Positions 1 to 64,000 of a stretch of DNA of 64,000 bases are shown here, in pieces; the stretch's first letter is position 1, and every line of letters begins with the position of its first letter. A program made the translations under genes and the position numbers. The notes beneath the pieces are model-generated. The model was not told the DNA's origin, did no database searches, and worked only from the letters and a program-made list of their open reading frames with translations. This DNA is from Burkholderiaceae bacterium. Lineage in GTDB: Bacteria; Pseudomonadota; Gammaproteobacteria; Burkholderiales; Burkholderiaceae. Where the stretch lies: the NCBI GenBank assembly GCA_947472645.1, contig CANJBQ010000004.1, forward strand, positions 1 through 64,000, in the 5' to 3' direction.

Positions 1-1
1 A

Positions 2-595
2 GAATCCCATCTCAACAATGTGCTGACAGCTGCGCAGGCTCTCAAGTCCACTCCAAAGGCCATTCAGTTAGGTATCGTTGCCCCCGATGGTAGAGACGGT
101 ATGTTGATCCATGCTCAGCAATTTGTGGATGCTCAAATCCCGTTCATTTTTGACCCTGGGCAAGGTTTGCCTATGTTTGATAGCAAAGATTTAAATACAT
201 TTATTGAACAAGCGACTTATATTGCTGTCAATGACTACGAAGGAGAAATGCTTTCCCATAAAACAGGTTTGCCACTCGCGCAAATAGCTCAACGTGTTAA
301 AGCTTTAATTGTTACAAAGGGTATCCAAGGATCTGAAATCTATACGGATGGTCAGGTGATTCATATTCCAGTAGTAAGCGTTGAGAAGCCTGTCGATCCT
401 ACTGGCTGTGGTGATGCTTTTCGTGCTGGTCTTCTTTATGGTATCGAAAATCAATTAGATATGGAAACTACGGGCAGACTTGGATCTTTGATGGGCGCTA
501 TTAAAATCGCATCGCAAGGCCCTCAAAACCATGCGCCAAGTTTTGCGATGATCCAAGATCTCTACCGCAAGGCCTTTAACGCCGATTTTATCTAA
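2..595 (+). CDS. PfkB-family carbohydrate kinase (adenosine/ribokinase-like), 5' truncated by window edge
   Basis: Frame is open from base 2 (ESHLNNVLTAAQAL...); C-terminal PfkB signature DPTGCGDAFRAGLLYG. Confidence 0.85.
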   Translation, partial: ESHLNNVLTAAQALKSTPKAIQLGIVAPDGRDGMLIHAQQFVDAQIPFIFDPGQGLPMFDSKDLNTFIEQATYIAVNDYEGEMLSHKTGLPLAQIAQRVKALIVTKGIQGSEIYTDGQVIHIPVVSVEKPVDPTGCGDAFRAGLLYGIENQLDMETTGRLGSLMGAIKIASQGPQNHAPSFAMIQDLYRKAFNADFI

Positions 596-597
596 AA

Positions 598-630
598 GAA
601 AAACCCACCGAGGATTTAACCAAGGTGGGC
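598..630 (-). terminator. Putative rho-independent terminator downstream of the H1-like gene
   Basis: Minus strand CCCACC...GGTGGG stem followed by TTTTTCTTTT. Confidence 0.55.
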
Positions 631-680
631 TGCTTACATCTGTTACAACTACAGCTGTTGCCTTTCGGAAACCGTCCAAA

Positions 681-1040
681 TTAAGGACGGCTACCGGTAG
701 GAAAAGGCCATGCAGCAGTCGGATTTAAAGCCGTTTTTGTTGATGCTTTTACTTCCGGCTTCTTAACTGCTGGTTTTACAGCGGCCTTTTTAGCTGGCTT
801 TTTTGCTGCGGCTTTAACTACTTTTTTTTTTGCAGCAGGCTTCTTAGCAGCAGGCTTCTTAGCAGCAGCTTTTTTAGCAGCAGGCTTCTTAGCAGCAGCT
901 TTTTTAGCAGCAGGCTTCTTAGCAGCAGCTTTTTTAGCAGCAGGCTTCTTAGCAGCTACTTTTTTAGCAGCAGGCTTCTTTGCTACAACTTTTTTAGCTG
1001 CAGGTTTCTTAGCAGCGGGTTTTTTCTTGGCAGTTGCCAT
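681..1040 (-). CDS. Histone H1-like Lys/Ala/Pro-rich DNA-binding protein
   Basis: MATAKKKPAAKKPAAKK... repeats; distinct C-terminus TALNPTAAWPFPTGSRP; start taken at the internal MATAKK. Confidence 0.85.
   Translation of the reverse strand: MATAKKKPAAKKPAAKKVVAKKPAAKKVAAKKPAAKKAAAKKPAAKKAAAKKPAAKKAAAKKPAAKKPAAKKKVVKAAAKKPAKKAAVKPAVKKPEVKASTKTALNPTAAWPFPTGSRP
833..1020 (-). repeat. Imperfect about 30-bp tandem repeats encoding KKPAAKKAAA-type decapeptides
   Basis: Repeated gcagcaggcttcttagcagcagcttttttA units read directly in the sequence. Confidence 0.85.
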
Positions 1041-1191
1041 TTTCATGCTCCTTCAAGTGAGAAGTTATACAAACTACAGTTAAAGAAGACCCAAGCGTTC
1101 CGAACCGACTCTCTGGGTAGAAAATCGGCACAAACGAATGAGCCATTCATGTTTTTATTCCCAACACTGCGAAATAGTCCCATGAACCTCG

Positions 1192-1227
1192 TAAAAAAAG
1201 CCATCCCAACTTCTTGGAATGGCTTTC
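1192..1227 (-). terminator. Putative terminator downstream of nrdB
   Basis: Minus strand AAAGCCATTCCAA-GAAG-TTGGGATGGCTTTTTTTAC: about 13-bp stem plus U-run. Confidence 0.7.
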
Positions 1228-1408
1228 TTAATTTTGTCAGCGTATTTTGACGCTTTGTCGTACTAAAAATGTGAGCATTCAACGTTGTTACATTTTTAAG
1301 GGAAACTCTCCCTGTCCGTTTTTTCGAACTTTCTATTTGATTTGTAAAATTCCAACGTCTAATGTTCAATCCGTACATCTCCAATTTATTAGAGACAACT
1401 TCGAGTTG

Positions 1409-2593
1409 TTAATCCCAACTCAATGCGCCTCCAGTTTGATACTCAATTACTCTTGTTTCGAAAAAATTTCTCTCTTTTTTCAAATCAATCATTTCTGACA
1501 TCCATGGAAATGGATTCTCTTCATTTGGATACATTGCGTCAAGTCCTATTTGCATACAACGACGATTACAAATGTATCTAAGGTAACTTTTGAACATCGG
1601 AGCGTTGAGTCCAAGCACTCCACGAGGCATCGTATCCTCTGCATATTTGTACTCTAATTCGACTGCTTCTGCGAACAGTTCTTTCAACTCATCTTTAAAC
1701 GCAGAGGTCCATAAATGGGGGTTCTCAAGCTTTATTTGATTAATCATATCGATACCAAAATTACAGTGCAGTGACTCATCTCTTAAGATGTATTGATACT
1801 GCTCTGCGGCACCCGTCATTTTGTTTTGACGACCCATTGCAAGGATTTGCGTAAAACCAACATAAAAGAACAATCCTTCCATAATGCACGAAAAAACAAT
1901 CAGTGATTTTAATAATTTTTGATCAGCTTCAGGGGTGCCAGTTTTAAAAGATGGGTCGGTTAATGCATCAATAAACGGTAAAAGAAATTCATCTTTTGCA
2001 CGAATCGAAGGTACTTCGTGATACGCATTAAAAATTTCTGCTTGATCTAAACCAAGAGATTCGACAATATATTGATAGGCATGAGTATGAATTGCCTCTT
2101 CAAATGCTTGACGCAATAAATATTGACGACATTCAGGCGCTGTAATCTGACGATACGTGCCAAGAACGATATTATTTGCCGCTAAAGAGTCTGCAGTGAC
2201 AAAAAAACCTAGATTTCTTTTGATAATACGGCGCTCATCTTCGGTCAATTCATTCGGATCTTTCCAAGTTGCAATATCACGAGTCATATTGACCTCTTGA
2301 GGCATCCAATGATTTGCACATCCAGCTAAATACTTCTCCCAAGCCCATTTATATTTGAATGGAACTAGCTGATTGACGTCAGTTTGACCATTAATAATGC
2401 GTTTATCGGCAACATTCACGCGACGATTTGCATCTAAATCCACTGTAGCAGTCTGGATAGGAGCTATTGCCTCATTCGGTAATGGCGTGCTCATTGCCAC
2501 CGGTGTCGCAAGAGTTGCTCTCACTTCAGGCACAGGTGTAGGTATTATTTTTACCGGCGCTACAGGGGTATCATCTTCCCAATTCAACATCAC
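1409..2593 (-). CDS. nrdB: Ribonucleoside-diphosphate reductase, beta subunit (class Ia)
   Basis: Typical NrdB sequence incl. [25 protein letters not shown]; adjacent to nrdA. Confidence 0.96.
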
Positions 2594-2632
2594 ATTTCTC
2601 CATCTAATTTCGTCATATTACAAGTATCTTGC

Positions 2633-5632
2633 TCACTGGCAAGCTTCACATTCTTCAAATCCATCATCACCAGGGCGCATTGTACATACAGCACCTTCTG
2701 CGTCCGCTAAAGCCTTTTCATGTGCCGCTGCAGTAACCGCTTGCTGCTCTGCACTTTGATTGGAAACTGAGTTTAAGGTTCCTTTATCAACGGTTGACTT
2801 CTCCACCTGGGTCGCTGAAGTTGTCCGTAGGTAATAGGTAGTCTTTAAACCAAGTGTCCAAGCTAATTTATACGTCTCATCAAGGGTCTTTCCTGATGCA
2901 CCAGCCATATAAATGTTTAATGACTGGGCTTGGTCAATCCATTTTTGACGACGAGCTGCTGCTTCCACAATCCATTTTGGCTCTACTTCGAAAGCTGTTG
3001 CATAAATATCTCTTAAATCCTGTGGGATACGATCGATCTTTGCTAATGAGCCATCAAAATACTTCAAGTCGGCAATCATGACTTCGTCCCATAAGCCTCT
3101 AGCCTTTAAATCACGGACCAAATACTCATTAACCACCGTAAACTCACCAGACAAGTTAGATTTGACGTAGAGGTTTTGGAAAGTTGGCTCAATACATGCA
3201 GAAACACCAATGATGTTTGAAATCGTCGCTGTTGGCGCTATCGCTACGCAGTTGGAATTACGCATACCGTGCTGTTGAATACTCGCACGCAGTGATGTCC
3301 AGTCCATCTTGCTGGAATTATTGGCATCTAAATAACCACCTCGCTCTTGCGCTAATAACGCGACTGAATCTTGCGGCAAAATACCCCGATCCCATAAAGA
3401 GCCTTTATAAGTACTATAGGTTCCACGTTCTTTAGCAAGCTCATTTGAAGCTTCATAAGCGTAATAGCAAACAGCTTCCATCGATGAGTCAGCAAACTCT
3501 ACAGCAGCTTGACTTGCATAAGGGATGCGTAACATATGTAAGCAATCTTGAAAGCCCATAATCCCTAGGCCAACTGGACGATGCTTCACATTCGAGTTTT
3601 TGGCCTTAGCAACCGCGTAGTAGTTAATATCAATCACGTTATCCAACATACGCATCGCTGTACGAATCGTCTTTTGTAATTTGGCGTGATCAAGAACTAA
3701 TTGACCATTAGCATCTGTCATCATATGAACCGTTAAATTGACAGAGCCTAAATTACAGACCGCAATCTCTTCTTCATTCGTATTCAGAGTGATCTCTGTA
3801 CAGAGATTTGATGAGTGAACAACGCCAATATGTTGCTGAGGGCTTCTAATATTGCAAGGATCTTTAAATGTAATCCATGGATGACCTGTCTCGAACAACA
3901 TACCAATCATCTTGCGCCAAAGCTGGGCTGCAGGAATACGTTTAAATGGTTTAATCTCTCCAGCATCGGCTTTTTTCTCATAAGCAACATAAGCCTCTTC
4001 AAAAGCGCGGCCAAATTTATCATGTAAATCTGGAGTGCTCGATGGTGAGAACAATGTCCAATCACCGTTCTCCATGACGCGCTTCATGAATAAGTCAGGA
4101 ATCCAGTTAGCGGTATTCATATCATGGGTACGACGACGGTCATCACCTGTATTTTTACGTAACTCTAAAAACTCTTCAATATCTAAGTGCCAAGTTTCTA
4201 AATAAGCACAAACCGCACCTTTACGCTTACCACCTTGATTCACTGCAACAGCAGTATCGTTGACCACTTTTAAGAAAGGTACAACACCTTGGGATTTACC
4301 GTTGGTACCCTTGATGTGACTTCCAAGTGCGCGCACATTGGTCCAGTCATTACCTAAACCGCCGGCAAACTTCGAAAGCAAGGCATTTTCTTTGAGCGCT
4401 TCATAAATACCGTCTAAGTCATCCGCAACCGTCGTTAAGTAGCAGCTGGATAATTGTGAACGCAGGCTAGCTGAGTTAAATAAGGTTGGAGTGCTTGACA
4501 TAAAGTCAAATGTGGAAAGAATCTCATAAAACTCAATTGCACGATCTGTAGGTTGTTTTTCATCCAATGAGAGGCCCATAGCAACGCGCATAAAGAAAGC
4601 CTGCGGCATTTCAATGCGCTGTTCATCCACATGTAAAAAATAACGGTCGTACAAAGTTTGCAAGCCAAGATAGTTAAACTGCAAATCACGCTCTGCATTT
4701 AAAGCATTACCTAATCGTGCAATGTCAAAGATTTCCAGCATCCTTGGATCTAGCAACTCTTCCTTGACGCCACGACGTAAAAATTTACCAAAATACTCAG
4801 GGTAAACTTTTTGCATACCGTCTTGAGGTATCTCAACGCCTAAAATATCTCGACGTATGACGTGCATCAAAATACGTGCAGTGACTAAGCTATATGCAGG
4901 ATCTTTTTCAATTAACGTTCTAGATGACAAAATGGCAGAGTCAAAAACCTGCTCAATAGGAACACCTTCATAAAGATTTTTCAGTGTTTCTGTAAGGATG
5001 GTTGTGGCAACAATATGGTTTCCTAACCCCTGGCAAGCTGCTTCAACAATCTTTTGCAAGTTGGCCATGTCAAGAGGCTTTAAGACGCCCTTGTCAGTCA
5101 CATTCATACTAGGGTGCTCGATGGCCGGCTGGGCTTGAGTGGTTGTTGATTGAGTGAGTTGACGCTCTTGATTACGTTTATCGCGATACAAGACATAAGC
5201 GCGCGCCACATTATGTTCACCACTGCGCATCAAGGCTAACTCAACTTGATCTTGAATATCTTCTATATGAAAAGTTCCACCATTGGGGCGACTTCTTAAC
5301 AGGCCACGCACAACAACTTGAGTGAGCTCTTCGACCTGCTCGCGGATTCTCGCAGATGCTGCGCCTTGACCACCATTAACCGCTAAAAAAGCCTTTGTTA
5401 AGGCGATAGCAATTTTAGAAGGCTCAAAAGAAACAACCGTGCCATTACGACGAATAATTTTGTAGTCCGATAGCTGTACCTGAATTGCTGTACCAACACC
5501 ACCAGCAACAAAACCCGCTGAAGGCGCTTGACTTGTCAAAGCAGGGTTTGTACCAACAAAATTTCCCGCAATACCAGTGAGGTTGCCTTGAGGATCTGCG
5601 TATGTCATAAATGTTCCTAATTCTTTCGTCAC
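2633..5632 (-). CDS. nrdA: Ribonucleoside-diphosphate reductase, alpha subunit
   Basis: ATP-cone (IIRRNGTVVSFEPSKIAIALTKAF), NLCTEITLNT active-site region, C-terminal CxxC (CEACQ). Confidence 0.97.
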   Translation of the reverse strand: MTKELGTFMTYADPQGNLTGIAGNFVGTNPALTSQAPSAGFVAGGVGTAIQVQLSDYKIIRRNGTVVSFEPSKIAIALTKAFLAVNGGQGAASARIREQVEELTQVVVRGLLRSRPNGGTFHIEDIQDQVELALMRSGEHNVARAYVLYRDKRNQERQLTQSTTTQAQPAIEHPSMNVTDKGVLKPLDMANLQKIVEAACQGLGNHIVATTILTETLKNLYEGVPIEQVFDSAILSSRTLIEKDPAYSLVTARILMHVIRRDILGVEIPQDGMQKVYPEYFGKFLRRGVKEELLDPRMLEIFDIARLGNALNAERDLQFNYLGLQTLYDRYFLHVDEQRIEMPQAFFMRVAMGLSLDEKQPTDRAIEFYEILSTFDFMSSTPTLFNSASLRSQLSSCYLTTVADDLDGIYEALKENALLSKFAGGLGNDWTNVRALGSHIKGTNGKSQGVVPFLKVVNDTAVAVNQGGKRKGAVCAYLETWHLDIEEFLELRKNTGDDRRRTHDMNTANWIPDLFMKRVMENGDWTLFSPSSTPDLHDKFGRAFEEAYVAYEKKADAGEIKPFKRIPAAQLWRKMIGMLFETGHPWITFKDPCNIRSPQQHIGVVHSSNLCTEITLNTNEEEIAVCNLGSVNLTVHMMTDANGQLVLDHAKLQKTIRTAMRMLDNVIDINYYAVAKAKNSNVKHRPVGLGIMGFQDCLHMLRIPYASQAAVEFADSSMEAVCYYAYEASNELAKERGTYSTYKGSLWDRGILPQDSVALLAQERGGYLDANNSSKMDWTSLRASIQQHGMRNSNCVAIAPTATISNIIGVSACIEPTFQNLYVKSNLSGEFTVVNEYLVRDLKARGLWDEVMIADLKYFDGSLAKIDRIPQDLRDIYATAFEVEPKWIVEAAARRQKWIDQAQSLNIYMAGASGKTLDETYKLAWTLGLKTTYYLRTTSATQVEKSTVDKGTLNSVSNQSAEQQAVTAAAHEKALADAEGAVCTMRPGDDGFEECEACQ

Positions 5633-5816
5633 AATTCAGTCAATGATGTTTACTTAAAACAATCTCTTTTGATTCTTTAACTCACCGACTTTTTATCGTC
5701 GCATGCATCCTATTTTTACCTACGTAATTTACCTCGCAGGCTTTAATTTGATATCTTTTAGAGCAATAAAGATGCATGCTTTTCGAAAGAATATACATCG
5801 ACTCTTTACTTAAAAA

Positions 5817-5832
5817 ACACTATATCTTGTGT
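5817..5832. promoter_or_regulatory. NrdR box 1 upstream of nrdA
   Basis: ACACTATATCTTGTGT, close to the NrdR-box consensus ACACWATATATWGTGT. Confidence 0.75.
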
Positions 5833-5847
5833 TTTTATTAACTCTAG

Positions 5848-5863
5848 GTACTAAGTATAGGTA
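5848..5863. promoter_or_regulatory. NrdR box 2 (degenerate) upstream of nrdA
   Basis: Minus strand core CTATAcTTAGT, start-to-start 31 bp from box 1. Confidence 0.55.
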
Positions 5864-6004
5864 ATATTTCCATGTTTTGTCGATGTTTTTTTATTATTTT
5901 TTATCAGGAAATCCCTAATTAGTAACTAAGCAACGCATTTTAAAAATAGTGTCATTCAACGGACATTAATTTATGTTGGCACTTACTATGAAAAAAACAC
6001 TTAA

Positions 6005-6799
6005 TTATCGAGGGCTCGTTCCAAACGGCAATTTATTTTCAGAAATTTTAGCCATTTGACTGACATTTTTCCAATCGAAACTTTTTCCTGGATCGGTTTT
6101 TCGGTTGGGAGAAATGTCACTATGTCCTACAAAATAATTGATATGAAGTTGCTTTTCAATCGCTTGCACTAACTTTGCGAGGGTTTGATATTGCATACTT
6201 TCATAAGGGATTTCCCCTGTGCCTTCCATCTCAATACCCACTGAAAAATCATTCACCTTCTCACGTTCAAATAGCTCTGAAACTCCAGCATGCCAAGCAC
6301 GGTCATGGATTGAAACAAATTGAATCAACTCACCAGTGCGCTTAATGAGAAAGTGTGCCGATACTTCAAGATGCGCAATTTCTGCAAAGTAAGGGTCATC
6401 TTGTGGATATAATTGATTGGTGAAGAATTGCTCAATTGCATCACCTCCAAAACGCCCCTCCGGCAAACTAATATGATGGATGACAATCGTATCGATATTC
6501 GCTGTTTCAGGCCGGTCATCATAATTGGGTGAGCGTATCTTTTTGGCACACCCCAACCAACCACCTGCATCAAAAGCATTGAAGTGTTCAAGGCAACAAA
6601 AATATCGCTGATCAAATAGAAAAGAGTCATTTAAAGGTAATCGAATCTTACAAAAATGACATGTAGCCATTTGGGTAACTTCTGGGATCGATTCCGTATC
6701 AACACGATTCGCCTTTTTTAATGTTGAACGTTTTGGGTAAATAAACAACAACCAATAGGCGACGAAAAAAAACAACAAAAATTCGATGATTTTTAACAT
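6005..6799 (-). CDS. ampD: N-acetylmuramyl-L-alanine amidase AmpD with N-terminal TM anchor and zinc-ribbon-like (PP0621-type) domain
   Basis: AmpD motifs (IDTIVIHHISLP, HFLIKRTGELIQFV, GHSDISPNRKTDPG) preceded by a TM helix and CHFC...YFCCLEH motif in one ORF. Confidence 0.88.
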   Translation of the reverse strand: MLKIIEFLLFFFVAYWLLFIYPKRSTLKKANRVDTESIPEVTQMATCHFCKIRLPLNDSFLFDQRYFCCLEHFNAFDAGGWLGCAKKIRSPNYDDRPETANIDTIVIHHISLPEGRFGGDAIEQFFTNQLYPQDDPYFAEIAHLEVSAHFLIKRTGELIQFVSIHDRAWHAGVSELFEREKVNDFSVGIEMEGTGEIPYESMQYQTLAKLVQAIEKQLHINYFVGHSDISPNRKTDPGKSFDWKNVSQMAKISENKLPFGTSPR

Positions 6800-6809
6800 G
6801 TGGGAAGTA

Positions 6810-7703
6810 TTAGATTTTTTGCAAAATTACTTCAAGTACAAAACGGCTTCCAACGTAAGCTAAAAGAAGAACCCCAAAAGAGCCCAATACCCACTTAGAA
6901 GCCTGCGCACCTCTTAGGCCAACTTTCCAATTCGCATATAGTAAACCACCAAACATTGACCAAGACATTAAAGAAAAGATGGTTTTATGGTCGAGGGTTA
7001 ATGGACGACCAAATAGTGCTTGACTAAAAAATGCTCCAGAAAATACCGCAACGGTAAGTAAGCAAAAGCCAATACCTATTACATTAAAAAGAACGCGCTC
7101 CATGGTGAGTAAGGGCGGTAATTGATCTAAAAGACTGGTCCGCTGCCCAAGCACTAACAGTTGCAACCAAGAAGCAGAGTGCGTGCCTTTATTCGATCTT
7201 AAGTTTTTATCCTGCCATGTCATCAAAATAGCTTGGAGGGCAGCTAAAAACATAATGCCGTAGGCCATATTGGCAGTAATAAAATGGAGTCGGAATCCCG
7301 GAGAATGAACCGCTTTAGTCGAAATGATGGCCCCTTCAAAAACATAGGGCAAGAAACTAAAAATCATCGCCATACCCAAAACTAATGGCAGCATGCCATA
7401 AAGCCTAAAGAACCAACCTTCCACCCAATAGAGCGCAATACCTACCCACGCCATCATCGATAAGGCCTGGGCAAATCCAAAAACGAGCCCTTGTGGTGTA
7501 AAAATATCCTGATAACAGGCATAACCATGTAAGACGAGTAAAATAAAAAGTAGAAGATGTATCCAAAATTTGTGTTTCCTGCTGGAAAGGAAAGATTCCG
7601 AAGATGCTTCAGTCACGGAACTAACCGCAGTCATCTGACGATTGTGAATCACAATCGTCAGAAGTGTCAGTGCGTATGCAATGCTTGGATATATTATTAA
7701 CAT
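6810..7703 (-). CDS. CcsA/YpjD-like cytochrome c assembly membrane protein
   Basis: Multi-TM protein with GFRLHFITANMAYGIMFLAALQA and DHKTIFSLMSWSMFGGLLYANW heme-handling-like regions; neighbour of ffh. Confidence 0.85.
   Translation of the reverse strand: MLIIYPSIAYALTLLTIVIHNRQMTAVSSVTEASSESFLSSRKHKFWIHLLLFILLVLHGYACYQDIFTPQGLVFGFAQALSMMAWVGIALYWVEGWFFRLYGMLPLVLGMAMIFSFLPYVFEGAIISTKAVHSPGFRLHFITANMAYGIMFLAALQAILMTWQDKNLRSNKGTHSASWLQLLVLGQRTSLLDQLPPLLTMERVLFNVIGIGFCLLTVAVFSGAFFSQALFGRPLTLDHKTIFSLMSWSMFGGLLYANWKVGLRGAQASKWVLGSFGVLLLAYVGSRFVLEVILQKI
7634..7662. repeat. 29-bp palindrome, 14-bp perfect arms with a 1-nt centre
   Basis: TCTGACGATTGTGA-A-TCACAATCGTCAGA. Confidence 0.95.
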
Positions 7704-7723
7704 ATGCTTAGTTTAATACCCTC

Positions 7724-9118
7724 ATGCTAGAAAATCTAACAGACCGTTTAAGTCGCGTGGTTAAAACCATTCGCGGACAAGCTCGCCTTACAGAAGAAAA
7801 TACTTCTGAGATGCTTCGTGAAATACGCTTAGCTCTTTTAGAAGCTGACGTCTCACTACCCGTCATTAAAGAATTATTAGCCAATATCAAACAAAAAGCC
7901 CTAGGTGAAGAAGTTATTTCTAGCTTAACACCAGGACAAGCTTTAGTGGGGATTGTCAAAGAAGAATTAGTCAACATCATGAACGGCGGTGAGATCCCGA
8001 ATGCCGGCTCTCCTGGAAAACTTAATTTAGCCACCCAACCTCCTGCTGTCATCTTAATGGCTGGATTACAAGGGGCGGGTAAAACCACCACTGTCGCAAA
8101 ACTCGCCAAATGGCTGATTCGCACCCAAAAGAAAAAAGTCCTAACGGTCTCTTGTGACGTCTATCGTCCTGCGGCAATTGAGCAGTTAAAAAAAGTAACT
8201 GCGCAAGCCGGAGCTGATTGGTTTGAAAGTAGTGCCGACCAAAAACCAAAAGATATCGCCAATGCGGCGATTGATTGGGCAAAACGTCATTACTATGATG
8301 TTCTTTTGGTCGATACCGCCGGTCGCCTAGGTATTGATGAAGCGATGATGGCAGAAATCTCAGCCCTTCACGAAGCTGTCAACCCCATTGAGACCCTATT
8401 TGTTGTGGATGCTATGTTAGGGCAAGATGCCGTCAATACTGCGAAGGCGTTTCATGCTGCACTTCCTTTAACTGGTGTGATCCTGACCAAGCTTGATGGT
8501 GACTCGAGAGGTGGCGCAGCACTTTCAGTTCGGCATATTACTGGTGTACCCCTCAAGTTTGTTGGCGTGTCTGAAAAAATTGATGGCCTAGACCCCTTTG
8601 ATGCGGAAAGAATGGCCGGCCGAATTCTCGGTATGGGGGATATTCTGGCGCTGGTTGAAGAAGCGCAAAAGAATGTTGATCACAAAGAAGCTGAAAAGCT
8701 GGTCGCAAAGATCAAAAAAGGTGGTTTTGATCTCTCTGACTTTAGAAGTCAAATCACCCAAATGCGTAACATGGGGGGGTTATCCAACTTGATGGATAAG
8801 TTGCCAGCGCAAATGGCTCAAGCAGCAGCAAAAACAGATATGAATGCTGCCGAAAAAAATATTCAGCGCATGCAAGGCATCATCGATAGTATGACGCCGC
8901 AAGAACGCTCTAAGCCAGACTTACTTAAGGCTAGTCGTAAACGTAGGATTGCGCAAGGTGCCGGTGTTCAAGTTCAAGAAGTCAATCGAATGCTAGGTCA
9001 ATTCGAACAAATGCAAACCATGATGAAACAATTTAGTGGCGGCAAAATGGCGCGCATGATGGGGCAAATGGCAGCCAAAGGAATGGGCAAGGCTTTAGGC
9101 AAAGGGCCCTTTAAATAA
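7724..9118 (+). CDS. ffh: Signal recognition particle protein Ffh
   Basis: GLQGAGKTTTVAKLA, DTAGRLGID, TKLDGDSRGGAALS; Met-rich M domain at C-terminus. Confidence 0.98.
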   Translation: MLENLTDRLSRVVKTIRGQARLTEENTSEMLREIRLALLEADVSLPVIKELLANIKQKALGEEVISSLTPGQALVGIVKEELVNIMNGGEIPNAGSPGKLNLATQPPAVILMAGLQGAGKTTTVAKLAKWLIRTQKKKVLTVSCDVYRPAAIEQLKKVTAQAGADWFESSADQKPKDIANAAIDWAKRHYYDVLLVDTAGRLGIDEAMMAEISALHEAVNPIETLFVVDAMLGQDAVNTAKAFHAALPLTGVILTKLDGDSRGGAALSVRHITGVPLKFVGVSEKIDGLDPFDAERMAGRILGMGDILALVEEAQKNVDHKEAEKLVAKIKKGGFDLSDFRSQITQMRNMGGLSNLMDKLPAQMAQAAAKTDMNAAEKNIQRMQGIIDSMTPQERSKPDLLKASRKRRIAQGAGVQVQEVNRMLGQFEQMQTMMKQFSGGKMARMMGQMAAKGMGKALGKGPFK

Positions 9119-9136
9119 AACGAGTCCTCCAAAAGG

Positions 9137-10879
9137 CTACTTCATTAAATCCTTTAGGTTTTGAAGGACCTGATCAACAGGAACTTGCGTAGCGGTGGCT
9201 TCCGTTCTTGCCTGCACCTCAACAAAACCCTCTTTCAAGCTTCTCTCACCAACCACAACGCGATAAGGGACTCCAATTAACTCCCAATCGGCAAACATCG
9301 CCCCTGGACGCTCGCCTCGATCATCAATAACTACCTCAAAGCCAGCAGTCATCATCTGCTCATAAAGATCATCTGCCGTCTTTTTGACGATGTCTGAACG
9401 GTCATAAGACACGGGACAGATCACTACTTGGAATGGCGCAATCGATGCCGGCCAAATGATGCCTTTGTCATCATGACACTGTTCAATAGCAGCGCCTAAA
9501 AGACGTGTAACTCCGATACCGTAGCACCCCATGACTAATGGCTTTGATTTTCCATTTTCATCAAGAAAGTTGGCTTTCATCGACTCAGAGTATTTTGTTC
9601 CCAACATAAAGACGTGGCCTACTTCGATGCCCCGACATATTTCGAGAGTGCCTTTGCCATCTGGGGACGCGTCGCCCTCAATCACATTACGAAGATCGAT
9701 GGCCGTCACCTTGGGTAAATCTTTCTCCCAATTCACACCCTTGAAATGAAAGCCCGTCTCATTCGCACCGCAAATCCAATCGGTCATGTCTAGCACGGTT
9801 AAATCAGCTATCAGAGTTACCTGTTGAGCTAAACCTACCGGACCAATTGAGCCTGGGGCAGCACCAAAGGTATTCAAGATTTCCGACTCTGTAGCCATCC
9901 TAAAATCGGCGAGGCCTGGTACTTTTTTCAGCTTTACTTCGTTGAGCTCATGGTCAGCTCGTAATAACACAGCAAATATTTTTGCTTTACCAGCAATGAT
10001 CTGCCCGTGCTCATCAAAACTATCCGCCGCGAAGGCAATCGTTTTTACTGTTTTTTCTAATGCTTGATTCAGAAATTTTGCAACATCCTCACATTTACTG
10101 ATACCAGGTGTAGCAACTTTTTCTATACTTTCTTGTGGCGTTTGGCTCTGCTTGATGGCACTAAAGGCTTGCGCAGCTTCTAAATTGGCAGCATATTCAG
10201 AGTCTTTACAATATACAATCGCATCTTCACCCGTATCAGCAATGACATGAAACTCTTGACTGCCACTTCCGCCAATGGCACCATTATCTGCCGCAACAGC
10301 CCTATAGTTCAAACCCAGCCGCGCAAAAATACGATGATATGCATCAAACATCTTGGCATAAGAAGCGCGCATCCCTTCTTCGTCTTTATCAAACGAATAG
10401 GCGTCTTTCATCAGAAACTCTCGGCCTCGCATAATCCCAAATCGTGGCCTTCTCTCATCGCGAAACTTACTCTGAATTTGATATAAATTAATAGGAAGCT
10501 GTTTGTAACTTTTAATTTCATTTCTAGCGATATCTGTCACCACCTCTTCAGAGGTGGGCTGTAAAACAAAACCGCGATCATGACGATCTTTAAATCTTAG
10601 TAATTCTGGTCCCATTTTTTGTAGACGCCCTGACTCTTCCCATAATTCTCCGGGCTGCACAAATGGCATTAACATTTCGATGGCACCGGCGCGGTTCATT
10701 TCTTCGCGAACAATTTCTTCAACTTTACGAATCACTCGCAAGCCGATCGGCATGTAGTTATAGATGCCCGCACCGATTTTTCGAATCATCCCAGCTCGCA
10801 TCATTAATTGATGAGATACGATTTCTGCATCAGCAGGGGCTTCTTTTAATGTCAATATGAATGTTTGAGTAGCTTTCAT
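9137..10879 (-). CDS. proS: Prolyl-tRNA synthetase
   Basis: Class II aaRS with bacterial-type insertion domain; starts [34 protein letters not shown]. Confidence 0.97.
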
Positions 10880-10934
10880 GAATTCTTTATAGATATAATC
10901 AATTCATTGATTTTAAAGGATTCGGAAAGTTATC

Positions 10935-11522
10935 ATGCTCGATAAAGAGGGTTACAGACCTAATGTCGGGATAATTCTCCTCAATCAGCGTAACGAAGTA
11001 TTCTGGGGCAAGCGTATTGGCCAGCATTCGTGGCAGTTTCCACAAGGTGGAATTCAACATGGTGAAAACCCCAAAGAGGCTATGTTTCGTGAGCTGCAAG
11101 AAGAGGTTGGATTATTACCGGAGCACGTCCAAGTGATTGGACGAACAAAAGATTGGATACGTTATGACGTTCCGGAGGAGTTCTTGCGAAGAAATTCCGC
11201 TCAAAAACCTCGGCGTATTAGCTATAAAGGCCAAAAGCAAATTTGGTTCTTACTGAGGATGATTGGCCGAGATAATGATATTTCGTTGAGAGCTACCGAT
11301 CATCCTGAATTCGATGCTTGGCGTTGGAATCACTATTGGATTCCGCTTGATGCAGTGATTGAATTCAAACGAGATGTCTACTCGCAGGCGCTCTGTGAAC
11401 TGGCGAGATACTTAAGTAGAAAAACACATTTAATGACCTTGCCGTGGAACTCTACATTAGAGGAATACCATCCAGCTATCCATGTAACACCCAGTCCTTC
11501 ATCTGTTGATACTCCTCAATAA
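10935..11522 (+). CDS. rppH: RNA pyrophosphohydrolase (Nudix)
   Basis: [17 protein letters not shown]..., Nudix box [23 protein letters not shown]. Confidence 0.95.
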
Positions 11523-11530
11523 AGAAACTT

Positions 11531-12064
11531 ATGCCTACCTATTTTTTTCGTATCGCCTGTTTCATTATTGCCTTTCTATTTAGTCAAAATAGCCTTTCTC
11601 AATCTCGCCTTTTTCAGGACTTGTCGGAGCTTAATTCAACCGAGGTCAAGATAGAACCAAAAGTTGAGTTTCCTAAAACCCCTCCCCAAGGAAAAGATTT
11701 AATCCCATTCACCCCTTCTGCAGATAGTAAAACCCTTCAATTTTTCTTGGACCCCAAAAATATTATGGTCGTTCAAAATATCGTGCAGTATGTTGTTGTC
11801 ATCCGCAGTCCTGAGGGAGCAGAGCAAACCTTATTGGCAGGTATTAACTGTTCTATATTTTTAAAGCGGACATATGCCTCACTTCAAAATGGCGTCTGGC
11901 AAGTAATGAGTGACAATGAATGGCGGCCTATCTCTAATTTAGGTTATAACAACTATCAAGCTTATTTGGGCAGAAGAGCTTTTTGTGCTGGAGATACAGC
12001 AAACAGCAACATATCTGATATTATTTTTCGTCTGAAAGATAACGATCAGAATCGCTATCGCTAA
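11531..12064 (+). CDS. CNP1-like family exported protein
   Basis: Signal peptide; downstream of rppH as is common in Burkholderiales; family assignment from memory. Confidence 0.65.
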   Translation: MPTYFFRIACFIIAFLFSQNSLSQSRLFQDLSELNSTEVKIEPKVEFPKTPPQGKDLIPFTPSADSKTLQFFLDPKNIMVVQNIVQYVVVIRSPEGAEQTLLAGINCSIFLKRTYASLQNGVWQVMSDNEWRPISNLGYNNYQAYLGRRAFCAGDTANSNISDIIFRLKDNDQNRYR

Positions 12065-12072
12065 AAGTATCT

Positions 12073-13961
<1,889 letters not shown>

Positions 13962-13973
13962 TTATGTTCCAAT

Positions 13974-14003
13974 AAAAAAGGCCTCGCAAAGGGGCGAGGC
14001 CTT
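13974..14003 (-). terminator. Putative terminator/attenuator between rpmA and obgE
   Basis: Minus strand AAGGCCTCGC-CCCTTT-GCGAGGCCTTTTTTATT. Confidence 0.8.
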
Positions 14004-14035
14004 GATCTGAATGGTATCAATCAGTCAGGCAATAA

Positions 14036-14296
14036 TTATGCTTGCGGTAAAACTGAAACAACAGATTTCTTTAAAATTCCTTTAATAGAGAACTCAACAT
14101 GTCCATCTACTAAAGCATATAGCGTGTGGTCCTTGCCTATGCCAACATTAGGACCAGCGTGTACACGAGTACCACGTTGACGAATAATGATCCCACCAGC
14201 ATTAATGGCTTGACCGCCATATACTTTTACACCTAATCGTTTTGATTCTGAATCACGGCCGTTTCTTGTTGAACCGCCGCCTTTTTTCTGTGCCAT
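14036..14296 (-). CDS. rpmA: 50S ribosomal protein L27
   Basis: [29 protein letters not shown]. Confidence 0.98.
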
Positions 14297-14320
14297 AAGA
14301 TACCCCTGTTATGCCTTTAG

Positions 14321-14632
14321 TTAAGCCAAAATATTATTAATCAAAATTTCTGTGAAATTTTGGCGATGCCCTTGACGCTTTTGATAATGCTTACGTCTGC
14401 GCATTTTAAAAATCTTCACTTTGTCGTGACGACCCTGGGCGATAACAGTGGCTGTTACGGAAGCACCAACTACCAAAGGCTCACCAAACTTCAATGAGTC
14501 ACCAGCCCCAATGGCTAGTACTTGGTCGATAATGATTTCGCTACCAATGTCCGCAGGTATCTGTTCTATTTTCAATTTTTCACCAGAAGCAACTTTATAT
14601 TGCTTGCCGCCGGTTTTTATGACCGCGTACAT
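14321..14632 (-). CDS. rplU: 50S ribosomal protein L21
   Basis: [14 protein letters not shown]...[21 protein letters not shown]; start corrected to internal ATG at 14632. Confidence 0.97.
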
Positions 14633-14656
14633 ATTAAATCCTCTCGAAAGGGTTAA

Positions 14657-14685
14657 TTCCCAAATATTCCCAAATAAATTGGGAA
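14657..14685 (-). promoter_or_regulatory. rplU 5' leader with alternative pairing segments
   Basis: RNA 5' arm TTCCCAA (14679-14685) can pair with either of two TTGGGAA copies (14667-14673, 14657-14663). Confidence 0.5.
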
Positions 14686-14692
14686 GCCTCAA

Positions 14693-14721
14693 ATTATAAC
14701 CCGCCGTTTTATCGCTGTCAA
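14693..14721 (-). promoter_or_regulatory. Consensus sigma70 promoter of rplU-rpmA
   Basis: Minus strand TTGACA-N17-TATAAT, perfect match to both hexamers. Confidence 0.93.
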
Positions 14722-14797
14722 AGCCTTGTTAGTTATACAAAACCTTTGATCTCTCCAATCCCTAAGAAATTGACTTAAAATAACGAAAGACAACCCC

Positions 14798-14819
14798 AAG
14801 AATAACTTAAGTTATTCTT
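14798..14819. repeat. 22-bp perfect palindrome upstream of the polyprenyl synthase gene
   Basis: AAGAATAACTT|AAGTTATTCTT. Confidence 0.95.
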
Positions 14820-14838
14820 TTTAAAAGACTTATTACTG

Positions 14839-15855
14839 ATGAACGTAGCCAACAGCCAACCCAAGCAAATCGTCAATTTGACCACAATCGTCGATCCGAT
14901 TCGTTTAGATATGCAAGAGTTAGATCTAGTCATTAAACATCGACTTTCTTCTGATGTTGCTTTAATTAATCAAATTTCTCAATATTTGGTTGAGGCTGGC
15001 GGCAAAAGAGTGCGCCCTGCACTTTTATTTTTGATTGCCAATGCATTAGGAAATGGTCTGTCAGTTCCTTTTCGTCATGAAATCGCAGCTGTTCTTGAGT
15101 TTATTCATACCGCCACCCTATTACATGATGATGTGGTCGATGAGTCTGATCTAAGGCGCGGTCGTAAAACAGCAAATGCTGTGTTCGGAAATGCTGCAAG
15201 TGTTTTAGTGGGTGACTTTCTCTATTCAAGAGCTTTTCAGATGATGGTAATTCCCGGAGATCTAAAAATCATGGAGATACTATCAAGTGCTACAAATATT
15301 ATTTCTGAAGGGGAAGTATTGCAATTGCTTAATCTCAATGACCCTCTTGTCAATGAAGAAAAATATCTTAAAGTCATTTTATATAAAACGGCGAAATTAT
15401 TTGAAGCCTCTGCTGAGCTCGGTGCTGTTTTAGCAAAAGCAACTCCAGCGCAAACCAAAGCTGCAGCAGAATTCGGTCAACATATTGGTGTCGTTTTTCA
15501 ACTGATTGATGATTGGTTGGATTATGCGGCAACCTCAGCTGCCATGGGTAAAAATGCAGGTGATGATCTCAGAGAAGGAAAACCTACCTTACCCCTCATT
15601 TATCTTTTAAGTCACGGCAACTCTATACAAAAAGAAATGGCCACCCGTGCTATTGAAAAAATTGAAGAGTTAGATGATGATTTTTACGAGTCCGTCATGC
15701 GGGAAGTCAATACCAGTGGAGCTTTAGATTACACCATCCAGCAAGCAGAGGTCGTTGCTGAAAAAGCGCGGCGTTGCCTTTGCGAGTTTCCAGATAATGA
15801 GAGTACAAAGTCGCTATTTCAACTCTGTGACTACTCACTGTCAAGATCCTTCTAG
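14839..15855 (+). CDS. ispB: Polyprenyl (octaprenyl) diphosphate synthase
   Basis: GGKRVRPALLFL, LLHDDVVDESDLRRG, LIDDWLDY; divergent from rplU-rpmA. Confidence 0.94.
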   Translation: MNVANSQPKQIVNLTTIVDPIRLDMQELDLVIKHRLSSDVALINQISQYLVEAGGKRVRPALLFLIANALGNGLSVPFRHEIAAVLEFIHTATLLHDDVVDESDLRRGRKTANAVFGNAASVLVGDFLYSRAFQMMVIPGDLKIMEILSSATNIISEGEVLQLLNLNDPLVNEEKYLKVILYKTAKLFEASAELGAVLAKATPAQTKAAAEFGQHIGVVFQLIDDWLDYAATSAAMGKNAGDDLREGKPTLPLIYLLSHGNSIQKEMATRAIEKIEELDDDFYESVMREVNTSGALDYTIQQAEVVAEKARRCLCEFPDNESTKSLFQLCDYSLSRSF

Positions 15856-16262
15856 TTAGAGACTCTCCTCAAAACCATTGATACTTCTTTGGATTGATTC
15901 TTAGTAATGACAGTGTAAGCCTGATCATTAATAAATACTAATGAGCCGTGATCGACAATTTTTGCCATCACGGAGTAAGAATGATTTTCTAAAATTTGTC
16001 GGCGATCATAATTGATCTCAAAGAAAATTGGCGTTTGACCTAACGGTGAAATTATTTTTTTATTGAGGATGATATAAGGGGCATCCGCCAGCGATACGTC
16101 CGCCAAAATAACTTCTAAATATGCACTAGGTGTCAATGCAATTCTTTCACGATAAATGACTGTACCTTTTATCACATCATTTGACGATTGCGTTGTCGAA
16201 CAACCCACCATGACAGCGCAGAAGAAAAACATTTCGATAAGTTTGATCTTTTGATATTTCAA
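15852..16262 (-). CDS. YbaY-family lipoprotein
   Basis: Lipobox-like VMVGCSTTQ; GTVIYRERIALTPSAYLEVILADVSLAD. Confidence 0.75.
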   Translation of the reverse strand: MKYQKIKLIEMFFFCAVMVGCSTTQSSNDVIKGTVIYRERIALTPSAYLEVILADVSLADAPYIILNKKIISPLGQTPIFFEINYDRRQILENHSYSVMAKIVDHGSLVFINDQAYTVITKNQSKEVSMVLRRVSN

Positions 16263-17845
16263 GATAACTCTTTGGCGATAACTGGATCATGAGGCTGAGA
16301 CATAAAATGCGGCGACATGATTTGAATACCTGCAGTATTAAACTCATCTTGGATTTTTTGATGGAGCTCTGAAAGAGTTTTAACCTGTTCTGCAGGATGT
16401 AGGGTGTGAAAAAATAATTGATACTCTACATAAAAATCGCTTAAAGCCCTCTGATATACATAAGGCGTAGGTAATTTTTGGATATTATCGATTGTGTTTG
16501 CTGCAGTGATTAACATGTGATGAATCTTTCGCCACGGAGCATCATAACCAATCGTTACCGTGGTCGATATTAAAGAACCAGTCGCATCATTAAGGCGCGT
16601 AAAGTTTTCTATGGAGTTGGCAATAATGACGGAATTAGGGATAGTGGTCTCAATTTTATTTTGAGACTGTATTTTGGTGGCTAATCCGCCAATCTCTGTT
16701 ACGACTCCCCTAACTCCATTCACTTGTACAAAATCACCAACTCGCAAAGCTCTCGAATACACCACCACAAGACCGCTCATTAACTGCGTCACAAGTCCCG
16801 TAGACCCTAAAGAAATAATGACGCCTAGAAAAACAGATAATCCTTTAAAAGCCTCGCTATTAGAACCAGGAATAAATGGGTAAATGATGGCAATACAAAG
16901 TCCCCAGATTATCACCCCTGTAATACGCTGGGTGGCGCTTACTGTTTCAAAATGGAGGAAAGGAATCTTTAACTGCCCCGATTGCACTCTACGAAAAAAT
17001 ACTTTTAGAAGATCCAATAGTGATCGGGTAATAAAAATAACTATAAAGATCGTAATTAAATTGGGTATCGCAGATAAAGCAGATTCTACAATCCATCGAA
17101 TTGTATTACTAACTTGTAAGCCTAATTGATGACCTAAAGGATAGGTTAAAGGAAAACGGCTTAAGGAGTATGTGATCCATGCATATATAAAAATCAGCAA
17201 AAATAACCAACTAATGACTTGTGTCAAGCGGGCTGCAAACATAAATAAGTATTCGGTCCAATGAGCTCCGCTAGTCTTCGAAGGAAATTGATGACATTTC
17301 ATGAGTAAAAAATGAGAGAGCCAATTTAAACTTCGACGAAGAACCACTATGGCGATAACTAGTGCAATCGTCGCAATCAGCACTAAAAGGGCTTCATGCA
17401 ACATGAAGGAAAGCTTTGTTTGCTGATACTTAGCCGTTTTAAGCTCATTCAGTATCTCAACCGTTCTAGAAACAATCAACTCCATGCTTTCACCAGATTC
17501 GAGATCGATATCTTTCTCAATCAATGAGAATAAATGACGAGTACCTAAGTGAAACTGGAATCCTTTTTCACCCGCAAGCGTAAAAGGAATCCCTTGAATT
17601 TCGTTTGTCAGCTCGCTCGTCTCAACTTGGTCAACACGTTTGATCGCGTTATCTACCCGGACCTCAGGTGAGGCTCCGTTTAATGGGGCTCTAAAAATTG
17701 CAATATCTCTATTCATCAGCGACAAAACAGCTGGGCGAGGACTTAGGTCGGTTTTGGTCTGCGCAATAGACATTTGAGAGAACATCCCTCCCAAAAAGAA
17801 AACGATACTCATACTAATCAATTTTAAAATTGAGTAAAGACGCAT
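16259..17845 (-). CDS. MscS-family mechanosensitive ion channel
   Basis: Multi-TM; VGDFVQVNGVRGVVTEIGGLATKIQSQNKIETTIPNSVI. Confidence 0.9.
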   Translation of the reverse strand: MRLYSILKLISMSIVFFLGGMFSQMSIAQTKTDLSPRPAVLSLMNRDIAIFRAPLNGASPEVRVDNAIKRVDQVETSELTNEIQGIPFTLAGEKGFQFHLGTRHLFSLIEKDIDLESGESMELIVSRTVEILNELKTAKYQQTKLSFMLHEALLVLIATIALVIAIVVLRRSLNWLSHFLLMKCHQFPSKTSGAHWTEYLFMFAARLTQVISWLFLLIFIYAWITYSLSRFPLTYPLGHQLGLQVSNTIRWIVESALSAIPNLITIFIVIFITRSLLDLLKVFFRRVQSGQLKIPFLHFETVSATQRITGVIIWGLCIAIIYPFIPGSNSEAFKGLSVFLGVIISLGSTGLVTQLMSGLVVVYSRALRVGDFVQVNGVRGVVTEIGGLATKIQSQNKIETTIPNSVIIANSIENFTRLNDATGSLISTTVTIGYDAPWRKIHHMLITAANTIDNIQKLPTPYVYQRALSDFYVEYQLFFHTLHPAEQVKTLSELHQKIQDEFNTAGIQIMSPHFMSQPHDPVIAKELS

Positions 17846-17902
17846 TTTGGGCTCTCTTTTGTTTTTAGTGAGAAAATTTAAGTTACTCTATTTTGCCTAA
17901 TT

Positions 17903-19867
17903 TTGATGATGAACTCCAATTACCGGCCTGAAATTGATGGTCTGCGTGCTATCGCCGTCCTTTCAGTTCTGATTTATCATGCTTTCCCGCAGTATTTACC
18001 AGGGGGATTCATAGGGGTTGATATTTTCTTTGTCATCTCTGGATACCTCATTACCGGCATTATTTTTAACGAATTACACTCGGAATCATTTAGCCTGTGG
18101 TCGTTTTATCAACGCCGAATTCGCCGGATTTTTCCAGCTCTACTTTTGGTTTTTCTAATCTGCACAGGTTTGGGCTGGCTGATTATGACTCCTGCAGAGT
18201 TCGAGCTTTATGGGACGCATATGATTGCCGGTGGCGGTTTTGTTCCAAATGTTCTTTTTTGGCGCGAAGCAGGTTACTTCGATAAAGAAGCGATCACCAA
18301 ACCACTTCTTCATCTTTGGTCATTAGGCGTCGAGGAGCAATTCTATCTTGTTTGGCCATTGATACTAGCCATTGGCTGGAAAATTTTTAAACCTAAAATC
18401 TCTTTAGTATTATCTTTAACAGTTTTATTATTACTTGCATCGTTAGCTTGGAGCTATTACCAGGTCTCTCATAACCCAGTCGCAGATTTTTACTCCCCTA
18501 TATCACGATTCTGGGAGCTAGCGCTTGGTGGATGCCTAGCGCTGCGAGCATCACACGCCAATCATTCGCAATACCAACACCCTATTTTTGAATTTGTTGG
18601 AACTTTGCTTTTAGCCTTCGGTTTATTTGGCCTTGACTCACAAACTCCCTATCCAGGCATGTGGGCTCTCATACCATGCCTTGCTAGTGCCATGATCATT
18701 TACTCTTCTGGAGCTCCTTTAACGCCTCTGGGATATATAGTTCGTAACCCCGCGATGGTATTTATTGGGCTCATTAGTTACCCTTTGTATTTGTGGCATT
18801 GGCCTTTACTTTCCTTTGCGAGAATCCTTGAAGGCGACACAATCTCAAATATTTACAAGCTGGCTTTATTGACACTTTCTTTTGTATTAGCTTGGCTGAC
18901 CTACCGTTTTATTGAAACGCCGATCCGCAGAACTAAAACTAGCAAAACGGCGTTAGTTCTTATTTTATGTATGCTTTTAGCAATGAGCTTTGGTGTCGTT
19001 CTGCGTAAGAAAGATGGCTTTAAACAACGTCATGCTAACGCCCTATCTGCTGATTTAAGTACGATGGTAGTTGGAGAGTTTCGAGATCAAATATTGCGCC
19101 CTTGCCAACTTGCTCTTAAGATTGCGCCAGAATTAGATTGTTTCGCCGATCTTCGTGAGCCGATTAAATATGCCTTATTAGGAGATAGTAAAGCAGAAGC
19201 TCTTTTTTACGGATTGACGACGGTATCTTCCAATCAAGGTCATTGGTTGCTGGTCGATGGTGTTCATCCTGTGCCGATTGGATCAAGCGAAAATAATGCC
19301 GAAATCATGAAAGTTCAACAAGTGTTTAAAGCCGTCAGCCAAACTGCATCCATAGAAGTTGTGGCCATTGCCAATACTATGTCAGGTCTTTTCCCAATCC
19401 ATCCAAAAACAGGCCTGATTATTCCAGGGTCAAACGCAACTGAACAATTGAAAATTTGGAGCCAACAAATTACTTCGCTAGAGTCGGCAGGTAAAAAAGT
19501 CGTGGTGATCATCGATAACCCTACTTTTCCAGATCCCACCAGTTGTCTTAGTGGCGGATTAACGCCTTCGACATTACTCAATCAAGTTTTTACTAGAAAA
19601 GCAAACCCGTATTGTTCAGTCCCTTACGATCAATTTTTAGAAGGTACCCAGATCTATCGAGACTGGCTCAAAGAACTACAAAAAAGTCATCCTCACCTCG
19701 TCGTTTTTGATACAACACCCTATTTATGTGATGTTAAAAACAATCTCTGTAGCATTACAGAAGGTAATCAATTTTTATATAGCTACAGTAACCATATTTC
19801 GGATTATGCAGCTAAAAAAATTGGCGGTGCCCTAACACCATTGGTGGATGATCTTGCTAAAAAATAA
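17903..19867 (+). CDS. OafA/YrhL-type acyltransferase-3 with C-terminal SGNH-like domain
   Basis: YRPEIDGLRAIAVLSVLIYHA..GGFIGVDIFFVISGYLIT; C-terminal LLGDSKAE. Confidence 0.92.
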   Translation: MMMNSNYRPEIDGLRAIAVLSVLIYHAFPQYLPGGFIGVDIFFVISGYLITGIIFNELHSESFSLWSFYQRRIRRIFPALLLVFLICTGLGWLIMTPAEFELYGTHMIAGGGFVPNVLFWREAGYFDKEAITKPLLHLWSLGVEEQFYLVWPLILAIGWKIFKPKISLVLSLTVLLLLASLAWSYYQVSHNPVADFYSPISRFWELALGGCLALRASHANHSQYQHPIFEFVGTLLLAFGLFGLDSQTPYPGMWALIPCLASAMIIYSSGAPLTPLGYIVRNPAMVFIGLISYPLYLWHWPLLSFARILEGDTISNIYKLALLTLSFVLAWLTYRFIETPIRRTKTSKTALVLILCMLLAMSFGVVLRKKDGFKQRHANALSADLSTMVVGEFRDQILRPCQLALKIAPELDCFADLREPIKYALLGDSKAEALFYGLTTVSSNQGHWLLVDGVHPVPIGSSENNAEIMKVQQVFKAVSQTASIEVVAIANTMSGLFPIHPKTGLIIPGSNATEQLKIWSQQITSLESAGKKVVVIIDNPTFPDPTSCLSGGLTPSTLLNQVFTRKANPYCSVPYDQFLEGTQIYRDWLKELQKSHPHLVVFDTTPYLCDVKNNLCSITEGNQFLYSYSNHISDYAAKKIGGALTPLVDDLAKK

Positions 19868-19918
19868 TAATTGATTGAAAAGATGCTCTTTTCCGTAAAA
19901 TATCAGTATATTTACTAA

Positions 19919-20899
19919 ATGAATCCTATGACACAACAAATCACCTCCTGGTCAGTATCTCAAGTCGCGGCACTTTACGAGTTGTCTTTTCCAGCCTTAA
20001 TGGCCCGCGCCGCAGAAGTTCACGATGAGTATTTTCCTGATGGGGATATTGAACTTGCTACGCTACTTTCCATCAAAACTGGTGGATGCCCCGAAGATTG
20101 CTCTTATTGTCCACAAGCAGCAAGATATAACACAGGGATCGAAGCAACGAAGTTAATGGATCTTGAAGAAGTCTTAGACGCAGCAAAAGCTGCTAAAGCA
20201 GCTGGATCTAATCGTTTTTGTATGGGTGCGGCATGGCGCGAACCTAAAGATCGTGATATTGAAAAAGTGGCGGTCATGATTCGAGAGGTTAAAGCTTTAG
20301 GACTAGAGACTTGTGCCACCTTAGGTATGTTAGAGGCTCAACAAGCACAAGCGTTAAGCGATGCAGGTCTTGATTTTTATAATCACAATCTAGATTCTAG
20401 CGAAGACTTTTACGGTACTGTTATTAAAACTAGAGAGTATCAAGATCGTATTGATACCTTAACTCACGTTCGCCATAGTGGTATGTCAGTATGTTGTGGT
20501 GGCATTATCGGGATGGGTGAGTCGCGCCGTCAACGCGCCGCCCTCATCTCACGTCTTGCCAATCTTTCACCTTATCCCGAATCAGTGCCAATCAATCATC
20601 TAGTGCCCGTCGCAGGAACACCGCTTGCAGATCAGCCGCCTTTAGATCCCCTAGAATTCGTTAGAACCATTGCCATAGCTAGAATCACAATGCCAAAGGC
20701 ACGTGTGAGACTTTCTGCCGGTCGTCAGGAACTCGGCCGCTCCGTGCAAGCCATGTGTTTTATGGCTGGTGCAAACTCAATTTTTTATGGTGATAAATTA
20801 CTAACCACCAATAATCCAGAAGCTCAGGCAGATCTTGATCTGCTTCGCGAGCTTGGTCTCAAAATAAAAGTGAATCAAACTACAGAAGTAGCTGTTTGA
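19919..20899 (+). CDS. bioB: Biotin synthase
   Basis: Radical-SAM motif [24 protein letters not shown]. Confidence 0.98.
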
Positions 20900-21892
20900 T
20901 TAAATGACCTGTAACATGATTTTGCCAATGTGCGCACTGCTCTCCATCCGCTCATGGGCTTTCATCACTTCCGCTAATGGATAGACAGAGTCTATGACGG
21001 GTAGACATTGGCCTTTTTCTAATAAAGGCCAGACGTGCTGTTGTAAATCTTTAGCGATTTGCTCTTTCTGTTGATCACTTCTTGGGCGAAGTGTCGCACC
21101 CGTATAAGTAAGCCTTTTACGCATAATCATCTGCACATCCAAAGCAGCTTTACTGCCTTCTAAAAAAGCAACTTGTAACAAACGCCCATCAACGGCTAAA
21201 GAATTAATGTTTCTTTGTATATATGAGCCACCCACCATATCTAAAATAACGTCCACACCTTTTTTATTGGTAATAGTTTTTATACGTTCGACAAAGTCTT
21301 CTTCCTTGTAATTAAATACATAGTCGGCACTTAATTGTTCGCAAGCTCTTTTTTTATCTGAATTTCCGACCGTTGCCATGACCGTTGAACCAAAAGCTTT
21401 CGCTAACTGTATCGCAGTAATACCAATCCCACTCGAACCACCATGGATCAATATAGTTTCCTTAGGCTGAAGGTGCCCCATGTTAAATAAGTTCGACCAG
21501 ACCGTAAAATAATTTTCTGGAATCGCTGCTGCTTGCAACATTGATAACCCCTTCGGAATCGGCAAACAACTTCCTACGTGTGCAACACAAAACTCAGCAT
21601 ACGCACCTCCAGGTGTTAAGGCGCAGACTTGGTCCCCTACTTGATAGGTCGTAACCTGCTCACCAATTGCAACAATCTCACCTGCAACCTCTAAACCCAA
21701 ATACTCTGAGGCACCAGGTGGAGGTGGGTAAGATCCAGATCTCTGGAAAACATCAGGCCGATTGACACCAGCAACATGCACTTGAATCAACACCTGGTGT
21801 GCCGTCGGAATCGGTAAAGTTACTTGAGCTATTTTCATGATTGTCGCTGGTCCTCCATCCCCATGCACTACAACACTCATTGTATTTTTCAT
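20900..21892 (-). CDS. NAD(P)H:quinone oxidoreductase (zeta-crystallin-like MDR family)
   Basis: GVNRPDVFQRSGSYPPPPGASEYLGLEVAG; ILIHGGSSGIGITAIQLAK. Confidence 0.93.
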   Translation of the reverse strand: MKNTMSVVVHGDGGPATIMKIAQVTLPIPTAHQVLIQVHVAGVNRPDVFQRSGSYPPPPGASEYLGLEVAGEIVAIGEQVTTYQVGDQVCALTPGGAYAEFCVAHVGSCLPIPKGLSMLQAAAIPENYFTVWSNLFNMGHLQPKETILIHGGSSGIGITAIQLAKAFGSTVMATVGNSDKKRACEQLSADYVFNYKEEDFVERIKTITNKKGVDVILDMVGGSYIQRNINSLAVDGRLLQVAFLEGSKAALDVQMIMRKRLTYTGATLRPRSDQQKEQIAKDLQQHVWPLLEKGQCLPVIDSVYPLAEVMKAHERMESSAHIGKIMLQVI

Positions 21893-21950
21893 GATTTTTT
21901 TCTTTCTTTGAATTCTGTTTATCAGTTATTTTTAGTCCTGATTAATACGT

Positions 21951-23138
21951 TTACAGTCTTTGCAAGCGCTCAATAGCACTTTGCAGTGTGCTTTCTTTTT
22001 TGGCAAAGCAAAAGCGAATCACATTAGAATTTTGTGCATCGTGATAAAAAGCAGAAACAGGTATTGCTGCGACCTTCAACTCAGAAGTTAACCATTGGCA
22101 AAAATCTGATTCATTCAATTGAGCCTCTGGTATCTTCAGTTGTGAATAATCAACGCACTGAAAATAGGTGCCTTGTGATGGTAAAAATGAAAATCCCGTT
22201 TTAGCAATACCCGCTTTAAAAAAATCTCTTTTTTGTTGGTAAAAATTGGAAAGTTCCGTATAGGCCTCTGGAAAATCTAAATAACTAGCGAGTCCATGTT
22301 GCATCGGTGTATTGACAGTAAAAACATTAAATTGATGAACCTTTCTGAATTCCGCCATAAGCGCCTGAGGTGCACAAACATAGCCCACTTTCCAGCCAGT
22401 GACATGAAATGTCTTTCCAAAGCTTGAAATAATAAAGCTACGTTTCACTAATTCTGGATGGCTCGCAGCACTTTGATGAAAGGATTGATCAAAAACCATG
22501 TGTTCATAAACTTCATCACTACAGATAATTGCGTTAGTGTTTTTCACTAAACTAGCTAAGCGATCTAAATCTTCGGCCTGCCAAACCATTCCGGTTGGAT
22601 TGTGGGGGGAGTTAATCATGATTAAGCGCGTTTTGGCATGAATAGCTTGAGCCAACTTGTCCCAAGGCAACTCATAACGCTCTACAACTCCCTGATCATT
22701 TTTACGAGCAATCATTTTGATTGGGATGACTTTACCACCAGCCATATCGATGGCTGGAATATAAGAGTCATACACCGGTTCAATCACAATGACCTCTTCA
22801 TGAGGTCGCACGACGGCTAAAACCACCGTCAAAATTGCTTGAGTTGCGCCGGCTGTAATCGTAATTTCATGTTCTGGGCTATATTCCTTGCCATATAAAA
22901 ACTTTACCTTTTCCGCTACCTTTTTTCGTAATTCTGGAATACCTGCCATAGGTGGATATTGGTTTTGATCTTTTCTCATGGCATCATTCACGGCATCTAG
23001 TAGATGCGTGTCACAAGAAAAATCAGGGAATCCTTGACCCAAATTAATCGCTTGATGTTGATTTGCTAACGCAGACATAACCGTAAAGATCGTTGTCCCT
23101 ACTTGTGGAAATTTAGTTGTTAAAAGCTCGTTTGGCAA
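21951..23138 (-). CDS. PLP-dependent (methionine-type) aminotransferase
   Basis: INLGQGFPDF, NSPHNPTGMVW, SSFGKTFHVTGWKVGY. Confidence 0.93.
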   Translation of the reverse strand: MPNELLTTKFPQVGTTIFTVMSALANQHQAINLGQGFPDFSCDTHLLDAVNDAMRKDQNQYPPMAGIPELRKKVAEKVKFLYGKEYSPEHEITITAGATQAILTVVLAVVRPHEEVIVIEPVYDSYIPAIDMAGGKVIPIKMIARKNDQGVVERYELPWDKLAQAIHAKTRLIMINSPHNPTGMVWQAEDLDRLASLVKNTNAIICSDEVYEHMVFDQSFHQSAASHPELVKRSFIISSFGKTFHVTGWKVGYVCAPQALMAEFRKVHQFNVFTVNTPMQHGLASYLDFPEAYTELSNFYQQKRDFFKAGIAKTGFSFLPSQGTYFQCVDYSQLKIPEAQLNESDFCQWLTSELKVAAIPVSAFYHDAQNSNVIRFCFAKKESTLQSAIERLQRL

Positions 23139-23267
23139 AGCGATCTCCTCGGGAGGTTAACCATATTTATCTATTTCATTTTCTCATGAATATCTACGTT
23201 TCAATTCAACTTCGTCTAAAGCTTGGGGTTTGCATGTTGATGTTCGTTACAATAACGACGAGACAAT

Positions 23268-24560
23268 ATGAATAATCATTCTACGCAATCGACCCAATAT
23301 CCGATTCAAGGATGGTTAGCTACTCGAATTTTTTGTTGTTTTGCCCTAGCTTATTTGCTCTCTTATGGTCTAAGAGCTATCAACGCTGTTATTGCGCCTT
23401 CATTAATGGCTGATTTAAACATTAATAATTCAACCCTAGGCGCAATGTCCTCCGCCTACTTTATTGGTTTTTTCGTGATGCAGTTTCCACTTGGGCATTG
23501 GTTAGATAAACACGGCTCTAGAAAATCAGAAAGTATCTTATTAGTTTTTGCTGTTTTGGGCGCCGCCATTTTTGCGATGGCCGATCAAGTGATATTTTTA
23601 GCCATTGGACGAGGTCTGATTGGAGTTGGGGTGTCTGCATGCCTGATGAGCGCTTTTACCTATTATGGTCGTTGGTTTAAACCAGAAGTTCAAGGCTCCC
23701 TTGCTTCTGGAATGCTCATGTGCGGAACCGCAGGCGCAATGCTCATGAGTGTCCCTGTGCAAATGGCCTTGCCGAGTATTGGTTGGCGGGGTGTTTTTTG
23801 GGTAATGGTGGGACTATTAGCCCTATCTGTTTTAGCGATCCGTTTTGGCATACCTAGCACGACTGATCCGGTCCCAGTCATGCAAAAAAAAATGAAAGAG
23901 TCTGATCTTTTTGGCTGGCTAAAAGCTTACTCCCCTATTTTAAAAAGCGGTACATTTTTACAAGTAATGCCCATGGGTATGTTTAATCAAGGAGGGTTTT
24001 ATGCTATTCAAACTCTTTGGTTAGGAGCCTGGTTTAAAGACCTTATTCACCTTCGAGGTGATGAAGTTGCAAATCATTTATTGATCTTTAATTTAATCTT
24101 GTTATTAGGGTATGGGGTGAATATTTTCTTGGTGAGATTCCTCAATCAAAAAGGTATCAGCACCTATAACTACGCAGGAATCTTAGGTGGTATCGCCATA
24201 TTGATGCAAGTTTTGGCACTTTTTGTACCAAATCAATATGCGGCGATTTGCTTATTTATGTTTGGACTTGCTTCTACCTCATTTATCTTAGCGCAGTCCT
24301 TATTTATTCAATGTTTTCCTAAATCTGTTGCTGGTAAAGCTAGTACCTCATTTAATATGCTCATCTTTAGCGGAGCTATCGTTACACAATGGGGGATTGG
24401 GGTACTAATTGATGTATTTATGTCGCATGGACTTATCAAAGCGCAAGCTCTAGAGCTCGCTTTATATGTCATGCTAGCCCTGCAAACTGGCTCTTATGTT
24501 TGGATGTGGTTAGCCCCCAAAGTACTGAGCCCTTCCAGCTTTACTCTATCTAACGAATAA
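23268..24560 (+). CDS. MFS transporter
   Basis: 12-TM-like hydrophobic pattern; GHWLDKHGSRKSES loop motif. Confidence 0.9.
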   Translation: MNNHSTQSTQYPIQGWLATRIFCCFALAYLLSYGLRAINAVIAPSLMADLNINNSTLGAMSSAYFIGFFVMQFPLGHWLDKHGSRKSESILLVFAVLGAAIFAMADQVIFLAIGRGLIGVGVSACLMSAFTYYGRWFKPEVQGSLASGMLMCGTAGAMLMSVPVQMALPSIGWRGVFWVMVGLLALSVLAIRFGIPSTTDPVPVMQKKMKESDLFGWLKAYSPILKSGTFLQVMPMGMFNQGGFYAIQTLWLGAWFKDLIHLRGDEVANHLLIFNLILLLGYGVNIFLVRFLNQKGISTYNYAGILGGIAILMQVLALFVPNQYAAICLFMFGLASTSFILAQSLFIQCFPKSVAGKASTSFNMLIFSGAIVTQWGIGVLIDVFMSHGLIKAQALELALYVMLALQTGSYVWMWLAPKVLSPSSFTLSNE

Positions 24561-24574
24561 AACTGGTGGATGGA

Positions 24575-25600
24575 CTAATTGAGTTCTTTACTTAACAACT
24601 CTGCGCCTGCCACTAATGCTTGTAATTTAGCAGTAGCAATGTCTCTGGGTAATGGCACCATCCCACAATTAGTGCAACCTTGAATATGCTCTATATCCAC
24701 ATATTTCATCGCCGCTCTCAAAACATTTGCTACTTGTTGGGGTGTTTCAATTTGGTGATTAGCCACATCTATGACGCCAACCAATACATCTTTACCCTTT
24801 AACAGCCCAATTAATTCCATCGGAACTCTCGAGTTTTGACACTCAAGACTAACCTGCTGAATCGTACTTTGTGCCAATAATGGAAATACAGACTCATATT
24901 GACGCCATTCCTGCCCTAGCGATTCTTTCCATTTGATGTTTGCCTCAATGCCATACCCATAACAAATATGAACTGCGGTCTTACATGTCAAACCTTGCGC
25001 TGCTCGCTCTAAAGTTTTGACACCCCAATCTCTTACATCATCAAAAAAGACATTAAATGCAGGCTCATCAAATTGAATCACATCCACCCCAGCCGCTGCC
25101 AAGTCTTTTGCTTCTTCATTTAAAATTTCTGCAAACGCCCAGGCTAATTTTTCGCGACTATGGTAATAATCATCGTAAATAGTATCAATCATAGTCATCG
25201 GGCCAGGTAATGTGAATTTAATTGGCCCCTTAGTTAAACTGCGTAATTTCTTTGCATCTTCCACAAATAAGGGTTTACCACGAATAACTTTGTCAACCAA
25301 TACAGGCACTGAGGCATCGTAACGATTCCGAATTCGTATCGTTTTACGGTTCACAAAATCAACACCGCCTAGGCTTTCAATAAAGGTTGTTACAAAGTGC
25401 TGCCGTGTTTGCTCACCGTCGCCAATAATCGTTACACCAGCTCTGAGCTGATCATCCACCGCTAAACGCATCGCATCATGCTTGGCTTGTGCCAAAGCCT
25501 CCCCCTTTAATTGCCATGGCGCCCAGAGCTTCTCGGGCTCAGCTAACCACGCTGGCTTCGGTAGACTTCCAGCTATGGTGGTTTTAATTATTTTTGTCAT
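24575..25600 (-). CDS. Short cobalamin-independent methionine synthase-like protein (MetE C-terminal domain)
   Basis: TTIAGSLPKPAWL, DVIQFDEPAFNV, VHICYGYG, GCTNCGMVPL. Confidence 0.88.
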   Translation of the reverse strand: MTKIIKTTIAGSLPKPAWLAEPEKLWAPWQLKGEALAQAKHDAMRLAVDDQLRAGVTIIGDGEQTRQHFVTTFIESLGGVDFVNRKTIRIRNRYDASVPVLVDKVIRGKPLFVEDAKKLRSLTKGPIKFTLPGPMTMIDTIYDDYYHSREKLAWAFAEILNEEAKDLAAAGVDVIQFDEPAFNVFFDDVRDWGVKTLERAAQGLTCKTAVHICYGYGIEANIKWKESLGQEWRQYESVFPLLAQSTIQQVSLECQNSRVPMELIGLLKGKDVLVGVIDVANHQIETPQQVANVLRAAMKYVDIEHIQGCTNCGMVPLPRDIATAKLQALVAGAELLSKELN

Positions 25601-25633
25601 GATGTCTCTTTTATTTGTCTATATCGAAGTATT

Positions 25634-25659
25634 ATCTTAATATAATTAAACGTTAAGAT
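25634..25659. repeat. Inverted repeat in the divergent metE-like/dctP intergenic region
   Basis: ATCTTAA-N12-TTAAGAT. Confidence 0.6.
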
Positions 25660-25735
25660 TTAATTTTGTTTTATTGATATAAATAGAGCATCTTAGAAAA
25701 GATGGCTAACCTCATAAAATATAAAGGAGATTTAT

Positions 25736-26821
25736 ATGGATCGTCGAAAATTTATAGCTGGTACAGGTGGTGTTGCTGGTATCTTAGCCGCAAGTACTGC
25801 TCCTGCAGTTCTTGCGCAAAATGCAAATATCCGTTGGCGTCTTGCTTCAAGCTTTCCAAAAGCTTTAGACACACTTTATGGCGCTGCAGAAACTTTTGCC
25901 AAAAAAGTCGGGGAACTTTCAGGTGGTCGCTTTGTTATCTCTACGCACGCGGCTGGCGAATTAATGCCGGCCTTTGGTGTGGTTGATGGTGTTCAAAACG
26001 GTGCCGTTGAATGCGCTCATACAGCGCCTTATTATTTTTATGGAAAAGATCCAACATTCGCTATTGATTGCTCTATTCCTTTTGGATTAAATGCTCGACA
26101 AATGACTTCTTGGATGTATGAAGGTAATGGTCTTAAGTTGTTACGTGAGTTTTATAGTAAATACAATATCGTCAATTTCCCTTGTGGTAACACTGGCGCT
26201 CAGATGGGCGGTTGGTATCGTAAGGAAATTGAAACCTTGGATGACCTCAAAGGTTTAAAAATGCGTATCTCTAACCTAGCAGGTGAAGTGATGACACGTA
26301 TGGGTGTCGTTCCTCAATCAATACCTGGTGGCGAAATTTATCAAGCGCTCGAAAAAGGTACGATTGATGCGGCAGAATGGGTAGGGCCTTATGATGATCT
26401 AAAGCTCGGATTTTATAAAGTCGCGAAAAATTATTATTTCCCTGCTTGGTGGGAAGGTGGTCCGCAACTATCTCTTTATGTCAACAGTAAAGCTTATGAC
26501 AAGCTATCCTCAGAGAATAAAGCTATTGTGGAGTGTGCCGCCGCCTTTGCACACACGGATATGCTAGCAAAGTATGATGCCAAAAATCCTATGGCTCTAA
26601 AGGAATTAGTGGCGAATGGTGTGAAAGTCAACAGAATTCCAAAACCATTGATGGACGAGGCATTCAAACATTCGGAAGCAGTCTATGCTGAATTAAGTGC
26701 CAAAAATCCTCAATGGAAAAAAGTGTTTGCTGACTACAGTAATTTCCGCAGAGAAAGTAATCAATGGTTCCGCTTTGCGGAAGCCGCATATGATGGCTAC
26801 ATGCAAGGTATGAAGTTGTAA
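25736..26821 (+). CDS. TRAP transporter substrate-binding protein (TakP-like, Tat signal)
   Basis: Tat motif MDRRKFIAG; AEWVGPYDDLKLGFYKVAKNYYFPAWWEGG; RBS AAAGGAG. Confidence 0.92.
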   Translation: MDRRKFIAGTGGVAGILAASTAPAVLAQNANIRWRLASSFPKALDTLYGAAETFAKKVGELSGGRFVISTHAAGELMPAFGVVDGVQNGAVECAHTAPYYFYGKDPTFAIDCSIPFGLNARQMTSWMYEGNGLKLLREFYSKYNIVNFPCGNTGAQMGGWYRKEIETLDDLKGLKMRISNLAGEVMTRMGVVPQSIPGGEIYQALEKGTIDAAEWVGPYDDLKLGFYKVAKNYYFPAWWEGGPQLSLYVNSKAYDKLSSENKAIVECAAAFAHTDMLAKYDAKNPMALKELVANGVKVNRIPKPLMDEAFKHSEAVYAELSAKNPQWKKVFADYSNFRRESNQWFRFAEAAYDGYMQGMKL

Positions 26822-26845
26822 TCTAAAGCTTATAAAGTAGTCCCA

Positions 26846-26883
26846 ACACCGAAAGTGATTTTATGTGCTTTCGGTGTTTTTTA
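26846..26883 (+). terminator. Rho-independent terminator after the TRAP binding protein gene
   Basis: ACACCGAAAG-N12-CTTTCGGTGT-TTTTT. Confidence 0.9.
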
Positions 26884-27304
26884 TTCCATATGCCAATTGC
26901 CTAAAGTTTTCTAAAATACGCACATCCGCTGTTTGAAAAACATAAACACCTCGATGTGTTCGAAGAATCAACCGTGGCACGATGATCCAATTCAAAAAAC
27001 GAACATGAATTAATTTGACTTGAGTAATATCTTTTAAAAGAACTTCTTTGTTAAAGATCCAGGATTGAATAATTTTTTCATTCGCGATGGTTGTTGTACT
27101 TCTTAAGATAAAGCCATACCCGTAGGCGCAAATAAGTATCGGGATAGTCAAACCAAGATAGACTTTCCATGTGTAGTCAAGCTGTCTTAAGTGTAATAAC
27201 GATGTAACGCTAAACCAAAATAACGTAATAATGAATAGAGTGGCAATGCATTTAATGGCTTTCGGAAATGATGGCCCAGTGAGACTTAGTAATGGCTCAC
27301 TCAA
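26861..27304 (-). CDS. Small membrane protein, two TM segments with a PH-like C-terminal domain
   Basis: TTG start overlapping the dctM stop (TTGA); two hydrophobic segments, then beta-rich region. Confidence 0.65.
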   Translation of the reverse strand: MSEPLLSLTGPSFPKAIKCIATLFIITLFWFSVTSLLHLRQLDYTWKVYLGLTIPILICAYGYGFILRSTTTIANEKIIQSWIFNKEVLLKDITQVKLIHVRFLNWIIVPRLILRTHRGVYVFQTADVRILENFRQLAYGIKNTEST

Positions 27305-28791
27305 TTTTTCTTATATTCTTTCATCAGATCTTCCATCATCGTTTTGTCAGATTGATCTGAAACACTTGGGACATCTTCTGGCGGAGCTTCTAGTTGAATC
27401 GAATTCAAATCAACCGCTATTTCTTTATCTAAGAAAATGGTAACGGTTTCAGGGACAAAAATCACAACAACCACTAATATCAATTGTAAAAATACCCATG
27501 GTATCGCTCCCATATAAATATCTTTGGACTCTATCTTACGTGGCAGCGCTCCATTTTTGAATAAGGTATCCGATATACCTCGTAAATAAAAAAGTGCAAA
27601 CCCAAATGGTGGATGCATAAAGCTACTTTGCATATTCACACAGAGTAAAACTCCAAACCAGATTAAATTAATATCTAACTTTGCAGCAACAGGGCCGAGC
27701 AGGGGCAAAATAATAAAAGCGATTTCAAAAAAATCCAGGAAAAATGCCAAGAAAAAGATAAAAATGTTAACCACAATTAAAAACCCAACCTGCCCACCAG
27801 GCAAGCCTGTTAACATTTCTTCAATCCACTTTGCGCCATCGACCCCTTGGAATACAAGCGAGAAAAAGCGTGAGCCAATTAATATGAAAACCACCATGGC
27901 AGTTATGCGCATGGTATTTGTAAGGCCATCACTGATCACCGCAAAACTTAGTCGACGATCAATCGCTGCCAATAAAAATGCGCCGACAGCTCCCATCGCC
28001 CCAGCTTCTGTAGGAGTTGCTATCGCATGACTCATTCCAGGTAAGCCACCCATACTGCCCAACACCGCAATAATGAGAACGGCTGAAGGAATAATACCGC
28101 GTAAGCATTTCTTCCAGAGTTGCCAACCATTTAAGGTTCTGGATTCTTTTGGAATCCCTGGCAAAGCGTTTGGTTGAAATTTTGTCAAGGCAAAGGTGTA
28201 TACAAGGAATAACAGTACCTGCAAGATTGATGGGCCCCAAGCGCCTTTATACATATCACCAACCGATTTACCTAACTGGTCAGCCATCACCACTAGCACT
28301 AACGAAGGGGGGACCAATTGTGTAATGGTTCCTGATGCCGCCAAAACCCCAGTCGCATAGCGGACGTTATAACCATAACGCATCATCACAGGTAGTGAAA
28401 TCATGGCCATTGCAATCACCTGGCCTGCGACTGTCCCAGTAATCGCTCCAAGGATAAATCCTACAATAATGACGGAATATCCTAAACCGCCCTTCACTGT
28501 TCCAAATAGCTGCCCCATGGAATCCAGCATATCTTCTGCTAATCCACAGCGCTCTAGGATGGTCCCCATTAATGTGAAGAAGGGTATGGCCAAAAGTAGA
28601 TCATTCGATAAAATGCCAAAGACATTCAGAGGAAGTCCTGACAAAAAGCTCGCAGGAAACCAGCCCATTTGGATGGCAAATAACCCACTTATTAAGCCCA
28701 AAGCTGATAGTGAAAATGCCACTGGAAATCCTATCAGCATAATCAATATGAGCCCAACAAACATTAAGGGCGCAAAGTTTTCCATATTCAT
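27301..28791 (-). CDS. dctM: TRAP transporter large permease (DctM)
   Basis: AIPFFTLMGTILERCGLAEDMLDS..., FLDFFEIAFIILPL, SFMHPPFGFALFYLRG. Confidence 0.95.
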   Translation of the reverse strand: MNMENFAPLMFVGLILIMLIGFPVAFSLSALGLISGLFAIQMGWFPASFLSGLPLNVFGILSNDLLLAIPFFTLMGTILERCGLAEDMLDSMGQLFGTVKGGLGYSVIIVGFILGAITGTVAGQVIAMAMISLPVMMRYGYNVRYATGVLAASGTITQLVPPSLVLVVMADQLGKSVGDMYKGAWGPSILQVLLFLVYTFALTKFQPNALPGIPKESRTLNGWQLWKKCLRGIIPSAVLIIAVLGSMGGLPGMSHAIATPTEAGAMGAVGAFLLAAIDRRLSFAVISDGLTNTMRITAMVVFILIGSRFFSLVFQGVDGAKWIEEMLTGLPGGQVGFLIVVNIFIFFLAFFLDFFEIAFIILPLLGPVAAKLDINLIWFGVLLCVNMQSSFMHPPFGFALFYLRGISDTLFKNGALPRKIESKDIYMGAIPWVFLQLILVVVVIFVPETVTIFLDKEIAVDLNSIQLEAPPEDVPSVSDQSDKTMMEDLMKEYKKN

Positions 28792-29327
28792 TGCAAAGGT
28801 CTCTCGTAATGAATATTCATCTCATAGAGATTGTTTAACCAAGCGATACGCTTAATTAACTCTGATATACCTTGCAAGATCAGCAATGCAAAACCTAGTG
28901 GCAACATGAGCATTGCTGGCCAACGAATAAGACCCCCAGCACTATTGGACATCTCATGCGATAGAAACATTTTTAAAAAAAGTGGGAATGATAGATAAAA
29001 CATAACAGAGATTACGGGTAATAAGAAAAAGATAAGTCCAAAGATATCTACCTTTACTTTTGCGCGACTACTGAGTCCGCCATAAATTAAATCGACACGT
29101 ACATGCTCATTAGTTCTTAATACCTGCGCCGCACCCAACATGACACAAGCTGCAAACATATACCACTGAATCTCTAACCAGGCATTCGAGCTATAGTCAA
29201 ACAGATAGCGGATCACGGCATTTGAAGCGCTGATAAAACATGATAAAAATACCGCCCATTTGGCGAACACGCCAAAAAAGTCGGTAACGTAATCTATGAG
29301 GCGAGTAAAAAAAAGTAGCCTTTGCAT
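28788..29327 (-). CDS. dctQ: TRAP transporter small permease (DctQ)
   Basis: WLEIQWYMFAACVMLGAAQVLRTNEHVRVDLIYG; ATGA overlap with dctM. Confidence 0.93.
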   Translation of the reverse strand: MQRLLFFTRLIDYVTDFFGVFAKWAVFLSCFISASNAVIRYLFDYSSNAWLEIQWYMFAACVMLGAAQVLRTNEHVRVDLIYGGLSSRAKVKVDIFGLIFFLLPVISVMFYLSFPLFLKMFLSHEMSNSAGGLIRWPAMLMLPLGFALLILQGISELIKRIAWLNNLYEMNIHYERPLQ

Positions 29328-29444
29328 ATGTCTTTATTTTTAATATTTTGATTATTTTAACAGTACGAATGTCGAAAACTGCTTTATTTACAACCATTTG
29401 CTTGTCTTGCGATTGATTTAAAAAACTTCAACTTTGTAATGGGA

Positions 29445-29966
29445 CTAAAGCACACCCTCATGCTGTAACAACCACGTCTTTATATTTCGGTGATAACCTT
29501 CCTCATCTTGGCGGGCGAATCCTCCAATGCCAGTTGCTGAAATAACACGATGACAAGGCACAATGAGCGGAAATGGATTGGCTCCACAAGCCCCACCAAT
29601 AGCCCGCGGGCCACTTTTAATTTTTACCGCTAACTCTCCATAGGTCATCGCTTTACCTAAAGGTATACCGCTAATGTTTTGCCAGACTTTTTGTTGAAAC
29701 ATCGTACCCTGCGGAATCATCGGTAAATCAAATTGAAGATCTGGTCTTTTGAAGTAGGCCCTGATCTGCTCAATAGCCTGCTTAGCAAGAGCATTTTTCG
29801 GAGGTAGTAAGGCTGTATCTTTCGCTACGTAAAATATTTCTTTTAGCATCAAACTATCTTCAAACGAAGCAGTTTTAATCCCCAGTTTTCCAAATGGCGC
29901 TTTGATCACCGCAGCCCAATCTTGATCCTGGTCATTTCCTGTAAGGAGTAAGTGTGTTTTTTTCAT
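29445..29966 (-). CDS. ogt: Methylated-DNA--protein-cysteine methyltransferase
   Basis: IPCHRV-type motif: NPFPLIVPCHRVISATGIGGF. Confidence 0.95.
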   Translation of the reverse strand: MKKTHLLLTGNDQDQDWAAVIKAPFGKLGIKTASFEDSLMLKEIFYVAKDTALLPPKNALAKQAIEQIRAYFKRPDLQFDLPMIPQGTMFQQKVWQNISGIPLGKAMTYGELAVKIKSGPRAIGGACGANPFPLIVPCHRVISATGIGGFARQDEEGYHRNIKTWLLQHEGVL

Positions 29967-29991
29967 GTGAATAAGTTACACTAATTCACAT
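29965..29991. promoter_or_regulatory. Inverted repeat between divergent ogt and dienelactone hydrolase genes
   Basis: ATGTGAAT-N11-ATTCACAT. Confidence 0.5.
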
Positions 29992-30014
29992 CAAAATGCA
30001 CAGGAGAATTTCTT

Positions 30015-30698
30015 ATGGGACAAGCTTTAAAACTCACTTCATCCGATGGTTATCAATTTGAAGCCTATGAAACAACCCCAACTTCCAATCGAATCGGTGG
30101 AATTGTTTTGGTTCAGGAAATATTTGGAGTAAATACTCACATTCAAGCAATGGCAGATTTATACGCATCTCTTGGCTATCAAGTCGTCGCTGTTCCTACC
30201 ATGGATAGGGTCCAAAAGAATGTGAATCTTGGCTACACTCCTGAAGATATGCAGGCAGGTTCCGCATTAAAAGCTGCCGTGGAAAATCTACCCGGCCATC
30301 CCGTCATGCTCGACCTCCAAGCAGCCATTGATCATCTTCAAAAAAATGGCAAGGTCGGAATATTTGGCTTTTGCTATGGCGGTCTTCTAACCTGGCGTAG
30401 TGCTTGCCAATTAAAAGGCTTATCTGCAGCAGTACCTTACTACGGTGGTGGTGTTCAGAATGAGTCGAATTTAGTACCCAACTGTCCCGTCATGGCTCAC
30501 TTTGCTCAAGAGGATGCCTACATCCCACTAGATAGTGTCGAAGCTTTCCAGAAATCACGGCCGGAAGTACAAGTTTTTGTTTATCCAGGTCACCACGGCT
30601 TTAACTGCGACCATCGTGGCTCTTATTTTGGACAATCCGCACAAATTGCTCGCGAAAGAACATTGGCGTTTTTTGCGAAACATTTATCAGGCTCATGA
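30015..30698 (+). CDS. Dienelactone hydrolase family protein
   Basis: IVLVQEIFGVNTHI, GKVGIFGFCYGG, YPGHHGFNCD. Confidence 0.95.
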   Translation: MGQALKLTSSDGYQFEAYETTPTSNRIGGIVLVQEIFGVNTHIQAMADLYASLGYQVVAVPTMDRVQKNVNLGYTPEDMQAGSALKAAVENLPGHPVMLDLQAAIDHLQKNGKVGIFGFCYGGLLTWRSACQLKGLSAAVPYYGGGVQNESNLVPNCPVMAHFAQEDAYIPLDSVEAFQKSRPEVQVFVYPGHHGFNCDHRGSYFGQSAQIARERTLAFFAKHLSGS

Positions 30699-30797
30699 TT
30701 GTTAAGGTTGCTCAATAACCCTATCTCATTTAGGTCACCTAAGAAACGATGAGTTTGTTATAGTTTGTAATCATTAACTCAATAAGACCTCTGATTT

Positions 30798-32078
30798 ATG
30801 GACTCTTTACTGGATAATTGGCCATGGTGGGCTCAAGTGGCAATGGTCATCCTGTTATTGGCGACATCAGCTTTTTTTTCCATTACTGAAACAAGTATGA
30901 TGGCGGCAAATCGTCACCGCCTGAAGCACCAAGCAGCTGAAGGCCATCAAGGGGCAAAACTAGCCACAGGGCTGCTTAATCGAACCGAGGAGTTACTGTC
31001 CGTTATTCTAATTGGTAATAATGTGATCAACACCTTCGTGCCTATCTTAATTGCTGGGATTGCTCTGCATGCTTTTGGTAATAGCGGCTCCGTCCTGTCT
31101 CTCACGACAGCCTGTGTTGCTTTTTTGATTATTATTTTTTGTGAGATAACTCCCAAGGTCATCGGAGCAGCATTTCCTGACCGAATCGCGTCAAATGTGA
31201 GTTGGGTCATTCGACCTTTAGTATGGCTGATGACGCCACTCGTGATGTTTGTGAATATCTTTGTCTCTGGTCTTCTAAAACTGATGCGGCTGGATACAAA
31301 AAACTCCACAAATAGTCGCTTAAGCCCTGAAGAATTACGAAGTTTAGTATTAGAGACTAGTCACTTTATACCCTCCCAACATCGCAATATTCTGATTAAC
31401 TTATTTAATTTAGAAAATATCACGGTCAATGATGTGATGACGCCAAGGTCGCAAATGGAAACATTGGATCTCTCACGCCCCATCGAAGAAGTCTTACATC
31501 AAATGGAAACCTGCTACCATCACCACCTCCCAACGACGGATCAAGATCCTGATCGTGTGATTGGTATCTTGTCTGTTAGAAAAGCAGTTTCGCTTTTAGG
31601 TGATAAAGATATTGAACACGAGCAATTAAAAGTGCTCTTAAATGAGCCTTACTTTATTCCTAGCGGGACGCAAGTACTGCAACAAATTCGCTTTTTTCAG
31701 GAACAACAACAACGCATTGGACTTGTTGTTGATGAGTATGGGATTGTTCTTGGGTTGGTAACCATTGAAGATATTGTTGAGGAGCTCATTGGCGAGTTCA
31801 CAACCTCCCTGCCGAGTTTGGCTAACAGAAATAAATGGCTTCCTGATAATTCGTATATTGCTGCTGGTACAGCTAACTTACGTGATCTAAACCGTTTACT
31901 CGGTCTAGAACTCCCTCTTGATGGGCCAAGAACGCTCAATGGACTGCTTATCGATATTTTGGAAGAAATTCCAGATAACGATATCAGCATCAAAGTTGCT
32001 GGCTGTGTCATGGAAATTATTCAGTTTGACCAACAATCAATTAAAACGGTCAGAATTCGCCGACCTACCCTTTTATAA
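30798..32078 (+). CDS. HlyC/CorC (YfjD/CNNM) family transporter with CBS domains
   Basis: FFSITETSMMAANRHRL, VNDVMTPRSQMETLD, VVDEYGIVLGLVTIEDIVEELIGE. Confidence 0.93.
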   Translation: MDSLLDNWPWWAQVAMVILLLATSAFFSITETSMMAANRHRLKHQAAEGHQGAKLATGLLNRTEELLSVILIGNNVINTFVPILIAGIALHAFGNSGSVLSLTTACVAFLIIIFCEITPKVIGAAFPDRIASNVSWVIRPLVWLMTPLVMFVNIFVSGLLKLMRLDTKNSTNSRLSPEELRSLVLETSHFIPSQHRNILINLFNLENITVNDVMTPRSQMETLDLSRPIEEVLHQMETCYHHHLPTTDQDPDRVIGILSVRKAVSLLGDKDIEHEQLKVLLNEPYFIPSGTQVLQQIRFFQEQQQRIGLVVDEYGIVLGLVTIEDIVEELIGEFTTSLPSLANRNKWLPDNSYIAAGTANLRDLNRLLGLELPLDGPRTLNGLLIDILEEIPDNDISIKVAGCVMEIIQFDQQSIKTVRIRRPTLL

Positions 32079-32082
32079 ATAG

Positions 32083-32712
32083 ATGAACACATTGACAAAA
32101 TCCATCCCTCAAATTGCTTTAACCGGGGGTATTGGCAGCGGGAAAAGTGCAGCCGCTATGGAATTTGAAAATTTAGGGATACCTATCATAGATAGTGATG
32201 CATTAGCCCATGCAGTTACATCTCCTGGGGGAGCAGGAATCGCTCCAATTAAAATTGAGTTTGGTGACGAATTTATCACCTCAAGTGGAGCACTAGATCG
32301 CCCTAAAATGCGCGAGCATGTCTTTAATTACCCCGCCGCTCTTGCAAAACTTGAAGCAATAACCCACCCACTGATCCGCCAAGCTAGTGACTTGGAGGCG
32401 CGTAAAGCGCTTGAAAAGAATCCCCCTTACATTATTTTTATGATTCCATTGTTATTCGAGTCTTCAGGATGGCAGGAGCGCTTTGCAAAAATTGTGGTGG
32501 TAGATTGTTCGGTGGATACTCAAATTGCTAGGGTGATTAAACGCAATCACTTGCAGCAAGAACTAATTGAAAAAATCATTGCGACTCAGGCTCCCAGAGC
32601 AATGCGTTTGCAGTACGCAGATTATGTCTTGCAAAATGAGGGCCCAATGGAGGATCTTCATTCACAAGTTCAAGAAGTCCATCAACACATTTTAAATCTA
32701 CCGAAGAAGTAA
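32083..32712 (+). CDS. coaE: Dephospho-CoA kinase
   Basis: IALTGGIGSGKSAAAMEFENLGIPIIDSDALAH. Confidence 0.96.
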   Translation: MNTLTKSIPQIALTGGIGSGKSAAAMEFENLGIPIIDSDALAHAVTSPGGAGIAPIKIEFGDEFITSSGALDRPKMREHVFNYPAALAKLEAITHPLIRQASDLEARKALEKNPPYIIFMIPLLFESSGWQERFAKIVVVDCSVDTQIARVIKRNHLQQELIEKIIATQAPRAMRLQYADYVLQNEGPMEDLHSQVQEVHQHILNLPKK

Positions 32713-32811
32713 CCTAGGGTTTATATGGACTCGGTCATTCCTTTAAAATAAATTTCCTCATTCATGGAATTTAAACTTAGAATACTGTTATTGAAAGAAT
32801 AAATATTAAAA

Positions 32812-33564
32812 GTGCTCATTTACGAATATCCGTTTAACGAAACCGTTCGCAGTCTTCTGCGCTTGGAATATCTATTCAATCGTCTTGAGGTTTATCTGAA
32901 CTCTGATGATCCTGATCATCATTTAACGGCTATCAGCCTGATATTCGATATTGGTGAGGTCACCTCTAGGGCTGACTTAAAATCCAGCCTCTTAAAAGAA
33001 TTAGAGCGTCAACGTGCCTTATTAAGCTCATTTCGCTCAGAAGCCGCCGTAAATGCAGAGGCTTTGGAATCTACGATCTCAGAAATTGAAAGTTGCCTTG
33101 CGACCCTGAATCAACTGATTGGTAAACCCAATACCATCCTGAATGACAGCGAATGGCTGAGTATGATTCGGACCAGACTGAGCGTTCCAGGCGGTACTAG
33201 TCCTATTGATTTGCCAAGTTTTTATAGTTGGCAACATCGCCCCGCTCAAGAACGAAGAGCGCAACTGCTGACCTATACACCGTCTTTTGCAGATTGGAAG
33301 TCAACCTGCAATCTTTACTTAAAGTTATTACGTCAATCAGCCGACTTTTATGAGGTGAGCTCAGAAAATGGCTCTTTTCAGCAAATGTTATCTGGAAAGA
33401 CTTACCAATTAGTTCGTGTGCGACTTGCAGAGAGCGATCTAATTCCAGAAATTAGTGCCAATAAACACATGCTATGGATTCGTTTTTTACAAAGCTCAGG
33501 GCACGCCAAACCACAGGCTGTGACTACGAATATTTCATTTTCACTGACGCTGTGTAACCTTTAA
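32812..33564 (+). CDS. zapD: Cell division protein ZapD
   Basis: YEYPFNETVRSLLRLEYLFNRL; GTG start; adjacent to coaE. Confidence 0.92.
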   Translation: MLIYEYPFNETVRSLLRLEYLFNRLEVYLNSDDPDHHLTAISLIFDIGEVTSRADLKSSLLKELERQRALLSSFRSEAAVNAEALESTISEIESCLATLNQLIGKPNTILNDSEWLSMIRTRLSVPGGTSPIDLPSFYSWQHRPAQERRAQLLTYTPSFADWKSTCNLYLKLLRQSADFYEVSSENGSFQQMLSGKTYQLVRVRLAESDLIPEISANKHMLWIRFLQSSGHAKPQAVTTNISFSLTLCNL

Positions 33565-33992
33565 TTCAGTAATTTTTTCTGACGCATCATCTCAATAATG
33601 ATGATCGTTGCAGGCAATAAAGGCTCAGGCTTGATATGCCCATCTAAAGTCAGTGACTGCCAAAACAGTTCCTGCCCTTCTAGGCCTTTGGCAACCCCAT
33701 CCCATGACTTCACTACAGATAGATGTAACCTCACATATGCATGGGGATAATCATGCTCTATAACGTCCCAGGCTAGACTTTCATGAATCTGTATATCTAA
33801 CTCTTCCTTAAGCTCTCTCGCTAAAGCTTGGTGGACCGTTTCACCTGTCTCTATCTTGCCACCAGGAAACTCCCAGTAACCCGCGTAGGGCTTTCCTTCA
33901 GGTCTTTTTGCAAGTAAAAACTGTCCTTGATGAAGAATAATGCCTACCGCAACTTCGGTAATGGGTCGCTGTTGCGGATGATTGCTACTCAC
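33561..33992 (-). CDS. mutT: MutT-like Nudix hydrolase (8-oxo-dGTP diphosphatase)
   Basis: GYWEFPGGKIETGETVHQALARELKEELDI. Confidence 0.92.
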   Translation of the reverse strand: MSSNHPQQRPITEVAVGIILHQGQFLLAKRPEGKPYAGYWEFPGGKIETGETVHQALARELKEELDIQIHESLAWDVIEHDYPHAYVRLHLSVVKSWDGVAKGLEGQELFWQSLTLDGHIKPEPLLPATIIIIEMMRQKKLLN

Positions 33993-34847
33993 TTAATGCG
34001 AGCCTGCATAATGCCTTGCAAACTGCCAAGCTACTCGACCTGATCGAGAGCCTCTTTCTAATGCCCAAATTAAGGCCTCAGGTTTGGCCACCTCGATCGC
34101 CTCCTTCGCGACTCCAAAATGCTCTAACCAATGAGCCACAATGCCTAAATACTCATCTTGTTTTGGTGGATAAAAGGAAACCCACAAACCAAAACGCTCA
34201 GATAAGGAAATTTTCTCCTCAACCACTTCACCAGGGTGAATCTCGCCATCAGTCATGTGCCGATAGGACTCATTATCCGTCATGTACTCAGGCAATAAAT
34301 GGCGTCGATTGGATGTTGCATAAATAAGGACATTGTCGACTTGGGCAGATAAAGAACCATCTAAGGCAGACTTCAAAGCCTTATATCCAGCCTCGCCTTC
34401 TTCGAAAGATAAGTCATCGCAAAACACGATAAATCGCTCTGGTCGGGTAGCTAATAGCTCCGTCAGGTCCTGTAAGTCAGATAAATGTTCTTTATCAACT
34501 TCAACTAAACGTAAGCCGTCTTTTGCATAATGATTTAAGCAAGCTTTAATTAATGATGATTTACCAGTGCCACGAGCGCCTGTTAATAAAACATTATTTG
34601 CCGGCTTTTTCGCAACAAAATGGGCCGTATTACTCATAATCGACTCTTTTTGCCGCTCGATCGACTGCAAGTCATCAAATGAGATATCAGATAAGTGTTT
34701 GATCGGCTTTAAAAAACCAACGCTTCCTAATATGCTTTGGCGATGTTGCCATTTAAATGCCTTGGCACTACGCCAATCTTCTTGCGTTAAAGGCTTTGGA
34801 AAAAATGCTTCCAAGTGACCTAATAATCTTTCCAAATTGTCAGACAT
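33993..34847 (-). CDS. DUF815-family ATP-binding protein
   Basis: NVLLTGARGTGKSSLIKACLNHYA; FIVFCDDLSFEEGE. Confidence 0.9.
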   Translation of the reverse strand: MSDNLERLLGHLEAFFPKPLTQEDWRSAKAFKWQHRQSILGSVGFLKPIKHLSDISFDDLQSIERQKESIMSNTAHFVAKKPANNVLLTGARGTGKSSLIKACLNHYAKDGLRLVEVDKEHLSDLQDLTELLATRPERFIVFCDDLSFEEGEAGYKALKSALDGSLSAQVDNVLIYATSNRRHLLPEYMTDNESYRHMTDGEIHPGEVVEEKISLSERFGLWVSFYPPKQDEYLGIVAHWLEHFGVAKEAIEVAKPEALIWALERGSRSGRVAWQFARHYAGSH

Positions 34848-34878
34848 AAATTTTTAAGGTTGGTGCCCTACCAATTCA

Positions 34879-36105
34879 TTAAGAACGGTAGTCAGCGTTA
34901 ATCGAAACATACTCTTGTGAAAAATCACATGTCCACATTGTACGTTCAATTACTCCCCTTCCCAATTCTACGGTGATCAATATCTCCGCTTCTTTCATCA
35001 CCCTTTGCCCATCTGCCTCCAGATAGTCAGGATTTCTGCCACCGTTTTTTGCAACCCAAACATCCCCAAGATATAACTGCACATGGCTAACGTCTAAATC
35101 GACGATACCCGCATAGCCAATCGCTGCCAAAATACGGCCTAAATTAGGGTCGCTTGCAAAGAATGCCGTTTTTACGAGTGGTGAATGAGAAATCGCCTCC
35201 CCCACTAAACGACACTCTGCTAATGTTTTTCCACCCTTAACATGGACCGTCATGAATTTAGTTGCACCTTCACCATCTCTCACAATTTGTTGCGCTAAAT
35301 TTTGAGCAGTTTCTAGCAACATCGCCTTGAACTCGGCATAGGATTTCGATTGGGTATTTCCAATATGAAGCCCACTTTTGCCGGTAGCCATGACGATAAA
35401 TGAGTCATTCGTCGATGTGTCGCCATCAATAGTGATGGCATTAAACGACAAATCTGCAACCTCTTTTGTCAGCTCTTGTAGCAACGCTGGAGAAATCTGC
35501 ACATCAGTACCGATATAACCCAACATCGTCGCCATATTCGGATGAATCATTCCAGCGCCTTTACTCATGCCAGTCATTGAGATGAGCGTGCCATCAATGC
35601 TTTTTTGAATGGAGTAAGCCTTCGGTAAGGTGTCAGTCGTCATGATGGCCTGGGCGGCATCAAACCAACCAGCATCGACCAAATTACTCTTCGCCTGTGG
35701 TAAAGCAGGCAGTATTTTTTCTATGGGTAATGGCTCTAAAATAACCCCCGTAGAAAAGGGTAAAATTTGCTCAGATTGCCACCCCATCATTTGGGCTACT
35801 TCTTGGCAGGTTTTTCGAGCATCTTGAAGCCCTGTCTCGCCTGTCCCAGCATTCGCATTTCCGGTATTGATAATCAATGCACGGATTGAAGCGTTGGAAG
35901 CCAAATGCTCTTTACAGACTTGAACGGGAGCGGCACAAAATCGATTTAATGTAAAAACACCAGCTACTGAAGTATTTTCAGATAAGGTGATGAGTAATAC
36001 ATCTTTACGTCCAGGTTTTTTAATTCCAGCCTGTGCATAGCCTAGCTGGATACCTGGAACCGCGTTTAAAGAGGAGGCTTGCAAAGGAAGAAGATTAACA
36101 GGCAT
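34879..36105 (-). CDS. argJ: Bifunctional glutamate N-acetyltransferase/ornithine acetyltransferase
   Basis: [23 protein letters not shown] autocleavage region. Confidence 0.97.
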
Positions 36106-36203
36106 AGGAGTAAATGATCAGAATAAAAAAAGCTTCCATAAAAATGAATTCATTATAAGATGACCTTCATGAATTAACGATGACCATCCGATGGATTAAC
36201 TTC

Positions 36204-38966
36204 CTAAACTAATACACCATGGCAATGCTTGTATTTCTTACCACTTCCACAAGGACAGGCATCATTACGGCCAACCTTAGGAACGGTATTGACGATTGGC
36301 TTTAACTTTAAGGACTGATCAGAATCTTGTTCAGCACTCTCTCCAGTCTCACTTGGGTCTGCATGCCGATACTGAACATCACCAATATTTTCTAAATCTT
36401 CTTGAATGGCGCCAGTTGCTTCATTGAGTTGTTCTGTAGAAGCAATTCTCACAGTCATGATGGTTCTAGTGATATCTTTTTTAATAGCATCTAAAAGATC
36501 TGAATATAATTCAAATGCTTCACGCCGATACTCTTGCTTTGGATCCTTCTGTGCATAACCTCGCAAATGGATACCTTGGCGCAAATAATCTAATGCCGCT
36601 AAATGCTCTCTCCAATGCGTGTCTAAACTTTGTAAAAAAACTGATCGCTCAAAAGCGGTAAAAGATGCTTGGTCTGCTTGCTGAATTTTTGCTTGATGAT
36701 TCTTTTCAACAGCCTCGAGCACCCAATCTTGTACATCCTGTATTTCAATTTGCTCTTGCTGATTCACTCTAGACTGTAACTCAACCTGAACGCCCCATTC
36801 ACTTAATAATTCACGCTCAAGACCTGCAATATCCCACTGTTCTGGAAGCGCTTCCGCATCTACATAAGTGTTAACAACGTCATTAAATACATCTTGACGT
36901 AAATTCGCAGTCAAGATACTGACATCTGTAGTTTCTAATACTTGATTTCTGAGATGATAAGTTTCACGTCTCTGATCGTTGGCAACGTCATCAAACTCTA
37001 GCAACTGTTTGCGTATATCAAAGTTTCTACCTTCAACTTTTCGCTGGGCAGACTCGATCGATCTTGTCACCATGTTAGCTTCAATGGGCTCACCTTCTGG
37101 CATTTTTAATCGATCCATAATAGATCGCAAACGCTCACCAGCAAATATGCGAAGCAAGTCATCATCTAAAGATAAATAAAATCTTGAAGAACCTGGGTCG
37201 CCTTGCCGTCCAGATCTACCCCTTAACTGATTATCGATTCTTCGACTTTCATGTCTCTCCGTGCCAATAATATGCAAGCCACCCGCTTGCACAACTTGCT
37301 CGTGCAAACTTTGCCATTCATCCTCTAATTGCTTAATTTTTTCTTTCTTTTGTTGATCATTCAAAGAATGATCTAACTCGACAAAGGTCGATTGTTTCTC
37401 CACATTTCCACCGAGCACAATATCTGTCCCACGACCGGCCATATTCGTGGCAATCGTAATCATCTTTGGTCGGCCTGCCTGAGCAATAATCTCGGCTTCA
37501 CGAGCATGCTGCTTAGCATTGAGTACCTGATGCGTTAATTTTTCTTTCGTCAACATATTTGAAATTAACTCAGAATTTTCAATCGACGTTGTACCAACTA
37601 ACGAGGGTTGACCTCTCTCAAAACACTCTTTGATGTCTGCAATCACCGCTTTATAGCGCTCTTCAGATGTTTTATAAATTTGGTCTTGCTTATCGTTTCT
37701 AGTACTGAGCCTGTTTGGCGGTATAACAACCGTTTCCAAACTATAAATTTCTTGAAACTCATAAGCCTCGGTATCAGCAGTTCCCGTCATCCCAGATAAC
37801 TTAGCGTACATTCTAAAATAATTTTGGAATGTAATCGTTGCCATCGTCTGATTCTCACTTTGAATCGCGACCCCTTCCTTTGCTTCAACAGCTTGATGCA
37901 ACCCTTCAGACCATCTTCTACCGGTCATTAAACGACCCGTGAATTCATCCACAATAATCACTTCACCGTCTTGCACGACGTAATGCTGATCTCGATTAAA
38001 TAAGGTATGTGCCCGTAATGTAGCAATTAAGTGATGCATCAACGCAATATTTTGTGGGGCATATAACGAGTCCCCCTCTTTTAACAACCCGATTTGCGCC
38101 AGAATATTTTCAGCTTTTTCATGACCACTTTCGGTCAAAAATACTTGTTGGGTTTTTTCATCAATGACATAATCGCCAGGCTTTTCGACGCCTGTACCAT
38201 CAGCTTTCTCTTCTCCGATTTGACGTTCTAAGTAACCAGGAATCACATTCATTTTGAGATAAACCTCAGTATGATCATCTGCCTGACCAGAAATAATGAG
38301 CGGCGTTCTTGCCTCATCAATCAAAATGGAATCTACTTCGTCAACAATCGCGTAATTTAAACCTCGCTGGACTCTTTGTCCTACATCATGGACCATGTTG
38401 TCACGCAAATAATCGAAGCCAAATTCGTTATTCGTACCATATGTGATGTCTGCAGCGTAAGCTTGGCGCTTCTCTTCATGCGACATTTGCGACAAATTAA
38501 TCCCTACAGTCAGCCCTAAAAAGTTATACACTTTTGACATCCACTCAGCATCTCTTTTTGCCAAGTAGTCATTTACTGTAATTACATGGACGCCTTGACC
38601 ACTTAAGGCATTCAAGAAAACTGTCAATGTTGCTGTTAAGGTTTTACCCTCTCCAGTTCTCATTTCAGCTATTTTGCCTTGATGCAGGGCCATACCACCG
38701 ATTAACTGAACATCAAAATGGCGCATTTTTAAAGCTCTTTTGCCGGCTTCACGAACCATCGCAAATGCTTGAGGCAATACATCGTCAAGTGTCTTGCCGT
38801 CTGCTAGCAATGACTTTAACTCAGCAGTTTTGGCCTTTAATTGCTCATCACTCAGAGCCTGAAATTCAGCCTCTAAGGCATTAATAAGAACAACCGTTTT
38901 GCGGTATTGCTTCAAAAGGCGGTCATTGCGACTGCCGATGATTTTCTTAATGAGTCCAGATACCAT
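36204..38966 (-). CDS. secA: Preprotein translocase ATPase SecA
   Basis: [34 protein letters not shown]-terminal [14 protein letters not shown]. Confidence 0.98.
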
Positions 38967-39075
38967 AATTTTCTTCGTTTAATTTCAGCATATGAGTTTA
39001 TCATTCATACATTGGTTTTTATAAAATGTTGCCGAAAACCACCACCTAACTCATTGTATTGCTTGAAGATGACCT

Positions 39076-39570
39076 ATGCCAGAAGTTAGAAAATCAAAAC
39101 ATCTATTAGAAATAGGCTCTTTTTTTCAATCCGAAACGATCGACTCTCCCGTCGCCCATCTTTTACAAGATATCAAGCAACGTAAGAATCTTCAAATAAC
39201 CCTCACTGAAGCTTTAAATAAGATGGGCTTAGGGCAGTATTCCAACGAAATTTCACTTGGTGAAATTAATGAAAAAAATGAAATTAAGTTAATTGCACAA
39301 AAAGCCGCCATCATTAGTAAGTTAAAGAATAAACTTCCTAGCTTGCTGAACTTCTTTCGCGAATCTGGATTTCCCCTAAAAGGTATTCACTTAAAAGTGA
39401 CGCCTAAGGCTGCATCGATACAGTTATCACGAAATACGGCAGAAATTGAATTGATTCCCATGACAGCGGTAAAAACGAGTAAAAAAGCTTGGGAAGATTT
39501 ACTACATGATCTTGAGATAGACTCTCCCGTGCATCAAGCCGTCAAGGCCTTACTCAAGAAGATTAATTAG
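39076..39570 (+). CDS. DUF721/DciA-like protein
   Basis: Divergent from secA, convergent with lpxC; family assignment by context and length. Confidence 0.55.
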
Positions 39571-40477
39571 TTTTTTCTGTGGCAACCTGATACGCCAAAG
39601 GTGCCTGTGACATCTGCTCAAAACTAACAACTTCATAACTATCGGGCTGAGAAAACATCTTACGTAATAAAAGATTGTTTAAGGCATGGCCTGATTTTTC
39701 AGCGACATAAGTACCAATAATCGCATGACCAGCTAAATAGAGGTCTCCAATGGCATCTAAAATTTTATGACGAACAAACTCATCTTCATAACGAAGCTCT
39801 TCATTATTTAAAATCCGATGCTCATCTAAAACAATGGCGTTGTCTAAACTTCCCCCTCGAGCTAATCCTACCTCTCTTAATGCCTCGACTTCGTGAGCAA
39901 AACCAAAAGTTCGTGCTCGACCAATTTCTTTAACATAGCTAGTTTCATCAAAATCAATAACACATCGTTGACCGGTCTTATCTAATGCAGGGTGTTTAAA
40001 GTCAATTGTAAAATCTAATTTAAAGCCAAAATGTGGCTCCAATCTCGCCAATTTATCACCGTCAGTGACTTCAATGATCTTTTTGATTTTTATGAATTTT
40101 CTGGGCGCTTCCTGTATTGCAAGGCCTGCGGATTGGATTAAAAATAAAAAAGATGCCGCACTGCCATCCATAATCGGGATTTCTTCACCATCAATCTCGA
40201 CTAGCAAGTTATCAACCCCCAAACCTGCACACGCTGATAACAAATGTTCAACCGTCGATATGCGACTATCGCCGATTTGTAAAACACTCGCTAATCTTGT
40301 ATCTGATACATACTCTGCCTTTGCAGGAATCTGTATTTGTGACTCTTGATCAATTCGTACAAATGTAATCCCAGAGTTAATGGGTGCAGGCTTCAAAAAT
40401 AAGTTGGATCGATTACCCGAATGAAGACCTATACCAACAGTCTTAATTGCTTCAGTGATCGTTTGCTGCTTCAACAT
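39563..40477 (-). CDS. lpxC: UDP-3-O-acyl-N-acetylglucosamine deacetylase
   Basis: [38 protein letters not shown]. Confidence 0.97.
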
Positions 40478-40505
40478 ATTTTTTATTCCTACACCATTAA
40501 GGTTC

Positions 40506-41006
40506 TTAGATGCTAGCTAAAACTGCCTGAGCGCCACTAACTTCGAATTTACCTGGACCTTCAACGGCAATATGCTTCACAACACCATTATCAATAACCA
40601 TGGCATAACGTTGCGAACGGACGCCTAAACCTCTTGCAACTAAGTCAAGCTCTAAGCCTAAAGCTTTTGTCCACTCAGCACTTCCATCAGCCATCATGCG
40701 CACTTTTTTTCCAACTTTTAAATTGTCACCCCATGCACCCATGACAAATGCATCATTTACGGAAACACACCAAACCTCGTCAATACCTTTAGATTTGACG
40801 GCGTCAAAATGTTCTACATAACTTGGGACATGTTGTGCTGAACATGTTGGAGTAAAAGCACCCGGCAAGCCAAAAACAATAATTTTCTTACCTGTTACGA
40901 TGTCAGATACTTTAAATGCATTAGGTCCAATCGTGCAACCCGGCGTTTCTTCAGCAATATATTCATACAATGTAGCGTTTGGTACTTCTTGATTTAAAGC
41001 AATCAT
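40506..41006 (-). CDS. Peroxiredoxin (Prx5/AhpE-like)
   Basis: [23 protein letters not shown]. Confidence 0.95.
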
Positions 41007-41024
41007 CTTTCTCTCCTGTTAAAA

Positions 41025-41109
41025 AAATCAATCCTTCACTATACAGATAGTATCGTAGTCGTCGTCAATTGGAGGAACGAACCACCAAAATATAGTAAAG
41101 GATTGATTT
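41025..41109 (-). repeat. 19-bp inverted repeat between ftsZ and the peroxiredoxin gene; candidate terminator/attenuator
   Basis: Arms 41025-41043 and 41091-41109 match at 18/19 (G-U wobble on minus-strand RNA); U-run follows on the minus strand. Confidence 0.85.
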
Positions 41110-41121
41110 TACAGGGGGAGT

Positions 41122-42435
41122 TTAGTCAGCTTGTTTCCTTAAAAAAGCAGGGATATCATAAAACTCTGTCCCTTTTTCCAACATCGTTCTAGCCTGTGGA
41201 GAACTCGAAGCGCCTAAACTTGTTGGGGCAACACGGTTTGGAGATTGCCTAAATACAGATGGAATACTAGCGTCTGTGTCTGCAACGCCACTTTCTAAAG
41301 ACGTTTGACCCATCGTAGGAATACTAGTGGCATACCCTGATGTTACCTTATGCATCGCTGCCGTTGTTATTGGACTAGTCGGTTGAAAAACACTTAAGTC
41401 TGCCATTGTTGGCATTTGGCCGTATGTTCCTGTAGCCTGCTCGCGCCAAACCACCTCTACCTGACCTGACTGACTTTTCTTCCCGCCATTTAGACCCGTC
41501 GCAACAACCGTAACACGTATTGCATCAGCTAAGGACTCATCATAAACAGTTCCAAAGATAATCGTTGCATCTTCTGCCGCATAGCCCCGAATTGCGGCCA
41601 TCACTTCTCTTGTTTCCGAAAGCTTTAATGAGCGACTAGCCGTAATATTGACCAACACTCCTCTTGCTCCTGATAAATCAACTCCCTCTAGCAACGGTGA
41701 AGCAACTGCTGCTTCAGCCGCTAAGCGAGCGCGATCAACGCCACTCACTGTAGCCGTTCCCATCATGGCTTTACCTTGCTCACTCATGACAGTTTTTACA
41801 TCCTCAAAGTCAACGTTAATTAAGCCATGCTCATTAATGATTTCAGCAATGCCTGCTACTGCATTGTGTAAAACATCATCTGCAGTACTAAATGCTGTAT
41901 GCATTTCTGCATCTTCTCCCATTACCTCAAATAGTTTCTCATTTAAAACAACAATTAAAGAGTCAACGTGCTGCTCTAACTCACGCGCACCCTCTTCAGC
42001 AACTTTTGATCGCTTCGCACCCTCGAAATCAAATGGCTTACTCACGACTCCAACAGTCAAAATACCCATTTCTTTCGCAATTTGCGCAACAACGGGAGCT
42101 GCTCCAGTCCCAGTTCCACCGCCCATACCTGCGGTAATAAATACCATGTGTGCACCCTGCAAACAATCAGCAATTCTTGTTCTTGCCTCTTGCGCAGATA
42201 ATGCTCCAACTTCTGGTCTTGCCCCAGCTCCAAGCCCAGATTCACCGAGTTGCATATTCACTTCTGCTTTTGAGCGCTTTAATGCGCCAGCATCCGTATT
42301 CATACATATAAATTCAACACCTTGAACACCACGACGAATCATGTGTTGTACGGCATTGCCCCCAGCGCCACCAACTCCGACCACACGTATGTTGGTCTTT
42401 CCGGCAACATTGACATCTAAAATTTCAAATTCCAT
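41122..42435 (-). CDS. ftsZ: Cell division protein FtsZ
   Basis: GGAGGNAVQHMI, GMGGGTGTGAAPVVA; C-terminal IPAFLRKQAD. Confidence 0.98.
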   Translation of the reverse strand: MEFEILDVNVAGKTNIRVVGVGGAGGNAVQHMIRRGVQGVEFICMNTDAGALKRSKAEVNMQLGESGLGAGARPEVGALSAQEARTRIADCLQGAHMVFITAGMGGGTGTGAAPVVAQIAKEMGILTVGVVSKPFDFEGAKRSKVAEEGARELEQHVDSLIVVLNEKLFEVMGEDAEMHTAFSTADDVLHNAVAGIAEIINEHGLINVDFEDVKTVMSEQGKAMMGTATVSGVDRARLAAEAAVASPLLEGVDLSGARGVLVNITASRSLKLSETREVMAAIRGYAAEDATIIFGTVYDESLADAIRVTVVATGLNGGKKSQSGQVEVVWREQATGTYGQMPTMADLSVFQPTSPITTAAMHKVTSGYATSIPTMGQTSLESGVADTDASIPSVFRQSPNRVAPTSLGASSSPQARTMLEKGTEFYDIPAFLRKQAD

Positions 42436-42495
42436 ACTTCCTCCAAGGTTAAATACAACTGACGATTGACGACTACTTTAAAAACACCTACAAAC

Positions 42496-43725
42496 TTAAA
42501 AATTACCGGTAAACCACTCTCGAATTCTTTTAGCAATTCCTCCAAGTGGAATCGATTTATTAGCCTCTTGGCCCTGTATCATTTGCATACGCCCTTCTCT
42601 TAATAAACCAATACTTGCAGAATATTTAGGGTGGCGAATAACGTCTTTTAAATGACCGCTGTAATCAGGCACACCGATTCTGCAGGGCTTATTAAATACT
42701 TCCTCGGCCAAATCCTCAATACCTGGCATGCTCGCACAACCACCTGTCAATACAACACCGGCCGGCACTAAATGCATATATCCGGAATGCTCCAAAGCAT
42801 CCATAACGAATTTAAATAACTCTTCAACCCTCGGTTCAATGACCGCTGCAAGGGATTGTCTTGAGATCGGCTTGGACTCGCGATCACCAATCCCTGGGAC
42901 TTCTAACATGGACTGTGGATCTGCTAATGATTGTTTGGCAATGCCATGCTGAATTTTTAGATCTTCAGCATCCATCGTTGGCGTTCGTAATGCCATAGCA
43001 ATATCATTCGTGATTTGATCACCACCTAATGGAATAACTTCGGTATAACGAATTGCTCCTTGAGAAAATATAGCAATATCAGTAGTACCACCACCGATAT
43101 CAACTAAAACAACTCCCATTTCTTTTTCGTCTTCAGTAAGTACCGCTAATCCGGAAGATAAAGGTTGAACAACGAGTTCGTTCACCTCAAGGCCGCAACG
43201 TCGAATACATTTAATAATGTTTTGTATCGCACTGTCTGCGCCAGTGACAATATGTGCCTTTACTTCTAATTTCTGCCCACTCATCCCAATCGGATCTCGA
43301 ACGTCCTCTTGGTTATCAATCAAAAACTCTTGTATTAACATATGCAGGATTTGCTGATCAGTCGGAATATTGACTGGCTTAGCATTTTCTATCACTCTTT
43401 CAACATCTAAGGCAGAGACCTCTTTATCTCTAATAGCATACATACCAGTACTGTTATAGCTTTGAACGTGATTTCCTGAAATAATGGTAAAAACATTTTC
43501 TACACGACACTGCGCCATTACTTCAGCTTCTTCAAGTGCTTTTTGTATTGACTTAACAGTATCTTCAATATTGACTACAACACCTTTTTTGATTCCTTTT
43601 GACGGGGTACTTCCAATACCTATAACATCAAATTCTCCAGTTTCATGGACCTCAGCAACAAGTGCTACCACCTTGGATGTGCCAATATCCAAGCCAACTA
43701 GCAAGTTACGATTATCTTTACTCAT
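42496..43725 (-). CDS. ftsA: Cell division protein FtsA
   Basis: LLVGLDIGTSKVVALVAEV; VLVDIGGGTTDIAIF. Confidence 0.98.
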   Translation of the reverse strand: MSKDNRNLLVGLDIGTSKVVALVAEVHETGEFDVIGIGSTPSKGIKKGVVVNIEDTVKSIQKALEEAEVMAQCRVENVFTIISGNHVQSYNSTGMYAIRDKEVSALDVERVIENAKPVNIPTDQQILHMLIQEFLIDNQEDVRDPIGMSGQKLEVKAHIVTGADSAIQNIIKCIRRCGLEVNELVVQPLSSGLAVLTEDEKEMGVVLVDIGGGTTDIAIFSQGAIRYTEVIPLGGDQITNDIAMALRTPTMDAEDLKIQHGIAKQSLADPQSMLEVPGIGDRESKPISRQSLAAVIEPRVEELFKFVMDALEHSGYMHLVPAGVVLTGGCASMPGIEDLAEEVFNKPCRIGVPDYSGHLKDVIRHPKYSASIGLLREGRMQMIQGQEANKSIPLGGIAKRIREWFTGNF

Positions 43726-44792
43726 TCACTCTTCCGTCCATCTATCATTTTTGTTTTTTGTAAATCATTCACATTATTTTTTGATGCCGTCTCTAAAGTT
43801 TCTTGATGGAGCCGATTTACCTTTTTACGACCGCTATCTTGTAAGGCCTCTTCTATAACAACAGTTCCTAGTACAAGTTCTTTTGCCTTGGATTCTGTTT
43901 TTGATGCTCCCCGAATTGCAAAGCCATTGGCATAACGTAAGTCGACATACTCAATTTTGTTAGGTAATTTTTCTTTGGCATCTGGCCAAACTTTAAAAAA
44001 ACGATTCAGCCTTGTTTTTAATTGGCTTCTATCTTTTTGATCCAAATCTCGACCCAATTCAAAAGTCATTCCATTATCTAATTTGGCCGTCCACGAATAT
44101 CGTGAGCTTAAATTTAAGGATGTCACTTTTGCTTGAAATGGTATAAACCATTCATTTAACTGTTGATAAAGGTCCATCACCTCTTTATTACTATTCATTG
44201 GTCCCGAAAATTCGACTAAATTTTTATATAACTCGGCTTCAGCTAAATTCACCGTAAATAATTCGCCATACTGATTAATTAATTTAGCTCCTTCATTTGA
44301 TCCCCACATCCCAACAGGCTCTTGTTCCTCTATAGTGACAATGAGTCCATTTGGCCAAACTCTTCTGACGCTTGCCGATCTCACCCAAGATAACTCTTCA
44401 AATATTTTTCGAGTTACATCTAGACGAATGCTAAAAAAGTTACCGGTTAATTGATTAACGACTTTGGAGCGCACTAAAGCTTGATTGATGTGTGCTAAGT
44501 TCTGATCATTATTACTTTGTAATTGAATTTGGTTAATGGTAAAAACTGGACGTTGACCAATCCAAAATAAAACCCATAACAAAATTAACCCCATAAAAGC
44601 AAACAAGATGAAATGTGTGAGCTTTTTCATGCGTTCAGCCGAATTCCATATGGGAGAACAAACGAAAGCTAAAATCGTTACAAATCCTAATAACATTCCT
44701 TTTATCGTCGATAAAAAGCCGTTCAACAAAACCTCACCAAAGGATATTTGCTGCGACTTATTTTTAATAGCATTTACAGTGTTTGAACTCAT
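43722..44792 (-). CDS. ftsQ: Cell division protein FtsQ
   Basis: Single TM followed by POTRA-like region; between ddl and ftsA. Confidence 0.94.
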
Positions 44793-45814
44793 CCCTGCTC
44801 CTCGCTCATCAGATTTTGAGCTTGTCTAAAATTTTGAGTTGTTTGATGTAATATCCATAAAACCAATTTTTCATATGAAACACCAGCCTGTTTTGCTGCC
44901 ATAGGAACTAATGAATGAGAAGTCATTCCAGGTGAGGTATTCATCTCTAGTAAATATGGCTTGTTGGATTTTTGGTCAATCATGATATCTGCTCGACCCC
45001 ATCCGGAGCATCCTAAAACTTGATATGAACGAATCGCTAACTCTTCTACTGATTTTTCTAACTGCGAATTTAACTCCGGCGGACAAATGTACTTGGTATC
45101 ATTTGAAAAATATTTATGGTGATAATCGTAATTAGCTTCAGGTGCTTTTATTTTTATAATGGGTAAAGCTTTTACATTATCTCCATAGCCAAGTACAGGA
45201 CAAGTTAATTCATCTCCGATAATGCATTCTTCGGCCATGACATCACGATCTAATTTGGCAGCCAACTCATATGCTGCCTGTAACTCAGTGGCTTGTTTGA
45301 CTTTTGTTAGGCCTAAAGAGGATCCTTCCCTTGACGGTTTAACAATAATTGGTAAACCAAGTTCATCGACTACCTGTTTCCAATTTGTCTGCTGATGTAA
45401 CATCACAAATTTGGGGGTTGATAATCCCTGACTCAACCACAAGTTTTTAGTCACTTTTTTATCGATCGCCAGCGCAGATGCCAATACACCACTTCCAGTG
45501 TAAGGAATATCTAATTGCTCTAGCAATCCTTGCATTGTTCCATCTTCTCCAAAGCGCCCGTGTAAAGCAATAAATACTCGATCAAATTTTTGTTTAGATA
45601 GATCGGAAATATGTTGAATGCCTGGATCAAATCCTTGAACATCAATTCCAAAACTTTGTAATGCTTTAAGAACTCCATGACCGGATTGCAAAGAAATTAC
45701 TCTCTCGCCCGATTTTCCACCTAAAAGCACGCCAACCCTTCCATATATCGACGGGTCTAACTGTTGATATATCTCTTCTACTTGCTGTGCCCAAGATGAT
45801 GCCTGCTTACTCAT
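44789..45814 (-). CDS. ddl: D-alanine--D-alanine ligase
   Basis: [37 protein letters not shown]; start likely MSKQASSW at 45814. Confidence 0.96.
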
Positions 45815-47246
45815 GATGCTCCTCCGCAAGCTTGGCTGGTATCGCAGAAATAGATCCTGCTCCCATCGTAATAACTACATCACCGTCTTGCAGGTGTTGC
45901 CGGATGACCCCGGGTAATTTCTTAATATCTGACTCGAACCATAACTGACTATCCTTCAACAAATGATCTGCAGAGGTCTTCATACTTTTTTGAATCGCAT
46001 CAATCAGACTAGGGCTATCTGTGCCTTTGATTTTAGGCTCTCCCGCAGGATATACATCCGTCAAGATGACAGCATCAAAATCCTGCAGTACCCTAACAAA
46101 ATCTCCGAAACAATCTCTTGTCCGTGTGTAACGATGCGGCTGAAATACCAAGACTAAACGGCGATTCTGAAATGCCCCTCTAGCCGCCGCCAAAGTGGCT
46201 GCCATCTCTACAGGGTGATGGCCATAGTCGTCGATTAATGTAAAGTGACCGCCCTGCTTTAATGAAATTTCTCCATGCCGAGTAAATCGTCTGCCAACAC
46301 CTTTAAACTCTCTTAGTGCTGTAATAATGGCCTCATCACTGACGCCCAGCTCTGTTGCAACTGCAATAGCAGCAAGGGCATTGCGGACATTATGAACGCC
46401 AGGAAGATTCAACAATATTTCAATAGGGCCTGGGACAGGACCATGTCGTCGTACAGTTTTTCTCGTAACGGTAAATCGCATTAAAGAATCTTCTGCTCTA
46501 ACATCATGCGCCTGAACGTCTGCATCATCTGATAAACCATACTTCAACACCGATTGAGAGACAAAAGGCAATAAATCTCTGACATTCTCATCATCAATAC
46601 ATAAAATAGCAACACCATAGAATGGCATTTTTTGTGTAAATTGAACAAAAGCTTGTTTCAATTTAGCCATTGAATGCTGATATGTTTCCATATGATCTGC
46701 ATCAATATTAGTGATCACCTCCATCGTTGGAAGTAAATTTAAAAATGAGGCGTCAGACTCATCAGCCTCGGCAACGATGAACTCCCCAGTACCTAAACGA
46801 GCATTAGCCCCCGCTGAATTTAATCTTCCACCAATCACAAATGTTGGATCTAATTTACCTTCTGCTAAGATCGATGCAACTAAACTCGTTGTGGTTGTTT
46901 TACCATGCGTCCCTGCAATAGCAATGCCTTGCTTTAAGCGCATTAACTCACCCAACATGACCGCTCTTTGAATCACAGGTACATGCGCCGCACGTGCCGC
47001 TAAAATTTCAGGATTATCCCCCGTTACCGCTGTAGAAATAACTACGGCTTCAGCATTACCAATATGTTTTGCATTGTGGCCAATATAAATTTGCGCACCA
47101 AATTCTTTTAATCTTTGTGTCGTTGCACTTTCTGCAATATCAGAGCCACTCACCCGATATCCTAAATTTAATAGAACCTCTGCAATGCCACTCATTCCGG
47201 CACCACCAATGCCCACAAAATGAATCTGTTGAACAATGTGTTTCAT
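45807..47246 (-). CDS. murC: UDP-N-acetylmuramate--L-alanine ligase
   Basis: [30 protein letters not shown]. Confidence 0.98.
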
Positions 47247-48325
47247 GCGAGACTCACTTCTTTACAGATTTCTGCAACACGTGCAGTCGCAAAAGGTTTT
47301 GCTAATGTTTGTGCTTGCTTTGACATTTCTAACAATTGCTCACGATGAGTAGACTGCAACCATAATGAGAGCAGTTCTGGAGTTAGCTTGGACTGAGGCA
47401 TTAACACCGCAGCACCTTCACGTGACAAAAATTGTGCATTGGAGGTTTGATGATCATCAACTGCAGATGGGAATGGCACTAAATAAGATGCCACCCCACA
47501 GGCGGCTAATTCAGTAACCGTCATCGCTCCCGATCGACAAATCACAACGTCTGCCTCTGCGTATGCTTTTGCCATATCTTCGATAAAGGGAACTAAGTTG
47601 GCAGATACTCCAACTTTCTCATAATTGGTTATTAATTGCGCTAAGTTCTTTTGCCCAGCCTGATGCGTGACAAATGGTCTCTTGTCTTGCGGTATTAGCG
47701 CCATTGCTTTTGGCACGATGTCGTTTAATGCCTGAGCACCTAAACTACCTCCAATAACCAGCACACGCAAATTACCAGTTCGTCCCTGAAAACGATCATC
47801 TGGTAAGGGTAGTTGTAATAAATCAGCCCTGAGTGGATTACCGACCCACTCTGAATGAGGCAATGCGTCTGGAAATGCACATAAACTTCGGGAAGCAATT
47901 TTAGCCAAGATCTTATTGGCTAATCCAGCAACCGAATTTTGTTCATGCAAAACCAATGGATAACCAGTCAATGCAGCAACCAACCCTGCCGGAAATGTAA
48001 TATACCCTCCCATACCAAGCAATACATTCGGCTTGACTCTTTTAATAATCCGTAAACTTTGTATAGACGCTTTAATAAGGTTATAAGGTAATAACAGTTT
48101 TGTTTTTAATCCCTTACCTCTTAGCCCTCCAAACAGAACCGATTCAAAAGCAATACCTTTACTGGTGATAATTTGATATTCCATTCCTTGTTCATTACCC
48201 AACCAATAAACTCGCCAACCCTCTAAACGCAGATACTCAGCCACAGCAAGGCCAGGGAATATATGCCCTCCAGTGCCACCAGCCATGATCAGTATAGCTT
48301 TCGTCGTTGGCGATAAAAAAGTCAT
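47243..48325 (-). CDS. murG: Lipid II GlcNAc transferase MurG
   Basis: [32 protein letters not shown]. Confidence 0.98.
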
Positions 48326-49611
48326 AACTTACCACCTCGCATCAAAATACGATTTTCAGCATCTATTTTGAGTAGTAAGGCAATCCCGATGACATTCAAT
48401 AAAAGTGCTGAGCCACCATAGCTCACAAAAGGGAGTGTTAAACCTTTAGTGGGTAATAGTCCTAAGTTAACCCCCATATTAATAAAGGTTTGCCAGCCAA
48501 TCCAAATGCCAATTCCTTTTGCTACTAACCCAGCAAAACTACGATCAAGTTGTAAACATGTTCGGCCAATCATAAAAGCTCTTCGCACGATGTAATAAAA
48601 GCCAACAATGATGATCAACACGCCAACAAATCCAAGCTCTTCACCGATTACCGCCAAAATAAAATCTGTGTGTGCCTCAGGTAAGTAATGTAATTTTTCA
48701 ACACTACCTCCAAGCCCCACTCCAAACCATTCCCCTCGCCCAAACGCCATTAACGAGTGCGTTAATTGATAAGCTTTTCCTTGGGCTTGCTCTGGATCCC
48801 ATGGATCTAAAAATGCCATGATACGTTGGCGCCTAAATGGTGAAAAGGCCACAATAGAACTAAATGCTAAAAGGCCGATCAGAATCAAGTAACTAAATAA
48901 TTTAGCGCTAATACCGCCTAAAAATAAAATTCCCATTGCAATTCCTGCGACCACTAGAAAAGCTCCCATATCCGGCTCTAAAAGCAACAAGAGTCCAACC
49001 ATGGCAACGATAAAACCCATGGGTAAAAATCCTTTTACAAAGGAATGTAAAAATTCCTGGCGGCGAACTGTGTAATGAGCAACAAAAATAACACAAGCGA
49101 GTTTCATCAGTTCCGACGGCTGAAAATTCATCATTCCCAAAGGTATCCATCGTCTTGATCCTTTCACCGCATGCCCTACTCCAGGAATTAATACAGCGAT
49201 TAACAAAGCAATCGTAAAAACGAATATTAATGGGGCTATGCGATCCCAAACTTTGGAAGGTATTTGATAAGCTAGTAATCCTGCAATAACGGCTAATACA
49301 ATTGAGATAACGTGGCGGATTAAATAACTAATGCTTGTATGACTTCCTGTTTTCCCACTACCATTGGCAATGGTAATCGACGATGAGTACACCATTACCA
49401 CTCCCACTAGAACCAATAATATGACTGTCCATAATAACGATTGATCCCATTGCGTCATCCCCGAGCGTGAATATTTTTTTGTTTTCGTCGCATCTCTTAA
49501 CTCTGATCTGAAATCATTGAATCCTTCACGAATACCGCCACCAATTCCCGTTCTGGACCGTGACCACGCTTTTGAAAATCCACCAATACCTTGAGCAAGC
49601 ATATCTTTCAT
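48322..49611 (-). CDS. ftsW: Peptidoglycan glycosyltransferase FtsW with N-terminal cytoplasmic extension
   Basis: SEDS family: GLLPTKGLTLPFVSYGGSALL. Confidence 0.96.
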   Translation of the reverse strand: MKDMLAQGIGGFSKAWSRSRTGIGGGIREGFNDFRSELRDATKTKKYSRSGMTQWDQSLLWTVILLVLVGVVMVYSSSITIANGSGKTGSHTSISYLIRHVISIVLAVIAGLLAYQIPSKVWDRIAPLIFVFTIALLIAVLIPGVGHAVKGSRRWIPLGMMNFQPSELMKLACVIFVAHYTVRRQEFLHSFVKGFLPMGFIVAMVGLLLLLEPDMGAFLVVAGIAMGILFLGGISAKLFSYLILIGLLAFSSIVAFSPFRRQRIMAFLDPWDPEQAQGKAYQLTHSLMAFGRGEWFGVGLGGSVEKLHYLPEAHTDFILAVIGEELGFVGVLIIIVGFYYIVRRAFMIGRTCLQLDRSFAGLVAKGIGIWIGWQTFINMGVNLGLLPTKGLTLPFVSYGGSALLLNVIGIALLLKIDAENRILMRGGKL

Positions 49612-51209
49612 AGAGTAACTCTTATAGCTTGTATTTGATAAGTTAATTCATGAACTGCATTACCGAAAACCTCAGCTCTATGCACGTAATCTTTATACAT
49701 ATCTAAACTGGCACATGCTGGTGAAAGTAGTACCTTATCGCCTGTTTTCGCTATTTGAAATGCCGCTTGAACAGCTTCGTCCATATTGGTAACACGCGTA
49801 ACCTCTACCTGCGTATCCAGTAATACATCTTCAATATTTTGGGCGTCTTTACCTAATAAAATGACATGCTTTGCATACTGAGTGATGGGTTCACGTAAAG
49901 GTCTAAAATCTTGACCCTTACCTTCGCCACCAGCAATTAAAATGATTTGAGCAGCTGTTGAATTGATTCCAAGACCTTTTAATGCTGCAATAGTGGCGCC
50001 TACATTCGTTCCCTTACTATCATCAATGTATTCAACGTCAGCAATCACGCCGATACTTTGAACCCGATGCGGCTCTCCGTGATAATCTCTGAGTCCATGT
50101 AAGAGTGCGCCGATACCTAAGTCGATAGCCTGAGCTAAAGCAAGTGCTGCAAGCGTGTTCGTGGCATTGTGTCTACCTTTAATCATCAATGCTTCGGCGG
50201 GAATCAAACGCTTTATCTGCAACGGTTGTTCATACTCGTCAGAATGTTCTTTTGAACGTCGTCTTTTTTTCAATCCTAAATCTTCAGATGGCATGATCCA
50301 CGATAGCCAATCAATACCACCATTCATATCGCCGACAATCCCAAAGCTATCCGGCTCAAGTGGCGTCTCCATACCAAAGGTAATTACTCGACGAGTCTCC
50401 ATATCTTTGGGGCTCAACATGTTCATGACATACTGATCATCACGATTTAAGATCGGAATAGTATGTTCGCCAAATATTTTTTTCTTGGCGGCGCAATAAT
50501 GTTCCATATCACCGTGCCAATCCAAATGATCTTCAGTCACGTTGAGTACCGTTGCCACATCTGGATCAAAACTCGAGCTATAAAAGAGCTGGTAACTGGA
50601 TAACTCCAAAACCCAAATTTGGGGCAATAGATCTTCTAATAGGCATTGGCCTAATTTGTCTAATAATGACGGGCTAATATTTCCAGCAACCGCGACTGAT
50701 TTGCTGACCTTTTTACAAATCACTCCACATAAGGCAGTTGTTGTCGTTTTACCATTTGTGCCCGTAATGCCAATTACCTTAGGGTGATAATTTCTTTCGA
50801 CGTTTAAGGCCTTTAATGCCTGAGCAAAAAACTCTAACTCGCCCCAGATAAGAACTTGAGATTGCTGAGCCCGCTGTATCAACGCCGAGATATTGGCTTC
50901 TAACGGGGACAAACCAGGGCTCATCGCAATAATCTGTGTTTGAGTAAGATCGATCTTTTCTAAGTCTTCCCCAAAACTGGTTTTAATACCGTCATCATTT
51001 AACTGTTGAATTTTGTCTTGCAATGCCAAACTAATCGTCGACTCGTCCCTTGTATCATGAATCATGACTTTTGCACCTTGAGACATTGCCCATTTCGCCA
51101 TTGCCTGACCAGACTCTCCTATACCTAAAACTAATATAGTTGGAGCCGTTGTGAAGCTTTGACCAAAAGCGTTCATGATTTGCAAAGGTTGATTATTTTG
51201 ATTTGTCAT
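49608..51209 (-). CDS. murD: UDP-N-acetylmuramoylalanine--D-glutamate ligase
   Basis: [33 protein letters not shown]; start placed at MTNQNNQ (51209), overlapping the mraY stop. Confidence 0.96.
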
Positions 51210-52375
51210 CTTAATTTCAGACTCGATAACCCTATCAATACTAATAGGATGGTAATAATCCAAAAACGAACTACAACTTGGGTTTCTTTCCAACCACTTA
51301 ACTCAAAATGATGATGTAATGGAGCCATTTTGAATATACGTACTCCTTCACCATATTTTTTCTTGGTATATTTAAACCAAGTGACCTGGATCATGACAGA
51401 GAGCGTCTCAACCACAAAAATTCCACCCATAATGAAGAGCACAATCTCTTGCCTGACAATAACCGCGACTGTGCCTAATGCTCCTCCTAATGCAAGCGCT
51501 CCGACATCGCCCATAAAGACTTGTGCAGGATGAGTGTTAAACCATAAAAATGCTAACCCTGCACCCCCGAGTGCACCACAGAAAATCAGTAGTTCTCCGG
51601 TTCCAGGAATAAATGGAAAAATGAGATATTTAGCGTAAATTGCATTACCTGTCACATAGGCAAAGACCCCCAATGCCGCACCTACTAAAATTACCGGCAT
51701 TATGACGAGTCCGTCTAAACCATCCGTCAAGTTAACGGCGTTACTACTTCCTACAATGACCAAATAGGTAAGAATAATAAATCCAATCGCACCAAGCGGA
51801 TAATTAATGGATTTAAAAAATGGGACAACAATATTGAGGTTATCTACCATGTGAAATACAAAACCATCATTCTTCCATTTGATAATATTGCCAACAATTC
51901 CAGTATTCCCGTAATCGGTAATTGCGAAGACAAGATAAATAGCAGCAACAATACCGATCAGTGATTGCCAAAAATATTTCTCTTTAGAACTCATCCCCTT
52001 CGGATTTTTATAAACAACCTTACGGTAATCATCCACCCATCCAATAATTCCAAACCCAAGAGTTACCCATAAAACTGCCCACACAAATCGATTCGATAAA
52101 TCACTCCATAAAATAGTAGAAATGGCAATACTAATAAGTATCAGAATTCCACCCATCGTTGGCGTTCCAGTTTTCACTAAATGTGTTTTGGGACCATTAG
52201 CTCGAACGGCTTGCCCTACTTTTAATATGGTTAATCGACGGATCACCCAAGGGCCAAAAGATAAACCGATTAATAAAGCAGTTAACGTTGCCATGACAGC
52301 ACGAAAAGTAATGTAATTAAAGACACGAAAGAAACCAATGTCAGTTTGTAACCATTGAGCTAAGCTTAAAAACAT
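51206..52375 (-). CDS. mraY: Phospho-N-acetylmuramoyl-pentapeptide-transferase
   Basis: [32 protein letters not shown]. Confidence 0.98.
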
Positions 52376-53853
52376 AAGCTTTCCTCATTGAGTAAACAGT
52401 TCACAATCCGTTCCATTTTGGTAAAACGTGAACCCTTAACGAGAACAGCAACCTCAAGATTGATAAAATCGGTTTGATAAGTTTGTAATTCGTTTTTGAG
52501 ATGTTGAAGTAATGCCTTTGGCTCCTTGAAATGCACCCCAAGTGATTTTTGATCATGAGTGCTCTCATCATTCCAAGATTGAAATCCTTCTACCGCCCGA
52601 ATAGCTAAATCTCCAGTCGCATAAAAATGCTGTATCCCTTTTCTTTTGGCATAAATCCCGACCTCTTCATGAAATTCATCACCTTTTTCTCCGACCTCTC
52701 CCATATCTCCTAATATGAGCCATCGTCTTCCAGATAGTTTCGCTAAAACATCTATAGCCGCGATTACTGAATCAGGATTGGCATTGTATGTATCATCGAT
52801 TAATCGCCCTAATTTTCCAAATGATGGCAGTTCATGACTTTGCATTCGTCCATTCACAGGCTTGAAGTTTTCTAGGCCACGACAGATTGCTAAATGATCT
52901 ACTTTTGCGGCATGTGCTACGGCAGCCGCAGCAATAGCGTTTTTGGCATTATGATCACCCAAAGTAGATAACTTGACTTGAATCACCTGAGCTTGAATAT
53001 CTTCCAGTAATTTTGGTAATTGAATTTCTAATAGGCCTTCTTGAATCCAATATCCATAGGCAGCAGCCTCAGAAATATGGGGCTCTTGACTCAATTCAAA
53101 ATCAATATATTGGAGACCCTTTGATAACTGCCTCCATATATTTGTGTATTCAGAGTCGGCAGGGAACACAGCAGTACCTTTTGGCTGAATGGCTTTAATC
53201 GCGTCACCATGCTCTATTGCAACTGCTTTTACCGTATGCATAAATTCTTGATGCTCCCGCTGCGCATTATTAATTAATACAATATTTGGCTGGGTAATAT
53301 TCGCCAAAAATTGTGTCTCTCCAGGATGATTCATACCAAGCTCTATAGCCGCGGCCTGATGCTTGTGATGAAGTCCAAGGAGAGTTAATGGCAAACCAAT
53401 TTCATTATTGAAATTACCCTGTGTTGCTAAGTAATGATCTTGCCCAAAAGATTCTCTAAAAATGGAGGCAATCATTTCTTTTACAGTCGTCTTGCCATTA
53501 CTTCCTGTTACTAAAGTAACAATGGGCTTTAACTCCATACGCCATTGTTTTGCCATTTGCTGTAAAGCGATAAGTGTATCTTTCACCAGCAAAACAGGAC
53601 AGCCCAGCGGAATACACTCCCTATTACTAGCTAACGCAGCTATTGCGCCTTTCTTAAAGATTTCGTCAAGAAATTGATTGCCATCAAATTTTTCACCACA
53701 AATAGCAATAAAAAAATCATTATTTTTAATGTTTCGACTATCCGTTGATATCGACTTCAAAGGTACATCTAATTTTGTTGCATCTATATTGATGAATTCG
53801 GACTCAGGCAATAATTCCTGCATTTTGCGAAGGGTTAAGAACTGGCCGCTCAC
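52366..53853 (-). CDS. murF: UDP-MurNAc-tripeptide--D-Ala-D-Ala ligase
   Basis: [36 protein letters not shown]. Confidence 0.97.
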
Positions 53854-55415
53854 ACTACCCCCCGAATGGCTAAACGAATATGATCTTGATCTGAAAATAT
53901 AAATTGATTACCAGCAATCTCTTGCGTTTTTTCATGTCCTTTACCCGCAATCAAAACAATGTCGCGGGGATCAGATTGCTTTACTGAAGTTAGAATCGCA
54001 AATGCACGATCTACCACTCGATCAACTTTGCCTTCAAAATCGAGGGGTAAACCATCTACAATTTGTTGGATGATTTCCTCAGGGTTTTCCATGCGAGGAT
54101 TATCACTGGTAATAATGATATGGTTCGCATGCCGAGCAGCAATTGCTCCCATCAAAGGTCTCTTAGCAGTATCCCGATTTCCACCACAACCAAATACACA
54201 AATTAATTGCCCACCCCTTGCTTTTGCAATTGGCTGAAGCGCTAATAGGGCCTTTTCTAAAGCGTCAGGAGTATGAGCAAAGTCAACTACCATCATGGCA
54301 TGTTGGATATCTTGAGCGTTGATGATTTCCATGCGACCATCCACCGGCTTTAATTGTTGAATGACTTGTAAAGCTTTACTCATTTCAATTTGATTAGCCA
54401 ATAATGTTGCCAACACCGCTAATACATTGTAGGCATTAAATTCTCCTAAACAATCCAACTGAATCGGATAAAGATGCCCCTCAAATCGGCAATTAAATTT
54501 CACGCCTGTAGGAATGGTAGTTATATCTTGAGCAATTACAGTCTTTACCTTCAATTGTGCTTTAGGACTTAATTGATAAAATGACTGCTCATTTCCGTAA
54601 CTCCAAATGGTCAGATTTGATTTATGACAAAGCTCTTCAATCCATCTCATTCCAGTCGCGTCGTGCATATTTAGAATCACATGCTTAAGACTTACCGTTC
54701 TAAACAATTCAAATTTAGCTCTTGCATACTCATCCATATTGCCGTGATAATCCAAATGATCTTGGGTTAAATTGGTAAAAATAGCAGTTTTAAATTGAAC
54801 GCTACTTACACGACCTTGCTCTAGGGCGTGAGAAGATACTTCCATTGCAATATTCTTGAAACCCACTTGTTTCATTTCAGCAAGGATGCGTTGCACTCTT
54901 GCAGCATCAGGAGTAGTAAAGCCTGTCACTTTTAACTTTCCTATCTCTCCGTAACCTAGCGTGCCAAATATTGCAGTATCAGCAGTCTTACCCATCGCCT
55001 GAGATAACCAATGGGTAATCGTTGTTTTCCCATTCGTGCCTGTAACTCCGATCATATTCAAATCTTTAGATGGATTGCCGTACCACCAATCTGCGATTTC
55101 ACTAGCTAATGTCGCTAAGCGCGCAATTGGAATACACCTAGGATCTCCAAGAACGGCTCTTGCAGCAATATTGTCACTCTCTGGCCAATCCTCTGTGTCA
55201 TACAAAATCAATCCAGCACCCAGAGTAAGCGCCATGGGTATATGAATACGATTGTCACTGCGTCCCCTTCCTTTTCCAACTGGATAGGCGAGGAAGACAT
55301 CGCCAGGTTTTAGCAATCGTGTGTCCGATGAAAGATGTGCCGTACGCTCTACCTCACTCAACATTAAATGCTGAATGTCTTTCATAGTTGTGGAGGAGAG
55401 TGAGCTAGCCTGCAT
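53850..55415 (-). CDS. murE: UDP-MurNAc-dipeptide--2,6-diaminopimelate ligase
   Basis: [26 protein letters not shown] (DAP-specific DNPR motif). Confidence 0.98.
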   Translation of the reverse strand: MQASSLSSTTMKDIQHLMLSEVERTAHLSSDTRLLKPGDVFLAYPVGKGRGRSDNRIHIPMALTLGAGLILYDTEDWPESDNIAARAVLGDPRCIPIARLATLASEIADWWYGNPSKDLNMIGVTGTNGKTTITHWLSQAMGKTADTAIFGTLGYGEIGKLKVTGFTTPDAARVQRILAEMKQVGFKNIAMEVSSHALEQGRVSSVQFKTAIFTNLTQDHLDYHGNMDEYARAKFELFRTVSLKHVILNMHDATGMRWIEELCHKSNLTIWSYGNEQSFYQLSPKAQLKVKTVIAQDITTIPTGVKFNCRFEGHLYPIQLDCLGEFNAYNVLAVLATLLANQIEMSKALQVIQQLKPVDGRMEIINAQDIQHAMMVVDFAHTPDALEKALLALQPIAKARGGQLICVFGCGGNRDTAKRPLMGAIAARHANHIIITSDNPRMENPEEIIQQIVDGLPLDFEGKVDRVVDRAFAILTSVKQSDPRDIVLIAGKGHEKTQEIAGNQFIFSDQDHIRLAIRGVV

Positions 55416-57151
55416 TATCTATTCATCACTACTTTTTGGGTGAGTGATGAATCACTGTTTTGTACTAACTCTTTAACCATAGCATCTGGCTGAACTCCTA
55501 AAGAGCGTAATGCAGCTCCTGTTATAGTTGCAAATACTGGCGCAGCAACATCGCCACCATAATGCGAGCCCGCTGTTGGATCATCAATCACTACGGCTAC
55601 AACAATTCTTGGATTACTGATTGGTGCTATTCCAGAAAAGAATCCGTCGTAATGATTGCTGGCATAACCACCTTTACCCATTGATTTATGAGCAGTACCC
55701 GTCTTGCCCCCAACTCGATATCCTGGAACCTGCGCCTTTGGAGCAGTTCCACCTTCTTGAGTCACTAACTCCAACATGCCTCTCATCTCTATCGCGGTCT
55801 TTGCTGAAATAATTCTTGTGCCAACTGGTGGCTTATCCACTTTTAACATCGAGATCGGAACTAGCTCTCCATCACGAGCGAAAATTGTATATGCTCTTGC
55901 TAGCTGAAATAAAGAAGTCGATATCCCATAACCAAAGGACATGATGGCTTGGTCTAACTTTCCCCATTTTTCATAGGGCTTTAAAGTTCCAGCAACCGCA
56001 CCATAAATTTTGGGCGCTTGGCCAAAGCCTACTGACTGAAACATCCCCCACATATCTTCTGGTTGCATTTGTAATGCTATACGGCTAGTTCCAATATTGC
56101 TTGATTTTTGAATAATTTGAGAAACCGATAAAACAGAATACGAGTGTGTATCTGTAATAACTTTTTTACCAATCTGTAACTGCCCTATCGGTAATTGCGT
56201 TGTGGGGTTAATTAACCCCTTTTCTAGTGATAAAGCTATCGTAAACGGCTTCATTGTCGAGCCTGGCTCAAAGGTGTCCGTCAAAACACGATTTCGTAAC
56301 TGCTCGCCAGTTTTAGAACGTACATTAGGATCAAAGGATGGATAGTTTGCCATCGCTAAAACTTCACCCGTATAGGAATCTAAAACAATAGCCGCGCCTG
56401 CTTTTGCCTTATTGTCAATGACAGCTTTTTTGATTTCTTTAAATGCAATTGATTGGATTTTGCTATCTATCGAAAGCTGTAAATCAATTCCATTTCTAGG
56501 AGGTTGATAATCACCTAAATCATCAACAACACGTCCTAGTCGATCAATCACAACGTGCTTTTGTCCATCCTTACCCGACAAGGTGTCGTTGTTTGTTAAC
56601 TCCATTCCATCCAGACCCTTGTCTTGAATATCCGTAAAGCCAATGACGTGCGCCATTGCTTCACCTTCAGGATAATAACGACGGTATTCACTAGTGATTA
56701 AAATACCCGGTATTGCTAACTCTTTAATTTTGATTGCAACGCTCGGTTCAACTTGTCGACGTAAATACACTTGGTTTTTTTTATCTGATAATTTCTTTTT
56801 CAAATCGGATTCACTCATTTGCAATAGCTTGGCAAATGCCGTCACTTTGGCCGCTGATAAATCGTCTGGGATTGTTTCTGGATAAGCAATAATTGTTTTG
56901 GCTTCTAAGCTCGTAGCTAAAATTTCACCATTCCGATCTAAAATTTTTCCTCGAACTGAATTTAATATCAAGACGCGATTTACCTTTTTACCTTTTTCGG
57001 CATAAAAATCATTCCCGGGGCCTTGTATCCAAAAAGCCCTACCTAATAATGCGCAAAATCCAATAAACATAACAAATAAGACCATGCGGGAGCGCCACAT
57101 GGGCAAGCGCAACACTAAGGTGTTTGACGGACTTGGATTATTTATTTTCAT
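55415..57151 (-). CDS. ftsI: Peptidoglycan D,D-transpeptidase FtsI (PBP3)
   Basis: EPGSTMKPF; SSNIGTSRIA; VGGKTGTAHK. Confidence 0.97.
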   Translation of the reverse strand: MKINNPSPSNTLVLRLPMWRSRMVLFVMFIGFCALLGRAFWIQGPGNDFYAEKGKKVNRVLILNSVRGKILDRNGEILATSLEAKTIIAYPETIPDDLSAAKVTAFAKLLQMSESDLKKKLSDKKNQVYLRRQVEPSVAIKIKELAIPGILITSEYRRYYPEGEAMAHVIGFTDIQDKGLDGMELTNNDTLSGKDGQKHVVIDRLGRVVDDLGDYQPPRNGIDLQLSIDSKIQSIAFKEIKKAVIDNKAKAGAAIVLDSYTGEVLAMANYPSFDPNVRSKTGEQLRNRVLTDTFEPGSTMKPFTIALSLEKGLINPTTQLPIGQLQIGKKVITDTHSYSVLSVSQIIQKSSNIGTSRIALQMQPEDMWGMFQSVGFGQAPKIYGAVAGTLKPYEKWGKLDQAIMSFGYGISTSLFQLARAYTIFARDGELVPISMLKVDKPPVGTRIISAKTAIEMRGMLELVTQEGGTAPKAQVPGYRVGGKTGTAHKSMGKGGYASNHYDGFFSGIAPISNPRIVVAVVIDDPTAGSHYGGDVAAPVFATITGAALRSLGVQPDAMVKELVQNSDSSLTQKVVMNR

Positions 57152-57416
57152 AATCCTTTTCCTTTATGTAAATAGTCTTATCTTGTTTTGGATCTTTCAT
57201 TCGTAATTGCTTGGAAGCAATCTCAACAATACGAGACGATTTCGATAAATCTCTTTGCTCATATTCCAAACGACTAATCTCTTGATTCAATCTCTGTTCT
57301 TGAAGTTCTAAACGATTTTTTTCTGCAAATAACATCCTCGCCCTTTGCTGAGAATAAACAAGCATCAATGAGCAGCCCATTAAAGTAATAATTAAAATCA
57401 CTACTGAGCGATTCAT
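57138..57416 (-). CDS. ftsL: Cell division protein FtsL
   Basis: Small single-TM/coiled-coil protein between rsmH and ftsI. Confidence 0.92.
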   Translation of the reverse strand: MNRSVVILIITLMGCSLMLVYSQQRARMLFAEKNRLELQEQRLNQEISRLEYEQRDLSKSSRIVEIASKQLRMKDPKQDKTIYIKEKDYENK

Positions 57417-58339
57417 TACTCACCCACCATTTCTGCTATGCGCATTACCGCTGATCTTGCGCGAGGATTTTGTTTTATTTCAAATGCACTTGGCTTAATA
57501 CGGCCAATAATTTTTAAAGGGGATTTAGGTAACTCAGACTCTCTCAACGGCAAACCTCTTGGGACGCTAAATTTACTGTGTGTCTGCATAAATTGTTTAA
57601 CAATACGATCTTCGAGCGAATGAAAGCTGATGACGACAAGTCGACCAGCTGGTTTTAAGAGTCTAAGAGCCATGTTTAATCCCTCTTCCAAATCTCGAAG
57701 CTCTTGGTTGATGTGAATCCGTATAGCTTGAAAGGTGCGCGTGGCCGGATCTTGATCGTACTCACGCGTGCGGACGACACTAGCCACGAGCGACGCGAGT
57801 TGCTTTGTGGTCTTGATGTCAATCCCCTCATCTCTGCTAGCAACAATCGCCTTTGCAATCGAGCCAGCATACCGTTCTTCCCCATATTCTTTAATCACCT
57901 TTGCAATACTTTTTTCGTCGGCTATCGCCAACCACTCTTGTGCACTTTGTCCCGCCTCGGAATTCATTCGCATATCGAGTGGTCCATCCATACGAAAAGA
58001 AAAACCTCGCTGCGCTTGATCGATTTGAGGCGAACTGATCCCCAAATCGAGCAATATTCCATCCAAACTTTTTGCTAAAACAATGTCTGACATCTTTGAA
58101 AATGATGTATGCGCAATTTTGAAGCGCGGATCGACAATGCTGTTGGCCTCCAAAATTGCTTGCGGGTCTTTGTCGATTGCCAACAATTGGCTGGTGCAGG
58201 TCATTCGTTCCAGAATTAACCGCGTATGCCCGCCACGACCAAATGTTCCATCGAGGTAGCTCGCATTTTCTAAAGGCGTCTCTCCAACCAAGGCGGTGAC
58301 TGCCTCGTCCAGTAATACCGGGCGATGACTGTAGGTCAT
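57416..58339 (-). CDS. rsmH: 16S rRNA (cytosine1402-N4)-methyltransferase
   Basis: [35 protein letters not shown]. Confidence 0.97.
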
Positions 58340-58351
58340 AGTTCCAAAACA

Positions 58352-58780
58352 TCAGAAAGAAAATTGTCGTAAAGCTTCCGGCATACCTTGAGAGATTGCC
58401 ATTTGCTCTTTAGTGGCGTAAGTCGTCGCATCCCAAACTTCAAGATGACTACCCATGCCCAACAAAATAACTTCTTTCTCAATTCCGGAGGCGGCTCTTA
58501 ATTCGGGACTAATCAAAATACGGCCTGATCCATCCATATCTACTTCTGAAGCATTTCCAAGAAAAATTCGGCGCCACCAATTAGCTTCCATTGGCAACTT
58601 CGCAATGCGCTCACGAAAAATTTCCCATTCGGCTTGTGGGAATAGAATTAAACATCCCTCAGGATGTTTTGTCAGCGTTACACGCCCAAGACCCTCTGTT
58701 TGCAAGGCGTCACGATGCCGAGCCGGAATAGACATCCGTCCCTTAACATCTAAACTGATCGCCGATGCACCCTGAAACAT
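58352..58780 (-). CDS. mraZ: Transcriptional regulator MraZ
   Basis: [19 protein letters not shown]; first gene of the dcw cluster. Confidence 0.97.
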
Positions 58781-58789
58781 TCCATTTTC

Positions 58790-58814
58790 CCCACTTTTTC
58801 ACACTTTCTCCCAC
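58790..58814 (-). promoter_or_regulatory. MraZ-binding repeats
   Basis: Minus strand GTGGG-N5-GTGTG-N5-GTGGG, strict 10-bp period upstream of mraZ. Confidence 0.85.
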
Positions 58815-58841
58815 TTTAAAGCCTATATAGGGAATGGTCAA
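58813..58841 (-). promoter_or_regulatory. Putative sigma70 promoter of mraZ/dcw
   Basis: Minus strand TTGACC-N17-TAAAGT, -10 abutting the first MraZ repeat. Confidence 0.6.
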
Positions 58842-59018
58842 GAGTTTTAGAGGAATTTTGATATAGTTTTTCTTGTATTTACAAGAGCTTAGAGTAATCC
58901 AAGTATATTTAATTATTAAAATAATAATATAAAACAAGGCCTTATAAAAGATATCTCATCTTTCAGTTGAAATAACTTGGTAAGAACCCTCATTCATGTG
59001 ACTAATTTATTAAAAATT

Positions 59019-59651
59019 TCAAAGATAATATGCCGTTTTGGTCATCACTTTAGACACGCTTTGCATAACATTTTTGATGATTTGGGGTAATTCCTTCGCC
59101 CCCGCGTCTCGAGCCATTTGTCCATGAGCAAATTCCTCTGCCCGCATTTGTTCCAAGATCGCTCTGGAGGCAAAATCTTCAAGCGGCAAACTTTCGAGAT
59201 GACCTTCTAAGTGACTTTCGACTTGCTTTTCTGTCTCGGCAACAAATCCTAAACTCCAAGCATCTCCAGCCAGTCCCGCCGCAACCCCCATCGTAAAAGC
59301 TCCTGAGTACCATAGTGGGTTGAGCAAACTTGGTCTTGATCCCAACTCTTGCAAACGCTGCGCACACCAAGACAAATGATCTTCTTCTTCAATGGCCGCA
59401 GTGGCTAATTGATGCTTAATGGCTTCTGATGCGCTTGTTAAACGTTGGGCTTGATATAGCGCCTGCGCGCAAACCTCCCCAACATGATTCACTCGCATTA
59501 ATCCTGCAGCATGCTTTCTTTGTGCATCAGATAGCTCGTGAGAACCATTGATCTCCGGCAGGGGGGTCGATCGTCTTTGAGGGGTGATACCCATTAAAGT
59601 TCGAAGAGCTTTATCGCCCTCAATAATGAATTGGTCAATGTTGAACTGCAT
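59019..59651 (-). CDS. coq7: 2-polyprenyl-3-methyl-6-methoxy-1,4-benzoquinone monooxygenase
   Basis: [30 protein letters not shown] di-iron motifs. Confidence 0.95.
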
Positions 59652-59747
59652 GGCTATTTTATCTATTCACGATCATGTAAGTTAAATCATTTTATGTCAG
59701 TGTGAGAAAAATTTCTGATGTAGGTCCATGAATCATATTTCAACTAT

Positions 59748-60701
59748 TTATTTTTTGATTTCGTCATATAAACCTGCCATCTGACCAATCACTTCTGCAG
59801 TCGATGCGGTATCAGACAAGGATAAGCCTTGCGCCATTGCAGCAGTATAAATTGGGGCAGTGGCATTAAAAATGGGTAATGGGCATCCTACTGATTTAGC
59901 AAGATCGCCAATAACCTGCATATCTTTTTGCCAAACTTCTACCTTCATCGTTGGTGGAGTGTACTGACGATCAATCATAAATGGCATACGCAGTCTCATC
60001 ACTCCGGTTCCAATGACGGGACTGGGGCCAAAAATATCCAAGACATCTTGAGGATCTAAACCAATTTTTCTAGCAAAAATAGTGGATTCGGCACAGGCAA
60101 CATTATAAATAGCGACTAAATGATTGGCGATCAATTTCATTTTAAGCCCATTACCATAAGGTCCTACATAGGGGTACTGATCAGCTAGTGCTGCAAGAAT
60201 CGGCCGAATCTTTCGACAACTTTTTTCTTGACCACTCACAAAGATCGTCCACGCACGATCTTTCATTCTTGCCGCAGTTCCACTGATGGGGCAGTCGAAT
60301 AACTCAATTCCTGGCAGATCTAACTGCTTCGCAATAAACTCTTTATCACTCATAGGCAAAGTACTCGTCTCTATAACTATGAGTTTTTTAGGGCTTTGCT
60401 CTAACGCATTTTTGATTTCATTAAAAACGGTGATGAGAGCCATGCTCGTCGCCAAAGAAATAATCAGCGTATCCGCCTCCATCACAACATCACTTATGGA
60501 TTTGAGAGCTTGGCCACCAGCCCTCTTTAAACGCCGACAGGCACTCGCCTCAATGTCGTACCCGACCACATTAAATCCTGATTTTATAAGGGTTTCAGCC
60601 ATAATTCCGCCCATAATACCTAAACCTATAATGCCTATTTTGGGTGGAGATTTTTTTGTCTTTTTCATCAATAACTTTACGTAATGGTTGGTAGTGGTCA
60701 C
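59748..60701 (-). CDS. NAD(P)-dependent 3-hydroxyisobutyrate dehydrogenase-family oxidoreductase
   Basis: KIGIIGLGIMGGIMAETL; FDCPISGTAARM. Confidence 0.92.
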   Translation of the reverse strand: MTTTNHYVKLLMKKTKKSPPKIGIIGLGIMGGIMAETLIKSGFNVVGYDIEASACRRLKRAGGQALKSISDVVMEADTLIISLATSMALITVFNEIKNALEQSPKKLIVIETSTLPMSDKEFIAKQLDLPGIELFDCPISGTAARMKDRAWTIFVSGQEKSCRKIRPILAALADQYPYVGPYGNGLKMKLIANHLVAIYNVACAESTIFARKIGLDPQDVLDIFGPSPVIGTGVMRLRMPFMIDRQYTPPTMKVEVWQKDMQVIGDLAKSVGCPLPIFNATAPIYTAAMAQGLSLSDTASTAEVIGQMAGLYDEIKK

Positions 60702-60858
60702 TCAAAAGTATATGCGCCAAGCTTTAAAAAGCATACCTTTTGAACTAAGTTCAATTGTAATAGCCTTCCATATTTAAAGACTTTATTTAGATAGGCTTTT
60801 TTAAGTTTTGTTACCTTAGTTCTCTTTGTGATAAATGTATCTTTACGAAGGAGTTGGT

Positions 60859-61887
60859 ATGTATCAAAAATATCTGCATGGGCTTATTTTATGTTTGTGT
60901 ACTTCAACATGCCTCGCCACTTCCAATGTCGAATTATATGGCTTAATGGATCAAGGTTTGCTTTGGCAATTACATCCTATGCCATCCTCAAACTCTCATT
61001 TCCAACTTAGCCAAGGTAACAAAATGGCTTCACGGTTTGGACTGAAAGGTCGTGAAGAAATCAATTCTGGTCATTCGGTTTTTTTTGATCTTGAAGGAGA
61101 AACACACCCACGTCATATTCAACCAGGAAGTATTTTTCAACGTAAGAGCTTTATTGGTTATAAAAATCCTAGCCTAGGACAATTCACTCTAGGACTTCAA
61201 TCTTCTGTTGGCTTCGATATTGCTAGAATCTTTGACCCCAGTGGACTGATTCGACAAAAATATGTCATCGATGATTTAAGTGGCAGCTTGAATGGTCGGT
61301 ATGGGAATAAATGGACGCAAGACTCTCTGAAATATACCCTTAGAACCAATAATCTTCTTTTATTAAGTAGCTATCAAATAGCCAATCATCATACCCATCA
61401 ACCAGCTAACTATGCTATCGGTATGAGCTACAAGTTTGGTGACACGCTTTTAGCCTCCTCTTTTTCGTTGACTGATAACCCCAAAATTACTCATCGAAAA
61501 GATAAGGCATATATTGCCAATGCTGGACTAACTCATGCTATGGGTCCAACACAATTAAAGGTGGGATTTTCACACTCTCAACTCGGAAAACTACCAACAT
61601 CACCTCTTAGAACGTCTCAAGAACTTTACCAAATCCAAAATATTGGCCTTGGTTTTAAATATCAACTAAAGCACAATATCGATCTCAATACCGCTGTTTA
61701 TGTCCAAAAAAATATTCGTTATCAACATCAAGATATGTACGGGTACAAATACGTTATTGGTGGAAATTATCATTTTTCAAAAAACACACATGCCTACGCT
61801 TTTATGCATCATGCAACAGGATCCGATGGAGGTAAACCGATCAATCATTTAACCGGCGTTTCTCTAGGGGTCGTTCATCGCTTTTAG
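60859..61887 (+). CDS. Gram-negative outer-membrane porin
   Basis: Signal peptide then SNVELYGLMDQGL, GLKGREEINSGHSVFFDLEGE; C-terminal GVSLGVVHRF; start at ATG 60859 after GAAGGAG. Confidence 0.9.
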   Translation: MYQKYLHGLILCLCTSTCLATSNVELYGLMDQGLLWQLHPMPSSNSHFQLSQGNKMASRFGLKGREEINSGHSVFFDLEGETHPRHIQPGSIFQRKSFIGYKNPSLGQFTLGLQSSVGFDIARIFDPSGLIRQKYVIDDLSGSLNGRYGNKWTQDSLKYTLRTNNLLLLSSYQIANHHTHQPANYAIGMSYKFGDTLLASSFSLTDNPKITHRKDKAYIANAGLTHAMGPTQLKVGFSHSQLGKLPTSPLRTSQELYQIQNIGLGFKYQLKHNIDLNTAVYVQKNIRYQHQDMYGYKYVIGGNYHFSKNTHAYAFMHHATGSDGGKPINHLTGVSLGVVHRF

Positions 61888-62088
61888 ACCCAAACATTCT
61901 AAAAACTGGAAATATTCATTTAATATTGAAAAATCAATATCTTAAATAGTGTTGGTAGTATGAAAATAAGTAACTTCAAGAGTTTTTCTTTCTTTTTGAA
62001 GATAATTCATTGACATGTCATCAATGATTACACACTCCTTTTAGTGAATATGAGCTAAGATAAGACATACTTAGCGAATAAATTATTT

Positions 62089-63279
62089 ATGAAAATTTTT
62101 CCGGAATTTATTGATCAACTCGATATCATTAAAGGCATCCGCCGAGATATTCACGCACATCCAGAATTAAAATTCACGGAATTTAGAACCTCTGAATTGG
62201 TAGCAAATCAATTAAAAGCTTGGGGTATCGAGACTCATATTGGCTTAGGTAAAACAGGAGTAGTAGGAACTATCATAGGCACTTTGGGATCTGGTAAATC
62301 TATCGGCCTAAGAGCCGATATCGATGCTCTACCTTTGCAAGAACATAACACCTTTGCTCATGCATCTACTCATGCTGGAAAAATGCATGCCTGTGGTCAT
62401 GATGGCCATACCGCCATGCTGTTAAGTGCTGCTCAATATTTTTCTTCTCATCGAGATTTCAAAGGTACCATTCATTTTATTTTCCAACCAGCAGAAGAGG
62501 GGGGCGGAGGCGCTCGGGAAATGATGGCGGATGGTTTATTTACATTGTTTCCTTGTGATGCGGTTTTTGGAATGCATAATTGGCCAGGTATGCCTGAGGG
62601 TAGTTTCGGGGTGATTGCTGGACCAATGATGGCGTCAAGTAATGAATTTACGATTACTTTAAAAGGTAAAGGCGCTCACGCAGCATTACCTCACAATGGC
62701 GCAGACCCAGTTTATGCAATCGCTCAATTAGTGGCTTCTTTGCAAAGTATCATCACCCGAAATAAAAAACCGGTAGATACCGCTGTTTTATCGATCACAC
62801 AAATACATGCTGGATTTGCCAGCAATGTTATTCCCGATGATGCTTGGTTGGGAGGCACGATCAGAACCTTTACTAATCCGGTCTTAGACCTTTTAGAAGA
62901 TAGGCTTCGCGAGATTGCACATGGAACTGCTCAAACGTTTAACTGCAAAGCAGAAATCGAATTTATCAGAAATTATCCGCCACTGATTAACCATGTAAAG
63001 GAAACTCAATTTGCTCAAAAAGTCATTAAAGAGCAATTTGGTAGTGATCAATTTATTGAAAATATAGAACCCACGATGGGCTCTGAAGATTTTGCTTTTA
63101 TGTTAGAAAAAATACCGGGATGCTATGTTTTTATTGGCAATGGGGATGGGTCTCACCGCAGTGTTGGACATGGTATGGGTCCTTGCCATTTGCACAACCC
63201 TTCATACGACTTTAATGATCACTTATTGCCAATCGGGGCTAGTTACTGGACCCACCTAGCAAAGTCTTTTTTAAATTAA
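62089..63279 (+). CDS. M20-family amidohydrolase (hippurate hydrolase-like)
   Basis: IRRDIHAHPELKFTEFRTSELV; GKMHACGHDGHTAMLL; PAEEGGGGAREMM. Confidence 0.95.
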   Translation: MKIFPEFIDQLDIIKGIRRDIHAHPELKFTEFRTSELVANQLKAWGIETHIGLGKTGVVGTIIGTLGSGKSIGLRADIDALPLQEHNTFAHASTHAGKMHACGHDGHTAMLLSAAQYFSSHRDFKGTIHFIFQPAEEGGGGAREMMADGLFTLFPCDAVFGMHNWPGMPEGSFGVIAGPMMASSNEFTITLKGKGAHAALPHNGADPVYAIAQLVASLQSIITRNKKPVDTAVLSITQIHAGFASNVIPDDAWLGGTIRTFTNPVLDLLEDRLREIAHGTAQTFNCKAEIEFIRNYPPLINHVKETQFAQKVIKEQFGSDQFIENIEPTMGSEDFAFMLEKIPGCYVFIGNGDGSHRSVGHGMGPCHLHNPSYDFNDHLLPIGASYWTHLAKSFLN

Positions 63280-63282
63280 CTA

Positions 63283-64000
63283 TTATTTCGGTTTAATTTC
63301 AATATCGCCATAAATCGCACTGACGAAAGTTTTTGTATTATCAGTGTCCGTCAATATGCCAATAGCAATAAGTTTTCCAGGGGGCTCATTAAACGCTCTT
63401 TTATAATCTTCCTCGATATCTCTGCGATGAGCTCGCCACTCTCCTAAAAACTCATCACCATAATCTACCGCAATCATTTTGATGCGCGATGTGTATTTGT
63501 TATTTAGGATTTCTTTATCATCATATTTTCGCCCCGACCAGATGTACATCAATGTCGCATAGGGCATTTCCTGTCCACTAATAATCTGCGCCAATTCAAA
63601 CGCCATCTGATCCTTTAATGAAAGCTTTGACTTATCGCCTTCAAAAGCCAAAATTAATCTTAAAGGTGCGTCATCAGTCGCTCCCTGTTGAGGATCTGCC
63701 TGATGCACAATCCCTAAAGCCTTCCACTCCCATGACAATTCATGGCCAGTAATAGGTCTTGGAATTAATGGCGCAATCAAACCCGAAGCACTCGCGTCTG
63801 CTTCAGCATGAAGTGCCAATTTACTTTGCTCCACTTTTAAAACATAATTGGTAAGACTTTTATTGGGCGTTAAGGACCAGGGATACCAACCCCTAAATGA
63901 CTTGTGCTTTTTAATACCCAGTTCAAAGTCTTGTGGATTTATTAAGGAAAATTTCGGAATGTCTTTTAGGGGTTGTAGCGAGCTGTCAAGTTGAGGAGTC
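63283..64000 (-). CDS. DUF3047-like protein, N-terminus beyond window
   Basis: Frame remains open to the window end (FRGWYPWSLTPNKSLTNYVLKVEQSK...), so the listed ORF start is internal. Confidence 0.75.
   Translation of the reverse strand, partial: TPQLDSSLQPLKDIPKFSLINPQDFELGIKKHKSFRGWYPWSLTPNKSLTNYVLKVEQSKLALHAEADASASGLIAPLIPRPITGHELSWEWKALGIVHQADPQQGATDDAPLRLILAFEGDKSKLSLKDQMAFELAQIISGQEMPYATLMYIWSGRKYDDKEILNNKYTSRIKMIAVDYGDEFLGEWRAHRRDIEEDYKRAFNEPPGKLIAIGILTDTDNTKTFVSAIYGDIEIKPK

Follow-up and report, generated by a model that had tools for sequence, protein, structure and literature searches.

A palindrome in the early codons of ccsA, next to a fixed-length divergent gap with ffh, as a candidate mRNA hairpin

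Hairpins in the early coding part of an mRNA can slow initiation or elongation, and some regulators have a single target. Bacterial divergent promoters that share a -10 element are known, with starts mostly 18 bp apart, spacings of 10 and 23 bp also being common (PMC12825309), and mRNAs without a leader have been described in Burkholderia (PMC4603805). Template switching by a polymerase can mimic selection for a fold (PMC8794818, PMC8604942). Here we describe a locus that touches on all of these subjects, located in a window of 64 kb (the whole stretch of Burkholderiaceae DNA that was analyzed), in which ccsA and ffh diverge from closely spaced start codons and a palindrome lies within the early ccsA codons (Table 1).

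Table 1. Features of the ccsA-ffh locus (window positions; ".", no strand assigned)
Feature	Position	Strand	Remarks
ccsA (ypjD-type cytochrome c assembly protein)	6810..7703	-	297 aa; Pfam PF01578 at 5e-25
Palindrome	7634..7662	-	ccsA nt +42 to +70 (codons 14-24); hairpin predicted with a 13-bp stem and a 3-nt loop
ccsA codons 1-11	7671..7703	-	unusually conserved at codon level in several clades
Gap between divergent start codons	7704..7723	.	20 bp; same length in 140/140 genus members
AGTTTAAT, proposed overlapping -10 elements	7710..7717	.	near-invariant AGTNTAAT in 140 species
Putative -10 of ccsA, TAAACT	7715-7710	-	ends 6 nt before ccsA ATG
Putative -10 of ffh, TTTAAT	7712-7717		ends 6 nt before ffh ATG
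ffh (signal recognition particle GTPase)	7724..9118	+	464 aa; Pfam PF00448, PF02978, PF02881; SRP54 domains

The ccsA-ffh gap and the first ccsA codons

Besides its fixed length and its near-invariant centre (Table 1), the gap carries A-G-T-N-T-A-A-T at positions -14 to -7 of ffh, at 97 to 100% across the 140 species, and a Shine-Dalgarno sequence was found on neither its ccsA nor its ffh side. At the genus level, the hexamers placed 6 nt before the start codons read TNTAAT rightwards (ffh) and TANACT leftwards (ccsA); overlapping candidate -10 hexamers are present in both directions, with imperfect matches. TAAACT-N6-ATG again precedes ccsA in L218, which belongs to another genus and has a gap of 54 bp, and the ccsA-ffh gaps of other genera of the family are much longer. 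The gap is probably a shared bidirectional -10 element from which two leaderless mRNAs would be made, the absence of a leader on both being predicted from the placement of the -10 elements. As ffh is an essential gene, the production of two leaderless mRNAs from a fixed 20-bp divergent promoter is a prediction that lends itself to testing.

The first 11 codons of ccsA are identical at 9/11 positions in the L002 clade, 8/11 in the L035 clade, and 11/11 in both the L008 and L011 clades, versus a gene-wide codon identity of 41%, 42%, 84%, and 35%, respectively. The upstream portion of the ffh promoter likely falls within these codons. The first-pass annotation had reasoned that regulatory DNA must lie inside coding sequence; this is probably right, but since the length and centre of the gap are fixed and codons 1 to 11 are conserved above the gene-wide level, the constrained part would be the gap together with these first codons, and not the palindrome.

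Sequence, fold, and rarity of the palindrome

The palindrome reads TCTGACGATTGTGA-A-TCACAATCGTCAGA, with perfect 14-bp arms around a single A, and spans -90 to -62 relative to the ffh ATG, its centre lying about 76 bp upstream of that start. Its sequence, coordinates, arms, 1-nt centre, and location within ccsA, as well as its distance of 62 to 90 bp from ffh and the 20 bp separating the two start codons, were all as initially described. Among all perfect inverted repeats of the 64-kb window, it is the longest. The RNA of either strand is predicted to fold into a stem of -19.3 kcal/mol (z of about -5.3 versus shuffles), with one correction to the initial description: the RNA has a 13-bp stem and a 3-nt loop in place of 14-bp arms and a 1-nt centre.

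Several simple identities were discarded. An intrinsic terminator is ruled out since no T-run follows the stem on either strand, in agreement with the initial description, and a search of Rfam 15 gave no match at the gathering score for the palindrome, only sub-threshold noise. A hairpin in an ffh 5' leader is unlikely because no promoter-like site was found upstream on the plus strand and ffh is predicted to be leaderless. In-frame insertion of a mobile palindrome is also ruled out, as the protein alignment contains no insertion relative to the relatives. Two further elements were seen nearby: a short stem with a T-rich tail and a terminator-like score, which lies in ccsA on the minus strand (7598-7612) and comes shortly after the palindrome when ccsA is read in its sense direction, and an inverted repeat inside ffh at 8709-8733 with 9-bp arms (AGATCAAAA/TTTTGATCT), of which the nearest relative retains 8/9 pairs.

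To place the arm length against a background, 400-kb genome samples were used, including an order-2 Markov model of 400 kb of the own genome from which 1.2 Mb was generated (loop ≤8). Arms in the latter reached 12 bp at most, and none of at least 13 bp occurred in 2.4 Mb of Markov sequence, in agreement with the initial judgment that the palindrome is improbable by chance. Across 347 kb of coding sequence, the own genome has about 4.3 perfect palindromes with arms of at least 10 bp per 100 kb versus 1.7 in Markov sequence, and a complete relative has 4.1 versus 1.6; the over-representation of coding palindromes here is 2.6 times. Several of the long "coding" palindromes in the samples sit at the starts or ends of open reading frames and are probably intergenic. 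Coding palindromes of such length are rare, not unique. Another one with 14-bp arms lies in a relative (G175, L079:6173-6202), within the codons for the N-terminal region of a spoT homologue; it decays among relatives without compensation, and an enoyl-CoA-hydratase-like palindrome also decays among relatives.

A search for further copies, which the first-pass annotation had proposed, returned none: the palindrome is single in the 3.1-Mb genome at up to 3 mismatches, and no match at this threshold was found across 185 other species of the genus.

The palindrome site in relatives and at control loci

As the palindrome search at up to 3 mismatches matched the own genome only, near relatives were found via the ccsA and ffh proteins; their records are lake metagenome assemblies. 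Judging by gene content and by how large the group is, the genus may be Polynucleobacter. In the nearest species (L003/L032; ccsA 89% identical in amino acids and 85% in nucleotides), the site reads TTGACGGTTGTGAATCACAACCGTCAA; of the 5 bases that differ from the window, 4 belong to two compensated pairs. In the next species (L004/L033; ccsA 84% in amino acids), it reads ATTACGGTTGTGAATCACAATCGTAAT, and two pairs are likewise compensated among 6 changes. With the pairs numbered outward from the centre, the A-T of the window at pair 7 corresponds to G-C in L032, costing I17V; pair 13 is C-G in the window, T-A in L032, and A-T in L033; and pair 11 is G-C in the window versus T-A in L033, with both L15I and Q23N, so that some of the compensations come with amino-acid replacements. 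Two compensated pairs are expected with a P of about 0.003 (L032) and 0.009 (L033) if changes are placed at random, or 0.006 and 0.017 if they are confined to variable sites, both comparisons using the window sequence and thus not being fully independent. In the ccsA sense, the L033 stem has one mismatch and is predicted at -9.2 kcal/mol. A shorter, interrupted stem around the same core is present in L035, L005, and L006, and the stem is largely lost in L007. Judged from these alignments, it is the fold rather than the sequence that persists in the two closest relatives, and the free divergence of the arms that the first-pass annotation had named as a refutation was not seen there.

These base changes bear on the operator that was initially suggested as the other function. 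In a broader form of this reading, ffh or ccsA would be controlled by a dimeric protein, a repressor or an activator, bound at a dyad whose centre lies about 76 bp before the ffh start codon. The dyad is perfect, it is placed where an upstream regulator of ffh could plausibly bind, and the inner TTGTGAATCACAA is identical in 5/7 relatives (L002, L032, L033, L035, and L006), but this core encodes the conserved residues V-I-H-N, so the protein is conserved along with it. Outer half-site bases are replaced by others that are yet complementary, and outer half-site identity is lost. Furthermore, the genome holds only one full site at up to 3 mismatches, which may argue against a repressor operator; the core at up to 2 mismatches occurs in 3 other places, near the chance number and with no perfect dyad among them; the dyad of L008 to L010 (see below) is unrelated; and L007 and the rest of the genus are without the palindrome. 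An operator is therefore quite improbable.

G-U and A-C mismatch counts are balanced, favoring neither strand, and strand assignment by G-U asymmetry was dropped on this account. Compensation without strand preference fits DNA as well as RNA, and the palindrome adjoins a divergent promoter pair, behind which negative supercoiling might extrude the 14-bp arms into a cruciform serving as a topological element. Arms of 14 bp are short for extrusion in cells, and we regard this explanation as very unlikely.

As controls, alignable coding palindromes with arms of at least 9 bp were taken from sampled parts of the own genome and that of the nearest relative (G150). Ten such palindromes accumulated 32 changes versus the nearest relative, with one compensated pair, and retained pairing no better than chance; only the ccsA palindrome, found from both sides, retains 13 pairs through two double changes. 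Similar-size coding palindromes do occur in the genus, but an origin by chance is extremely unlikely for this one: its arm length exceeds all in Markov sequence, and the compensated change in two relatives, set against the controls, largely refutes it. General homogenization of palindrome arms was not seen in the ten controls of this genome pair. Thus, a general repair process is disfavored, and something special to the ccsA site, either selection or a local mutation hotspot, is suggested.

The latter possibility is a strong, if rather unlikely, rival. A polymerase template switch would copy one arm onto the other and tidy a local quasi-palindrome, such that a perfect palindrome is made and repaired, free of function, within a weakly constrained stretch of ccsA. 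The mechanism is documented for hairpins (PMC8794818), in coding genes with multi-residue replacements (PMC8604942), and in E. coli (PMC7202029). It is consistent with the 2.6-fold excess of coding palindromes, with a fold that appears and disappears among clades, and with the L033 compensations, in which two closely spaced pairs were altered by transversion without passing through a G-U intermediate. However, other coding palindromes with 9- to 12-bp arms in the same genome pair are unrepaired, so a hotspot would be needed, and the same codons were struck in two separate clades. This locus specificity makes us lean towards selection rather than template switching.

The second clade comprises L008, L009, and L010, in which an unrelated 38-nt hairpin, TTTTATGATGTTCTTG-TCGGTT-CAAGAACATCATAAAA, with 16-bp arms and identical in the three species, covers the ccsA codons that the palindrome occupies in the window, at about -102 to -65 relative to ffh. 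At the positions where relatives differ, its two arms read MMFL and QEHH, which is the expected look of arm copying. Depending on the ancestral sequences, the patterns of both L033 and L008 to L010 would fit clustered changes made in one arm by a single event.

Across the genus, synonymous-codon shuffling indicated that the ccsA region around +43 to +90 (codons 14-28) folds more strongly than its shuffles in 140 members (mean z -1.2 to -1.4), compared with a mean of -0.2 for 320 other genes. The large-genome clade shows the strongest signal in these codons, with means down to about -2.4. The 5' end of ccsA has unusually little structure, and this holds for the ccsA strand alone. A tree-aware count of the best-paired stem in 107 small-genome species gave 40 breaks, 14 repairs, and 3 compensated events, the last showing no excess over chance or arbitrary stems. 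With more breaks than restorations and chance-level compensation on the tree, the average folding signal would largely reflect shared ancestry. A genus-wide stem at +63..66/+80..83, promising on simple pair counts, failed the tree-aware count. We claim no genus-wide conserved structure, and on these counts the conservation across the genus that might be looked for in a selected hairpin is not found. At ccsA +49..+74, loci of the L014 group (small-genome clade) contain an 8- to 10-bp stem, TATTTCTTG/CAAGAAAT, which in L026 reads TTCCTG/CAGGAA with a possible compensated pair.

A candidate ccsA mRNA hairpin and its relation to known systems

Our first choice, held tentatively at a probability of about 0.45, is that selection maintains an early-coding hairpin in the ccsA mRNA. 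The initial description left a dimeric-repressor operator and a stable mRNA hairpin side by side; compensated changes beyond chance in L032 and L033, together with decay of the controls, speak for the latter, and a single site whose bases change speaks against the former. A fold that is kept while its sequence is not, at one site in the genome, is easier to reconcile with an RNA hairpin than with an operator. The unrelated 16-bp-arm stem over the same codons in L008 to L010 counts in its favor, as do the amino-acid cost of some compensations, the folding of codons 14 to 28 beyond that of shuffled versions, and the unstructured 5' end of ccsA, whereas the loss in L007, the interrupted stems of L005, L006, and L035, the mismatch in L033, the balance of G-U and A-C mismatches, and the chance-level compensation in 107 genus members count against it.

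We infer that ccsA is transcribed leftwards, probably without a leader from its own ATG, in which case the palindrome would be transcribed as part of the ccsA mRNA and fold just past the codons of the first membrane helix, with RNA rather than DNA presumably being the folding molecule. Selection would retain the fold by favoring a matching change in one arm after a change in the other. The stem may act as a brake or stability element that delays the leading ribosomes, or else the polymerase, at codons 9 to 14, and such a brake would tune membrane-protein output from an mRNA lacking a leader where other control could sit. The joint reading, in which a leaderless mRNA from the 20-bp bidirectional promoter carries a selected, freely rewritten early-codon hairpin, and a stem, even an unrelated one in a sister group, is kept after the first membrane helix to tune the membrane protein beside ffh, is improbable as a whole.

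If the hairpin is selected, the locus provides a clean case of coding sequence bent to an mRNA fold at an amino-acid cost. If instead template switching repairs the arms, the locus shows that in bacteria, too, a natural mutation process can imitate selection, and it cautions against taking compensated changes alone as proof of function.

Like the bidirectional promoters with a shared -10 element described by Warman et al. (PMC12825309), the locus has divergent genes with putative -10 elements that share a pseudo-symmetric core; unlike them, its starts, predicted from sequence alone, are 21 nt apart and both mRNAs are predicted to be leaderless. It resembles hairpins produced by template switching and quasipalindrome arm homogenization (PMC8794818, PMC8604942, PMC7202029) in its perfect coding inverted repeat, its compensated multi-base changes, and the confinement of ccsA amino-acid replacements to the arms, but differs in that controls in the same genome pair are unrepaired, so that a genome-wide process is insufficient to account for it. 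With early-coding mRNA hairpins it shares a stem within the first 25 codons and an unstructured 5' end ahead of it, whereas the ccsA stem begins at +42, out of direct reach of a ribosome at the start codon, and is unusually perfect.
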